Of a stretch of DNA of 64,000 bases, positions 1-64,000 are shown piece after piece. The position numbers were made by a program, and so were the translations under genes. The notes under the pieces were generated by a model that did no database searches, was not told the DNA's origin, and saw only the letters and a program-made list of their open reading frames with translations. This DNA is from Actinostola sp. cb2023 (lineage: Eukaryota; Cnidaria; Anthozoa; Actiniaria; Actinostolidae): contig JAUJYZ010000411.1 of the NCBI GenBank assembly GCA_033675265.1, forward strand, positions 247,733 to 311,732, written 5' to 3'. Positions within the stretch are counted from its first letter, which is position 1. Each line of letters begins with the position of its first letter.

Positions 1-301
1 ATGTTGAGCGTTTTCGACAGGGCCTTTACACGAACTCATCAAAATCAAATCAATTGAACTCAAAGTCAAAAGGTAATCAAATGAACTCAAAGTCAAAAGC
101 AAATCAAATGAACTCGACACATATATACATAGTCTCCCTCGTCACGCAACTGTCAGTCATTGTCAGGTCTCTCCTCACGCAACTGACATTGTCCTTGTCA
201 TAAGCCCGAGTGTACGCTCATTGAGCGTCTTGTTAAATTATACATTTGACCTACAAGCTACATTGGATTGAAAATGCTGGTCGTAAAATCGGAAAGTTTC
301 G
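1..301. other. Non-coding start of window with a short tandem repeat
   Basis: I see no gene here. A 27-bp unit beginning TGAACTCAAAGTCAAAAG occurs twice in tandem at 55-108, followed by the start of a third copy. The rest is AT-rich single-copy-looking sequence that leads into the Crypton-like remnant. Confidence 0.5.
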
Positions 302-540
302 GTGAAAGTTTCAACTATCTTACCTTCTTTCATAATTTGTTTCCAGGTTTTCAAAAACACTCTTCCAAATGTCAGATGCTTGTGGCGTTTCTACGCTGAA
401 GTACGGACCAAGGAAGACGCAGAATATAGTAGATCAACTTTGTTGGGTATGCGAAATGCTTTGGAGAGGCACCTGTACACGAAAGATCGACACTTAAAAA
501 TTGCCAGAAATCCAGTCTTTAAACGTAGCAACAAGATGAT
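302..540 (+). pseudogene. Crypton-like tyrosine recombinase, N-terminal part
   Basis: The reading frame contains FYAEVRTKEDAEYSRSTLLG followed by RNALERHL and NPVFKRSNKM. This is the signature of the N-terminal helical region of the Crypton/DUF3504 tyrosine-recombinase family, related to the domains in KCTD1/ZMYM/QRICH1-type proteins and abundant in invertebrate genomes. The ORF stops being family-like at base 540, exactly where a 611-bp TIR element begins. The C-terminal half resumes at about 1176 on the same strand. The real start is not visible; the ATG at 302 is only the first in frame, and the family normally has a longer N-terminus. Some sequence between the halves is also missing or recoded, since an in-frame TAA follows the insertion. 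This is a broken copy and cannot make a full protein. Confidence 0.75.
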
Positions 541-1151
541 TACCCTGGTTCCAGAGGCTACTATTGGGGGGCGAGACTGGGGAGGAGAGGAAAAGTAGCC
601 TCTGGGCTCATAGAACGCAAACCTCACTTCCATGAGGACAGAATTTGTCCTAACGTTTTGATTGGGTAATAGCAATCACGTGTTCTATTTTCGCCTGTGA
701 TTGGCTAGAATGTTTACACGGGAAAACCGGTTGTTGATGTTGATATTTGATACTTTGGCGGTTATAAACAACTTACTATTCTGATTTCTTTATTGGTCCA
801 AGTAAGCGATATGAAGAATGAATCCGAGTGAATAAAATATATGTTACACATTTAAAACAATGAAGAGATGAGAAATAGAGTTAGGAACAGCTAGCTTGGG
901 CTGTTTTCAAACACGAATAAAACCCAACTGAAATGTGAACTTCCGGCTCTGTACGCGTGATTCCCTAAGCATGACCTAAGCAAATATAAATCTGTGAAAA
1001 CCAACACCATTAGCGAGTTTCCAGAGTTTAATATTTCAGCATGGAAGTGAGACAGACGCCACGTTAGCCCAGAGTCTCGTTCTTCTTCGGACTTGTCCTT
1101 CGGACTCGCTCTCTCTCGTCCTTCGGACTTGGAGACTCTGGAACCAGGGTA
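541..1151. mobile_element. 611-bp non-autonomous DNA transposon with 9-bp TSD
   Basis: The ends form a 16-bp perfect terminal inverted repeat, TACCCTGGTTCCAGAG at 541-556 and its complement at 1136-1151. The 9-bp direct repeat CAAGATGAT lies immediately outside both ends (532-540 and 1152-1160), which is a clear target-site duplication. A 9-bp duplication suits MuDR/Mutator-like elements; 8-bp superfamilies such as hAT fit less well. Just inside the left end an 11-bp hairpin pairs CCAGAGGCTAC (551-561) with 595-605. Inside the right end a CCTTCGGACT-type motif repeats (about 1085-1130). No transposase is encoded. It sits inside the Crypton-like gene, so it is younger than that copy. Confidence 0.85.
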
Positions 1152-1175
1152 CAAGATGATCGAATCAAAGTTAAA

Positions 1176-1778
1176 GGCCTAACGAAAATTTACATATTCA
1201 GAAAATCCCCAAGGTCTCCTTCGTAGAGTGTGGTTTTTCGTCACTGTATTGGTGCCGCCGAGGATGTGAGGAACAGCGATTTCTTTGGCGCGACAGTTTT
1301 ACCTTCGATAAAGATACAGAGGGTCAAGAATATGTCTTGATGACCCACCAAGCAGCATCAAAGAACCACCAAGGATGGTTTGAAGACAGGCCAAGTGATA
1401 AAAATATGACAAGGTTGTATACCAGACGAAGAGGAGATGCATTTTGGTGCCTTACGTTATATTTCACAAAGCAGAACCCGAAGCAAGAAGCCTTTTTTCA
1501 AAGACCAAGGCCATCTTTCCAAGCTACTGATACAATATGGTACCAGAACAAGCCCATAGGGGCAAACAAATTGTCTTCAATGTTGAAAGAAATTTCGGTT
1601 GGAGCAAAGTTGTCCAAAGTTTATACAAATTACAGCGTCGGCTATCACTCTTCTCTCCAACAACAATGTACCATCGAGGCATATGATGTCCATTTCTGGC
1701 CATACAAATGAGCAGAGTTTATCCAGTTATAATTCCAGGCCATCCACAGCACAGTGCGACCTCAAATTACGCCTCTAA
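1176..1778 (+). pseudogene. Crypton-like tyrosine recombinase, catalytic C-terminal part
   Basis: Three frame segments align in order with the Crypton/DUF3504 catalytic domain. They are NPQGLLRRVWFFVT (about 1206-1247), then WCRRGCEEQRFLWRDSF running into MTHQAASKNHQGW and AFFQRPRPSF (frame of 1337-1639), then after another shift SRHMMSISGHTNEQSLSSY (1674-1730). The last stretch holds the family's histidine (SGH) and the expected nucleophilic tyrosine. The frame slips near 1240 and again at 1640, where two bases appear to be missing beside the catalytic arginine position. The usual linker between the N- and C-terminal parts is absent. It is a dead copy; the family assignment is firm because several blocks occur in the right order and spacing. 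Confidence 0.75.
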
Positions 1779-3041
1779 CAGCCTCTCTTGGATCGGATAA
1801 ATAAATTGTCCAATCATGTAACATAGGCCAGGCTCAAGTTTTTGTTTTTCAGTCAAATAAGTAAAGAAACTTTGACTTTTTACAGGTGCAAATAAACTAC
1901 ACATGTAGTGAAATTGTGTTTGTTCGCCGCTTTGTCAAAACATTTAAATGGTTTACTTGTCAAATTTGAGCCAATAAAAATCAATATATTTTTTGTTTAC
2001 AACTGTGTGAACCAATCAGAAAGCGAGAAAATTATGATAGCCTCACTCGATGATTGATTTTTGGGAAAAGAAAGTCCAGCGCGTTTCCTTTTGTTGTTGT
2101 AAAACAAGTAATTTAACAGTCATATGGCCCAAATAGATAGCGAGAAAATTATAACCGGGTGATGTTTTTTCTCGAAAATCAGAGTCCAAAAATCGCCACT
2201 TTTAGCCGCAATTATGTTGTTATTGTGGTAAAAAAAAAAGTTACGATGGTTAGCCGTTGTATGTATGTATTCACCACGGATGTTACGTCATGACATGGTC
2301 AAAAGTTGTTGTGGAATCACTCGGCGTAATTTACGGCCTGCAGTGGATTGTAGAGTGACGATTTAGTTCGTTTTATTTTAGATAGCTTTTCTGTGCTTGT
2401 GGTTGGGGTCTGCCAGGTAATTCCACGAGGCATTTCACATCTTCATGCCACGTTTTTTGACCAGCGTGCTCGAATTATTGAATCAGTACCGTAAGGTCGT
2501 TTTAGAACCACTTCATGTTTTGTTGTTGTTGTTGGCGCCATAGAGCCTTTTCTCATCCATCAAATTTAAACCCTGCTGGTCAGCAGCAGCTTGATAGAAG
2601 CTATCGTGGGTCAAATTTGAGAGCTGTTAATTTAATTTATTATTTGATAATGACCTTTCACTCACGATTGACTGATTTTTTAGTATTATTTATTTTAGTG
2701 GTCATTTCCACAATTTGTTAGCCTGTTTGATTGAGGATGTTGTTTATCCTGTTATTTAGGGGAAGTAATGACTACATAATTTTTAAGCATTCAATTATAC
2801 ATTATTTGAAACTTTATTATCGGAGTGTATTGTTCCTGTGGTCTCTCAATGTTTTAATTGAGGCTGTCAGTCTCCTTGTTCTGGCAATTTAAGGGAAGCT
2901 TTGCATTAACACTTTGTCTGACAGGTTATTCCTTGACACATTTCTGGTGTATGGCTTGCCATGTCGCACCCTTATTTGTTTTCATTTATGTTCAGATAAT
3001 TTTCCAGTAGTCTGCCAAGTTAATTTTTCTTTCAGATCAAT
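1779..3041. other. Non-coding stretch before the DIRS remnant
   Basis: I see no convincing coding sequence. The motif AGCGAGAAAATTAT recurs with its surroundings (about 2021 and 2139), suggesting small repeat fragments. The sequence from about 2500 to 3041 may be the 5' untranslated or terminal-repeat part of the DIRS-like element whose gag starts at 3042, but no matching repeat is seen at its other end. Confidence 0.35.
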
Positions 3042-4060
3042 ATGCCTCCTAAACGGCAGCTCAGTTCCATGTCAGCACATGTACCAAAGAGGCCACGCTC
3101 AACATCGTCTTCCACTTCTGTAGAACATGAAGAGACACCAATCCTACCCACTTCAACAGCTGTGACCGAGCAATGTACAACCAAGTGGCGGTTTGGGCAG
3201 TCAACATCCACCAGTTCATTGGTCGAGGTTACAACGGTCAGTTCTGAGCAGTCAACACCAATGGTGAGCCATGCTTTAACCAATATTAACGCTGCCCTGC
3301 AAACCATTGCCTCGTCAATAGTAGAGGGATTAGTGGCTGAAGTACAGTCTGCTCTAACAGGTGAGCCAAACCAATTAGCCTTACCCAAGGAACTTTTTCT
3401 CCTCGCCAAATCGATTATCTGAAAATGAGTATCTGAAGAGCTCCATTCCAAAATATGGAACTACGAATATTTGGATTTTAGTTTACTTCTGTCCAACCCT
3501 GTGCTTGAAGGAAAATATTTGCTGACAGTCACAACAGTAAATAATGAGTCTTCTCATGCCTTGAGCCAATGGCCAAGTCAAAGAGTTTTGAGACTTGGGT
3601 AAGCTGTTTTCACATTTTCGTGGGGATTTTTACTCGTACATACCCTAATGAAGCCCCTGCCCTCATGAAGTATGGTGAGGTGGTGCAGTAGCTGGCATCA
3701 CGTGGCAAAAACTGGAGGTTATAAGATGATAATTTTCGCTTTCTGATGCAAAGTCAGCTGTCGTCATTTCAATCGGGCACAATCCATCGGGAATTGTGGA
3801 TGAGTTGTCACCAGCAGGTGTCAAATAAACCCACTATTCCGCCCACTAGTATTAAGTCTAGGAATGACAACTTGCCAAAAGGTATTGTTTCAAATTCAGT
3901 CGAGAGGCTAACTGTGTGGGTTACTCATATAAGCATCAATGTTTTAAGTGTGAAGGTTCTCATCAGCCGAGATTATGTAATTTTCGTGCCCAGCCTAGAT
4001 CCTTCCAAAGCAGTCATAATGACGGATCCTCAGCCACCAAACCTAAGTCATAATTTGCCA
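3042..4060 (+). pseudogene. DIRS-like retrotransposon gag remnant
   Basis: The frame opens with MPPKRQLSSMSAHVPKRPR (a basic, Ser/Thr-rich leader) and ends in a stop at 3420-3422. Downstream frames continue the usual DIRS gag order: LLSNPVLEGKYLL and NNESSHALS (3486-3560), a block resembling EAPALMKYGEVVQ (about 3650-3690), NFRFLMQSQLSSFQSGTIHR with RELWM (3733-3800), then a Cys/His knuckle with HQCFKCEGSH and LCNFR (3938-3990). Gag binds element RNA in the cytoplasm. Several stops and frameshifts split it. The RT segment follows 200-500 bp downstream, as expected for one element. No terminal repeats are recognisable. Confidence 0.65.
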
Positions 4061-4260
4061 ACTCCAGTTAAAGTTGAACGTTTACGTTTCTTTTTGTCAA
4101 GGTACAAGGTACATTTCGGGTTTTCAATCTGGTTTCCCACTACATTACTACGGCGAGAGAATGTGAAAATTGGTGTCTGCTCTAGAAAATCCTGAGGCAA
4201 CGAACCAAAAAATTCAAAATGAACCAGATGCATGTTTTCCCTCCTTTTCCAACTTTCTGT

Positions 4261-4554
4261 ATTTCACCTTTAGGTATTACTCCGAAAAAGAACCTGGGGA
4301 ATTCAGACTTATTCATCATCTGAGTTTTCCAAAAGGGCCTTCAGTAAATGATGGTATTCCTGAATAGTTTGATAGTGTAAACTATGCAACTGTATCTGAT
4401 GCAATCAATCTGGTGAATAAAGTGGGTCAGGTTTTTTTTTTCTTTGGCCAAGACAGACATCAAAAGTGCTTTCAGGATCATTTCTATCCAACCACAAGCC
4501 TACCCTCTACTGGGTATGAAGTGGAAATATATATTTTGCTACGATTGTACATAT
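4261..4554 (+). pseudogene. DIRS-like reverse transcriptase fragment
   Basis: The frame reads FRLIHHLSFPKGPSVNDGIP (about 4300-4365), then VNYATVSDAINLVNKVGQV, and after a slip in a T-run FLAKTDIKSAFRII and LLGMKWK (4440-4530). These are the N-terminal blocks of DIRS/Ngaro-type RT; the AKTDIKSAFR block carries the first catalytic aspartate of RT motif A. The YxDD block and everything C-terminal are missing, because homology stops at the palindromic MITE at 4555. A stop after DGIP and the T-run shift show that it is dead. A tyrosine recombinase remnant of the same broad class lies 44 kb away at 48475, too far to be assumed part of this copy. Confidence 0.7.
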
Positions 4555-4683
4555 GGGCCCGGTTGTTCAAAAGCAGGTTAACGCTAACCCAGGGTTAAAT
4601 ATAGCCTCTCATCCAATCAAACAGCCAGAATAGCTATATTTAACCCTGGGTTAGCGTTAACCCACTTTCGAACAACCGGGCCC
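4555..4683. mobile_element. 129-bp palindromic MITE
   Basis: The element is an almost complete inverted repeat. GGGCCCGGTTGTTC at 4555 is matched by GAACAACCGGGCCC ending at 4683, and the arms continue with GGTTAACGCTAACCC and TTTAACCCTGGGTTAGCG around a short spacer. It lies exactly where DIRS RT homology stops. No target duplication is obvious, so the superfamily is not assigned. Confidence 0.8.
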
Positions 4684-4790
4684 TGTTGTCTGCGATGTAT
4701 ATTCTAGTGGTTTAAGGCATGATAATATTAAAATATCCAATATGGCGGAATTTGTGATTGAAGCGCACGATTCCTTTAAGAGAATTATGA

Positions 4791-5109
4791 AGTCCGTGGG
4801 CCAGGAGCCGAAACCCTCCCCCCCCTATGGGGAATTTTGAAGACGTATATGATTTTGAAGCTTAGCTCGAGGGTGTTCCAAATCAGGTTGTTTGCACTTG
4901 ATAAGTCCCTGGGTGTGGCCGTACGGCTGCATTTAATGGCGCCAAAAAGCACAGGGTACCCAATTCGAGATTTCTAGAAAAAAAATACTAGAACATGTAA
5001 AAGCAGCTATTACGCTTCCAAATTATGTATGTTTACTCACCTCTATCATCGTGATACAAACATCTGTTTGAGTAACGCATATAAGCAACGGAAGTCGTCA
5101 CTACGCATG
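4791..5109 (+). repeat. Left ~319-bp terminal inverted repeat
   Basis: It pairs with 7529-7850 on the opposite strand over its whole length. The outermost part contains a C-rich run (CCCTCCCCCCCC), and the inner edge ends at TCACTACGCATG. Divergence between the two arms is only a few percent. Confidence 0.85.
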
Positions 5110-5644
5110 TCACATGTCTTGATTTGAAATATGAATATAATGAGACTACCAGATCAGTAAATATGCTGTTTTTTTTGTGTGGAAATCCACTTATGTTTAC
5201 ACATATGCTTTTTCTAGTGTTAATCATGTTGTTTCATGAATTAAAATGAAGTTTTCCCATGATACCGCTGATTGCATTTCCACACATCCCATGATTCTTT
5301 GCGGTCCCATTTTTTAACATCCGCCATCTTGAAACTCGTGGGATGTGTCTGCTCTTGCAGGTGAGTTTTCCCCTTAATTGTTCTCTAGCAAAATGATCTC
5401 AACATGTTGAAAACATATAACACCATTCTTTCAGCTCACATAAAGGTATTCAAAGTTATATTACATTCAATTGTATTTGTAATTGTAATTAATTCCATAT
5501 CTACAGTTCGTGTAAGTTGATTTTTTCCCAGTAATATCAATAAATAATAAATGATTCTGTCTCTCATTTGAAACGGATCTTTGTCCCCATTTTCAGTCTG
5601 AAAGCATTGTTCCTTACAGTTACATTGCTTTTCAGTTTTAGCTT

Positions 5645-7506
5645 TTGTTAGAGAAGATAACAATAATGGAAAAGAGCGAAAAACCATTAAAACTTAGAGG
5701 GGAAAAATCAAGGAGCAAAGATAAGAGAGATGACGTTGAATGTACATGTATAGTGCATCAACCTCATTACAGAGTATGTAGTAAACCAACCTTTATTTCT
5801 GAAATAAGTTTTAAAACAATCCAAGAAAGCGCCCGAATTAGACAATGTCAAGAAAACCCAAGTGATCCTTGTGAAGAAAACCTTTCAAATGCCCTGTCAA
5901 GTGAAAGCTGTGCTGAGCTGTTGCTCCATTACTCGGAGTTTAAAGCAAAAGTCTGTGATGGACAGCTAGGCAAAACAGCTCAGTTCTGGCTGAAATATAT
6001 GGAGAAGGTGTGGCTGATTCTGCGGTTTCTAAGAGCAACGAAAGAGAACAACCTTGAGCTACATATTGCCAGCCTTGAACAGATGGCTAGTCTATTTTTG
6101 CATTGGACCACCCAAACTACTCTCGGTATACCACAGTCTACTTGCTGATCCTTCTGAATCTTGAAGAAACACACCCCGGGGCCAAGGAATTATTATCAAG
6201 TAATGGTTTCAGTGTCAATCGATCTGATGTTCCCTCTAGTAGAAATGCTGTTGATATCACAATAGAACAGACGATCAATCGCCATGTGAAGTCCCATGGT
6301 GGCATTATAGGCTTTAGCAGAAACCACTTGGCGTACTATTGATGGTGCAAGACCAGACATGCTCGAGCGAGTTACATTCAAGCTACGAGGGAGATGGTTG
6401 ACATGGATAACTCAGAGTGTACAAAGCACAAGGAGCTAAGATCATCCCAGATCATGAAATCCGAAGAAGACGATTGTAATGTCGCCAATGCTATCAATAA
6501 TTTCATCAATCCGTTCGTGGTAGGAGAACCAGATGCACTTACTGCATCTCTTCGGGAGCCCCAGCTCCCAGTGATGTTGAGCATGACCTTCTAACTGTAG
6601 ACGAAGTGGGAACGAAAGCTCACACTGCTTTCGTCAATGACCGTCTGGTTGAACAAGAAATAAGCTTTTATTCATCAATCAAGGCAAAACCTTAAAACAT
6701 TTGCTAGCTTGGTAAAATCTACCAAGGTTACTGATGGCAAGTCCAAGAAGACAAAGCAAATAACCGCTGATAGAAATGTGTTCGGCCAGCTTGTGATGCT
6801 AGCTCTTGATTATGACCTTGATATGAAAAGAGTACTAAGCTACCCATTAGGCCCTGTGCCGTGGGCGCTAGCGACGTCAGATGGTATGCCTGTTAATATG
6901 GAGAAGGCAAAGCTGCTTCATTTTCTAGAGGGAAAGAACCAGGTGCAAAGGCCAACCACAGGAGATATATTCTATGTTATAGATGGTAATGCTCTTCTTC
7001 AGGCGATGGTGGCTATTCCGAGCACATTTGGAGATCTTGCAGACAGCGTGTTTGAGCAGCTTCCGAAAGTACACCGCGTTGACTTTGTGACTGACTCATA
7101 CCACCCTTTATCAATTAAGGAAGTTGAGCGATCTCGCAGGGGCACGTCTGCACCACATCTTGTCAGAGGGCCGTTGACTAAAGTACCCAGAGACTGGAAG
7201 AAGTTTCTATCGAATGGGGAGAATAAGCGACGCCTGTCTAACTTTCTTCTTGAAGAGTGGAAGAACGACAGATTTGCTGAGAAACTCCAGGGTAGAGAAG
7301 TGGTTGTTGTCTGCGAAGAGAAAGCAGTTTGTCTCACAGGTGTAAATGGTCAGCAAACAGTGTCAGAGGAGATGTTGGAGCTTTGCTCCACACAAGAAGA
7401 GGGTGATACCAAGATGATTCTCCACTGTCATCATAATGCAGCTAACACGCCAGAAACCTCTACAATAATAGTGAGATCCCCAGACACAGATGTAAATATC
7501 ACATAA
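5645..7506 (+). pseudogene. PIN/FEN-like nuclease-type gene of an unnamed mobile family (broken)
   Basis: At least four frame segments belong to one protein family that I have seen repeatedly in cnidarian and other invertebrate gene sets, without a name. They are 5645-6100 (Cys-rich start, then QFWLKYMEKVWLILRFLRA), 6103-6330 (DHPNYSRYTTVY, VDITIEQTINRHVKSHGG), 6350-6590 (EMVDMDNSECTKHKELRSSQ) and the long block 6709-7506. In the last block the acidic residues D92 (VIDGNALLQAM), D129 (DFVTDSY), E230/E231-D233 (QEEGDT) and D259/D261 (RSPDTDV) have the order and spacing of a PIN/FEN-like metal-dependent nuclease. This functional reading is my inference. The protein stops just after SPDTDV, where the family normally continues. 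Frameshifts near 6100, 6330 and 6560-6700 make it non-functional. Confidence 0.65.
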
Positions 7507-7528
7507 TTTCTATACCAGAGATTTGTGG

Positions 7529-7850
7529 CATGCGCAGTGACGACTTCCGTTGCTTATATGCGTTACTCAAACAGATGTTTGTATCACGATGATAGAGGTG
7601 AGTAAACATACATAATTTGGAAGCGTAATAGCTGCTTTTACATGTTCTAGTATTTTTTTTCTAGAAATCTCGAATTGGGTACCCTGTGCTTTTTGGCGCC
7701 ATTAAAGAATGCAGCCGTACGGCCACACCCAGGGACTTATCAAGTGCAAACAACCTGATTTGGAACACCCTCGAGCTAAGCTTCAAAATCATATACGTCT
7801 TCAAAATTCCCCGTAGGGGGGGGAGGGTTTCGGCTCCTGGCCCACGGACT
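7529..7850 (-). repeat. Right ~322-bp terminal inverted repeat
   Basis: This is the inverted partner of 4791-5109. It begins CATGCGCAGTGACGACTTCC and ends CCTGGCCCACGGACT. It truncates the nuclease-like reading frame a few codons after its DTD motif. Confidence 0.85.
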
Positions 7851-8188
7851 ATTTTCTCCCAAACAATATTATACATACAACCTCGCTCAGTCTGCACGAA
7901 TGTTGTCAATGTCGGTTGTCCACTGGAACAAATCAAAGGAAAACCAACGGTTCGTCTCCTTTTGTCTAGCATGTGCCATGATAAGTTAATGCATGCTTCA
8001 AAATTGCATCGCTCAGAGAGGAAGGTGGGGATTGTTGGTTAAAAGAACAAAACATATTGAAGAAATCAATTTTGAAAAGAAGGAGAACTTTTGCAGACTA
8101 CTGATGGAGTTTTGTAATAAATATAATATGTGTATCAAGGAAGTTGATGTTTAAAATGGAAAAGGATGGCTCGCACAGTACCGTTATT
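7851..8188. other. Spacer between two DNA elements
   Basis: No coding sequence is recognisable. The ORF that crosses the right TIR into this spacer has no family features. The stretch ends at the ATT duplication that marks the left edge of the Harbinger element. Confidence 0.4.
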
Positions 8189-8286
8189 AGAGACCTTTAG
8201 ATCCGAGTCCGAGTCCGATTACGAGTTTTGACCGCGCGAAGATTGGCACTAGTATATCGTAGTCGTACTGCCGCAATTGAAACGTT

Positions 8287-8450
<164 letters not shown>

Positions 8451-8659
8451 TTTATTTACATAGCGCTTTTAACATGGATAACTTACAAAGCACTTTATAA
8501 CTGATACAAATAAAATAATCGTAATAATGGTAAACAACTACGAGTTTTTGTGTGTTTGGAGTTTCTCGTACATATCTACCATGTTTTCAAAGAAAAATAT
8601 CCTGGCAGCAACAGCAATGCTGTATATGGAATATATTTTTGACGAAGATGAAGTTGTCG

Positions 8660-8890
8660 CGGTTTTAACCGAGCTGCACAGAAAAAAACCCTACATGAAA
8701 TGGAGGAATCAGAAATAAAATCTGATTTCCGAATTGGGACCCATGCATGAACTGGCTCTACTCATGGAAGCACTAAAGATCCCCTATAAATTTACATGTC
8801 CAAATGGCACTGTTGCTTCGGGTCTTGAAGGACTGCTGATGTTGCCGTCTAAGCGATATGATACCAAGATTTGGGTGCTGAGTTCCTGAA
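8660..8890 (+). pseudogene. HARBI1-like transposase, N-terminal exon remnant
   Basis: Two frames give MEESEIKSDFRIGTHA and then ELALLMEALKIPYKFTCPNG with TVASGLEGLLMLPSKRYD. The second block is the conserved region upstream of the nuclease domain in PIF/Harbinger transposases (usual form I-P-FTC-NG...GLEGL.-L-KR). A frameshift lies near 8745, and a possible donor AGGTAAAT follows at about 8912. The next exon homologous to the same family lies at 10809. It encodes no DDE residue itself. Confidence 0.55.
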
Positions 8891-9005
8891 ATTAGTTTGA
8901 ATTTGGCGGAGGTAAATATATTGTTACTTATAATTATTCATTTATTAGAGAAATGCTGCCAATTAAATTAGTTAGATTAGTGGTTGAAGTGTCTAGATAA
9001 ATAAT

Positions 9006-9146
9006 GGTAATTGAACTGAGTGGAGTGCAATTTGGTCTGAAATCAAACGCGCGATTACAAAATCGCACGACCGCGTAGCGGGAGTGCGATTTGTAATTGC
9101 AAGTTTGATTTCAGACCAAAATTGCACGACACGAAGTTCAATTACC
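9006..9146. repeat. Foldback MITE with GCACGA/GAGTGC core
   Basis: The arm GGTAATTGAACT with AGTGCAATTTGGTCTGAAAT is repeated inverted at the other end (TTTCAGACCAAAATTGCA, AGTTCAATTACC). The centre is a hairpin reading AAATCGCACGA, CGCGTAGCG, GAGTGCGATTT. Two other foldback elements in this window, with different arms, have nearly the same centre. Confidence 0.75.
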
Positions 9147-9542
9147 ACTTAATTATATCCATTTTGAAATTTACACTCATTCGATACCGGAAAACATAAA
9201 CAACGATTTTAATATTTACAGCAAAATGTCACGTGACGAGTAGTGCGCATTGAACGATTGAGCACATGCAAAGTCAGTTGAACGTACAATCTACTCGACA
9301 CTTGGTACAAAAGTCCTTCTTTATTCTCTTTCTCGTCGTTAGAATCACAGACAAAAGCCCAACATCGCTTTTTTACCGTTGCTGGTTGTTCTTTTGAGCA
9401 GTAATTGAACGTACAGCTGGTGTAGTTTTGGGATCACTTGCCCTGCTGTCGTATGACCTTCCGGCTTCGTGTTGAGGATTTGCCGAGCCGTGAAATTCAC
9501 TGGACATTTTACAGTAAATACTACGCTTACAGGATAATTATT

Positions 9543-9790
9543 CTACTTCAAACGATGCTCAATGGCACTCTGAATAATTCTTAGAGATTGTGGCCCATTG
9601 TCTTCGCCGTCCTTGCGTTTGACTTCTACATAGAACTGATCGAGTGAGAGTCTTGTCGAGGTCAAAACTACAACAGGCGCCATTTTGTTGTCAATGTTGA
9701 TTTCAATTTCAAGATTGTTGGACGTCTTGCACCAATTTTCAAACACAGAAAGCCATTGCTTTGTGGAACGGTTTTAGTCTTATTGTTAAT
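9543..9790 (-). pseudogene. Crypton/DUF3504-like N-terminal fragment
   Basis: On the minus strand the frame reads FENWCKTSNN, later LDQFYVEVKRKDGED and SLRIIQSAIEHRLK. This matches the N-terminal helical segment of Crypton-like recombinases (pattern FYxEVRxxDGxxYxxxSLRxxxxxIxRHL), the same family as 302-540 but clearly diverged from it. No catalytic half follows on this strand, so it is a fragment. Confidence 0.5.
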
Positions 9791-10365
9791 GGCCCGAGAC
9801 TTTAGTTCATCAATATCTTGGCTTGTGTAGAATTACTAGAAACTCGAACTGTTTTTCCAATCGCAAATTCAGGAATGGACTCGCTACGACTAGGAGTTAC
9901 CGGAGCTTGTTCGCTTGTTTTGGTCCTGTTTTGGTGGTTTATTCTGCATTTTCTGAATGCAAATGGATGTCAAATGACGGATAATCATTCACATTCAGTG
10001 CCTCTTCAGCTTGAAATAGGGAATAGTCAACAATAAAAAACTGTAAGTTGAAAAAGTCACCATTTGTTTTGTAAAATATGAAAGATTTGTTGTGGTAAAA
10101 TCCAAAGTCTTCCCTGTTCATTTTTTTCCCTTTTTTTTTGTTCCTGTGTTCTGGTTGCTTGTTTTATGTTGTTCCTGCAATTTCATTGGATGTTCAAATT
10201 GGTGCGATTTAGAGCTCAAAAAGGTGCGATTTATTAAAAAGGTGCGATTTGGGAATAAATCGCACCATTTTTAACCAATCAGATTACAGGAAATGCTAGT
10301 GATTTCAAAATGGATGTAATTATCAGAGAAAATTACTTTGTGGTTTAAAAATAATCATGTAAATT

Positions 10366-10475
10366 CGTAAAAATATCCTCAAATGTTTTTCTATTCATTA
10401 AGTTAGCCAGACGTTTCACACGTAAAAATATGCTCAAATGTTTTTCTATTCATTAAGTTAGCCAGACGTTTCACA
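10366..10475. repeat. 55-bp tandem duplication
   Basis: The unit CGTAAAAATAT...CCAGACGTTTCACA occurs twice head-to-tail (10366-10420 and 10421-10475) with a single base difference (CCTC versus GCTC), indicating a recent local duplication. Confidence 0.9.
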
Positions 10476-10480
10476 GATTT

Positions 10481-10627
10481 AGAGTGATTGCAATAAACTT
10501 GTGAACTAGTTAGTAGATTAATAGACACTAGTAGACCTAATATTGCCATTGTTTTCTATTAGACTTCTTTTTATATACACACGTACTAACATTTAATTTT
10601 TATTTCACAGGTTTATTGCAATCACTT
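10481..10627. mobile_element. MITE of the AGTGATTGCAATAAAC family, copy 1
   Basis: The terminal inverted repeat AGAGTGATTGCAATAAAC at the left is matched by ACAGGTTTATTGCAATCACT at the right. The interior shares TAGACACTAGTAGACCT and TTCTATTAGACT with the copies at 25872 and 26023. It has no coding capacity. Confidence 0.75.
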
Positions 10628-10808
10628 TAATTTATTGCTTGCATTCCGAGTGTACATGTATGGTATTGATTAAATTATTTTTATTGTTACATTACTGGTT
10701 AATCATCAACATTTTTTCGTACAATTATTATTAATGCAATGAATCTCATTACATTGTATTGGATAGGTAACATATTTTATCCATCACAATCATGGTCATC
10801 TTCTCAGA

Positions 10809-11033
10809 GACTTTAACCAACCATGGTTACAACCACAACAATTGCAAACCTCCGCAGATGCCATACACCAGAAGGGAGCTGCCCTTGACAATTGCTGGGT
10901 CTTTGTCGATGGGATGGTCCGACCTATCTGCCGACCTGGTGAAAGCCAGAGGACTGTCTATAATGGTCATAAGAGGGTGCATGCCCTTAAGTTCCAGTCA
11001 GTTGTTGCACCAAATGGTTTAATTGCCTCATTG
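10809..11033 (+). pseudogene. HARBI1-like transposase, exon with first catalytic Asp
   Basis: After an acceptor-like CTTCTCAG the frame reads FNQPWLQPQQLQTSADAIHQ, then WVFVDGMVRPICRPG and VYNGHKRVHALKFQSVVAPN, ending at a clean GTAAGT donor (11034). VDGMVRPICRPG is the block with the first aspartate of the DDE triad in this Harbinger clade, and YNGHKR-HALKFQ is a strong family signature. The exon is uninterrupted, but its neighbours are damaged. Confidence 0.7.
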
Positions 11034-11584
11034 GTAAGTTAATTTGACAACATGCATTACTTGAACTAATACTTAACTTTTTTTTGAGTTCCAAGGAGTT
11101 CCAGACAAGGTTTGTTAGTGTGGATTTACATAACCTTTATAGTGAAATAGATATTAGACTGCCACACATAAATTAGTAGACCCTAGTTCTACACCCGTTT
11201 TCATTTGTGTATAAATAGTCTGTAATGTGATTAGGGATGGACGATACTTTGGGGGATACCTTTTTTTTTGGTGGGAGGGAGCTGGAAAATCCTAACGAAA
11301 AATTGTTTACATCAGACGAAAAGCTGAAACAAATTGTTTGCATACAATTATTATTGTTTGCTGACAAATCTTACCGTATATATGTAAAAATAATAATGTT
11401 TGCAGAGACAAAGATCAAAATCAAAATAACATTTTTTGCTATAAGACAAATTGTTCCGGTCCCCCATGCCCCCCTCCAAAAAACAATGGTCCATGTTCCT
11501 TATTTAGTTTGCTTGAAGAAAAAATCTCTATCATGTTATTAGCGATTTTTGTTATTTCTTTGAAATGCTTTATTTCTCCATAAT
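11034..11584. other. Intron-like interval of the Harbinger gene
   Basis: It starts with GTAAGT and leads to the next homologous block at about 11585. I see no independent gene; short ORFs here lack family features and overlap T-rich and C-rich runs. Confidence 0.4.
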
Positions 11585-11975
11585 TATCTACCTGACAGAA
11601 GGAAAACACCATGATGAATGTCTGGTCTGCTTGATCAGCTACATCAGCATTCATTTAATCAACATGGGCAGCATACCCATTAAGGGTTCAACTGCAAGGC
11701 CCTTACAAGTCTGGACATCTTACTCAGAATGAAGAAGCCTACAATACCTCAATGAGCGCTGTGCGAACATCAGTAGAATGGGTTTTTGGGTATATTCTCT
11801 CTTATTTTGCATTTCTGGATTACAAAAAGAACCTCAAGATTGGACTTAGCCCATTAGATACTCTGTACTCTGTTTGTGCACTTTTGAGGAATGCCCACAC
11901 TTGTTTGTATGGATCAAGTACAAGTTATTTTTTAATGTAGATCCACCAACCATTCAAGAATACTTTCAGTAATTG
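11585..11975 (+). pseudogene. HARBI1-like transposase, C-terminal exon remnant
   Basis: Blocks in two or three frames read AYPLRVQLQGPYKSG, EEAYNTSMSAVRTSVEWVFG and DYKKNLKIGLSPL, then VCALLRNAHTCLYG. VEWVFG contains the catalytic glutamate of this Harbinger clade. The normal second-aspartate block (GDPAYPL) reads only AYPLR, with bases apparently lost where GDP should be. Frameshifts near 11660-11680 confirm decay. The stop after SSTSYFLM (11938-11940) may itself be a mutation, since PPT-like family sequence follows in another frame. Confidence 0.65.
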
Positions 11976-13189
11976 ACTATTTTAGCACCTGTCTACTCGT
12001 GAGAAAGAAGGGAAGAGCCTACACAAGCTTGGGAAATATATGCCTCGATTACACTTGATTATGCCTTGAAATATAATGGTCAATCACAGTATTCCATGAT
12101 AATTTAACTGTGAAACGGGGTCTCAACAGTAAGTGTGGTTAATTTCAAACTAGAAATGTCCGTTTATCATATGCCATTAAAGAGTTTTTTGGCCGCTAAC
12201 TAAACTTAAAGTTTCGAGAATTTATTTTATTTTATCGTCATATTTCAGCCAAAAAAAAATTTCAATAATATAAAATGATAACATATCTGCCTATCAGCAT
12301 GTAAGATATGTTTACAGTGAAATTAAAACATAAAACTCACCTTTTAAAACTCGTACTCGCGACTACAAGATTTGTCCAAAAACTCGTCGTAGCCGACCTG
12401 ACAACAACTACCGTAAAGTTCCGAAAGTAGCGACCCCCAGAAAGTAGCGACCCCCCGAAAGTAACAGTAATAATTGATGCATGCTAACAAATCCCGAAAG
12501 TAATGATCCCCCGAAAGTAACGATCCCCCCGAAAGTAGCGATCCTCCTCTGAGCGATGATTATATTCGGATGACGAACTGAGCACTAGCAAACTGCAAGT
12601 AAAGAGCCAGAACACATGTTACGGAACGAATTTTCTGACTTTTCGCAAGTAGTTTGTGAGCAAATAAGCGCTAATTCCAATTCAAACTTGCTCAATCTTT
12701 GGGGTGATTAGCTTTGAAAGTGCCGACTCACTCAGCGTCGGCCCGTACAAATACCCTACGAGTAAGTACGAGACTTGAAGTAACGAGGCACGGAAGTTTC
12801 TTGTATCTTGTAGCTTATACTTTAATCACTGACTAACACGACGGTCAGTTGGTCTCTCATTCTGCAAACCGTGAAGGCTACATGGTCTCCGATATTACAT
12901 TATCAAGGGTCTCTATTTATATCTTACATTGCATCACCCTAACTTACAACGTTGACTAACATGTACAGGTATGATATGCATATCTAATCACTAAAGTTAC
13001 AATGTGTAACATCCTGAGCCAATCATAATTGAACATGAAATGCATGCTAAAATATAACTTAACGTAGAGGAAGAATTATTGGTTCTCACAAGAAGATTAA
13101 GGAATCCATGAACTGGTACAAGTGACCCTTATCACTGGCCATAACGTTAATGAATTACTTACAACAGGTGTTTACTGGAAAACTTTAAC
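11976..13189. other. Non-coding interior of the Harbinger element with a CGAAAGTAGCGA array
   Basis: No gene is visible. At 12419-12548 the motif (C)CCGAAAGTAGCGA(T)CC recurs six or seven times with variants (AGTAACGA, AGTAATGA). The same motif returns at 13830-13880 close to the right end, so it may be a subterminal repeat of the element. Confidence 0.55.
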
Positions 13190-13600
13190 CTGCTTATTTC
13201 ATATGTACGAACTCTTCGTTCATCAACAAAATCACTTCTTCAAGTGCCATCAACAAAAACCATTACCTACGGACAGAGAGCTTTTTCCTCAGCTGGACCA
13301 CGCCTTTGGAACTCTCTTCCAGAAAGTCTTAAAACTAAAAACACTATTAGTTCCTTTAAAGCTTCTTTAAAAACTTATTTATTTACAAAAGTGTTTCAAT
13401 AATCACAATAATTATTAAGTTAAGTTCCAAATTTACTATAGTTCAGTATATTATATTATAGAATTTTCAAATTATTATTATCATTATTATTATTATGTTA
13501 TTTTATGTTATTATGTAATGTAAAATGCATTGAGACGTCAGTTTAATGCGTTAAACAAGAACTTATTATTATTATTATTATTATTTCGTCTTCACTTATA
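13190..13600 (+). pseudogene. CR1/L2-like LINE: RT C-terminus and 3' tail
   Basis: Frames give SSTKSLLQVPSTKTITYGQR, then GPRLWNSLPESLKTKNTISS and FKASLKTYLFTKVFQ followed by a stop. This is the characteristic end of CR1/L2/Rex-type LINE polymerase proteins. The 3' untranslated part holds TGCATTGAGACGTC and ends in a TTA microsatellite near 13560-13585, as such LINE tails often do. It is 5'-truncated and frameshifted near 13290. Confidence 0.7.
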
Positions 13601-13829
13601 GAAAATATCTGCCAATTTGCTTTGCTTTGCCAATTTATATGAAAATAAATTTGCCTAGAAATGTATTCTAAATTTATCCCTTTACACACATAAACAAATG
13701 TAACAAAAGCAATAGTCGATAATAATGCGTTCTGGATCCTGTGAATATATTTGTTGTTTCAGTTAAAATACCGGTACACGATGTCGTTTATGGTACACGG
13801 TATGGCTTCTAAAAGTTTACGATTTTAGC

Positions 13830-13882
13830 ACCCCAAAAGTAGCGACCACCCGAAAGTAGCGAACAACCGGAAGTAGCGATGG
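13830..13882. repeat. CGAAAGTAGCGA subterminal repeats
   Basis: Three imperfect copies of a 16-17 bp unit around AAGTAGCGA lie 50-100 bp inside the right end of the 5.7-kb element, echoing the array at 12419-12548. Arrays near element ends can be transposase-binding sites; that role is inference. Confidence 0.5.
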
Positions 13883-13929
13883 GTGATGGGTCTCTTCCGA
13901 AAACTCGTACTCCGGATCTAAAGGTCGCT

Positions 13930-15128
13930 ATTGTCAACCACCCTACAATATTTCGGTATTCTAAACATTTGGAGATTATGTGCTTCAAGACTACAATCGC
14001 TTAGGTGTTCCACAGTTTTTCCTGTAGTGTAGCCCTGTGAAACAGATATTGCATTAATAATAATAATAATATTAACAATAATAATAACAATAATAATAAT
14101 ATAGATGCAAAAATACTCAATTCTGATTGGTTGAGCACGGCCATGTTTATTTTGAATAGTATGCAAAAATAAAGTAATTCGATGCAAATTACTTTGGTTG
14201 CTATGGAAACGAATGGCGTATTTTTGTAAGAAAATTTTCTCGCCTTTCAAAAGATGTCGGCAAAGGCTGACCGAGAACGGTTCCCAAATCTAAATTAAGA
14301 GGCTGTAATTAAACACGTAAAAGCTGTAAAAGTTCTAATCAAATCACTGTTCTAAGATCGGCGATGTCCAGCTGACGGCCACAGAAGCGAGAAAAGCTAA
14401 CTCGATGACTACGAAGAGGGCGACGAGCGTGAATTGAGAGAGCTTACCTTTAGCCACTACTACCAGAAGAGCAAGCTGAAGAAAATGACAACTGATAAAC
14501 CACCATTCGTATGAGTCCATCCTATCAACCCTGTTGTTGTCCATGATGGTCCACTGTCGTTCGGTAACGAAAGAGCCAACAAAATGAAATGCCAAGTGCT
14601 ACTCGGCAGAATTTCTTGAACCAGTCTTTTCCAAACATGCATGAACTGACATCACTTCAGTTTCCAAGCCAGTACTACAACTACACTGTCACATTTAAAG
14701 TCGGACAGAAGTCGATTTCCCGAGTGAATTGTGTAGTTTTTTTTAACTCAACTGACTTGTGTTTCTTTGAAGTTTGATTCATGGCCGTGTCGGTGATTTT
14801 GAACGCACGAGGTCCGATCTAAACTTGTAAATTTCAATTCACTTAAATTGTTTGCCAGCGTGTCACAGTGTAAATATTGTAATACTGAAGTACATGATAA
14901 ACAGGTCCTTTCGTTGAGGACTTTTTCAGTTCCAGAACACTGTTTGATGACTGCTCTTTTTATAACTAGTATTCTTGTACAATCTCAACACGGTTGCTTG
15001 TCACGGCTTTGTCCAATAAAAACTCACCAGTTTGACATTGATGTTTTGTTTATTTACCATCGAATGGCTTCCCATAAATCGCGCGTAATATATTTGCATT
15101 GACAATTTTTGCATCAATATTATTAAAC
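13930..15128. other. Non-coding stretch with TAA-type microsatellite
   Basis: A run of TAATAA/AACAAT repeats lies at 14055-14101, followed by CAATTCTGATTGGTTGAGCAC, a motif common beside small repeats in this window. The remaining ORFs on either strand are short, overlap one another and show no family features. Confidence 0.4.
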
Positions 15129-15289
15129 GGTAATCATTAGTATGTTCGTACAATTAACGATTAATAGTGCTCGTGATGTTTAAAAATCCTACAAATTGCA
15201 CTCGCCTACAGCTCGTGCAATTTTGTTAGGATTTTTAAACATCACTCAGACTATTAATCGTTAATTGCACTCGCACACTAATGATTACC
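15129..15289. repeat. 160-bp foldback repeat
   Basis: GGTAATCATTAGT at the left pairs with ACTAATGATTACC at the right. The arms continue with AACGATTAATAG and GATGTTTAAAAATCCTA, and meet at a core reading AATTGCACTCGCC, TACA, GCTCGTGCAATTT. The core matches those at 9060 and 31893; the arms do not. Confidence 0.8.
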
Positions 15290-15380
15290 ACTACTAATAA
15301 TAATAAGATAATATCAGATTTTCCAGTTCAAGATTGGTAATTTTCAATTTGTGTTTTGAAAATGTTTGTAAACATTAAAG

Positions 15381-15729
15381 TTAGCGCATGAGCGTGTCTT
15401 GACAGTACCCCTTTAAACATGCACAACAAAGCGATCCCGTTTTAAGTAAAATTATAGATTTGAAGCAACAAGGTGTCACGAAACCTGACGCCAGGGACTT
15501 GGGAGACCACGAAAAAGCTCTGCTACTCCATTTTGACAGGTTATTTCTTTGTGACGGACTGCTAGTACGGTCCATGGGGTGTAGGCAGCCATAGCCCAAC
15601 TACGTCACCATGGTCCCCAAGAACCTGCGGAACGAGGTACTAAAAGCGGTACACGACAGTCCATTCGCGGGCCATCAAGGCATTATCCGCATCGAGGAAC
15701 GAATACGCAATTATATTGGCCCGGGATGA
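15381..15729 (+). pseudogene. Gypsy pol: region before and into the integrase zinc finger
   Basis: The frame reads SDPVLSKIIDLKQQGVTKPD, LFLCDGLLVRSMG, then VPKNLRNEVLKAVHDSPFAG with HQGI. The HDSPFAGHQG block is the first histidine pair of the Gypsy integrase HHCC finger. Sequence breaks off at about 15726, where a GAT/AAT microsatellite begins; integrase resumes at about 16196. At least one in-frame stop (CRQP then TAG) is present. Confidence 0.75.
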
Positions 15730-16087
15730 TGATGATAACGATGATAATAATGATAATGATAATAATGATGATAATGATGATAATAATGATAATGATGATA
15801 GTATCGTTGAGCACGAAAGTATTTTGTTTCACTAATTAAGAATCAGTATAAGTAGGAATCCACTCATTAAATATTCAGTCAACCACAGTACCTTGAGCAT
15901 AGAGTTAAGTAAGAGACCATCGAGAAAGTGTAATAACACATTTATAATCATGTATTTCAGAATTTAAGTAATGTATAGTTTCATGTATTTTGTACGTTCA
16001 GATTTCGAACCCTACTCGTTTGAAAACATGGTTTCTGAATCCTGACTGTTTACTGTGGTTGATTCAATGATAATGATGATAATGATG

Positions 16088-16122
<35 letters not shown>

Positions 16123-16195
16123 ATAATGATAATGATATTAATAATAATAATATTAATAATAACAATAACAACAATAACAATAATAACAATAAGGC
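15730..16195. repeat. GATAAT microsatellites around a short insert
   Basis: Runs of GATGATAAT/GATAAT occur at about 15725-15800 and 16066-16195. The roughly 270 bp between them contains TCAACCACAGTA near 15878 and its inverse TACTGTGGTTGA near 16051. The whole block splits the Gypsy integrase and replaces the second half of its zinc finger. Confidence 0.6.
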
Positions 16196-17150
16196 ATGAT
16201 GTCGAAAACAGAATTGCACCCCTCAGGGAAACATTAGCGTTGGCGAACCATTTACATTTTGGGCCGTGGACTACATGGGACCCATACCAGAAACCAGCCG
16301 AGGGAACAAACACCTCCTGGTAGTGGTCGACCACTACACTAAATGGTGTGAGGCCTTCCCTACCAAAAAGCGAGCACCGTCGCGCCGCTCTCTCGTTTTG
16401 GGCCGCCTGTCGTGTTACATTCCGATCAAGGAGCGAATTTCGAGAGCAACTTAATTCACAGTATTTGTGACGTAATGGGGATAACAAAAACTCGAACCAC
16501 GGCTTACCACCCCCAAGGGGATGGCCAGACAGAGCGGCAAAACAGAACTCTGCAGAATATATTGTCGGTATTGGTATCCAGTCGTAAGGACAATTGGGAC
16601 CTATGGATCGATAGTGCGGTTTACGCGTATAACACCAGCAGACTTGATTCGCTAGGGATTTCGCAATATGAAGTAGTTTTCGGACGACCACCCCGATTAC
16701 CATTTGATCTAGAGATAGGATTGCCTCTCGCAAACCCCATGATTCACGACGGTTTTACGTGACATCAGGAAAGTCGCAACTGACAATCTCGAGAAAGTCG
16801 CGGAGCACCGGGCAGCACAAAATCGGGCCAACCAAAGTGCAAATCCTTGGCAACCATTCCTCGTCGGCCAATCGGTCATGCTCAGAAGGCCTAAAGGGTG
16901 GAAGCGTGGGAGCAACTGGGTGGGGCCTTTCGAAATTACGGACCGCATGGGGATTAATTACAAGACAAGGTCAAAGGAAAATAAGGAAAAGGTTGTACAT
17001 CACAATCACCTTAAACTTAGTCATATTCCATTTCGGCAGGGACAGGTATTCTACCCAGCAAGGGGGCACTGTGACTACGAGTTCGTTGATTGCCCACCTG
17101 ACCCGACGGAGCAACCAGTTCAGGTGGGAGGGGCGAGCCCCCACGGTTGA
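16196..17150 (+). pseudogene. Gypsy retrotransposon integrase core and C-terminal domain
   Basis: Blocks in order are DYMGPIPETSRGNKHLLVVV with DHYTKWCEAFP (first catalytic Asp), VLHSDQGANFES (second Asp), AYHPQGDGQTERQNRTLQNI (catalytic Glu), then YAYNTSRLDSLGISQYEVVF. The C-terminal part reads VMLRRPKGWKRGSNWVGPFE and ends KEKVVHHNHLKLS, the usual Gypsy integrase tail. Integrase joins the reverse-transcribed DNA to the genome. Frameshifts lie between AFPTK and LHSDQG (about 16370-16410) and at about 16760. The element is a 3' fragment; no protease or RT is present upstream. Confidence 0.85.
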
Positions 17151-17243
17151 GGCAGAATATCCATCCCCCAGTCGGATACGCTTACGACCAATAATGCTGA
17201 TAGATTTGTGTTCACGGAACGAGAACATTTTAAGGTGGAGGGA

Positions 17244-17484
17244 TAGTGCAGCGAATGTAGAAAACCCACAAATCGGGCTATTGAGATTATATAGCTGACG
17301 CATATCCGTCAACAGATGATCTGTAAAGCATAATACTTGTGTTTATCTTAAGGCACACCTTGTATGACTAAGTACTCAGATATGCTTGTAAATGAGTAAT
17401 ATGAACTGGTATTGAAATAAAGTCAGTGTGAGCACGCTACAAGGGAAACAACCGTTTACCTTGATTCAGAGCCACTCACGTTAC
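17244..17484 (+). repeat. Probable 3' LTR of the Gypsy element
   Basis: A purine-rich AAGGTGGAGGGA (17232-17243) looks like a polypurine tract. The following 240 bp contain GAAATAAAG near 17414 as a possible polyadenylation signal and end near CACTCACGTTACA. Exact borders are uncertain because no 5' LTR is present for comparison. Confidence 0.4.
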
Positions 17485-17860
17485 AAAGTCTAGAAGAAAA
17501 ACTTCAACCTTTTTTCCCGAAAAGGTTTTGCTGGAAACTTGGCTGAAATGTCAACAGCTATTTGTGACACAACAGAAACGGCTATTTTTGAATTTCCTGG
17601 AAATGGAACAGTAGATGAATATTTGAAAACAAATGGCCTCTATTCTTCATCTTCTTACTTCTACTTTCGCAGTCAACCCAAATGCTGTATAGAAAATGAG
17701 TTTGAGGACTGACGAGTTTGAGGCTGACAAGGCTGATGAGTTTAAGGCTGACAAGACTGATAAGTTTGAAGCTGGAAATGGCTGTGATACAACATTGGCA
17801 AACAGTGAAAACTCTGTAATGTATTCACCATGTGCCGATGTGTGTGCAGGAAGTGCAATT
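17485..17860. other. Spacer with a short coding-like 21-bp repeat
   Basis: A 21-bp unit (GACGAGTTTGAGGCTGACAAG and variants) occurs three times at about 17711-17772 and would encode DEFEADK repeats in the frame of an ATG at 17696. I do not recognise it, and no longer gene is visible. Confidence 0.35.
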
Positions 17861-18345
17861 CCTTCCTGATCAGTTTACTAAGTATGTCAGGCTTTCGTCC
17901 TCTGCATTCTACTCTCACTGCTTTGCTTGAAGCTACAAATGTGTTGGAATTAGATAAAGCATTTGATACCATATCGCATCAAAACTCCAACACTATGGAA
18001 AAAGGAAAAAATCATATCAATAGAGTCCAATGTTGTGCGGTTGAAAATTCAATTTATATGCCTAATTCTGTATATTGTGCTGTTCAATAGTGGTCAATAT
18101 TAGGACCACTACTGTTTATAATATACATTAACGATATTCTGTGTTGTATTGAATTTATAATAATAGACTTCATTAAACTTCGCTTATCTTGAGACAACAT
18201 TTTAATAAGTTTTGGTTCTAAGTGAGCTAATGAACTTCAAGGCAAAATTAGTTCTGATTTGACGAAGATCATAGGCTGGCTTTTGGCTAATAAATTTAGT
18301 TGAAATGTTATGAAATCGGAATGTTAATTGGTTCAATATTCAAAC
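17861..18345 (+). pseudogene. CR1/L2/Jockey-type LINE reverse transcriptase fragment
   Basis: Frames contain SGFRPLHSTLTALLEATN, LDKAFDTISHQ (motif A with its Asp), SILGPLLFIIYINDI, and ELQGKISSDLTKIIGWLLAN. These are RT blocks in correct order for non-LTR elements of the CR1/Jockey type. The YADD block is lost in a degenerate stretch at about 18150-18200, and the region between SHQ and SILGP is deleted and frameshifted. It is not clearly the same copy as the LINE end at 13190, which lies upstream. Confidence 0.65.
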
Positions 18346-18970
18346 ACGAGGACGTACTATAAAAGGAGAGGTACCTAAGGTAGGTTCGTTGGATATGTCA
18401 ATCAAATATACCGAGACGTCACAGGAAGAGGATGTCAAGAACTGCAAGCTCTATAAATCAATCAAATGAACAAGAAACTGTGCAAATAAGCACGCCGGGT
18501 CAGCTGGCTCAGATTTCCGGACATGAACTTGAAGCCAAAGTATTACTTTTCAACCGGGAACTTTCTTGGGAGACTGGGAACTACTCTCTCTGATATAAAA
18601 GAAAGCTCGCTAAGCCTATTAGGATAGAGGTGACAAGAAAAGAGCGGCAATGTTTAGAAAGAAGAAGAACGGAGCTTCAATTTGATACCAAACTTGAGTA
18701 CTAAATCTAAAACGTGGAGACTCACAGTTTCCACGGTTTCGAGTCAAAATGCCTTATTGAGAATCGGCCATAAAATGTGCAATGTTCGCCTTCAATAAAC
18801 GTTTTTAATTCAAGTCCCATCAGCTCGAAAGGGGGAGTTCTGGACTCTGTATTTATCAGGTAAGAAACGTATGCTTTTTGTTTCTCATAAAAATGCATTC
18901 CAATGGAGAAAATAATTATCAATCGGGATGACCTTCTCCGCTTTTACTCTTTACAACTGAACTGTGGCAA
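18346..18970. other. Non-coding interval before a multi-exon pseudogene
   Basis: No ORF with family features. It may hold the promoter or 5' end of the gene starting at 18971, but no terminal repeat could be matched to the far side at about 24.1 kb. Confidence 0.3.
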
Positions 18971-21618
18971 TGCCGTATCATAAAAACAATCGCTTTAATG
19001 TGGCAGACTTTGTAAAGAGAAAACGCGAAGTTCTTCAGCAGCTGACTGAACACAAAATAAATGCATTGTCTGCTGTTAAGACCCAGTAGCAAAAAATCAG
19101 AAGATTGAAAGACAAGGTAAGAAAGAAACTTTTGAATATATCTATGTTCAGCTATTAGTGTGACAGCTCTCGAAACGTAAACAAAACCGGAGCACGTTTC
19201 GTTTAACTCATATTTTATCGTCATTTGGATCATCATTCAGTCTTCAAAGACATTTCGATTAATCTCTGTTTTGTTCATCGAAGCCTGATATTAAGATGGT
19301 TATTTACAACAGATCTAGAGCAGGAATATTCTGAACAATATAACTTATAGTTAATTTTTGATCTCGATCTAATTTCTCCCTACCGCTCTCATATAATTAC
19401 TGTAGACAGTTTATGAGAATCTAGATATCGATCATTTCTAGCGGGTTAAAGAAGTTCAGCATTTTTAAATTATTCGAAGCTGGTTATTTATATTTTACAC
19501 TTGATCTCCAGGAAAATATCCTAAGAGAATCAGCGGACAAACTGATACCTAAAACACCACCTTCCTCAAAGGTAAGCATAAGTTAAATATTTTTTTGCTT
19601 GAATACTGGATATTTTGGTTGGGTGTTACTTTTATGATTTTCCTCCTGGTGCTTGGCTATTTTGATAATAGTATGTTGTCAAATATATTTAGGCTGTGAA
19701 AAGAGTGAGATCCCTACAGCATTGAATAGTCCCGCATGCACCAAAAAAACACTGCAGAGAAGGAACAGAGAAGGAACATTCCAATTTGCTCAAAAGATGG
19801 AGCTACACAATCTAACAAAAGGCCAGCTCTAGATGGACTGTTTGATACATTACAAAAACGATGTAAGATTAATGAACTAGGGGGTTACATATTGTCTAAT
19901 GAAAAAAATTACTAAATATATCATAAATAACATACAAAAAAAGGGAAAAGATAACTTTGCCAAATCACATCAAAATGTATTGAGGAGCATAGCTGCATAC
20001 TACTGTGCTGGTGTTATGGGTAAAAGAAAATACCAGGCTGTACGGCTTGCTACATCCATGACCTCAAGTAACCGCAAAAGGGGTGGAAAAACTCGTATGA
20101 AATACATGGGGGGTTTCGTAATCCCTCAATTACTAACATATAATAATTTGATGAAGGAGATTAATGCTATAGATATTGGTAAAGTATACTCAGTCCAAGA
20201 ATTTTCATCAAGTATTGATGAAAGTAATGGTAGTTTCCGTGACCTTACAGAGTATCTTCCAAGACTTGCATACTTCTATTTAAGTAATTCCAGGAAAAGT
20301 AGTCTTAAATGGTTTGGGCAGACTGAGGGTACATTAAAAATGGCCTTTGGTGGGGATGGTTGCCCTTTTGGAAAACATGAATCTGCCTGTTCATTTTTTA
20401 TCAGTTTCCTCAATACAGGGCGGAGGGTAGCATCCTGCAATGATAATTTCTTAGTTTTTGGAGCCAACTGTGAGGAAACCTCTATGACAGTTAGGAAGTA
20501 TGTTCAGTCAGTCTGCAAACAGATTGTAGACATAGAAAGCAAAGTTTTTCAAGTACAGGGTTTACATGTAACATTTAAATTTTGTGAGCTCCCCAATGAC
20601 ATGAAGATGCTAGCTATGCTTGGGGGAGAGTTGTCTAATTCTGCAAGATATTTCTCTTCATTTGGTAATGTTATAAGTTCAGACAGTGGTCAGACAGTGA
20701 CATATAACTTTTGGCCAGGGTCAAAATAAATGGAGGCCATGGAATTATGAACAGAGGGTAAGTGTAGTTGAACGTGTATAGTGCTTCAAAAAAAATTGTA
20801 GCAACAAAACAGGTTAGTGAACAAACTAAAAGAACTAACATCACAGAATACATTGCTAAACAAAAGAGCCGCCAAGAATTTCTTCCTCTTATAGGGAGAT
20901 TGATTGATAGTGCTCATGTTGAGCCATTACATCTGAAGAATAATGCATGGCAATATTTCTTTAAGGCTTTGTTAAAGGAAGCACTTGCAAAGTCAATGCT
21001 CAAGCCTACATACAAGATTTTCTCTGATATCCCTCAAGACCTCTGTATTGCTAGAGTGGTAACTGTTTTGCAGTTTGAAGTGAAAGCAACACGCCTGGCT
21101 AAGTAAGTAAAGCAATGGTATAATGAAACACAATGCAAAAAGGGGGACATTCAATATAGGTTTACTGGGAAGGAGTCCAGATTGTTTTGTCATAACTCCA
21201 TGAGACTCATCAGGTATCCGAGTCATGATGGTGACAGTAGGAAACAAAGGCAGACAGTTCTAGCATTAGTGTATATAGGAATCAGGTTGAGGGATTGCTG
21301 CTCAATTTTCAACAGGCTTGACATCAATGACGCTGATCTAACTAAGCTTGAGACTATAGCCAGGGAATACTGTTGTTCCTACCCTATCCTATCAACCCAA
21401 CTATCTGGACTATGGGTCATGTTCTACCTGTGCATGCAAAGAATGTATACAATATTTACAAACAAGGGATCCTTACAGTTACAATGGAAGGTAGGGAAGC
21501 AAAACATGTTGTTTTACATAGACTGAGCCAAAATTCTACATTTCACACAAGGTGGAAAGACATATTCAGACATGAATTTATGTTAATGTGGTTGCCTGAA
21601 CACAACCATGTACCATGC
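18971..21618 (+). pseudogene. Multi-exon DDE-transposase-like gene of an unnamed cnidarian family (5' part)
   Basis: A first exon starts MPYHKNNRFNVADFVKRKRE and ends at a GTAAGA donor (19118). A second short exon (ENILRESADKLIPKTPPSSK, 19512-19571) is followed by GTAAGC, and the main part runs from about 19690. The long block 19899-20729 holds AFGGDGCPFGKHESACSFF and ELPNDMKMLAMLGGELSNSA, later AHVEPLHLKNNAW and EGREAKHVVLHRLS. The spacing GGDG...NDMK...GREAKH suggests an RNase H-fold DDE transposase; that is inference from motif layout. In-frame stops (a TAG in exon 1, 20728, about 20778, 21104) and a shift near 21380 show decay. The gene is cut at 21618 by a retroelement and continues at 23915. 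Confidence 0.6.
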
Positions 21619-23909
21619 TGTTTCGCTCAAGCACGAAAGAATGCAATTAACATAAGTATATTTAACAGAGTTCGTTCTGAATATTAATCAGTCAGTCAGT
21701 TGTAAGCTCAAGTCAGCCACCGGGTAAGTTATGAGATTTCATAGCATTTACGTTTTGCCAGGTATTATCTAACTCATAGTTATTTGTAGATTTCGAACCT
21801 CCTACCAAGCTTGTGTTATGATGTTAAATATTAAAAGCCGTTTGAACAGTGGTTAAACTGACATGACTGACTCAACATTCGAAATCCGCGCTTGTTAAAA
21901 GGACCACTTGGCACTCTTGTAGTACATCTGCCTAGGAGAAGATCGTTGGGACAAAGATAAGTGCCATCTGTAACTGTTGTTGGGTTTCTGCCGATAGGTC
22001 TTTCATTGACCAGGTTAGCTGACTTGAGCTTACAACTGACTGACTGATTAATATTCAGAACGAACTCTGTTAAATATACTTATGTTAATTGCATTTTTTC
22101 GTGCTTGAGCGAAACATTCCCCTCTTCTGATGAAATGTGTACTATGGTTATGTAATATACTGGAAACTAAAGTATTAAAGTTCTCAGCTACAAAACTACA
22201 ATGTTCATTGACTACATAATGTTCAACTGTCCATTCTTGCTTTTCATCCATCAGCTGGCACTATAACTACGAGTCTCTGTACTGCTCGCAAAATATAAAT
22301 AGGGGCTCGTCCTTCAGACTTGTACATCACTTCTACTTTGCGCACCTTTCCATTGCTGTCTGGATAAACTTTAGTTATTCTTCCGAGTTTCCATTTTCCT
22401 CTTAACTGATTAGAATCCTGTATCAGAACAATGTCGTCTACCATGATGTTTCTGTGAGTGGTGTGCCACTTTTGTCTCACAATGAGACTAGGGAAGAAAT
22501 CCCTTGTCCAATGTTTCCAGAAGGCATCGATTACGCGTTGAACAAATTCAAATTGAAGTCTTGGGTTAGCGGTTTCTTTATAAGGACCACTTGGCACTCT
22601 TGTAGTACATCTGCCTAGGAGAAGATCGTTGGGACAAAGATAAGTGCTATATGTAACTGTTGTTGGGTTTCTGCCAATAGGTCTTTCATTGACCAGGCTA
22701 GCCGCTTCAAAGCACACTGTTTGCAACTCTGAGAATGTCATTACGTTGTCTCCAATGGCAACGGTCAATCCTTTCTTTACTGATTTAATCCTTGCTGACA
22801 GACTGTCTGTACTTACATCAATAGTTGCCATCACTGAATCTGGAAGTTTTCCTTTGTATAGCTTCTGGTTTGTTGGCCATTCACTTTCCACTTCTTCGAG
22901 GAATTGAGGACCTTTCTGCCAAACACTGTTTTCTCCAATTTCACTTGGCGACTTTCCTCTTGTGAGATAATCTGCGACATTCAGCTCACCTTGCACCCAG
23001 TACCAGTCGTTACGGTCTGTTCCTTCTTGTATTTCACCAACTCGAGTACCAGCAAAAGTATTGAACCCATATGATTATTTCTGCACCATCGCTTGTACAA
23101 TCTGTGAATCAACGATATGGTATATCTTCGAGAACAATAATCTTGACTCCTTCTCTATGAATTCTTTTAAACGCTTGTTAAGTACTGCTCCACAAAGTTC
23201 AATTCGGTCGATTGACATTCGTTTTACAGGGGCAAGACGATTCTTTGATAAGATGAGGTTACTGTTGAATTTGCCATCGAGAGTCTTCCATCTTGCATAC
23301 GCGCATGCTCCATATGCGTTGTTTGATGCGTCACTGAAGATAACAAGGTCTGGTGGGCCTTCTACATTAGTTGGCTTGATAGTTCTTCTGAAGGTGGTCT
23401 TTTCCATGTCGAAGAGATCTTTGAAAAACTGTATCCATTCCTTTTGACGTTCTTCAGGGATCGGATCGTCCCAGTCGAGATGTGGTTGTTCGACCCAGAG
23501 CTTTCTCATCATAATCTTCGCCCTGACGGTAAATGGACCTGCTAGGCCGAGGGGATCATAAATGCCGTTGATCTGCGACAGAACCATCCGCTTTGTCAGA
23601 TGCTTCGGAACTCTTTCACCAATTTCATATAATGCTAGATCCGGCTCGAGACGCAATTTATTTCTTCTAGGTGAGAAATTTAACTTTACCTTGAACAGAA
23701 GAAGATCTTCGATTGTGTTCCAAAGTACTCCAAGTCAGTCTATGGGACTTCACTGCAACTACTTTGTTGTTAGGTAGATTGACAGGATCCTTGATCCAAG
23801 GGTAGTGTGCGGTCCAGATGTTTTCTTTACTGTTAAAGCTAAGATTTTGCTCTATCAGCTTTAGTTCATGCTCCTCTTGAAGAGTGCAGTATTTGGTACC
23901 AAGAGAACA
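21619..23909 (-). mobile_element. Rearranged BEL/Pao insertion with 5-bp CATGC duplication
   Basis: CATGC flanks the insert on both sides (21614-21618, 23910-23914). The left end is an LTR in plus orientation (TGTTTCGCTCAAGCACG..., 21619 to about 21897). Next comes a minus-oriented 120-bp integrase piece (about 21899-22020) that duplicates 22580-22703, then a minus-oriented partial LTR (22018-22116) with its polypurine tract AGAAGAGGGGA, then pol on the minus strand up to 23909. The right end therefore lies inside pol, yet both outer ends read inward as TGTT. This looks like the product of autointegration or template switching before insertion. Confidence 0.75.
22244..23909 (-). pseudogene. 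BEL/Pao pol remnant
   Basis: Read on the minus strand, three segments appear. First is the RT-proximal segment with SHRLTWSTLEHN (23667-23909). Second is an A17/RNase H region with INGIYDPLGLAGPFTVRAKI, VIFSDASNNAYGACAYARW and RIELCGAVL (23075-23656). Third is an integrase C-terminal part with ELQTVCFEAASLVNERPIGR, PNDLLLGRCTTRVPSG and DDIVLIQDSNQLRGKWKLGR (22244-22996). These are the standard BEL/Pao blocks in order. RT proper and the integrase catalytic core are deleted, and there are frameshifts near 23660 and 23040. Not functional. Confidence 0.8.
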
Positions 23910-23914
23910 CATGC

Positions 23915-24102
23915 CTCTACACACAAAGCAAAGAAGTATTCATACCTCCCAGAGTTTTTGAAGACTGCAATTACTGCTATTGTGGTTTAGAAAAAGCAGA
24001 TCCTAGTGATAATAACTGCTGCTTCTGTGGTGATAGTACCATGACCCTTATACATGAGTGTGATGGCCAAGAAGTACAAACCTGGTCTGGCCATCTGAGC
24101 TA
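23915..24102 (+). pseudogene. Cys-rich C-terminus of the interrupted DDE-like gene
   Basis: After the second CATGC the frame resumes with YTQSKEVFIPPRVFEDCNYC, then CGLEKADPSDNNCCFCGD, ending WSGHLS and a stop. The CxxCxC...CCxC cluster is the usual C-terminal zinc-ribbon-like end of this family. Joining 21613 to 23910 at the single CATGC keeps the reading frame, which shows that the retroelement entered an otherwise contiguous exon. Confidence 0.7.
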
Positions 24103-24168
24103 GCTCTGAATTGCAATTGCCTACACTTCAACCATATAAGATTTAGATTTAGAAGACTAACAGACACA

Positions 24169-24762
24169 GTTAGAGTAATATTGATTTATTTACTGATAAT
24201 ATATGGTAATTAATAATTATATGCCCGATCATACATAGCTACATACATACATACTAAATAAATATATAAGTATGTAATAATTTTAACATTATTACATTTA
24301 TTTGAATTACATAGATATGTAAAATATAAGTGCTGGCACAAGCCACCTATACTAACTATAAATGGTTAGCTTACATGGTATAGATATATAGCATTTAGTT
24401 TAATAGGATTGAGTCGAGAAAGAGAAATGCTGAAAAATAGAATAATTAGAGTAATAATTGATTGATTTACTGATAATATATGGTAATTAATAATTATATG
24501 CCTGATCATTCATAGGTACATACATACATTAGTGTATTATTGAATAATGTTATAATGTTATTATATCCTGGTACTAAATAAATATATAAGTATGTAATAC
24601 TTTTAACATTATTACATTATTTGAATTACATAGATATGTAAAATATAAGTGTTGGCACAAGCCACCTATACTAACCATAAAAGGTTAGCTTACATGGTAT
24701 AGATATATAGCATTTAGTTTAATAGGATTGAGTAGAGAAAGTGAAATGCTGAAAAATAATAA
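24169..24762. repeat. Tandem duplication of a ~280-315 bp AT-rich unit
   Basis: Sequence from AGAGTAATATTGATTTATTT (24172) to about 24446 is repeated at about 24451-24762. The second copy carries an extra ~35 bp (ATTAGTGTATTATTGAATAATG). Copies share TGGCACAAGCCACCTATACT and TTAATAGGATTGAGT with few differences. No coding content. Confidence 0.85.
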
Positions 24763-24957
24763 CATACCCATACAATACATGTATGAAGACTTGTATAGAG
24801 TGTATAAGAGCAATATATCAGAAAAGAAGAATAGAAATAATGTGTATAAATAATTAAACAAATTAGAACTGGATCAAAATGGATCAATGATGAAAGAACA
24901 ATGTTGATCAGAGTAACGAACAAATTTATATGGTATATGATGAATTGATTCATGTGG
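24763..24957. other. AT-rich spacer
   Basis: Nothing recognisable between the tandem duplication and the TIR element that follows. Confidence 0.4.
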
Positions 24958-24966
24958 AGTAAGTGC

Positions 24967-25839
24967 TAGCCTCCTAAAGCAGACCCGTGTCCAGGCTTCA
25001 GTTTTACTTCGCTGACAACAGGGTCTGCTCAGTTGAGCCATACAATCCTTTCCAGTGGATTAGCCAATCAGATCGAACCTCTTAAATATGTGGTGGTGTG
25101 GACTTTGACCACTATGGACTTCCACGAACAAACATCACGTGAACTGACAGTTCGTACTGGAGTTTGAAGAGTGTTTTCAAGCTAGCGATGTGATGTTTTC
25201 AAAATTCAACAGTTGAATATCCACCAGCAAAAGTCAATCGATCCGAGCGATTTATTTTGAACAAAAGGATTTGTTCGTCAACTTCCGACTGGTCATGGAA
25301 AGTCATTACTGATATATCAAGCATTGAAACTGATCTATGACAACGGTACACACGATTCTGGTCATTTATTCACTTTAGCAAAGCAACTTCTGCAGACAGA
25401 CAAAGAGTTACCGTATTCAAAATATTATTGTATGTTGATATCCAAAGTACGGGACAAGAGTGCCAGTAAATTAACTTTCGTTCGTCAGAATATTTCCGGG
25501 TTTTCCTCTCCTTTGACTCACTTTTGGCACAAATAAATCACAAGTCCTCGTTGATGATTTTCTTTGTAGTGTTATCATTATCTGTGGTCATTTAACCGGG
25601 TTTAAACATCATTGATCAGATTATGAATTGTTTTAAACAAGCTAGAGCTTTGCCACACGATATCTCTAAAAATAACTCAAAGCCGTGGGAACTGTTTTGG
25701 TACTGATAATACGAGTGATTTCATTGGCTAGTTCAATGGGCGTCTAACAATTGGAAAGGAATGTATGGTTCAACTGAGCAGACCCAGTGGTCAGCGAAGT
25801 AAAACTGAAGCCTGGACACGGGTCTGCTTTAGGAGGCTA
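24967..25839. mobile_element. 873-bp TIR element with 9-bp duplication and a captured helicase piece
   Basis: The ends TAGCCTCCTAAAGCAGACCC (24967) and its complement (ending 25839) extend as inverted repeats over about 80-90 bp with few mismatches. The 9-bp AGTAAGTGC flanks both sides (24958-24966, 25840-25848). A 9-bp duplication suits MuDR-like elements. The interior carries a RecQ-type Walker A segment but no transposase, so it is non-autonomous. Confidence 0.85.
25262..25536 (+). pseudogene. RecQ-like SF2 helicase fragment inside the TIR element
   Basis: The frame reads FVRQLPTGHGKSLLIYQALK and continues through the ORF 25324-25536. LPTGHGKSLIYQ is the motif I (Walker A) form typical of RecQ-family helicases, including those common in cnidarian gene sets. 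After DNGTHDSG the family sequence stops, and no motif II (DExH) follows, so this is a single captured exon-sized piece. It could be a remnant of an autonomous element that encoded a helicase, or capture of a host gene fragment. Confidence 0.55.
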
Positions 25840-25871
25840 AGTAAGTGCGTGCTAAGCAAATAAACAAAAAT

Positions 25872-25994
25872 AGAGTGATTGCAATAAACCAGTGAAATAG
25901 TGTGGACTAATAGACATAGTAGACTTTCTCGTGTCTATTAGACTATTACACACTGATATTTAATTTTCATTTCACAGGTTTATTGTAATCACCC
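25872..25994. mobile_element. MITE of the AGTGATTGCAATAAAC family, copy 2
   Basis: Left end AGAGTGATTGCAATAAACC; right end CACAGGTTTATTGTAATCACC. Interior TAGACATAGTAGAC and GTGTCTATTAGACTATTA match copies 1 and 3. Confidence 0.8.
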
Positions 25995-26022
25995 TAGTAT
26001 AAACCTTCTCCCATTTTATACT

Positions 26023-26607
26023 AAAGTGATTGCAATAAACCCAAGAAATAGTTTATAGTAGACTAATAGACACTAGTAGACCTTATTCCATTGTATTCTT
26101 TTGTGTCTATTAGACTATTATATACTAACATATAATTTTTATTTCACGGTTTAATAATAATAATAATAATAATAATGGTTGTTCTTATATTATATAGCGC
26201 ATTTCACATTGTCTCAATGCGCTTTACAACCGATGGAGGACTTTTTCGGGCTGCATATGAAGGCGCCTACGGCAGCCGAGCAGCTTACAATCATGAGGAG
26301 TGAGTACGTTAGTATGTTATGCCTCTAATTTGAAGTAGGCTGTTGAACCGGGTAACAATCCCCTACTCTTACGAAGAGTTCAACAGGTTATTTTAATGTC
26401 CCCCGTGAACAGGTTAGATTAGGGTCGGGAGACAGGACCTACGGTTTAACGTCCTTATCCGAGAAGACGTGAAGGTCTAACCATTTGCAGATGTAATTAC
26501 AAAGGCAGCACCTTCTCCTCAATTATTTTAAGACCCTGAGTAATGGTCCGGCCGTGACTTGAACCACGAACCTCCCGCACAATAGACCGGCTTAATGCAA
26601 TCACTCT
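26023..26607. mobile_element. MITE of the AGTGATTGCAATAAAC family, copy 3, split by a SINE-like insert
   Basis: The left part (26023-26152) runs from AAAGTGATTGCAATAAACCC to TTTCACGGTTTAA. The last dozen bases of the element (TGCAATCACTCT) reappear at 26596-26607, after the SINE-like repeat. Insertion of the SINE into the right TIR explains the split. Confidence 0.75.
26153..26597 (-). repeat. SINE-like repeat with TAA tail and tRNA-like box
   Basis: On the plus strand it starts with a TAA microsatellite and TATATAGCGCATTTCACATT, and ends near CCGTGACTTGAACCACGAAC. Read on the minus strand, GGTTCGTGGTTCAAGTCACG resembles a pol III B box. The TTATATAGCGC tail next to TAA repeats recurs at 8440 in this window. 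Classification as a tRNA-derived SINE is likely but not proven. Confidence 0.5.
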
Positions 26608-27204
26608 GTTTGACCAGAGATTATGTTTATATGTCGGTCACATATTAAGTGTGACGACTGTGAGCCATCTTGCATACATCATAATCATAAACATAATCTC
26701 TCCCATATTTAGCTTACAACTTAGAACCACAATAAAACAACTGGTTATACATATAAAGAAATAATATATTTAATAATGGAATGCTTTCAGATACAGAAAA
26801 TGTTTGGAGGTGTACAAAAACCTTGTTGTAGCTCTTACCAATGCTTTGGTGTATAGAGATTAACTGAAAAGTGGACTGACTTCACGTCGGTCTACAAAAC
26901 AGATTTGTATTTTAATACAAATCTGTTTTGTATTAAAAACCCTATGTACTCAAAAACTGAGTACACATTGGTATATATTGGTATATAGGTATATAGGTAT
27001 ATAGGTATATATATGTTAATAAAATTCGACAGTTAGAAGTTGCAAGACTTCAACCACTTATTCTGCATATAGGTACATATATGTACATGTACATGTATTA
27101 GTATATACTGCATATTAAAGCAAAACATTCTTGATAATAAACTGTGAATGTGATGAGGTCAATCATGATGTGTCAGAGTCTCCATTATAACTAATAGTTT
27201 TTAA
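26608..27204. other. Spacer with palindrome and GGTATATA microsatellite
   Basis: AAAACAGATTTGTATT at 26897 pairs with AATACAAATCTGTTTT ending at about 26930. A GGTATATA repeat occupies 26970-27013. No gene recognised. Confidence 0.5.
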
Positions 27205-27513
27205 TTAACCATGGAACCCATATCCAAGTTCATTCCAGTAACCATAATGACATTTCAGCACTATTTTCAAATTTCTTTCGTCATAGGTTAAAACAAAAGG
27301 CTTCTCATTGCTCACCACAAGTTCTGCTTTGCATCCCTCTCTTCTGCCCTTGAATACTTTCTTCAGCTTATCCCTAACTAATGTGGCACTGACTCCAGCT
27401 AACTTCGACAAATCACGAATTAGGCGCTTCTTGTGAGTGAATTTTAATAAAGATGACTCCACTGAAATACCAAAATTTGTGGGAGATTTAGAACAGGCAT
27501 CTATTATGACCAT
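27205..27513 (-). CDS. Unrecognised ORF, 102 aa
   Basis: I do not recognise this protein. It is basic (KFTHKKRLIRDLSKLAG, DKLKKVFKGRREGCKAELVV) and could contain a small helix-turn-helix around residues 28-52 (LIRDLSKLAGVSATLVRDKL). It is followed in the same direction and preceded by a 113-aa ORF 32 bp upstream. The two may be exons or frame-shifted parts of one gene, or two ORFs of a mobile element. Lacking homology, coding status rests only on uninterrupted length and context. Confidence 0.3.
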   Translation of the reverse strand: MVIIDACSKSPTNFGISVESSLLKFTHKKRLIRDLSKLAGVSATLVRDKLKKVFKGRREGCKAELVVSNEKPFVLTYDERNLKIVLKCHYGYWNELGYGFHG

Positions 27514-27544
27514 AAAAATTTATTTCGGTATGCCACGTCTTAAC

Positions 27545-27886
27545 TCAAGGTGATCCTGTCATTCGCCTGTAAATGGATTTAAGCCACAACATGATCTCAG
27601 CAGCAATCGCCGGCCTCACATTCACAGGTTTATCTAGAATTTTCTCACTGTCATCTAGGAGTCCAACTCGGTGGTTTCTATAAACTCCTTTGAGTGCTTG
27701 CATTGCTTCATCGTGAAAAGCTGTAAAAGAGTCTACTGTAGACCGAAGGGGATAAAACTCCTGAACAGAGCTCTTCAACACATCTGCAAGGCTCGGAACG
27801 TCTTCTTCGTTGCCTTCAACACCAGATTCAGTGACCACTTCTTCCAAAACGTCTTCCACTGTGAACTTAGCCTTCACCGCCGCCAT
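27545..27886 (-). CDS. Unrecognised acidic ORF, 113 aa
   Basis: The protein begins MAAVKAKFTVEDVLEEVVTE and is acidic in its first third (EGNEEDVPSLADVL), then helical (TAFHDEAMQALKGVYRNHRV) and ending near EIMLWLKSIYRRMTGSP. No family is recognised. It sits 32 bp upstream of the basic 102-aa ORF on the same strand. An ATG at 27886 in an ACCATTATGG-like setting on the minus strand (GCGGCC ATG) is a plausible start. Confidence 0.35.
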   Translation of the reverse strand: MAAVKAKFTVEDVLEEVVTESGVEGNEEDVPSLADVLKSSVQEFYPLRSTVDSFTAFHDEAMQALKGVYRNHRVGLLDDSEKILDKPVNVRPAIAAEIMLWLKSIYRRMTGSP

Positions 27887-28471
27887 TATACTGTTTTGGA
27901 AAACCGCTGACCAATCGCAACATGATCGCGGTATCTAAATGTCCAATTTAGATACAGCTGACCCGTGACAGCTGACCCGGCGTGAAGTACTAAAAACGCA
28001 CAAGGATAATTTTTATTGTACAATCAGGAGCCAATTAGTAGAATCGTCCATCTCCCACATAGGGTATGTGTCACAGCGTATTAGATGATAAATATATTTT
28101 TAGATCAGTAGTTCGCGCGAAAAAAAACCCTCAACCAATCAGAGCAGGGATAATTTAGCCAATCACAACGCTCTAAATCAGTCGCACAAGACAGGCAGAC
28201 AAGACAGAGAAGCAAACTTTTCATTCAAACCTTTCGAGTTCAAATTTGAGCGAAGAGTGCGGTTATACAAGTAAAGAACACCGTAGTCCACCTCAAATCG
28301 GTAAAGCGAGTAGCTTCTGCATGGTTCAAGGAAAGGGAATACACAACTGTCACAAGCGACTCCAGTGCCGAAGACTGCAAATCGGCTTTTCGAGAGAATA
28401 TGAGACATAAACGTTCACGAAAACATACAAAATTTGACCTACATATAGCTCTGATTTAGTCGGAAATGACT
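27887..28471. other. Non-coding interval
   Basis: Contains AACCAATCAGAGC and TAGCCAATCACAACGCTC, short motifs typical of repeat edges here. The minus-strand ORF at 28178-28408 has no recognisable features and is not called. Confidence 0.35.
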
Positions 28472-28746
28472 ACAATCGGCGCCAATTTACTTTGAAACAC
28501 TAACGCTTTGAAAATCATTGATAATGCTATTTTGTGGCGCACGCAAAAGGCATCTTTACCCCCTCCCCCCAACATCAATGTTGATTAGTGGTGCGATTCG
28601 AACACGGCGATCATTGCTACCCTCAACATTGATGAGGGGCGAGGAGGTTTGCACCATGACATGCAGTTAATGTGCAACTTAGTGCCATGTTTGGTAGAAT
28701 CAGTCAGAATTTAGATAGTTGTTTCATTGATATTGTCGGGGATTGT
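28472..28746. repeat. 275-bp repeat A, copy 1
   Basis: It begins ACAATCGGCGCCAATTTAC and ends GTCGGGGATTGT. The centre holds inverted CAACATCAATGTTGA / CTCAACATTGATGAG flanked by C-rich and G-rich tracts. Copy 2 at 41062-41336 differs at only about five positions. CAATC...GATTG ends and the central motif resemble the mariner-type MITE at 52873. Confidence 0.85.
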
Positions 28747-29349
28747 CTATGATGTATACACCCTAAATCGAGACAGGTGTTCGTGCGCTTATCATTGTGA
28801 TATGTTCATGAAATTCATTCTGTATACAAATAATCTCTCGAAATTTGTTACTTTGAAATATAATGTCTTATATATAAAAATAAGCAGAGGTATTATGGTA
28901 GTAGTGGGTTTTAAAGACTTGACATCTTACGCCATTTCTTACATTATGTAAGGAGTCAGACCGGGGTGGGGGACTTCAGTCATTTAAAAAGTTTTAAAAT
29001 TCGCATCAAATACAATATTTTGATTTATATGTACAAGTTGAGATATGTTTCATATACATGACATATGGAACGATACCTAAGAGTGATATTTCTATGATTT
29101 TGGTTAGCTTAAAGTTAATGAAAGGAGGCTTCAATCATCGCTTTACACTGTACTAAATGCACCAGTGTAGCTGAATCACACTAAAATGTGCGTTACACTC
29201 TGTAGATGTCTTCAAGTAGTCGTAAATGCATATTATAATGAACATTATTAAAGCCGATTTACATATTTTACAACATCACGGAAGTTCAATGAGTACATGT
29301 TGTCAAATGTTGTTATAAACGTCACGCATTGAGTGATGGTTCAACACAA
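28747..29349. other. Non-coding interval before the Rep-like remnant
   Basis: No gene is recognised. The 74-aa ORF at 28727 overlaps the repeat edge and has no family features. Confidence 0.35.
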
Positions 29350-29962
29350 GCACGTTACAATAAACACAAAGGTGGATCAGAAGTAAACGTCGTTTGCTAG
29401 AGGAGGGAGTGAGTGTTCACTTCTTGGACAATCACACCGACTACCACAGTGCGTGGAGCTACGTAAATAAAGAAGACCACGATACACTGCATAGTCTTGG
29501 TCATCCTGACTTAAGAGGACCGCCAAGAACGCACCAAGCTAGCTCCACCGTGCACTCACGGCGTCGACTATCACAGATGGAAGATGATTGTTCTGATGAC
29601 GACGTAACCACAAGTCAAATCGGTCCGCGAAAGAAGAAGAAAAGAGTGTCAGCGTTTGAACTGTCCGAAATCATTGTACAGAAAGGTATCAAGACCCGAT
29701 TGCAATTGCTAGTTCTCGCCGATGAACAAAAAAAGGAAGGGAAAACTGATGTTGCTGAATTCATTGTAAATCGTGGATCTAGAATAGTATCGGAGGTCCT
29801 GAACACAGCGTGGGAAATGAAGCAGTCAAGAGAGACTCTTGAGCGCCGAAGCAAAACAAGATTAGAGCTATTGTACGAGGCAAAGGATGGAGATTGTGAG
29901 CTCGGATGTAACGGACAGTGGCTCGAGTGCGCACTGCAGCTGCATAATAACGTAATTGATGT
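29350..29962 (+). pseudogene. HUH/SF3 Rep-like gene, 5' part
   Basis: A degenerate HxH motif lies just upstream of the ATG at 29394 in another frame. It is followed in frame by the YHSAWSYVNKED block, which fits the Tyr/Lys motif 3 of HUH endonucleases, then a linker rich in Asp and Lys, and TAWEMKQSRETLERRSKTRL. The second copy at 55155-56541 matches it segment by segment. HUH-SF3 proteins nick and unwind single-stranded replication origins in parvovirus- and CRESS-type viruses and related mobile elements. Reading continues to base 29962, where a 7.6-kb element interrupts it; the helicase part resumes at 37577. It is broken by a shift near 29375 and by the insertion. Confidence 0.65.
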
Positions 29963-29982
29963 CTCAGCGCATGTAAGGCATG

Positions 29983-31047
29983 GTTTTTTCGAAAAATTCC
30001 CCAAATTAAAGAGAAAAAATATTTTGAAACCACGCACTTGTACAATCTCAATCAAACTTGGCATGGTTCTTCTATTAAATAAGGGCTACGTTTTTACGCA
30101 TTTGGTTTCCTTGGAAACGGTCACGTGACTACGCTAATTAACATAAATGAATGAAAAAAGTATGCTGTCTTTGCAAGCTCTGCGCACATTGTTAGAACAC
30201 TCAATTATCTTAATAAAAGGAACTATCTAATAGATGAAGTACTAAAATGTATCACTCTAATTGGAAAACTCGCATTTTATGTACTATTAACACAAGAGAT
30301 CAGTTCGAAATTGGATTTTTGGTCTATCGGGCAAATTTCGAACTTTGCGAGTATTTATCGACCTAAATATTGAAGTTTTCCATCATATCCAATTAGGTCT
30401 AGTAAATACACACACAAACTAACTTTAAACCGAGTAAATAATATCTAGATTTATTAGATAGGTATATATTCAACGCCACTTAGTTCACTAACCATTTGCA
30501 AAGAATCGGAATGGATCGATTGTGCAGGCCCGCGTACAATAGGTAAGCGGTTGTTCTATGGAATTAAGTTTCCATGGATACAAGGATTGGAAGTTCAACA
30601 AAATGGCGGCCTCAATCGATGCAGAATGCTTGTTTGTGAATGTTTTTCGCCAATAATCTTCCTCAGAAAGAGTCCACAGAACACAATATTACTTGAAATG
30701 GCTTTGGAAAGGTCTATCAGAACTTGTAGTGCTATTATATTGTGAGTAATTCATTGATTTACGACAAAAATTCATACTTTGTCAGCTCAACTACGTCTAT
30801 AGTAATATACTTGTTGTTGCACTTCTACTATTTTTGCCTGCCTGTTAGTTGTATTACGAAATTTCTAATAAAATCATTATCTCTGACATCTTCTGCGCAT
30901 GTGTATTATGGGTTAGTTTAAGCGGGAGATTTGAAGAAGTTATAGTTGTGGAATTAACGAGCGTTTCTCTATCGACATTTTCGACGTATTTTAAGCTATA
31001 TTATCGTTGTTTGCGTACTGTATTCCTATACAAGGGTATATTCTGAG
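29983..31047. other. 5' region of the 7.6-kb element
   Basis: About 1 kb separates the left TIR from the ATG of the gene. A GTGAGT near 30740 could be the donor of an untranslated leader exon. Short ORFs here have no family features. Confidence 0.35.
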
Positions 31048-34000
31048 ATGGCAGGGACGTTTTTATGTCCGAATACTTGTGGTTTTGCTAGAGTAGTGGC
31101 TCTAGAGGTTGCAAGAGGGACGGTGCTGCAGAGAGATAAAGACGAGAGTAGCAACAAACATCAAGCTCGTTTGAAACTCGAACAGTACAAGCAATTCAAA
31201 GGCCACTTTTCTGGGGATGCTACAGTGGATAAGTTTTCAATCGAGTACTTAAAATTCCATAAGAGGCTCCCAGGATTGAAACAAGCATTCAACAAGTGGA
31301 ATTCTAGAAAATCTACTGAAAAGTCCAAATACATGGATATATTTTCCCTGCAGAACTGGAAGAAACTTACTGAAGCACGAAAGAAAGAACACAGCTTGGC
31401 AAACTGCAAAGGTTGTGCTGTGAGGTATGCAGAAATCCAGGCTTACTTTCCTGTAAAATCTGCCATACTTAAGGGGAAAGCAAAACAAAATCCTGTGTTC
31501 GCTGCCGAAAGTGAAGCCCAAAAGTTGAAGACCAAATCACCCCCAGTCAAACCACTTTTAAAAGACATAACAAACACTGCAAAGGCAATTTACAATAAGG
31601 TGGATTCTGTGTTCCAGCAAAGCTTTAGTACAAGCTTTGCTGAAGCTTTGTCAAAAGTGACAGAACTAAATTTACAACACAATACAATAAATGAGAGACG
31701 TAAAAGAAGAAGGAAGCTATATCAAAACTCAAAGGAAAATATCGAGAAGCAAATGGAAGAGACTGCAATGTTAAGGTGAGTGCAATACATGAAGGTAGAG
31801 TGCAGACAATCTATATTTGTAGAGGTAATCATACGGTTTCGGTTACGGTTTGGAAATAATATGCACGAATGTGTTTTTCAAAGAGTATCAAAATTGCACG
31901 AGCGCGTAGGGCGAGTGCAATTTGAGCTCTTTGAAAAACACACGAATTAATAATATTCATGAAAAAAAAGTAATTTGCACTGCAGTGCATATTAAAGGTA
32001 ATTTGCACTGCAGTGCAAATTACTTTTCAACTGCACTACTGCAAGCCAATCAGAATCGAGTATTTTTTTCATGTATATTATTAAGCGTGAAACAGTACTT
32101 AAACTATAGCAGTGCAGTAAAAGCACTAAACAATAGAAAATAGAAATAACACAATTCAGTGAGCTATTTAGTTGTAGTGCTATTTCACGATTAACTAGCT
32201 ACATAAAAATGTACGTCTTCACTCATAATACAAAATAATACAATCAAAAATACAATCAATAATAATATTATAATAAATTATAATGATCAATAATTATTAT
32301 AACAATCACAAATCAAACAAATGTTGTCAGTAAATTAATTAATTTATTATGCTGAATTCACATTACGTTCACATACACTGTACCATACATAATTTTGGTA
32401 TCATCATATTTTATTATCAGATGTTATGGCGGTGGGCAATCACTAAGTGCATGGCAACGTAGTCGACTGGCAAAATCCTTTGAAACAAAGGGATCTGCAA
32501 AACGGAGAAGAGAGGAAGTAATTAGTAATGAATTGGAGCCCAATAGAAAAGTTGTAAAGAAAGATCATACTGGGAGCATTGACAACATTGAATGGGACAA
32601 AAAGGCATTAAAGTTAGAAGTTGAAGGCTTTGAAGACAACCATATCATCAACTGGAAGAGGTTGGCTGTGAAATACAATGTCTGCAACAAGGCAGGGCAG
32701 CTTGCTTGCAATGGAGGCCAGATTGTTAAAGAGTGGCTAGTTTCACATGGTGTTAATGTAACTCGCTTTGAAACAAAACGAAAACAGTCCACCAATGTAA
32801 GTCCCATCATCAGACGAAAGAAAAGAAAAGGTCGAGGAGGAGAAATAAGTGTTCCTACTGAGGTGTCTCCCCAAAAACTCAAAGAGCAGTTGAAAGAAAA
32901 GATCAAATCTGGGGAGTACACAGTTGGTGAAATGATTGTACCCCAAAAGGTAATATAAAATGCTGACAATAATATTAGAGTGCTTGTGATAAACCCGTGA
33001 AACAAAGTGTACTAATTAGAGTGCAATAGTCAGATAAACACAATAGAAAACAAAAGAATTAGAGTGAAGTAGTGCTAAATATAATGCTAAAGTGTATTTC
33101 ACGGGTTTATGAAAACCACTCTATTAATACATCTGACTAAATTGCATGCACGCTAAACATAATGTGCAGTTCCATAAAATATCTGCAGTCTGTTATGGTT
33201 CAAATTTCCTCACTGAACTCAACGAGTGCTGATAACACCACGTACACTGTACATGCACAGTACATGTAACATGTATTAATGATTTACATTTTTTTCTTCC
33301 CAGTATGAGAAACTTATTCTAACCAAGGATCTCAAGATAGAGAAAATTGAATTTGAAACTGAAGGCAGAAAGACACCTCTTATGGATATAAGAAAAAACA
33401 TGCTAAAAAAGCACAAAGAGTATATGAGAGATCAAAGTGACAGCTACTACAATGAAATGAATGAATATGATATCAAAGAAAAGCTAAAAGAGTTAAACGA
33501 ATTACCTGAAAACAAGAACAATCAACCCCTTGATTTAGAGCAAATACGAAAAAAACTCCAAACCCTGGAAAGAACAAGAAATCTACTTGTCTGGCTTGAC
33601 AATTCAACCGTTGCCAACCATGGGTATCTTGTTTGCTTAGTCACCTGTCTTTATGATCCTGCAGTATTCTATACAGATGCAGAGTACAGAATTAAGACAG
33701 GGAAAACAGTTAATATCCAGAACATAATTGAACAGCCTGAGCTCCATTTCATTGCACGATGTGGCAGTTCAGACAGTGAGCTTCTGCTCTACTCAGAAAC
33801 AAGGTTAGCTTGTGTTCAAGAACTTAAACATGACTGTGCTCAATACACTGACAAACTTAGATTTTGCCATGGAGACAGCCCACTAAGATCATTTGAGGCA
33901 GGCCAACAGAAGGGTGGCAACTACTTCTGTGCCACTTGTGATGTACATTATGACATGACATATGAAATAGACCATGTCCTCAATAAGAAACCGATTACAC

Positions 34001-35988
34001 TACAGACTAGACAAGATTGTATCTTACAAGGTGCAGTTGCAAGGAGACACTCAATCCAGTTGAAAGCCAAGCCATTGAAAGCTTTAACAAAGCAGCAACT
34101 GGAGGAGGAATTAGCTTCCCGACGAATATATGAGGGCAAAACTAAGCAAGAGCTACAGGATCTGCTTACCAGAGAAATGCATGGCATGCAACGTGTACCA
34201 GCCCTTATAATGAATAATCCAAAGGCAAATCTTAAAGACATTGGCCTTGGTGATTATGAAATATTGCCAGCAGAACCATTGCATGACATTGGTCACCACA
34301 TAGAGAACTTCCTGATTGAGTACCCAAGGCACCTGTCAACTGCAGAGAGTACACTGCTCGACGAGACAGTAGAGCTGTGTATTGGTGGCAAAGACAGCAA
34401 GAGATGTGTCGATTACCGTACAACACTAGTAAAAACAGCAGGAGTTGCTCACCAATCAGGCATAATGTCAAAGGAAGCACTTTTGGCAATCGATTCGTTA
34501 GTAGAAATACAACGCATCCTGTACTCAGATGAACATAATCGATCACCTGCACTCATACTACGCTACTACAACCAGTGCTGGCTACATTCCATGACTCTGA
34601 GAAACTGCATTGTCAAGCAACCAAAAAAGCTAACCCTCAGGAAAATGTTTGGAGTATATTTCCACAATCTGTCATCACATGCTGGTCTTATGCTACGAAT
34701 CATATCTGGTCAAGCAGCAAATGCAGAGGGACAAGAACGCATATTCAATCACATCAAGAGAATAACCAAACACACAAGCAACTACCACCCTGGACAGATA
34801 ATTCCAAACTTGTTTATTCGTTTACAAGCTGAAAAGGAGATGGGATTACAAGGAGACGATGCTGGCCGTCAACAAGCCCACATCAGCAAGCTTGCTCAGT
34901 GTTTACCAGAACGCTCAAACACATGTATTCCAATATCAATGATCAAGAAGAACAGCAGAGAATGGCAAGCACACCTCCAGCAAATTAGTGACTACCTTGT
35001 TGAGGGTGAGGGTGTCTGGTGGATGAAGGAAGATGAGATGGTAGAATTCTATGATGTAACCAAGCATCCAACTCAACAACAATTTGGCCCACAGCTTCAC
35101 CATTTCAGATCGAGCAATTTACAACACGAGGCTACCCATCTTGACCAGTGCTGGGCACAATGCATTGATGAGAATGTTATCATCCCAACTCATCTGATAC
35201 GAGTAGACCAAGATAATGGAAGTACACATAAAATATTCACTGACTACCTAGGAGATGAGTTACCTGCAGCAACTCCAGAACCTGAACATGTACATGTAGA
35301 TACACCAGTAGACACTGTGTCACTTGAACTTCACGAAGTTTCAGAAGCCCAAAGCAGTACTGACACCCAGAGCACAGAAATACACACAACAGACAATCTA
35401 CTAGAGAACCAGGATGAGGAAGAGGAGGAAGAGGAAGAGACAATTTTAAGTATCTTGCCAGCAGAGGACGAATTAATAAATGTCTGCGAGCCTATTGAGT
35501 GTACAAGTACATGTACAGATGTTCAGGACGTGACTGAAGCAATTAGTTCAATTCAGCCAACCGTTAATTCAGCAGCTGGACAATCACTGACAGATACTAA
35601 TACTGATACTTCTAATTATGAAATACAGACTCACCTGGGAAAGGCATTGCAAGTTGTGATAGGCAATACTAAAGAAGTGAAAGAACTTGACCAAAAGCAT
35701 CATCAGCTGAAATTGTTGCAAAAACAAAATAGTAAGAACAAAAATTACAAACACTTGGAGGACAAATATAAAGATGACATTGCCCACATTCAAGTTAGGG
35801 TATTAGCAGAGAGTAGAACCCTCCAATCAGATCTAATAACATGGGAGCAAGGATATATACTAAAGAATGACCTCAAAGCACCATCATCTGCTCAAATAAA
35901 TTCTGACAAAGATGCTTCAATTCTACTTAAGAAACTGAAGTACGCTAAAGCTCTTCTGAAAGAATGGAACATTAACTTCCATAATTAA
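31048..35988 (+). CDS. Intact three-exon gene of an unnamed mobile family, probable transposase (1313 aa)
   Basis: Exons 31048-31775, 32421-32949 and 33304-35988 join in frame through GT-AG introns of 645 and 354 bp with no stop. Exon 1 is Lys/Arg-rich with a Cys pair. Exon 2 has YGGGQSLSAWQRSRLAKSFE and a possible HTH near NWKRLAVKYNV. Exon 3 holds a CxxC with following His/Asp (residues 627-643), a SAP-like segment LTKQQLEEELASRR...GKTKQELQDLL (about 678-709), PLHDIGHHIE (D747), and NAEGQERIFNHIKR (E894/E897). A Glu-rich run and a coiled coil near the C-terminus follow. I recognise the family from many copies in cnidarians, without a name. The D...E layout and position inside TIRs suggest an RNase H-like transposase; that is inference. 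Start choice: first in-frame ATG. Confidence 0.75.
31865..31947. repeat. Foldback repeat in intron 1 with the GCACGA/GAGTGC core
   Basis: Arms GTGTTTTTCAAAGAG and CTCTTTGAAAAACAC surround AAAATTGCACGAGC, GCGTAGG, GCGAGTGCAATTT. The core is nearly identical to the one at 15205 (inverted) and close to that at 9060. It lies wholly inside intron 1 and leaves the splice sites intact. Confidence 0.8.
32977..33122. mobile_element. MITE in intron 2 (AGAGTG...CCCGTGAAA type)
   Basis: AGAGTGCTTGTGATAAACCC at the left is matched by GGGTTTATGAAAACCACTCT at the right. It is related in design to the AGTGATTGCAATAAAC family but has its own interior (TAGAGTGCAATAGTC). It is contained within intron 2. Confidence 0.7.
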
Positions 35989-36436
35989 CTGTAGTGTAAA
36001 TATGACAGAATACTGTAAATGCTCAAATAAGTTTATAATATAATTGACCCATAGGTTTTAAGTATTTTATTATTATTTATTTTATTCTCATATTAGAGTG
36101 CATTTAGAAAAGCGTGGAAACTGAATAACTAATAACATGTAACCACATGTAAATAGCACGTCTAATGATACAAGAGAAAAAAAGAGAAAAAACATAATTT
36201 AGCACTAATACAATGTAGTTAGTGACTAATAGTCAAAACAAAACAAAAGAAAACAATGGAATTAGTGTCTAGTAATACAATGTATCTACTTGGCTAATAC
36301 ATGTATCTGTTTCACGGGTTACATGTAAGTGCCATCACTCTGCCATCACTCATGTTTAGATATATAGCTTAGATAGTTTAGACAGCATTTAAACAGGGAA
36401 GAGCCATTTTTCAACATGGATCTGTTTAATAAAACC

Positions 36437-36513
<77 letters not shown>

Positions 36514-37576
36514 AGTTAGTACTTAATTTCACACTTTTTTAAATTGCACTCTACATGTATTTAGTTAATTGTAAATATATACATTGTATATAGGTTATTA
36601 ATCTTAGCTGTACATAAAATAATGTTGTTAACCGCCACAGACAATTAGTGGAGATTGGCGCTATACAAATGTCATAAATGTATTATACCCTGATTATCTG
36701 TAAATTATACAACAGTTACTGTAAAATAATGATTGTAGAAACAGTGAGGAGACAAATACATATTGTTTAAAAAAATTGCAAATAATGTAAATGAATGCTA
36801 TATTTAATAGTGGTTAAAAATTATTTATTTACTTTAAACAGTAAATGAAAGTTTTTCAGTGCATCACAATATAACGCTTAATGTAAATAATTAGGTGATA
36901 AATACAAATCACCTACAGACTAACCTTATTATATAGCATTGGAAGTTATTCATCATACACTACAGTACATGTATACTGATTGTTCATACACTGTACTAAA
37001 CAAGCACCATGCAAAATCTGCAGCTGAAATATACAATAGCGAGTGTATTTTTACGTGTAATAATAGCTTACATGTAAGAACTTATAAAGATTAATTAATA
37101 TGAAGCCTCAAAGTTCAAAGCAGTGCATACGTGTATAGTAAAGTGAAAAGATAACTTGAACGAGACAAATCATAAAATATAGAGCTCCAACAAATAGAGA
37201 CAAAAATCTGAAAGATAGATTCATCATTTCATACGACAAAAGTAGAAAATAGACAGCTTCACTGGTTTACATTTGCAAATTATTTATGCAAGTACGAATA
37301 CATACCTTTCAAAATAATCCACACCAGAACGGCAGAAGTCTCCAGAACTCTCAAGGCAGAAGAAATTTATATAATACCTTCCATTTTGCGATTAAAACGA
37401 TCGAAATAAAGCAGTATTTCACGAAAACATAATCTCCCCGTGATCCCAACGAGACGCCATATTTAATTTCAATACTAGCGTTCGTTGCTAAGACAACCTA
37501 GGTCCCAGGACCCCGAGAGAAAAATCATCGCTGGGGGCCAAAATTGAAACTGAAGCCGTGCCTTAGATGCGCTGAG
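35989..37576. other. 3' region of the 7.6-kb element
   Basis: AT-rich and non-coding. It includes a TTA microsatellite (36438-36511), a partial MITE near 36285-36350 (GTTTCACGGGTTACATG...CATCACTC), and GGAGATTGGCGCTATACAAA near 36650, a motif common at LINE/SINE 3' ends. It closes with the right TIR. Confidence 0.5.
36438..36511. repeat. (TTA)n microsatellite
   Basis: About 24 uninterrupted TTA repeats inside the 7.6-kb element, downstream of its gene. Confidence 0.95.
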
Positions 37577-37700
37577 GTCTCTAAGTTTCAGCAATCAGTC
37601 GGATTGTTGTTAGACAAAGGACGCGGTAAATATCGCAATATCATGATAATTGGACCATGCGACACCGGCAAAACGTTTATATTGAACCCGTTTTGGGTTG
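37577..37700 (+). pseudogene. HUH/SF3 Rep-like gene, helicase Walker A part
   Basis: The frame continues from 29962 after the 7.6-kb insertion and includes KYRNIMIIGPCDTGKTFILN, a P-loop with the GxxxxGKT pattern of SF3 helicases, preceded by the usual KG(R/H)GKYRN. Homology ends after ILNPF at about 37695. The rest of the helicase domain, present in the second copy near 55155-55540, is missing, and a long G-rich tract follows. Confidence 0.7.
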
Positions 37701-37721
37701 TTAAGAAAATATCCTATAGGG

Positions 37722-37842
37722 AGTGGGGAGGAAGGGGGTAGGGGGTTGAAGGGTGGTGGAGAAGGGGGAAAGGGTGGGCGGGGGGGGGGGGGGGGGGAAG
37801 GGGAGGAGGGGGGGAGAAGGGGGGGGGGGGGAGAATTATAGA
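37722..37842. repeat. G-rich tract with homopolymer runs
   Basis: Over 120 bp of almost pure purine on the plus strand includes an 18-G run (37780-37797) and several GGGG-spaced blocks, giving many possible G-quadruplexes. It directly follows the truncated helicase fragment. Confidence 0.9.
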
Positions 37843-38012
37843 ATGATGCATTTAATAATAAATATTACCTTATAAGTTTCTGAAAAGAAATGCAATTGCA
37901 TGATATGACAAAATGAAGTTGCTTGATATGACGAATTGCTTAACCTTGTATGTCTTTCGAAAAACTGATGTTATTATTAATGCATTAATCTGGAATTTGT
38001 AACCAGTCCCAG

Positions 38013-38039
38013 CCCCCCCCCCCCCCCCCCCCCCCCCCC
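38013..38039. repeat. 27-bp poly(C) run
   Basis: Uninterrupted cytosines, about 215 bp after the G-rich tract. The two could pair as an inverted repeat or form separate G4 and i-motif structures. Confidence 0.95.
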
Positions 38040-39790
38040 TCCCTTGATCAAGATGTGAAATTCAAGACACTACTTGTTCGCTTGTTGACTCCGTGTCATT
38101 CCAAAAAGATGTTTGTAAATTGTTCCAGCAGTAATATTTACTCTTCAATAGATCAACAATTATTATGGTAACTTTGATACGTATGTATATATTTTTATAA
38201 AATAACTATGATATAACGCACGCTCTGATTGGCTGAAAACCCATGTTCTATGAGAGCACACAGAAACATGGTTTCGATGACCTTGAACAACCTTGAAGCG
38301 ATGCAGTGGATTTGATCGACCACAAATATATTTTTTCTGTTGTCAAACACGTTTTATTTACTAAACAAAAGCCATAGAATTACAGTTTTTCTTGTTTAGT
38401 TAAGTTCAAGTTCTATCTAGATGTGATTTTGATGATTTTTAAAACCGAAGATTTGCAAGATTTGAGCTTCAATTTCACCTTATTTTTGTTCACAAAAACG
38501 AAGAAAACTAAATATAACGGCTCAGTTTTCTCAATCACATACTAACCATTTTGTAAGTTCTATAGCTACACATATTTTCTCAAGTGTACGACTGAAAATA
38601 TCAAGAAAAGATAGCCGTATTTATACTCACAAAAGAGTGAAAACAGAGCGATTCTTGTAGCTACACGGCCGGTTCGCCAGAACATTCATATCTCTAGTAA
38701 AATATGTCAAGAGAAAAAAATATCTTCAAATGTCTCAAAAACGTTCATCGTTTATACATTCTTGTCGAGAAAAGCGACGAAAAGATTCAAAAATACGACA
38801 AATACTGTGGATATTGGCTACCTGACTTCGTGCTCCATTCATCAAGTTGTCAAATATTTCAGGAAGTTTGACGACTCTTCGTCATTGATCGTGATTCGGC
38901 TCAGCTTTTCTCGCTTTTCTTCGTGTTTCGTGTTCACAGGATACAAAAACGAAGTGTAACAAGCATTCTTCTGTAATTTTCTGACAGAAAATAGCATTTT
39001 TCAACACGTTTTTCCTGTCAAAACACTAAACAGCACTGATAAAAGTTGTCGAGTCGCTTTGCCATTTTGATTTCTTTCCTGAGATTTGATTGGATGATGG
39101 GCGATTTCTGACGTTTTTCAGGAGAATTGCAAATTTGATCAGTACAATCTCGCGTAAATAAAGGATTTTTACGAAAGAAATCCTTGCAGTTATTTTATAA
39201 AAGCATTAGAAAACGTTTTTCCATGTTCTGTGCTCTGATAGAAACCAGAGGCTCGTGATTATAAAGCTTTTCTCGTGTTCTCCCAACATCCCGCGTGTTT
39301 CTATCAGAGCACAGAACATGGAAAAGCGTTTTCTAATGCTTAAATTGCCGGAACGTCTCAGCCGCCGTTTAAATGGCTTTATTGAACTACATTGTCGTGA
39401 TGCTTGATGACAAGTAAAGATGACGTCAACGGTTTACGGTTTACAATGCAAACTGTAAAATACATTATAGTCTATATATTATTACTCTCCGAGTGTAAAC
39501 CGTTCATATTATAGTTATACTTGAAATATTGGCGTTTATTGTGCCCTTCAATGTATTTGACTTGATAGATAATTGCTTACAACGACACTGGTATACATGA
39601 TCTCCATTATGCATGGAAGGTTATCGTCTCACATATCCAAGGTACACAATAAGCGTAGACGGCCTTTGTTAACAGCTTTATACATCTATTCATAGTTGAT
39701 GAGTCAATTATACCGTTCATTTAAATAAAGTATTTACAAATCAAAAGTAAAGAGTTACTTTATTACAAACCCGTTTAATTGAGATCAATT
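38040..39790. other. Non-coding interval with a 45-bp-arm foldback
   Basis: At 39201-39245 AAGCATTAGAAAACG...TATCAGAGCAC-type sequence is repeated inverted at 39297-39341 with arms about 45 bp long (CATGTTCTGTGCTCTGATAG). ACGCACGCTCTGATTGGCTG near 38217 and CATGTTCTATGAGAGCAC near 38242 look like another edge of the same repeat. No gene is recognised. Confidence 0.55.
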
Positions 39791-40864
39791 TCAATACTTT
39801 GTACGTTGACCCTTGTTCTTTATGATCAAATCAATGCGCTTAGTAACACTTGAAATGGTATTATCTATCTGTGCTTGATAATTACTTAACATTAGCGATC
39901 TTATACGATTTGCGAAATCGTCAACTGATTCATATGCTATTTTCAAATCTAATGCTTGTTGCCTCAAATCCTTTAAAAAAATATCTATAGGATTGAGATC
40001 TGGGCTACGAGGAGGTATTGCAAACATTTTTGCACAAATCGATTTCATAGCTGCCTTGGCTTGCGCACAGTTTTGACTAGGATCACCATCTTGTACAAAA
40101 ATCCGCGAACGACACTTCTTACAGAGACGAAAAGCCTTAACAAAATGTTTTAAAATAAACTTTGTAAAGTTTTCTCCGTTTAGTTTTTCATACCTTTCAC
40201 ATAAAACAACTCCTTCGTTGTATGAAATGCCTACAAAAAAATTAACAACTCGTCCACCGGAGCCAACGTGCGATCCTTTCGCTGTACAATACTCAGAAAG
40301 TCCTTCTGATCTTAATCTCCATATCAGACTATCCGGCGCTCTTGCTTGGTCAAACAGGTTATACTTGTGGTAAAAGCTAACACCATCAAAGAAATATCCA
40401 ACTTTTTTAGTCCAAAAGTCTGTTGGGTAGTTTCTTTTAAAATTCCTTGCAAATGCCAGCCTGCGTTGTAGATCTTTTCTGGTCAATATACCTTTTTTTC
40501 GGGCTTGTACATACCGGTATCCCAGTCTATTGAGATGCCTTTGCATTGTCCTCACTGATACTGCACTAGATGGAATATTCATCTCTACCAGTACTCGTTT
40601 AGCTGTAAAATTATCTTCCCGCTTTCGTAGCGTGTCAATACAACGCTTAATTCGTCACTCTTCGCGCGCATGGAATTTGCGTTTCTTTCCTGGTTTCTTC
40701 TTTATCTCGGTGTGCATGTGTTTTTTAGGCGATAAAAGATATCTATACACCGTTGAACGCGATACCCCACATTTGACAGCGATTTTTTTAAATGATAATG
40801 TGCTCTGAGTGTGAAGACATTGAACCAATGCCATGGTTTCCGGAGATATGACTTTTCGTGCCAT
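39791..40864 (-). pseudogene. Tc1/mariner-like transposase, copy A
   Basis: From 40864 downward the frame gives an N-terminal HTH (SFKKIAVKCGVSRSTVYRYL), a stop/shift near 40655, then a linker and the catalytic domain from 40582. It has YFFDGVSFYHKYN (first Asp), IFVQDGDPSQNCAQAKAA (second Asp) and AIPPRSPDLNPIDIFLKDLR. Thirty-four residues separate the second Asp from the final acidic position, which here is D where the related copy at 53609 has E (SPDLNPIEN). A deletion of about nine bases after LNPI seems to have removed the usual EN-F residues. The protein cut and pasted a TA-flanked element; this copy is dead. Its TIRs are not clear. Confidence 0.8.
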
Positions 40865-41061
40865 TGCTGGACGTGCGCACGCTAAGTTTATACATTTAGA
40901 ACACCAACAATCAACTTTTTTATTTAGAATTCATTCTTAAATCACCTTCTAATTAATGAACATATGTTCTCTCACATGGCATGTAATTTTGGACAACTAA
41001 GAGATGTATGACCCAAATATTTGCACGTCTCGTTGTTTTCGTTTGTAACATTCCGATAGAG
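40865..41061. other. Short spacer between mariner copy A and repeat A copy 2
   Basis: Nothing recognisable. The stretch is upstream of the transposase start. Confidence 0.4.
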
Positions 41062-41336
41062 ACAATCGGCGCCAATTTACTTTGAAACACTAACGCTTTG
41101 AAAATCATTGATAATGATATTTTGTGGCGCACGCAAAAGGCATCTTTACTCCCTCCCCCCAACATCAATGTTGATTAGTGGTGCGATTCGAACACGGCGA
41201 TCATTGCTACCCTCAACATTGATGAGGGGCGAAGGGGTTTGCACCATGACATGCAGTTAATGTGCAACTTCGTGCCATGTTTGGTAGAATCAGTCAGAAT
41301 TTAGATAGTTGTTTCATTGATATTGTCGGGGATTGT
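41062..41336. repeat. 275-bp repeat A, copy 2
   Basis: Direct-orientation copy of 28472-28746 at about 98% identity. Its right end is followed by TA (GATTG-TA), while its left end is preceded by GA; copy 1 shows the opposite, TA on the left only. Confidence 0.85.
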
Positions 41337-42741
41337 AGCTCAGCTGAAATCTCCAGTTTCGTCGATCTTATTTGATGGTGCATGTCAATTATGTCAGGTA
41401 AACGAGTTCGTGTATCACAGTGACACACTCTTAATAATTCCGTATGTACGATTTCCTGGTTGAAATATTTTTCCCAACGATAATCTCTTCGTTATACATA
41501 CATACAATTACTTACAAACTTTATTTTACGTGATTTTACAAATAAATGTAAGTGAAGTCTAGTTTTCTCAAACTTCATCAATTGATCCAAATAAAAAAAA
41601 AGACTAAGAAAGGAAATAAAAAAAAATCGAAACTTAAGTGACTGTTAAGTGATTCAGTTTAATATTATTATTATTATTATCTGATTTTTTCTGAACATTT
41701 CTTCTGTATACATACTCATCATACTAGTTTCTTTATCAGTATTATTATTTTTATTTTTATTACTGTAAGCAATTAATAAAAATCACGTGAATTATGTCTT
41801 TCATTTTATAATATTTGTTTTTCAGTGTTATTTAGTTGAACGTTGAAGAGTTAGCAGCGCTAGCAAGATCCGCCCGTTTTTCTCCAGGTAATTTATATTT
41901 ACTGACTGACGTTCACGTGGTGCAACGATACTGTGTCGTCATAGGATACAGGGGAGTTCTCTTCAGTATTTTCGAGACTTATTGATAACGAACATTGCGA
42001 CAATGATAGCACAATGGCTGTAATGCGTCTTTAATTACTAATTGTGTTATTTGCAAACGAGTCATGCGCTAATTGTGATGCAGGCTAGACAGGGTCGCGT
42101 TTACTCCGTCAGTGGGTTTGGCAAGGTACGTAATTGTGTACTCGGATAAGAGGACACTTCATGAGAATTGCTAGCACAAATAGTGTCTTGTAACGGATAT
42201 AACTTTGCGAAAGCTTTCCATTCTTTTAAAAGCTCGTGTCATCAAATGGGTCTTAGTTCTGAAGACCCTTTCTGTACTAACATCTCTCATATATATATAT
42301 TACTAGACACTAATTCCATTGTTTTCTTTTGTTTTGATTTGACTATAGGTCATTAACTATGTACTAGATTTTTTTTCACGGGTTAAGTGCCATCACTGTT
42401 TTTTAGTTCTAAAAAGAACTAAATAATGTTCACCTCCCTCCCTTCTCTCTATCTTATCCCCTCTCATCTACCTAACTGTCTGTCTGTCTAACTATCTAGA
42501 ACTAATATCTAATTAGCATTGTTTTTTCAAATGAATATCCTACCTGATTGGGACTTGAACCTCTTACCTTTGGCTTGCTATCTCAAGACCTTAACCACTT
42601 GACCATCCAAGATTTCATTGGTAGTAATGCATTGCACATTATTAATAAACCTAAGCCTAAGATAAATGATCCCCTAATACTAACCCTAAACCCAACCCCA
42701 AGGTACTTCATTACTTATATATAGTCTTCCCCAATACTGGC
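41337..42741. other. Non-coding interval with MITE fragments
   Basis: No gene. A MITE piece (CTAGACACTAATTCCATTGT...TTTCACGGGTTAAGTGCCATCACT) lies at about 42303-42398. AACCCTAAACCCAACCCCAAGG at about 42681-42702 belongs to a repeat that reappears on the far side of the next element (45850). Confidence 0.5.
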
Positions 42742-42913
42742 TGCGGTTCCACTAGAGCTTTACAGCGTTGTTACAACGTAGTTTTCTGACTACCCCTTTA
42801 CAACGGCTAAAACACGATATATGAATTTTGCGGTTCCACTGAAGACTGTTACAATAAATTGATTGACAGCTGAGTAGTTTCAATAATCAGTTCATTTAAT
42901 ATTTCGCGGTAAA

Positions 42914-44162
42914 ATGGCTATGGCTGATGTTATCTTAAGTTTATTTTGTTTGTTTGTCCTGATTCTTCTTGGCCGACGAATGTACTTGTATAGAAATATG
43001 ATGTTTTACCGAGCTGCAATGCGACGAAGGATTCTTGCATTGGGATTAAGATTACAAAGAGCGCAAATAAATCACGGACGTCGTAGACCTGTGATGTGGG
43101 TCTATCCACGACCTCAACGTTGGTTGGAAGAGATGCTAGAAAACAGGGTTTTAGATAGGTTATGGAAAAGAAACTTTAGAGTTACAAGAGGAACATTTGA
43201 CTTCATCTGTCGTCTCGTTGCACAAGATATACAGAGGCAAAACACCTTGTTTAGAGATGCTGTTCCAGTTTCCAAAGCGCGTTGCCGTGGCACTGTGGAG
43301 GTTAGGGTCTGGCAACTCTTACAGAACCATTTCCACTACATTTGGAATTGGCAAAGCAACTGCGGTTAAAATTTGCCATGAATTTTGCGAAGCCATGAAC
43401 AGGATGAAGCGAGATTTCATTTCACTTCCGAGCCACGAAGATGACGTGAAAGAGTCAATTAGAAGGTTCGCGGAAATTTAAATTTCCCTCAAGCAATTGG
43501 TGCGATTGATGGAACACATATCGAAATTAAATCGCCCACGGTTAATGGCGCAGATTATTTCAATAGAAAGCAAAAATACTCAATGGTGACTCAGGCTGTT
43601 GTTGATCATCGAATGTTATTCATGGATGTTAGCACGGGATGGCCAGGCAGCATTCACGATGCGAGAATACTTCGATTAAGCACGTTTTTTCACAGAGATG
43701 GAAAATGGAAACATCTTATTTAATCCCATTAAGGTGATCAATGGATGTAATGTAAAACCGCAAATTTTGGGCGATCCAGCATACCCACTTCGTCCCTGGC
43801 TTATGACTCCATACCCTACAAGAACCGTAACAACAGTCGCACAGCGGAGGTTCAACACACGATTATCTCAGGCCAGAGTGGTCGTTGAGCGTGCGTTTGG
43901 TTTGCTTAAGTGTCGTTGGCGTTGCTTATTAAAACAACTCGAGGAATCTACAGAAAGAGTACCCCAAACAATCCTTACATGTTGTATACTCCATAACGTG
44001 TGCATATATCTGGATGATAAGTTCGATGTTGAGGATGAAAGTGATGATGACGATGATGATGATGATGATAATGATGACGATGGTGGAGCAGATGGGAGAG
44101 CAGATGGGAGAGCGGATGGAGTGGGAAGAAGGGTAAGACAGGCTATAACAGACTACCTTTGA
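42914..44162 (+). pseudogene. HARBI1-like transposase
   Basis: The start MAMADVILSLFCLFVLILLG is hydrophobic. It is followed by RRIL and a helical region with VTRGTFDFICRLVAQDIQRQ, then VAVALWRLGSGNSYRTISTT and FGIGKATAVKICHEFCEAM (HTH). The catalytic blocks are AIGAIDGTHIEI (first Asp, about 43495), ILGDPAYPLRPWLMTPYPTR (second Asp, about 43765) and ARVVVERAFGLLKCRWRCLL (Glu, about 43875). The tail is an Asp-rich run. Frameshifts near 43272, 43480 and 43695 break an otherwise well-conserved gene, so it died fairly recently. The partner Myb-like gene lies on the other strand. Confidence 0.85.
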
Positions 44163-44309
44163 AACTAAATAACTGAAAGATTTAATAAAGTTATAGCAAT
44201 AAATGTCTGTAATTAGATCATTTATCGTCTTTAATTAACAACAAACATGAAATTCTAACTTAAACACGTCTTTAGTTATAACAACAACAAAGTACAACTG
44301 CAGTTCATC

Positions 44310-45374
44310 TTAATCTTTCTTGACTATTTTACCAAATTCCTTGATGGCGGTTATAAACAGTTCCTTAAAGTTGTCTTCGCTCTTTTTAAAATTGTCCAAC
44401 ATGCGCTCTTCACGTGCTTGACTTTCTCGTAAGAAAGTCATCCACTTGTCATCTTCTTCGTCTGATTTGCGCTTCTTTTTCTTTTCATTTTTCTTTGTCT
44501 TGGCACTAGTACGTTTCTTTGAATTTGATTGTTGATTATCTCCCTCCAAATCAAAAACTATCGGATGCATCATCTGATTCACCTCCATCGGTGGTCGACG
44601 GTGTAGATGGTCTAGATGCAGTCATAAAAGAACTAGAACCACTTGATTCAACAACAAATTTTGGATTAATGCTGTCTTTTGAACCCATAAATTCGTCCAG
44701 AAGATCAAAATGAGGACAAATCTCTATTTCTTCGCTACCTTCCCCAGAGGTTTTGAGTTTATCTTTGCATTGTTTATAACGTCGCAACGTGTTAAAGAAT
44801 TTTTCTTTCACCTTCTGGGGCAGAACGATCATTGGTGGGAAAACCCAACTCCTTTAACTCTAGTACCAGCTTTTCGGCGATGGCAGTCCACATGGTCTGA
44901 CTCTTTTTACCTGTTTTTTTTTTGTGATATTTCAAGTTCAGCTTTGTAGAGCCTTATGAGAGCTTCCTCTTCTTGCGTTGTCCATGCTGGCGCTCGTTCT
45001 CGTTTCTTCGCAGTTTTTGTTGTGCGAGTCCCGGTAGCAGTTGATGGTAATGGAGAGAGATTTGTCATGGAGCTTGAAGGCTGAGGGGTTGATTGAGACG
45101 TAGTTTGCCACGCTGAAGACGTGAAATTAGGGAACGGAGATAGATTTGTTATGGAACTTGAAGTCTGAGGGGTTGATTGAGACGTAGTTTGCCACGCTGG
45201 AGATGTGAAATTAGGTAACGGAGATAGATTTGTTATGGAACTTGAAGGCTGAGGGGTTGATTGAGACGTAGTTTGCCACGCTGAAGACGTGAAATTAGGG
45301 AACGGAGAGAGATTTGTCATGAAGTTTGAAGGCTGGTTTGAATGACCGTGATTCATTCCGCCAAACTCATTCAA
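44310..45374 (-). pseudogene. Harbinger Myb/SANT-like DNA-binding protein
   Basis: From 45374 downward the protein has an N-terminal low-complexity part with three 27-residue repeats (NLSPFPNFTSSAWQTTSQST), then ERAPAWTTQEEEALIRLYKA, the first helix of a Myb/SANT-like domain. A slip in an A-run near 44912 moves the frame, after which ICPHFDLLDEFMG, a Ser/Thr/Asp linker, and a Lys-rich coiled coil (KWMTFLRESQAREERMLDNF) follow to 44310. In Harbinger elements this second protein binds the ends and helps move the transposase into the nucleus. There are at least two frame breaks. Opposite-strand partner of 42914-44162. Confidence 0.7.
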
Positions 45375-45844
45375 GTTGAACCTGATAAGAGATATGTTTA
45401 TGTCAGCAAATTAGCCTGTTGTTTATGTATAAATCAAATAAAGACACCTCACGGTTAAAACAAAGGAGAGAATGGAGGTAAGGAAGGAACGGAAAGAAAA
45501 AGAAAAAAGGATAAAGTTACCTTGGTATGCCGTTTGGAGGACTTCGATCCATTTTAGCGACTGAACTAACTCCGAAGGAAAACAACGTGAAAGCTAGACG
45601 GTAGACAGGCTGAAATGTGCACGATTTGTTTTCTGGAAGCTGATTGGTCGGTCTTAATTAGCCACTGCTAAACAACGGATAAACCATGCCTTTCAGAGTG
45701 GTAAATGAGTTGTAAAAAATCCTTTGAAAATGCCGCGTTTCCCTAGCAACAGACAACGACAACGACTTGGTGATTTTAACCGGTTCCATTAGAAATAGCG
45801 TGACACCGTTGTAACACCGTTGTAAATCTCACTAGTGGAACCGC

Positions 45845-46093
45845 AAGGATTAACCCTAAACCTAACCCCAAGGTACATGTACTTGATTACTATAATGTCT
45901 TCCCTAATACGTACTAACCCTAATTATACTTGAACCGGTTCAATTTAAATTAAACCAGTTCAATTTAAATTAAACCAAAACTCATTTTAAACTACAACAT
46001 ATACATGTACATATATATTTGTAGTCCACACATATTCTTTCAATGTATAAACAAACACTTGTAACTGGATTGCTTTTTTATTAAGGGAAAAAG
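45845..46093. other. Flank with AACCCTAAAC-type repeat
   Basis: TAACCCTAAACCTAACCCCA and CAAGGTACATGTACTTGATT echo 42660-42735 before the Harbinger element. GTTCAATTTAAATTAAACCA repeats twice near 45945-45975. Confidence 0.5.
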
Positions 46094-46944
46094 GTGTTCA
46101 CCTATCGAGGCTGTAGCAGAAAGGAAAGGACTGATTGCTCAGAATGGTCCAAAGAAAAAATGGGGTGGGTGAAAAACATGGATGCATTATTCACTGGCAT
46201 ACTTGGAGATGAGTTCCTCCAGTACAGGTATGACAAAGAGAAGGGGACTTCTGTATCTGAAGAAATCATGACAGATCTACTTCATTATGACCATGACAAT
46301 TGGGAGTACAAGAACTATCCTGAGCTGCAACGCACAGCCAACAGCCAACAGTCAACAATCCACTGCTAAAGAAGCTACATGTACATCCCCCATTAAAAAA
46401 AGAGTAAAACTCAACACAAATTGTAATAAAAGAAGCCCACCTCAACGTTGCACAGCTAAAAAAACAAACTCAGCCTTCCAATTTTATACCTGAAGTTGTA
46501 ATACATGACACATCTCCAGCCACTATGGGAATCTGCAGCTCTCCATCAGGAAAACTACATGATGCCCTACTTCAATCCAAGACCAGATCTCAGTTAGCTA
46601 ATCTCTACAGTATGCTCCCACCTGTACAAAATGCCACTTCCTCAACAGTCACAGTAATACACGGTAACTTTTAAGACACAAATGCATTCACCATAACCTC
46701 ACGACCGTGTACTTCAGTTGTAGAAGAGGCAGACAAAGTGGAGTTGGGAGTTGGGAGTTTCAAACAACATGGTCTATCCATCCTTGGAAAGTTCTGCACC
46801 ATTGCAGAAATGAAAAACAAAGTGAAAGAGGAAGAAAACTGGCTAGCTCAATGTGGTTTTAGCTCCAGTGAGTTGATATCCTTGAAAGATGCTCTTTGGC
46901 ATAAGGAACCCAATGAATCATTTGCAAAGCTTCACAAAGGTTGA
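46094..46944 (+). pseudogene. Unrecognised decayed gene
   Basis: Two ORFs on the same strand look like pieces of one gene. 46094-46369 reads YRGCSRKERTDCSEWSKEKM and later TSVSEEIMTDLLHYDHDNWE; 46738-46944 reads GVGSFKQHGLSILGKFCTIA and LAQCGFSSSELISLKDALWH. The region between has Thr/Ser-rich frames with stops (NATSSTVTVIHG). I cannot place the family, and the identification as a gene rests on amino-acid composition and order only. Confidence 0.3.
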
Positions 46945-48474
46945 TCTTGTATCTACAAAACATACATTATGTCATCAACATATGGATACATTTGATGCCC
47001 ATGCATGATATACTAGATATACTTGGCTAGTTACTAGAGGTTCATATTCTGACTCTTAGTTGTAGCCAGCAGTTTAACCATGGAACCATTCACAAAGTAC
47101 AGTATTGTAATTATACGTTCGAAAGGTAAAAAAAAGAGTGCTCTCTACAAGCGAAGCAAACTAACTGACCAAAACGTGCCAAATGCACGAGTTTACAAAT
47201 GTACATAAAATAGCGCGAATCGCCGACCTATGGGGGGAGGGGAGAGACATCACACTCCTCGCCTGGTACAATGAACCACTATCAACTATCATATATAACT
47301 GTTACTCTCAAAGCTCGGCGTCTCTTCGTGTCTTTAGTATGAACAATTTCATTTGAATTCATATTTATGATGATACCAACCTTTCTTTGCCAATCATACC
47401 TGCAACATTAGCATTATTCATAGCATATTTAATTGATCATAAATACGTTTCTTCGACAGTTATTACTTATGTTTCTGTCCTGGTTATTATCATCGCTTAG
47501 CATGAGTTAGTGATCCTACTAAAACTTTTGATATAATTGAAATGCTTAAAGGTTATGGGAAGATAAGTCATAAAATGGATACAAGATTACCTATTTTACC
47601 ACAACTAGTAAATGTCTGGCTCTCTGATTGATCGATCAACAGTGGTCTATCAAAGTACATACCACGGTTCTCATCGTCTGATGCAAAAATTTTAATTTAG
47701 TCAAACATGTTTACAGCTATATATTTTACAGTGACTAGGAGTACATACCGAACTGACTATCGCAAATCACAACCACAGTTTCATAGCAAGCCAAATCTTT
47801 CATCAGTTGCAGCTATATCTCCACAGTTTGTTCTTTCATTCAAGTAAAAAGTAGATCTATCGATGCTATTCACGGCAAAAATAGTTCATTTGTTGACTTT
47901 TGGACTCTCTGATGGTAAATCCAGGACTTGAGAAAATCCACAGACCATGAATACTCCGCTGAAGTGCTGTTTTCTAACGTTATTTCATATTTTTTTTCAA
48001 TCGACCTCGTGATTATCTTCATTGACTACATTTTCCAGATTTTAGAGTATTTTTTCAGCTTTGTTGACTGTCAAAAAGGCATGTTTCAGATTTCACACAA
48101 TGACCAGCTGATAAATAATTCTCTGAGAGTTTCTTGCAGACTTTAAAACTTTGATTTTGGGTGGTGATTCCCAAAGTTGAAAACTGATTTGATAAGCTTG
48201 CAAGTAGCATTCAAATGGTTGCTTGTCAAAATCCAACCAATCAGGACGACAAGATGTTTGTTTACAAATTCCACCAACCAATGAAAAAAGCGAGAAAATT
48301 ATATACCATGATTGCGCGATCTGCAATGTTAACTGGTGTTAACTTGCACGATTTATTTTGTTTTTGTGGGGGGGGGGGGGGGGGGGGGGGGAATAATAAC
48401 CTTCCTATTTTTGGTACACATTATGAAATCTGAAATCTGCTGATATTTTTTGTGTTTCTCAGTATCAATCATAT
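46945..48474. other. Non-coding interval with poly(G)
   Basis: AT-rich without recognisable genes. A 24-G run lies at 48368-48391, just upstream of the recombinase remnant. CAATGAAAAAAGCGAGAAAATTATA near 48280 repeats a motif seen near 2021 and 2139, placing a related repeat edge close to both DIRS-like remnants. Confidence 0.5.
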
Positions 48475-48940
48475 ATGTTTAAAGCAATGTGTTATTTGGC
48501 TTTCTTTACCTTTTTACGTATTGGTGAAATTACATCATCAAAATTACAGATTAGCAGTGATTCAGTTTTGCAATTAAATCAAGTTTCAAAGTATGTTCTC
48601 AAAGTATGGCCATGTACTTTCATGAAAATTACAAATTTTTCTAATTTGAAACATAATTACAATCAAAATGTATTTTCTATTGTTATTAATAGCCCACTCT
48701 TTATTAATCAAGATGGGTCACTAGTTTTGAGGAGTGAGTTTTCAAAGATACTTACTTCAGCTCTCAGAATATGTGCTTTAGATCCAAGTAGATATAAAGG
48801 ACACAGTTTTAGGATTGGTGCAGATACATTTTGCAGCTGAACAAGGAATTTCTGACACCAAAATTAAGTATATGGGTCGACGGAAATCTGATGATTTTAA
48901 AATATATATCAGGATATCTTCTTTGTATTAAGGGACTTTG
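48475..48940 (+). pseudogene. DIRS-type tyrosine recombinase fragment
   Basis: The frame reads KAMCYLAFFTFLRIGEITSS (FLRxGE carries the first catalytic Arg), then SPLFINQDGSLVLRSEFSKI, DPSRYKGHSFRIGADTF (HxxR) and, after a one-base slip near 48835, AAEQGISDTKIKYMGRRKSD and YIRISS with the expected nucleophilic Tyr. This is the integration enzyme used by DIRS/Ngaro retroelements in place of an integrase. Only the C-terminal half remains, and the frameshift makes it inactive. RT and gag are not adjacent. Confidence 0.75.
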
Positions 48941-49653
48941 GTGTTATTGCTTGTATGGGCGGCATAACCTAGAGTCATCCCTATGTTTGTCATTAATTTT
49001 TGCTACCTGCAGGTGCAGTAGTATTTCATAATAATTATATCATGTCATCAGTCTACGTCACTACGTAGTCACATGAGAAGCACGCGCTTGCTTATCTAGG
49101 TCATTGCATGCTTTGCTTTTGGTCGAGCAACATGCTATAAAACACCGTCCTGAACTACCAAACTAGAACTACAGTAAAGGATATATCTTGATATACGTAC
49201 AGTAACCGTGAGTACTACTGACAATTTTCCACATAGAAATGTTATTGCTAAATATATTTTGTACACTTCAGCAACCATCCAATTGTACTGACTATCTTAG
49301 TGTCTTTCTTTGACACTCATGGACCAAACCAGGCTCTTCGCTGCAGGACCTCCCTTCCCCCCTCTTCCCAATTCCTCCTCCTCCTTTTTCCCTCCTCTCC
49401 TCAGTCCCCTTCCGATCCCTTCCGATCCCTTCCGATCCCTAGTCCCTCCGATCCATACCCTTTGGGCCGCCACGCAGGCTACATATTTTGTTGTAACCAT
49501 TCTCTATTAGACTAATTATCAACTTTGTTATGATGGGGGTAAAAATACTTGATTATGATTAGCCTAATAATATTATTCAAACTTAATTAAATATTCAGGA
49601 ACCCTCTTGATGACGTAATCAGCATTATATAAGACCAAACTAATTATGCAAGG
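48941..49653. other. Non-coding interval with a pyrimidine-rich tract
   Basis: At 49350-49455 the plus strand is almost pure pyrimidine with a TTCCGATCCC unit repeated three times near 49406-49436. Overlapping Pro-rich ORFs in this tract are composition artefacts. Confidence 0.5.
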
Positions 49654-50030
49654 GTGTCACTTCGCAACGAGCAGCAGAAAAGCAAAGGCGCGATGGAAGC
49701 TCGAGTGCGTCCTGCGGCTACACTAGTCTTAGAAAATGGACCAATTGTGACTTCTGTCGAGACAGCCGCCACTGGCGATGCCTCGTATGAAGACATGAGT
49801 TCCCAAGAAAAGGTACCCATTGGGACGCCAGTGGAGAACCTTCGACGATCTCAAAGGTCGAGACAGCCGCCAAGATGGATGACTGATCCTAACTGGGTGT
49901 GCTATCAACAAAGAGTTCATCCTTGCTGTGTCCCACATAATCCATTCACCAACATTAACATGTTTCTCATCTATGTTCTCCCTTTTCATTTCTTTCCTCC
50001 TCCCTCCCTTCCCCTTTTGAGAGGGAAGAG
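49654..50030 (+). pseudogene. Gypsy-type pol C-terminal tail
   Basis: The frame ends with PVENLRRSQRSRQPPRWMTD followed by PNWVC, the basic tail typical just before the 3' LTR in Gypsy-type pol. It reads on to a purine tract TTTTGAGAGGGAAGAG (50015-50030). Upstream integrase is missing. Assignment depends mainly on the adjoining LTR. Confidence 0.55.
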
Positions 50031-50304
50031 TGTAACAGGGTAAACCCTTGGGAGTTCAGGGATGGGTGATTCCCACGGGAGGGATTAGTGTATAAGAAAA
50101 ACAGCATGCGCGAACGGACGAGAGAGTTGTGCAAGGATTGGTACAAGAAGTAGATTCCTTAGAACGAGATTCAAGTCCTAGGTTCGTTGTGACTGTTCGA
50201 TTCCTGCCCCCACAAGTAGGAATATATATATAGTAAAGCAAGTCAACCCACTGTAACTGTATTACAAGGATTTATTTAATAACGAATAAAACCCATTTGC
50301 TACA
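50031..50304 (+). repeat. LTR of a Gypsy-type element (274 bp)
   Basis: Starts TGTAACAGGGTAAACCCTTG directly after the polypurine tract and ends ATTTGCTACA, giving short inverted TGTA...TACA ends. TATATATATAG near 50223 could serve as a TATA region and GAATAAAAC near 50284 as a polyadenylation signal. No 5' LTR is seen. Confidence 0.65.
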
Positions 50305-50629
50305 TTGCCAACCTTTCTTTCATTAGGCTCTATTTCGTGTATTTTTGTTATGCCGTATTCATAGTTTGCTAGTGTTTTGCATATAGCCGTGCTCTTTTCG
50401 CCCCAATACTCATTTTATTTCCTACCATTGTTTTTAGTGTCAGCTTTTCCCGGCATAGCCCGGTGTTGGCCGTATATCATTTGCCGTGCTTTTTGTGAGC
50501 TCCCATTGTTTGTAAGTCCTTGAACCGTAGCATGTTATTGCCGATTAGTAGTTTTGGAAAGTCAAGTTTAGCTTGCTGCACTTGTTGATTTTTGTGTTTA
50601 ATTTGACAAGAGTTCATAACTATATGTAT
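50305..50629. other. Spacer
   Basis: Nothing recognisable between the LTR and the TTAA-flanked element. Confidence 0.4.
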
Positions 50630-50633
50630 TTAA

Positions 50634-52039
50634 GGGTGGACTAACATATTTCGTTACTATGCAACCGCGTTGCTATGGGGTTTTACATGTCTTGAATTCT
50701 TTAGCTTTGTTGAGGATTTTTTTCTGAAATTTTGATATTTTATAGCCTTGTTAAACATCCTACTTCTCTATCGGGGTTTAAAATTTCGTTTTAGCAGAAA
50801 TGAGCAAGCATACAATTTATGAATTGAAAGTCATAAAATTCGCGCATCTCCTGCTTGGGTACAACAGGAAAATCAAAACGTCTTTGCTGCATAATAATTG
50901 TTATGCCAAATGACAGAATAGAGAACTGTCTAAACATTTTCGTAGGATTCTTTTCCGAAATCCATCAATTCAATGCTGAAAAAGAACAGTAAATTTAACA
51001 AGACTTCACTGCGCATGCGCAGATTTCCGTTTTCAAAAACCTTCAAAATTTCCGAGCACGTTCACTGAGGGTTATTTTTTTCTAACCTAGAATATCAACA
51101 ACGACCTAGTCAACATTGCTGAGCATGCTTTTTAAAAACTGAAGACAATATGACAAGTTATGGAATTTAATCCTTAAAAACAGCTCGAAAAACGTCCATA
51201 AAAAAATCATTTTTTCATTTAAATGCCAAATCCATGCTCAGTTGTCTGCTCCTTGTGTTGTAGAACAAGTGTATAATCATAGATTTACAGTATCTTATAA
51301 ATCCTTGGAAAAAAAGAGCGTTTTCTGTTTTGATGACGTCATTGTGACGTAATTTGGTGACGTCATGCTATGACAAAGCTTTTTCCCTTACAATCACTTC
51401 CTATTCTTGGTTTTCACATGACGTCACCAAAAAGCTAAAATCCAAACTATTCACCTCACAAAACTGTTTGTTGGATATGTTGTTTATATCGTTATAAGAA
51501 AATTGTTACCAAAATAATTTTGTAATTTAGATGTTTGGTTTTCGTTTTATTGCGAGTCAAATTATGTCACGCAATACAGTCACGCATTTTCAAAAGCCAT
51601 AGAAATAGGAAAATTCGTTTGAAATAATACGATTTTAACTTAGTAGATGATGGGTAACTTTATTTTGATGAATATAGCTATTGAAAAACTATTTGCAATT
51701 AAACATGAATTTCAGTCTTCGTGATTTGGCCGCCATGTTGGTGTCGCTCGATGCGACACCAACATGGCGGATCCATACATTTTAACTAAATTATGAGCAT
51801 AAGCGATCGCTCATATCTTCGTATCTAAAACTTCTTTTAACTAAAACTTCGGCTGAGATATATGGTTTTGGCTGCTCTTTCGGCCTATGAAGGTTTTGTT
51901 CTATATAAGTCCCGGGAAAATGTTCGATGACGTAGGTGAAAGCCAAGAATAAGTCCCTTCTCTTCTCTTTGAATTTACGATTTTTTTGAGGTTTCAAATT
52001 TTCCTTAGCAACAGTCGAAATAAATATGTTAGTCCACCC
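50634..52039. mobile_element. 1.4-kb TTAA-flanked non-autonomous element
   Basis: TTAA occurs at both edges (50630-50633, 52040-52043). The TIR GGGTGGACTAACATATTT at 50634 is matched by AAATATGTTAGTCCACCC ending at 52039. TTAA targets are typical of piggyBac, Kolobok and Sola3. Inside are a perfect 18-bp-arm hairpin (51730-51770) and three TGACGTCA or near-TGACGTCA sites at 51333-51425. No transposase ORF is visible. Confidence 0.85.
51730..51770. repeat. Perfect hairpin, 18-bp arms
   Basis: CCGCCATGTTGGTGTCGC and its exact complement are separated by TCGAT. The arms contain GCCATGTTGG, a phrase often present at 5' ends of animal genes, but no ORF follows. Confidence 0.9.
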
Positions 52040-52043
52040 TTAA

Positions 52044-52091
52044 ATCGCCTCATTCTTTGCATATTGCGTCTATTGAGGCCTGTCCCTACAA

Positions 52092-52122
<31 letters not shown>

Positions 52123-52870
52123 TCCAGCAGTCTTATTCCCTAGTCGGATTACTGACGCTCAGGCTGCCATCCCCCGGGTCCCCTCATCAAACTTTTCCTT
52201 CACTTTCTTATCAGCCCTATATTTGGCCCGGGGATGGTGGCCAACTGAAGTCTCTTTTTCACGTCCATGTTCATCTCATTTTCCCTTTAGTTTGTTTGGG
52301 ATGACCTCGTCCTACAATTGTGCTTAAATCGAAACTCACTCTTTTGTCACTATTTGCATGTTGCGTCCATTGAGGCCTGTCCCTACAAGCCCCCCTATCC
52401 CGCAACCCTTCGTTATTGCACCTGTTGTTACATTGATATATTTACATTGTTTCCTGTTTTATTAATTGAAATGTCCGTGCATACTCTTCCGAGGAGCCAC
52501 TTGTCTGAGAAGACGATCTATTTTCCCATACCCGTTTTCATGATTGCTTTTGTATGTTATGCAGTTAATTTTCCCCGAGGGATGAGCAGCCAGTACTAGA
52601 CAGTGGTCTGAGAAGACGTTATATTTGCTCAAATTTCTGTTTTAATGATTTAATTTGTCCATGCATACTTTCAGTTTTGAGTTAATTTTATGGCCCTACA
52701 TGACTGGGCTCAGCAGCCAGTGGTCTGCATTATTAGACAATATTTGTGGAAACTATTTATTGTCTCCTTTCACACTCCCCGTCATTTCGTTTTATATATT
52801 TGCAGGCTGAGTAGCTCTATTATTCGTCGAAGCTTCTAGTTCCCCCTGTTACGTTAGTTGATACCATATC
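52044..52870. other. Non-coding interval with direct repeats and poly(C)
   Basis: TTGAGGCCTGTCCCTACAAG followed by a C-run occurs at about 52073 and 52370, with TTTGCATATTGCGTC / TTTGCATGTTGCGTC upstream in each. The first copy has a 29-C run (52093-52121). GTCTGAGAAGACG recurs at 52503 and 52604. These look like pieces of an unidentified repeat. Confidence 0.5.
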
Positions 52871-52872
52871 TA

Positions 52873-53371
52873 CAATCGTTTGCAAAATTATTGACACCCC
52901 TCTCAAAAAACGGTGCTGAAAATGTTTCAACGTTTTATTTTGGTGACCCAAAAGTATCAATCATCCTTCACCCCTCCCCCCGAAATCAATGTTGATGTGC
53001 TCTTGAAAATGATGTATCGCATTGGCATTTTCGTCAACATTGAGAGGGGGAATGGGGGGTTTAGAAATGAAAGTTATGACACTTTCAATACTCCAGTTTC
53101 GAGTTGTTTAGACAATGCTGTACTTCTTGACAAAAGACGCATTTGCTCAGCCTTAGCCTCAATCCAGAGAATAACCCGTGGAATTAAAAAAATGATTCTA
53201 TTGTCCGATGTCAACAGTTTTCACATTCTCGTTGGTATTTGTGAATAATTTACGCTGGATTGAGGCTACGGCTGAGCAAATGCGTCTTTTGTCAAGGTGC
53301 GTAAGCAACTCGAAACTGGAGTATTGTCCCATTTTGTCAGTGGGGGTGTCAAAACATTTTGCAAACGATTG
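52873..53371. mobile_element. 499-bp mariner-type MITE with TA duplication
   Basis: CAATCGTTTGCAAAAT at 52873 and its inverse ATTTTGCAAACGATTG ending at 53371 continue inward as GACACCCC/GGGGTGTC, with TA outside both (52871-52872, 53372-53373). A second pair of long arms (about 53089-53166 and 53253-53325, containing GACAAAAGACGCATTTGCTC) makes it a double foldback. CAATGTTGAT and TCAACATTGAG with C/G tracts echo repeat A. Confidence 0.85.
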
Positions 53372-53608
53372 TACGAATTTGGTAAATCGGAAAAAAACAG
53401 GCGTAAATGAAATAATTTGGTTGCATTACATAGAAAAACAGTACCGACATGTAATTTTAAACTTTCCCTTTCCATCGTATATGTGTTGTTACCATGGCAA
53501 CGGTTAATTAGAAAAGAATAAGTGGAGTCATATGCACAATGGATAATTGAAAAGCTCGCGCAAATTAGATTTCGTTTTATTTGTCGAGCGTAAAAGGCAA
53601 ATTTAAAC

Positions 53609-54706
53609 ATGGTTAAGACAAGGACTATTTGCCCGATAACTAAAGCAAAGATGCAGATGGCGAAGGAAAGTGGTCACCTAACCGTCAAACAAATAATGCA
53701 TCGTTTTGTGGAGTGTCAAGATCTACTGTCTTTCGAAGTGTTCGTGCTACTAAAACTCATCTATCTATTGGTCATGTATCAAAGAACGTGGGAAGGCCTC
53801 GGAGGATAAATCAACGAAATGAAAGGCAATTGAAACGCTGTATTTATCACTTAAGGCGAAGCGAAGGACAGTTCACAACTAAAAGGCTGTTGATAGAGAT
53901 GGGATTTGACAAAGAAAACATATCAGCATCCACCATAACTCGACAGTTACGAAGAAGGGGATATTATTACCTTCAGGCCAGAAAAAAAGGAATGATGACT
54001 GAAGCAGACCGCATCAAATGGTTAGCTTTCGCAAAAAAAAATTAGAAGGAATTACACCCCTGATATATGGAAGAATCATATTGTTTTTTTTTTTTTGGAT
54101 GGAGTTAGCTTTTATCATAAGTACAATCCAATGGATCAAGCCAGGCCACCAAAGGCCAGGATTTGGCGGAAGAAAAAAGAGGGATTGTCGCATTGCTGTA
54201 CAGGGAAGGGCTCGCATATGGGTTCGGGTGGACGAGTGCTAAAGTTGATGGTAGGCATCTCATATGGTAACGGAGTTGTATTGTGTGAACAGTATGAAAA
54301 ACTTGATGGTCAAAAGTTTCACGACTTCGTATTAGATCATTTCAACGATGCTTTTGAGAAGAGCCACAAAGGAAATTATCGCATTTTCGTGCAAGATGGA
54401 GACCCATGTCAGAATAGTGCCAAGGCTAAGGCAGCCTTCGTTTCCATTAATGCAACACTGCTGTCGATCCCCCCTAGAAGTCCAGATCTAAACCCAATAG
54501 AAAATCTATTTCACCTTGTCAAGAACGATCTGGCTAAACAAGCTGTTGAACAGCAAATTGTTCATGAAACCTTTCGAGAATTCGCCATTAGAGTGAAAAA
54601 GCTTATGCATGAAAAGATATAACAATGTCATTGATAACATCATTTCAAGTATGAATAAGCGACTTGATATGATAATAAAAAGTAAAGGTGATAGGACCAA
54701 ATACTA
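53609..54706 (+). pseudogene. Tc1/mariner-like transposase, copy B (DD34E)
   Basis: MVKTRTICPITKAKMQMAKE starts an HTH region that shifts frame near 53710 (GVSRSTVFRSVRATK). A second HTH and linker (GRPRRINQRNERQLKRCI, the GRPR motif) follow. The catalytic domain has LDGVSFYHKYN (first Asp, after an extra T in a T-run near 54085), IFVQDGDPCQNSAKAKAA (second Asp) and SIPPRSPDLNPIENLFHLV (Glu, 34 residues later). A one-base slip near 54615 hides the C-terminus, which ends KGDRTKY like copy A. Three small indels in an otherwise complete gene indicate fairly recent death. Transposase cuts at TA-flanked TIRs. Confidence 0.85.
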
Positions 54707-55154
54707 ATAAAATATTTATTTGGCACTCAATTTGAGCAATGTCGTTTGTCATTGAAACGTATGGACGGAATATAAACTGGTATTACATAATATACATGTA
54801 GTTTAATGAGCCGTTCAGATGTTAACGAATCTACTATTACTCGTAATTAACTGACTCGTAAAACATTTCATTGAAAATTAGGCGATTATTTGCATTTTCC
54901 TAAGTGTTTGTTTATAATAGGAACAGCGCACAAATAACAGTTATTATTTGTATCTACTGTTTGTTGTTTTGGTCGGCCGGGCGAGGATACGGTAAGAGCT
55001 GAGGATCGTTCTATAACTAAAACGCACGATCATAATATGAAACCCACAACCACGCACAACCACCAGTCTATAAAGAAATACAATACCAGTCTTTTTAAAG
55101 TACATTTGGTTGAGCGTGGTCGAGCGTGGTTGAGCGTCTCACATTTCACAACAA
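54707..55154. other. Spacer between mariner copy B and Rep-like copy 2
   Basis: No gene is visible. Near 55110 GGTTGAGCGTGGTCGAGCGT is a short direct repeat (GTGGTTGAGCGT). Confidence 0.4.
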
Positions 55155-56541
55155 CTAAATGCCAAGAACAAGGGACGCGAAGCATTTGGGGCACGAAACG
55201 ATTGACTTCTGATCTTGAGGAGGAATCTGGTAATTGAAGCGATATACTTTCCATCGGACAGACATCATTTCACTCTCTCGCTCGTCAATAGCTCCATTCT
55301 TGATAAAGATAATGGGATTTTTTCCAGTGCAGAATATCGGTGTGTCTCTATCAAACACCAAATATTTAGCATAATGAGTTTTGGGGGCTGGCAAATGAAC
55401 CATCTGACCCTCCAGCATTAACAGTAAATCGCTCCATGCGATTACATGAAAGTCATTAAGGAAAATACACTCTGCATTCTCTGCACCAACCCAGGCACAC
55501 GATGAGCAAGCAGGATTACTAAATGTCCTATAGATGCTCGTCAAAAGGATTTAAAATGAAGGTCTTCGCACAGTTCGCAGGCCCAACGATCATTATGTTC
55601 CGGTATTTTCCGTGCCCCTTACACAAAAGCTCGCGAACAGCTCCTCCAAAAGACTGAACATTGATGCCATTGCGGTTAAGTACTTCGACAGCACAATTCA
55701 ACCACTGGCCTTCGCAGCCGCTAGCGCATTCTCCTAACGATGATTCTTCAAGGAGTTCAAGTCGTGTTTTCCTTGATCTTTCAAGATCACACTCTGCGGT
55801 TGTCATCTCCCACGCTGTATTTAACACTTCCGCAACGATTTTTGGCCCACAATTAACTATAAATTCAGCTATATCCGTCTTCCCTTCCTTCTTCTGCTGG
55901 TTTGCTAGGGCTAGCAACTCCATTCTGCTTTTGATCCCCTTTTCAATTATTATTTCTGATAATTGAAATGCAGTCAGGCGTCTTTTCTTAGCTGGACTGC
56001 AGCTATTTCGTTGGACCTGAACTGTTTCGGCAGCCACTACATCATCATCATCATCATCATCATCATCGCATACAGGGTCACCACTAGCGTTAGATGAACT
56101 AGAATCAGGCATCTCCAGTGTACGATTATTTTGCCTCTCCCTTCGTATATCCTGTGATGCTAGTGTTGCTTGCGACGTCCTTGGAGGTCTAACATTCCAT
56201 AGATCAGGGTGCCCAGCACTTTGAATAACATGTTCATCCTCTTTGGTAATGTATTTCCAAGCACTGTAGTAGTTGTGGTGAATGGTTGAGAAATGTACTG
56301 AAATTCCGTGCCTTTGTAGGAAAAAAAACGTTTTCGATGGTAACCACCTCTGTGTGCGGTTTAGTTTTATGGCCATATGGTAGTGTAAGCCACCGCATCT
56401 GTGCTGTTCACGACAACAACTCCATTGGACTATTTAATTCCCTCATGGCTGCTCGTAAAAGACCCACATACTGCTTCGGCAAACGCACGACGAGTTGGAA
56501 ATAACGATACATCGGCCTGACTGTATGTAACAAGATAGACT
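55155..56541 (-). pseudogene. HUH/SF3 Rep-like gene, copy 2
   Basis: Read on the minus strand, the copy starts near 56541 and has an intact HYHM (HUH) motif overlapping the ATG at 56376, then YYSAWKYITKED (Tyr/Lys nuclease motif). An Asp-run linker (DDDDDDDDD) follows, then a conserved middle region and an SF3 P-loop GPANCAKTF near 55575. After a shift at about 55540 come CAWVGAENAECIFLND (Walker B-like), LPAPKTHYAK and DRDTPIFCTGKN with a trailing CPKC. The P-loop Gly before Lys is replaced by Ala. An N-terminal frameshift upstream of HYHM and the break at 55540 make it a pseudogene. The architecture is that of rolling-circle initiators of small ssDNA viruses or derived mobile elements; which one cannot be decided here. 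Confidence 0.75.
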
Positions 56542-57189
56542 TGTCGAACAACTCGACGACTAACCCCAGGGGTATTTCCTCCGTCAAACCTCAACTTTGT
56601 TCTGACATTGTAATTATTTTCTTAGATTGCTTTAAGCTTTTCGTTTCCAGATGTACATATAGTAGATAATTACAGTAGTTTGCTATGAGTCTAAATCAGG
56701 TATATTGGCCGGTGTGTATTGGGTAAAGGAAGTGATGCCCAACGGAAGTGGCCTTGCGCACGGAGTTGGTGTACCAGTGCGTAACAAAAAAGTCTCACGC
56801 TACGTTTTAGCGATTTTTTTGATGAAAAATATCTCAAATCACAACACAGAAATTTGTAAAATTATAGTAAAAACAATGTGCACCAAAATACAATCGCTCA
56901 TTACTTCAAATATTTTAGTCTCTGATAAAAATGGTAATTATATCGAACTCTACCGCCAAATTTAGTTGATTTTAGGGTACTTTTTTCATTCAACAGGTCA
57001 TCGATTTTTCTAATTGTAAAAATCCTTGTTCTCTTTTCTAGAAAACCAACTTGATAGTTGGAATGCACTTGAAATTCTCTATCATTTCATGCTTTGGTTT
57101 ACATCTGAACTTCAAATATTCGTCAAATATCCGAAACAAACTAGCATGAGAAAATTATTTAGAGACTAAAATTGATTAAATTGAGCGAA
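56542..57189. other. Non-coding interval
   Basis: The 86-aa ORF at 56705-56965 shows no family features and is not called. The rest is AT-rich. Confidence 0.35.
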
Positions 57190-57350
57190 AATGTTTTTGC
57201 ATTTTTTTTCCAAATCGCGCATAATTTTGCCCAGGCGTGATTTTGCTAAATCGCGCGTATTTTTGCCAAGGCGTGATTTTGCCAAATCGCGCATTTTTTT
57301 GCCAAATCGCGCACTTTTTTGCATCGAAATCGCGCATTTTTTTGCCTAAT
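57190..57350. repeat. AAATCGCGCATTTTTTTGCC minisatellite
   Basis: Six or seven imperfect copies of a 22-30 bp unit containing AAATCGCGC(A/G) plus a T-run and TTGCC(A) lie in tandem. The spacing varies, with GGCGTGATTTTGC inserted in two units. Confidence 0.85.
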
Positions 57351-58220
57351 TTTGCTAAGATTACAAGGACTGACCTGATGATGATCTTACAAGATTCGAA
57401 GTGGCCGTTTTAGCTTTTACTTGAATGGGCAGTGGGCTTGACTTGTTCGTTTTTAATAGGTAACAGAAAAGAGAAAACAAATTTGAAGTCTTGGATACGA
57501 ACCCAACTAAGCTTGTGAATTCCACCATTGCATGCATGACTTCTCAACTGCTTATACTAGTAATAATTGGTTCAACCAAGTGAAGTGAATTGTAAAATTA
57601 AAACAAATCAAACAAATTGAATGTTTTATTGCAAGGCGAAGGGACAAGATGCTTGACTACCAAAAAAAATGGGCAAATTTAAATGTATAGATCATTTCAC
57701 AACTTATATGATTAATATTTGTTCTTCGTTAGTTTATTTGTAATACCGTCAATATATTATCTAGCATTGCTATGTAGAGTATGTCGTAGTATCAGTAGTA
57801 GAATTGTAAGTAGTCGGTATTGTAATGTAATGTAAAGCATATATCCATAGATTATCGAAATGTAATGTTAAAATAGCAGTATATATTGTTAGTATCGTGA
57901 TGTATATATTTATTACATATTAAGAGGATATTTTTTACGAACGCGCGTATTGAGCGCCAAAAACCAATAGCATGGAGAATACGTTTTGTACAAGGCTAAA
58001 ACTGCTTTAGCAAAGAGTTCAAGCTATTTGGGATGTTTTTTGACCGGTAAAAGTGAAATTAGAGTGTTAATCCAAAGTGAAAATTTGATTTGAAAACTGT
58101 CCACAGGGGCAAGATCTGTATATTTGCTAGTATTGCTCATGTTTTCCCCTGAATTAGCTATAATTTGGAAAAAAAAGCAGGAAAATGGCTTTGTACAACG
58201 CTAAAACAGCTTTAAACAAA
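57351..58220. other. Non-coding AT-rich interval
   Basis: No ORFs of note. TTTGTACAAGGCTAAAACTG at about 57985 and TTTGTACAACGCTAAAACAG at about 58191 are diverged direct repeats flanking a ~200-bp stretch before the tandem duplication. Confidence 0.4.
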
Positions 58221-59422
58221 CAATTGAAGGGGTGCCCATGAAAACTGCGTATGTGACTATTTTGATGATTTTCAAAATGTTATGCAATTGCTTCAAAAAT
58301 ACACCTACTGGCTTCTAAATACTTATATAAACATGATTTGGTGTTTTTAGATCGATTACACTCGAATTTTGGGCACTACAGTATATTTAATTTCTGATTG
58401 AATTTATCAGGATTAGTTGGTGAAAATATGCAAATTAAGAAACTTTTACGCGTCAGTGATCTGTACGTGTTGTTCAACAATAACAAACCTTCAGATGTGA
58501 ATGATTTCAACCTTTCACTTCCAGAGATTTTAGAAGTTTTTAGCGAATTTTGTTGCCATGGAAATCTTGACAGCTCGCGGGCTCAAACTATCAGGCGGTT
58601 AAGTTGTCTCGTGGCGTGGCTATCGGTTCTGGAAGTGCTTCGCAGAACTGGGCCACTTTGCCACAATTTAAAGTCTTTTATTGCCATGTTTTCACCACAG
58701 AAGCCCCCAGAACAGCATCATTAAGCTTGACTGGTGGTAGAGGCCATTCTCCTGGAAGAAATCAGGGGCGAGGTGCAATTTCACGATGAAACTGAATTTT
58801 GAAACACGGTGTCAGATTTTCAAAATGGCCGATTCAGCCGAGTGAGAGTTGTTTAATATCTCTGGTCGTTCTGTGGTGAATTCGAGGACCTACTAAGGCA
58901 GTTTTGGCGACTTTCGACTAGTAAAGAATGCAACCGGTGCATTAGTTTGCCTGTAGGCCCGGGTGATAAAAGACTTTATAAAATATCTCTAAAATGGAGG
59001 TACGGAATGTCGTTGACAAAAATGTTCATGATATCCCAGAATGCAGTTCGGTCGTGCGTTGGAAAAACAACAGGGATCCCGAAATAGTCGAATTGAAAAT
59101 CCCCGAATATACCAAGAAGAGAGATGGAAGTTTGCCGAGCAAGTGGCGTTTTGTTTCACAATGATGTATTTTGGAAGAAAATCAAAGTCAAATGTCGCAC
59201 ATTGTCATGACGTCAAAAAAACGCGCATTTTTGATTTCTATGAAAAAACGGCAAACTGCAAAACAAGCTCTTTTTCTAATGTAATCGATCTAAAAATGAC
59301 CAAATCATGTTTATATAGGTATCAATAAGCCAGTAGGTGTATTTTTTGAAGCAATTGCATAACATTTTTGAAAATTATCAAAATAGTCACATACGCAGTT
59401 TTCATGGGCACCCCTTCAATTG
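58221..59422. mobile_element. 1.2-kb element with ~143-bp TIRs, copy 1
   Basis: CAATTGAAGGGGTGCCCATG at 58221 is matched by its inverse ending at 59422. The arms extend to about 58362 and 59280 (ATGATTTGGTGTTTTTAGAT), with small differences. A 108-aa ORF at 58398-58724 (SLPEILEVFSEFCCHGNLDS) has no recognised family. No clear duplication outside the ends. Repeated almost unchanged at 59957. Confidence 0.75.
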
Positions 59423-59956
59423 AAAATCGAAAATTTTTCAAACCTTAAACTTTGAGACAAATATTACTTAGAAATACGAAATATCTATAGGAAGCTAGAG
59501 AAAACTTTAATTTGCTGTATTTAGGTTGAATGTTAACCGAATTTCTGGCGTTTCAATCGTTGAGCACACCACAGGAAGCCCACATTTCAATGATCGTTTT
59601 TACCTACTTCTAGATTTCTGTTTGTAACAGAATTCAGACCATAGATAGCTCTAGAGATGTAATATACTGGAGTGAAGAAATAGTTTCAGATTTTCACAAA
59701 TTGAGTGGGAAAATCGACTTTGAATGTCATCCTTTTGGCGGGTTACCTGTGGTGCATGTCGCGCATACCACAGGAAGCCCAAAATCCGAAGACAGAATCA
59801 TAACATCTAGTGAAGGCTTGCTAAATAGCAAAAAAATCAAAAAAACAAAAAAGAACAGATTTGTTGTCTTGACATGTACTGTCACGTTGCCAAGTTTCAT
59901 ATTGATTGGATTCATCATCAGGGAGAAATAATGTTAAGAAAGAATGTTAACATCAA

Positions 59957-61149
59957 GTGAAGGGGTGCCCATGAAAACTGCGTATGTGACTATTTTGATG
60001 ATTTTCAAAATGTTATGCAATTGCTTCAAAAATACACCTACTGGCTTCTAAATACTTATATAAACATGATTTGGTGTTTTTAGATCGATTACACTCGAAT
60101 TTTGGGCACTACAGTATATTTAATTTCTGATTGAATTTATCAGGATTAGTTGGTGAAAATATGCAAATTAAAGAAACTTTTACGCGTCAGTGATCTGTAC
60201 GTGTTGTTCAACAATAACAAACCTTCAGATGTGAATGATTTCAACCTTTCACTTCCAGAGATTTTAGAAGTTTTTAGCGAATTTTGTTGCCATGGAAATC
60301 TTGACAGCTCGCGGGCTCAAACTATCAGGCGGTTAAGTTGTCTCGTGGCGTGGCTATCGGTTCTGGAAGTGCTTCGCAGAACTGGGCCACTTTGCCACAA
60401 TTTAAAGTCTTTTATTGCCATGTTTTCACCACAGAAGCCCCAGAAACAGCATCATTAAGCTTGACTGGTGGTAGAGGCCATTCTCCTGGAAGAAATCAGG
60501 GGCGAGGTGCAATTTCACGATGAAACTGAATCTGCAAACACGGTGTCAGATTTTCAAAATGGCCGATTCAGCCGAGTGAGAGTTGTTTAATATCTCTGGT
60601 CGTTCTGTGGTGAATTCGAGGACCTACTAAGGCAGTTTTGGCGACTTTCGACTAGTAAAGAATGCAACCGGTGCATTAGTTTGCCTGTAGGCCCGGGTGA
60701 TAAAAGACTTTATAAATATCTCTAAAATGGAGGTACGGAATGTCGTTGACAAAAATGTTCATGATATCCCAGAATGCAGTTCGGTCGTGCGTTGGAAAAC
60801 AACAGGGATCCCGAAATAGTCGAATTGAAAATCCCCGAATATACCAAGAAGAGAGATGGAAGTTTGCCGAGCAAGTGGCGTTTTTGTTTCACAATGATGT
60901 ATTTTGGAAGAAAATCAAAGTCAAATGTCGCACATTGTCATGACGTCAAAAACGCGCATTTTTGATTTCTATGAAAAACGGCAAACTGCAAAACAAGCTC
61001 TTTTTCTAATGTAATCGATCTAAAAATGACCAAATCATGTTTATATAGGTATCAATAAGCCAGTAGGTGTATTTTTGAAGCAATTGCATACATTTTGAAA
61101 ATTATCAAAATAGTCACATACGCAGTTTTCATGGGCACCCCTTCAATTG
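59957..61149. mobile_element. Same 1.2-kb element, copy 2 of a tandem duplication
   Basis: Near-identical to 58221-59422, offset by 1733 bp, and the 530-bp spacers after each copy also match. The duplicated unit is therefore larger than the TIR element. Many differences are single-base changes in homopolymer length (for example AAAAAAACGCGC versus AAAAACGCGC). The 102-aa ORF at 60150-60458 corresponds to the one in copy 1 with a shifted start. Confidence 0.8.
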
Positions 61150-61912
61150 AAAATCGAAAATTTTTCAAACCTTAAACTTTGAGACCAAATATTACTTAGA
61201 AATACGAAATATCTATAGGAAGCTAGAGAAAACTTTAATTTGCTGTATTTAGGTTGAATGTTAAACCGAATTTCTGGCGACTTTTCAATCGTTGAGCCCA
61301 CACCACAGGAAGCCCACATTTCAATGATCGTTTTTACCTACTTCTAGATTTCTGTTTGTAACAGAATTCAGACCATAGATAGCTCTAGAGATGTAATATA
61401 CTGGAGTGAAGTTGATAGTTTCAGATTTTCATTCAAATTGAGTGGGGAAAAATCGACTTTGAATGTTCATCAAGTGAAGGGTTGCCCATGAAAAATGGTA
61501 TGTGACTATTTTGATGATTTTCAAATGTCCGATGCAATGCTTCAAAACTAACATAGTGGAAGGCTTGCTAACTAGCAAAAAAAACTTATACAAACAGAAC
61601 AGATTTGTGGTCTTGACTTACTGTAACTTTGCCAAGTTTCATATTGATTGGATTCATCATCAGGGAGAAATCATGCTTAAGAAAGACTGTTAACATCAGT
61701 GAAGGGTGCCCTGAAAACTGCGTAATGTGACTATTTTGTGATTTTCAAAATGTTATGCAATTGCTTCCAAATCCACCTAATGGGGCTTCTACTACTTATT
61801 AAACATAATTTTGGTGTTTTTAGATCGATTACACTCTATTTTGGCACTAACAGTAAATATTTAATTTCTGATTGAATTAGCAGATTAGTTGTGAAAATAT
61901 GCAACCAAAACC
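61150..61912. repeat. Spacer copy and degraded further copies of the tandem unit
   Basis: 61150-61470 matches 59423-59740. Further starts of the unit appear at about 61472 (GAAGGGTTGCCCATGAAAAA) and 61699 (GAAGGGTGCCCTGAAAACTG, continuing to about 61905), with frequent one- and two-base indels. The indel density rises sharply here compared with copies 1 and 2. Confidence 0.7.
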
Positions 61913-62165
61913 AATATTCCAATTAACGTTGATAACGCTCGATCTGAATTGGATGGATATCTGAAAGTTTTACAGTTCAACGTTAACCTCCCGCCATATC
62001 TCGTTCGAAACACCATGCGTGATATATAATATATATACACCTAATTCCAATTTAACGTTGCATAAAACGGTCGATCTGAATTGGCTGAATCTGAAAGTTT
62101 TTCATTCACGTTAACCTCCCGCCATAATCTCAGTTCAAAACACCAAGCGGGATTCCAAGCTTGAG
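61913..62165. repeat. Imperfect direct repeat of ~120 bp
   Basis: TTCCAATTAACGTTG...CGATCTGAATTGG...GTTAACCTCCCGCCATA occurs at about 61916-62005 and again at about 62046-62133, with small indels. Confidence 0.75.
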
Positions 62166-62291
62166 GGTCGAATGAATGAATTTTTTTTGCATGTTAACTA
62201 ACGGAAAGACCCTCAGTTTCCCATAATTTCCATCTTGAATCTCAGATCATCCATTTCATGATCGCCCCGTTGTCAACGTTTTTTTGAAATA

Positions 62292-62616
62292 GGTGTACAG
62301 CTAATTCAGAACACACGTCGGCGATCGACTTCAAGCCTACGCGACGTAGAACCGAAAAGGAGTATGGGTAAAAATCAATGAGTCTATAATACACTATATC
62401 AAAGAAGGAACGTCACTCACGGAAATATGATCATATCTGCCTTCTGTTTCCTTGTTTTTTAAAACACGTAGTGCATACATTTTAGCGTTCCCAGCTGCCA
62501 TTGTCACCCAAATACGAAAAAGCATGCAAGTGATTATCATATCTACCCATACTCCTTTGGTCCTAGTCGAGTAGGCTGAAGTCGAATCGACAAACGTTTT
62601 CTGAATTAGATGTATA
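62292..62616. repeat. Foldback repeat with ~80-bp arms
   Basis: GTACAGCTAATTCAGAA...CGACTTCAAGCCTACG...AAAGGAGTATGGGTA (62296-62371) is inverted at 62537-62614 (TACCCATACTCCTTTGGTCC...TTCTGAATTAGATGTATA). The interior is unrelated AT-rich sequence. Likely a MITE; no duplication could be read. Confidence 0.75.
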
Positions 62617-63772
62617 CATAGTGCGCGATGTGTCCTTATTCACATCTTGACGCTTTCAACACCGCTGAACAAACACAGACTAAAATTAAAAAACTAAAAA
62701 TCTTTTGTGTTTAGTTGATTTGATTTCTTTATACTTTATAATGATTTTATCGGGGTTTTTCCTATAAACACTTAGGTTAAAAATACATGAGAGAGTGTTT
62801 CAATGTATTGAACATGTGAAACGAATCAAATTGCGGTGTAGTCGGCATAAATTACAGAAAACTTCAGCCATATATCTACAAATTTATTGACAATACGATG
62901 CGCGCAGTTTGTCAATACGAAATAATTTTAAACTGAATATTTTTTTCATTTCTCTCTCTTCGTTGTTTGCAAGGAATTTAATTCCCAGCGCCTTTATCTC
63001 TTATCCAGATATTTGTCTGTGATAACTGACGAAGAGGTTGTATATCTGAGTGTGGCGTTATTTACTTTGTCCTTCAGCTGCGGCTTTATGAACCCTGAAA
63101 GTGCAAACAAAACGAGCGATGACTTTTTCGTCGGTTTTATGAACAAAATTACTCCAACTTTTTACCGACTGGAACGTAAGCAGGAATCCAAACTGTAAAG
63201 CCTTAACATGTTCAAAACGTCCCACTTTTCCTCGTTCATGGCTGATGATATTCAAGATGTTTACGATATTCCTTATGTCGCCCTGTGAATTGTTCCTTGT
63301 TTTCTACATTTCTTGCAGGATCGTTTCACCTCGATTGTAGTGGTAGGCTGTAACATGTTTTACTGTAAGGGACGTTACCACTGTCAGTCTTTCTACACTG
63401 TTTCCGTTAGCCGTGAATCAATGTGTTTGTCGATGAAACACTGCACTCAAGAGAACCCAGTCATTAGCAAAACACGAACAAAATAACCAGCCAAAAGTCG
63501 AGCGAGTTCTCCATCAGTACGCCGTCTTCCTTCATCAGTGTAGCGCAGGGGCAAGCCATGTTGCGCCGCTTTATCTATTGTATCGTGTATCGACCAGCAC
63601 GCACCATCGGCTACCATACAAACAAACGTTATTTATGTTAGGATTAAATAAAGTATCTACTACATATTTTACGTCACGGGTCTACGTCACGAGATGTTTG
63701 CATATGTTCATCTGTAAATATTGCGTTTTTACAAACGTCGTTGTCACAGTTGGTCTTTTACATCGTGCAAAC
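62617..63772. other. Non-coding interval
   Basis: Two overlapping ORFs at about 63013-63255 on opposite strands have no family features. Nothing else recognised. Confidence 0.35.
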
Positions 63773-64000
63773 TACTCCAGTTTCGAGTTGTTAAGCGATG
63801 ACGCGCTGGTCTTGACAAAAGAGCGCATTTTGCTCAGGCCCTTAGGCCCTCAATTCAGTGTAATTATTCACAAATACCACGAGAAAATTGCGAAAAAGTG
63901 TTGACATTCACAATAGAAACCATTTTTTCAGTGCACGGGTTTTCTCTGGAATTTGAGGCTAAGCCTGAGCACACGCGTCTTTGTCAGGAGTACCGCGTGT
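63773..64000. mobile_element. Partial mariner-type MITE at the window edge
   Basis: ACTCCAGTTTCGAGTTGTTA and CTTGACAAAAGAGCGCATTT match the inner arms of the 52873-53371 MITE, and the inverse arm (GAGGCTAAGCCTGAGC...GCGTCTTTGTCAGGAG) follows at about 63951-63992. The outer ends are absent or lie beyond the window. Confidence 0.65.

Follow-up and report, generated by a model that had tools for sequence, protein, structure and literature searches.

The 64-kb window, the whole stretch of DNA analysed here, contains an element with terminal inverted repeats (TIRs) and one long, interrupted gene, raising the question of what kind of mobile DNA it is and whether its protein belongs to a named transposase superfamily. 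The precise ends, 2-bp target duplication, near-identical copies, conserved residues and confident RAG1-like model are best explained by an autonomous cut-and-paste DNA transposon that encodes a single protein, a DDE transposase with the fold of the CMC-Transib-RAG1 group, and represents a distinct lineage, a conclusion that we hold with high confidence.

Element borders and target duplication

The element is bounded by 24-bp inverted repeats, identical at 21 of 24 positions and placed with their outer ends at 29963 and 37576 (Table 1), bearing out the TIRs and clean borders of the first-pass annotation. Their local inverted-repeat score is 18, and 500 shuffles reached no more than 14. Within the window, the end pattern CTCAG(N6)TAAGGC(N2)GG occurs twice, both times at an element end, with an expectation of 0 (100 shuffles).

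The insertion splits a multicopy gene that has seven further full-length flank matches in the same genome (93-98%). Five of these were fetched as empty sites, and all five read GATGTCTCTAAG versus GATGT-element-GTCTCTAAG in the window; a 2-bp duplication (GT), not given in the first-pass annotation, is therefore directly shown. Uninterrupted protein relatives (P0089 and P0090) agree with this reading of the empty site. Relatives of the split gene produced weak Pfam matches only, to papillomavirus helicase (3.6e-04), Parvo_NS1 (0.011) and Rep (0.023).

Table 1. Coordinates of the element, its gene and its insertion site in the window
Feature	Position	Strand	Evidence
Complete DNA transposon, 7,614 bp	29963..37576	+	same end pair in 11 genome copies, including the window copy
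5' terminal inverted repeat, CTCAGCGCATGTAAGGCATGGTTT	29963..29986	+	inverted-repeat alignment; end-pattern search
3' terminal inverted repeat, CTCAGCGCATCTAAGGCACGGCTT on the minus strand	37553..37576	-	inverted-repeat alignment; end-pattern search
Target site duplication, left copy, GT (2 bp)	29961..29962	.	5/5 fetched empty sites
Target site duplication, right copy, GT (2 bp)	37577..37578	.	flank comparison; empty sites
Multicopy gene split by insertion, left part	29364..29962	+	
Multicopy gene split by insertion, right part (end approximate)	37579..37690	+	
Exon 1, residues 1-243, with H-x4-C-x2-C motif	31048..31775	+	joining; alignment to Nematostella P0012
Exon 2, residues 243-419	32421..32949	+	joining; alignment to Nematostella P0012
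Exon 3, residues 420-1313: RNase H-like catalytic core, then acidic variable C-terminal tail	33304..35988	+	
D518, putative first catalytic Asp (WLD)	33598..33600	+	D in 65/69 sequences, 3 gaps, 1 E
D610, putative second catalytic Asp (GDSP)	33874..33876	+	69/69 sequences
C628-x2-C631, C(2)C motif	33928..33939	+	69/69 and 68/69 sequences
SAP-like helix pair between C(2)C and LH	34087..34179	+	Pfam SAP in relatives; two helices in model
L745-H746, LH motif (PLHDIGHH)	34279..34284	+	H in 69/69; L in 63, M in 6
H873-x4-H878, H(4)H motif	34663..34680	+	each 67/69, 2 gaps
E897, putative catalytic Glu (AEGQE)	34735..34737	+	67/69, 2 gaps

Genomic copies and probable recent movement

Searching the genome of Actinostola sp. 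cb2023 (424 Mb, 1,594 contigs) with exon 3 returned at least 56 matches, comprising the window and about a dozen loci at identities of at least 95%, and others at 55-68%, about 38-48% and 33%. Twenty loci were fetched, 12 of which belong to the window's own family (family A). Both ends lie at the positions of the window copy in ten of these 12; the 5' part is missing from L018, and L020 runs out of the fetched stretch on its 5' side, with a matching end at C808:211754. The ten two-ended copies differ from the window copy by K2P distances of 0.0026 to 0.0161 (0.26–1.6%), and the reading frame is open to its end in three of the 11 copies including the window. The first-pass annotation had proposed recent movement and a genome-wide search for copies with similar ends and for empty sites; both were found, and the near-identical copies support its proposal: the element seems to have moved recently. 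The contrary outcome envisaged at first pass, the gene at conserved syntenic positions in related species without TIRs, was not seen within this genome, where the gene moves with its ends.

The 2-bp flanks match in the window copy and in seven of the ten other family-A copies; L009, L010 (one of the three with an open frame) and L015 have no matching duplication. L010, L015 and L016 (right flanks L029-L031) have a common 3' flank, 99.8-99.9% identical over the fetched 4 kb, and differing left flanks. A longer 3' end for these three copies was considered, and recombination or an assembly join was judged likelier. Either, if real, would explain two of the three mismatches (L010 and L015); that of L009 (CC/GG) is not explained by the shared 3' flank. 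L016 also carries an additional 774 bp after the place matching 37391, with complementary ends (TTAAGGTAATGCGATCGTGCA.. / ..TGCACGATCGCATTACC), probably a nested element.

More distant copies form subfamilies B and C, with ends of the same design as those of the window copy. Subfamily B copies are 99.2-99.5% identical to one another, and all three carry a 2-bp duplication. Identity in the close pair of subfamily C is 97.4-99.5%; L027 has matching 2-bp flanks, and L024 reads AA/TA, with no match at 2 bp and a possible 3-bp fit, TAA/TAA. The outer left end is missing from L025, and no end repeat was found in L028. Comparison of L024 with L027 over their open exon-3 frames gives a dN of 0.21 and a dS of 1.51, values that suggest purifying selection. 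Counts in near-identical pairs are too small to judge selection (L024/L025 dN/dS 1.30), and dS is saturated between subfamily A and B or C.

Transposase gene and candidate catalytic residues

Three exons join in frame through GT-AG introns into a 1,313-residue protein with no internal stop, as the first-pass annotation had proposed. Both exon joints lie in gap-free alignment to the Nematostella gene model LOC125563042 (P0012; 53% identity over 1,233 columns). Named protein relatives occur in Actinostola, Nematostella, Oculina, Paramuricea, Clytia, Branchiostoma and Ephydatia. The family, earlier described as a recurrent, unnamed cnidarian one, is thus recurrent in cnidarians but not confined to them, being present also in amphioxus and a freshwater sponge.

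Each intron contains an inverted-repeat stretch. In intron 1, a 265-bp stretch rich in inverted repeats (31819-32083), missing in copies L011 and L017, is possibly a nested miniature element. The 42-bp inverted repeat of intron 2 (32970-33129; 79% complementary, with CCCGTGAAA) is possibly another foldback element.

The predicted model consists of an RNase H-like core interrupted by a large helical insertion, in which lie the residues typical of the CMC-Transib-RAG1 group: C(2)C, LH and H(4)H (C209/C212, H327 and H454/H459 in exon-3 numbering). D518, D610 and E897 are the likely catalytic residues, their active-site geometry being read from model topology and residue spacing. The CxxC cluster and E894/E897 had been singled out in the first-pass annotation, and conservation (Table 1) upholds the CxxC pair and E897. 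Its other proposed centre for a fold search, D747, merely follows H746 of the LH motif and was rejected as catalytic; spacing to C(2)C gives D610 as the second Asp. D602 is likewise invariant (69/69) but lies 26, not 18, residues ahead of the Cys pair. For the H(4)H pair, H331/H332 of HDIGHH (exon-3 numbering) were rejected, and H454/H459 were preferred for their fitting distance from the Glu.

Between C(2)C and LH, the model contains helices at 263-272 and 281-292, forming a SAP-like insert. Pfam SAP was detected in 15 of 51 sequences at E<=1 (best 3.9e-06) and was not detected in the joined window protein; a family profile searched against PDB sequences found SAP-domain chains weakly (best E 0.013). 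The SAP-like segment noticed at first pass is supported by the relatives and the helix pair.

Predicted fold and relationship to named superfamilies

Fold searches with the predicted model placed RAG1, BbRAGL and HzTransib as best matches, above P element; this ranking cannot separate Transib from CMC, and absence from the fold lists (for example of KDZ and Academ) excludes nothing. The predicted core covers mouse RAG1 from about 460 to 1004, which we take to be the protein without its nonamer-binding domain, and the model of relative P0065 begins to match RAG1 near the exon 1/exon 2 joint. E897 lies in AEGQE and RAG1 E962 in SEGNE, in the latter as the second E; both segments have the form xEGxE. 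The structure prediction and fold search called for at first pass thus yielded a transposase fold, RAG1-like and not an unrelated one, and with the conserved D, D and E they support the DDE/RNase H-like transposase suggested there. Such a predicted fold, with residue roles assigned as above, and TIRs flanked by a fixed-length duplication seen against empty sites are as expected of a cut-and-paste DDE transposon.

Section 3.1 of Kojima's account of the CMCT clade gives its members C(2)C and H(3-4)H motifs in common, target duplications 2-5 bp long and, in most cases, 5'-CA..TG-3' termini (PMC12730594). In our family the C(2)C, LH and H(4)H residues are present in 67-69 of 69 sequences and the duplication is 2 bp; the termini are CTCAG..CTGAG, which the "in most cases" wording of that section does not exclude. 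The same section names C(2)C and H(4)H as common to RAG1, Transib and CMC (PMC12730594). The transposase group narrows to the CMC-Transib-RAG1 clade, and the protein works like, and is probably related to, such transposases. Sequence comparison gave no closer assignment. Pfam found no transposase domain in the joined protein, nor in 51 sequences among 25 of the 41 families listed; the Mirage model PF06869 (DUF1258) was absent from the joined-protein matches at E<=10 and from those 25 families. Searched against the PDB at E<=10, the A2 profile matched no chain of RAG1 or Transib, and another PDB sequence search likewise gave no lead. Because the CMCT motifs and duplication length are present but these sequence tests fail, the element is a distinct lineage and fits no named superfamily among those tested.

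Membership in a named CMC branch (animal CACTA/EnSpm, Mirage or Chapaev), as a divergent form that Repbase would file there, is possible but rather unlikely. All CMC motifs occur in order, and D-x-P at the second Asp, C(2)C, P-[LM]-H-[DN], H(3/4)H and the Glu are spaced nearly as in EnSpm of the same genome; the duplication length is within the CMC range. An animal CACTA element is reported with 2-bp TSDs (PMC6004678), and motifs and spacings of this kind were the grounds for assigning fungal Sly1-1 to CMC (PMC4592977). Against such a filing, PF02992 (Transposase_21; 107 places in the genome) and PF06918 (13 places) miss all 56 places of this family when the lists are compared by reading, and neither PF02992 nor an EnSpm profile matched the protein: hhalign scores against four EnSpm proteins stayed within those of 20 column shuffles. 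DUF1280 loci in the genome gave no lead to the family. The ends are not CAC..GTG, and the SAP-like insert is a further difference from CACTA/EnSpm. Chapaev, as characterized in PMC4079192, shares the C(2)C, LH and H(4)H motifs but differs in its 3-4 bp TSDs and CAC..GTG ends, versus 2 bp and CTCAG here.

That the element is sister to Transib/RAG1 proper and belongs to the line leading to RAG appears improbable. The fold matches and the resemblance of AEGQE to SEGNE speak for it, but the fold ranking does not distinguish Transib from CMC and the residue spacing fits EnSpm equally. Transib duplicates 5 bp, versus 2 bp here. There is no detectable sequence similarity to RAG1 or Transib by Pfam of the joined protein or PDB profile search, and the CTCAG ends and SAP-like insert set the element apart; the RAG1 model PF12940 matched neither the joined protein nor the genome, where the control also matched nowhere. 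A host or domesticated gene with incidental inverted repeats might be suspected from the uncharacterized or hypothetical status of relatives in Nematostella, Oculina, Clytia and Branchiostoma, but eleven copies with both ends in common, differing left flanks and mostly 2-bp TSDs, together with the empty sites, make it exceedingly improbable. A further reading, of somewhat less than even probability, is a superfamily-level RAG1-fold lineage with relatives in sponges, cnidarians and amphioxus: an independent branch, neither CACTA, Chapaev nor Transib, whose catalytic insertion contains a SAP-like domain and which has a 2-bp duplication and its own end code, CTCAG(N6)TAAGGC(N2)GG. In the literature covered, mostly listings and abstracts outside Repbase, no description naming the family was found, and "undescribed" applies within that scope.

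End code and short elements

The end pattern occurs at 675 places in the genome (328 + 347), with none for the reversed-pattern control (0 + 0). A separate scan of viral contigs gave 73 pattern matches and no relative. From the listed places, 17 facing end pairs were chosen, 14 delimiting short elements (674-1,756 bp) and three long ones. All 17 have a 2-bp duplication; one of these sites was already counted in subfamily B, the flanks of L048/L049 being those of L022. A rule of 3 or 4 bp was rejected (0/17 match at 3 bp; 1/17 also at 4 bp). Some short elements match long ones in the sequence just inside the ends (TAAGGCACGGGTC, shared with subfamily C, and nearly TATATTAAGGCCTGGGTCAA, shared with L026), and are therefore probably moved in trans.

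On the proposed mechanism, the protein would bind the CTCAG(N6)TAAGGC(N2)GG ends, cut them by two-metal chemistry and join them to the target at sites separated by two bases, and its relatives would move short elements bearing the same kind of ends.

Other features of the window

The transposase gene had been called the only undamaged transposon gene in the window. Recognized transposon pieces are indeed short or split ORFs, a statement that covers the 10 of 14 ORFs of at least 170 residues that were put through a Pfam scan; the remaining four include the three exons of the transposase gene. Pao-type retrotransposon pieces (Peptidase_A17, DUF5641) lie at 22244-23734 (-), and Tc1/mariner-like transposase ORFs (DDE_3) at 39791-40654 (-) and 54026-54622 (+). 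Five ORFs of 196-301 residues (6664-7506, 16050-16754, 16708-17298, 19881-20729 and 55528-56433) had no Pfam match at E<=0.01.

Significance

RAG1 rearranges antibody genes, and RAG1-type transposases are the origin of V(D)J recombination. The element would add a branch with a RAG1-type fold, and, if that branch is an independent one at superfamily level, would be of use in rooting the origin of RAG. Cutting and joining are directly testable, since the element has an open gene, clear ends, near-identical copies and empty sites. For annotation, proteins of this family appear as uncharacterized genes in several animal genomes, and the end pattern groups hundreds of matches, many on short gene-less elements.
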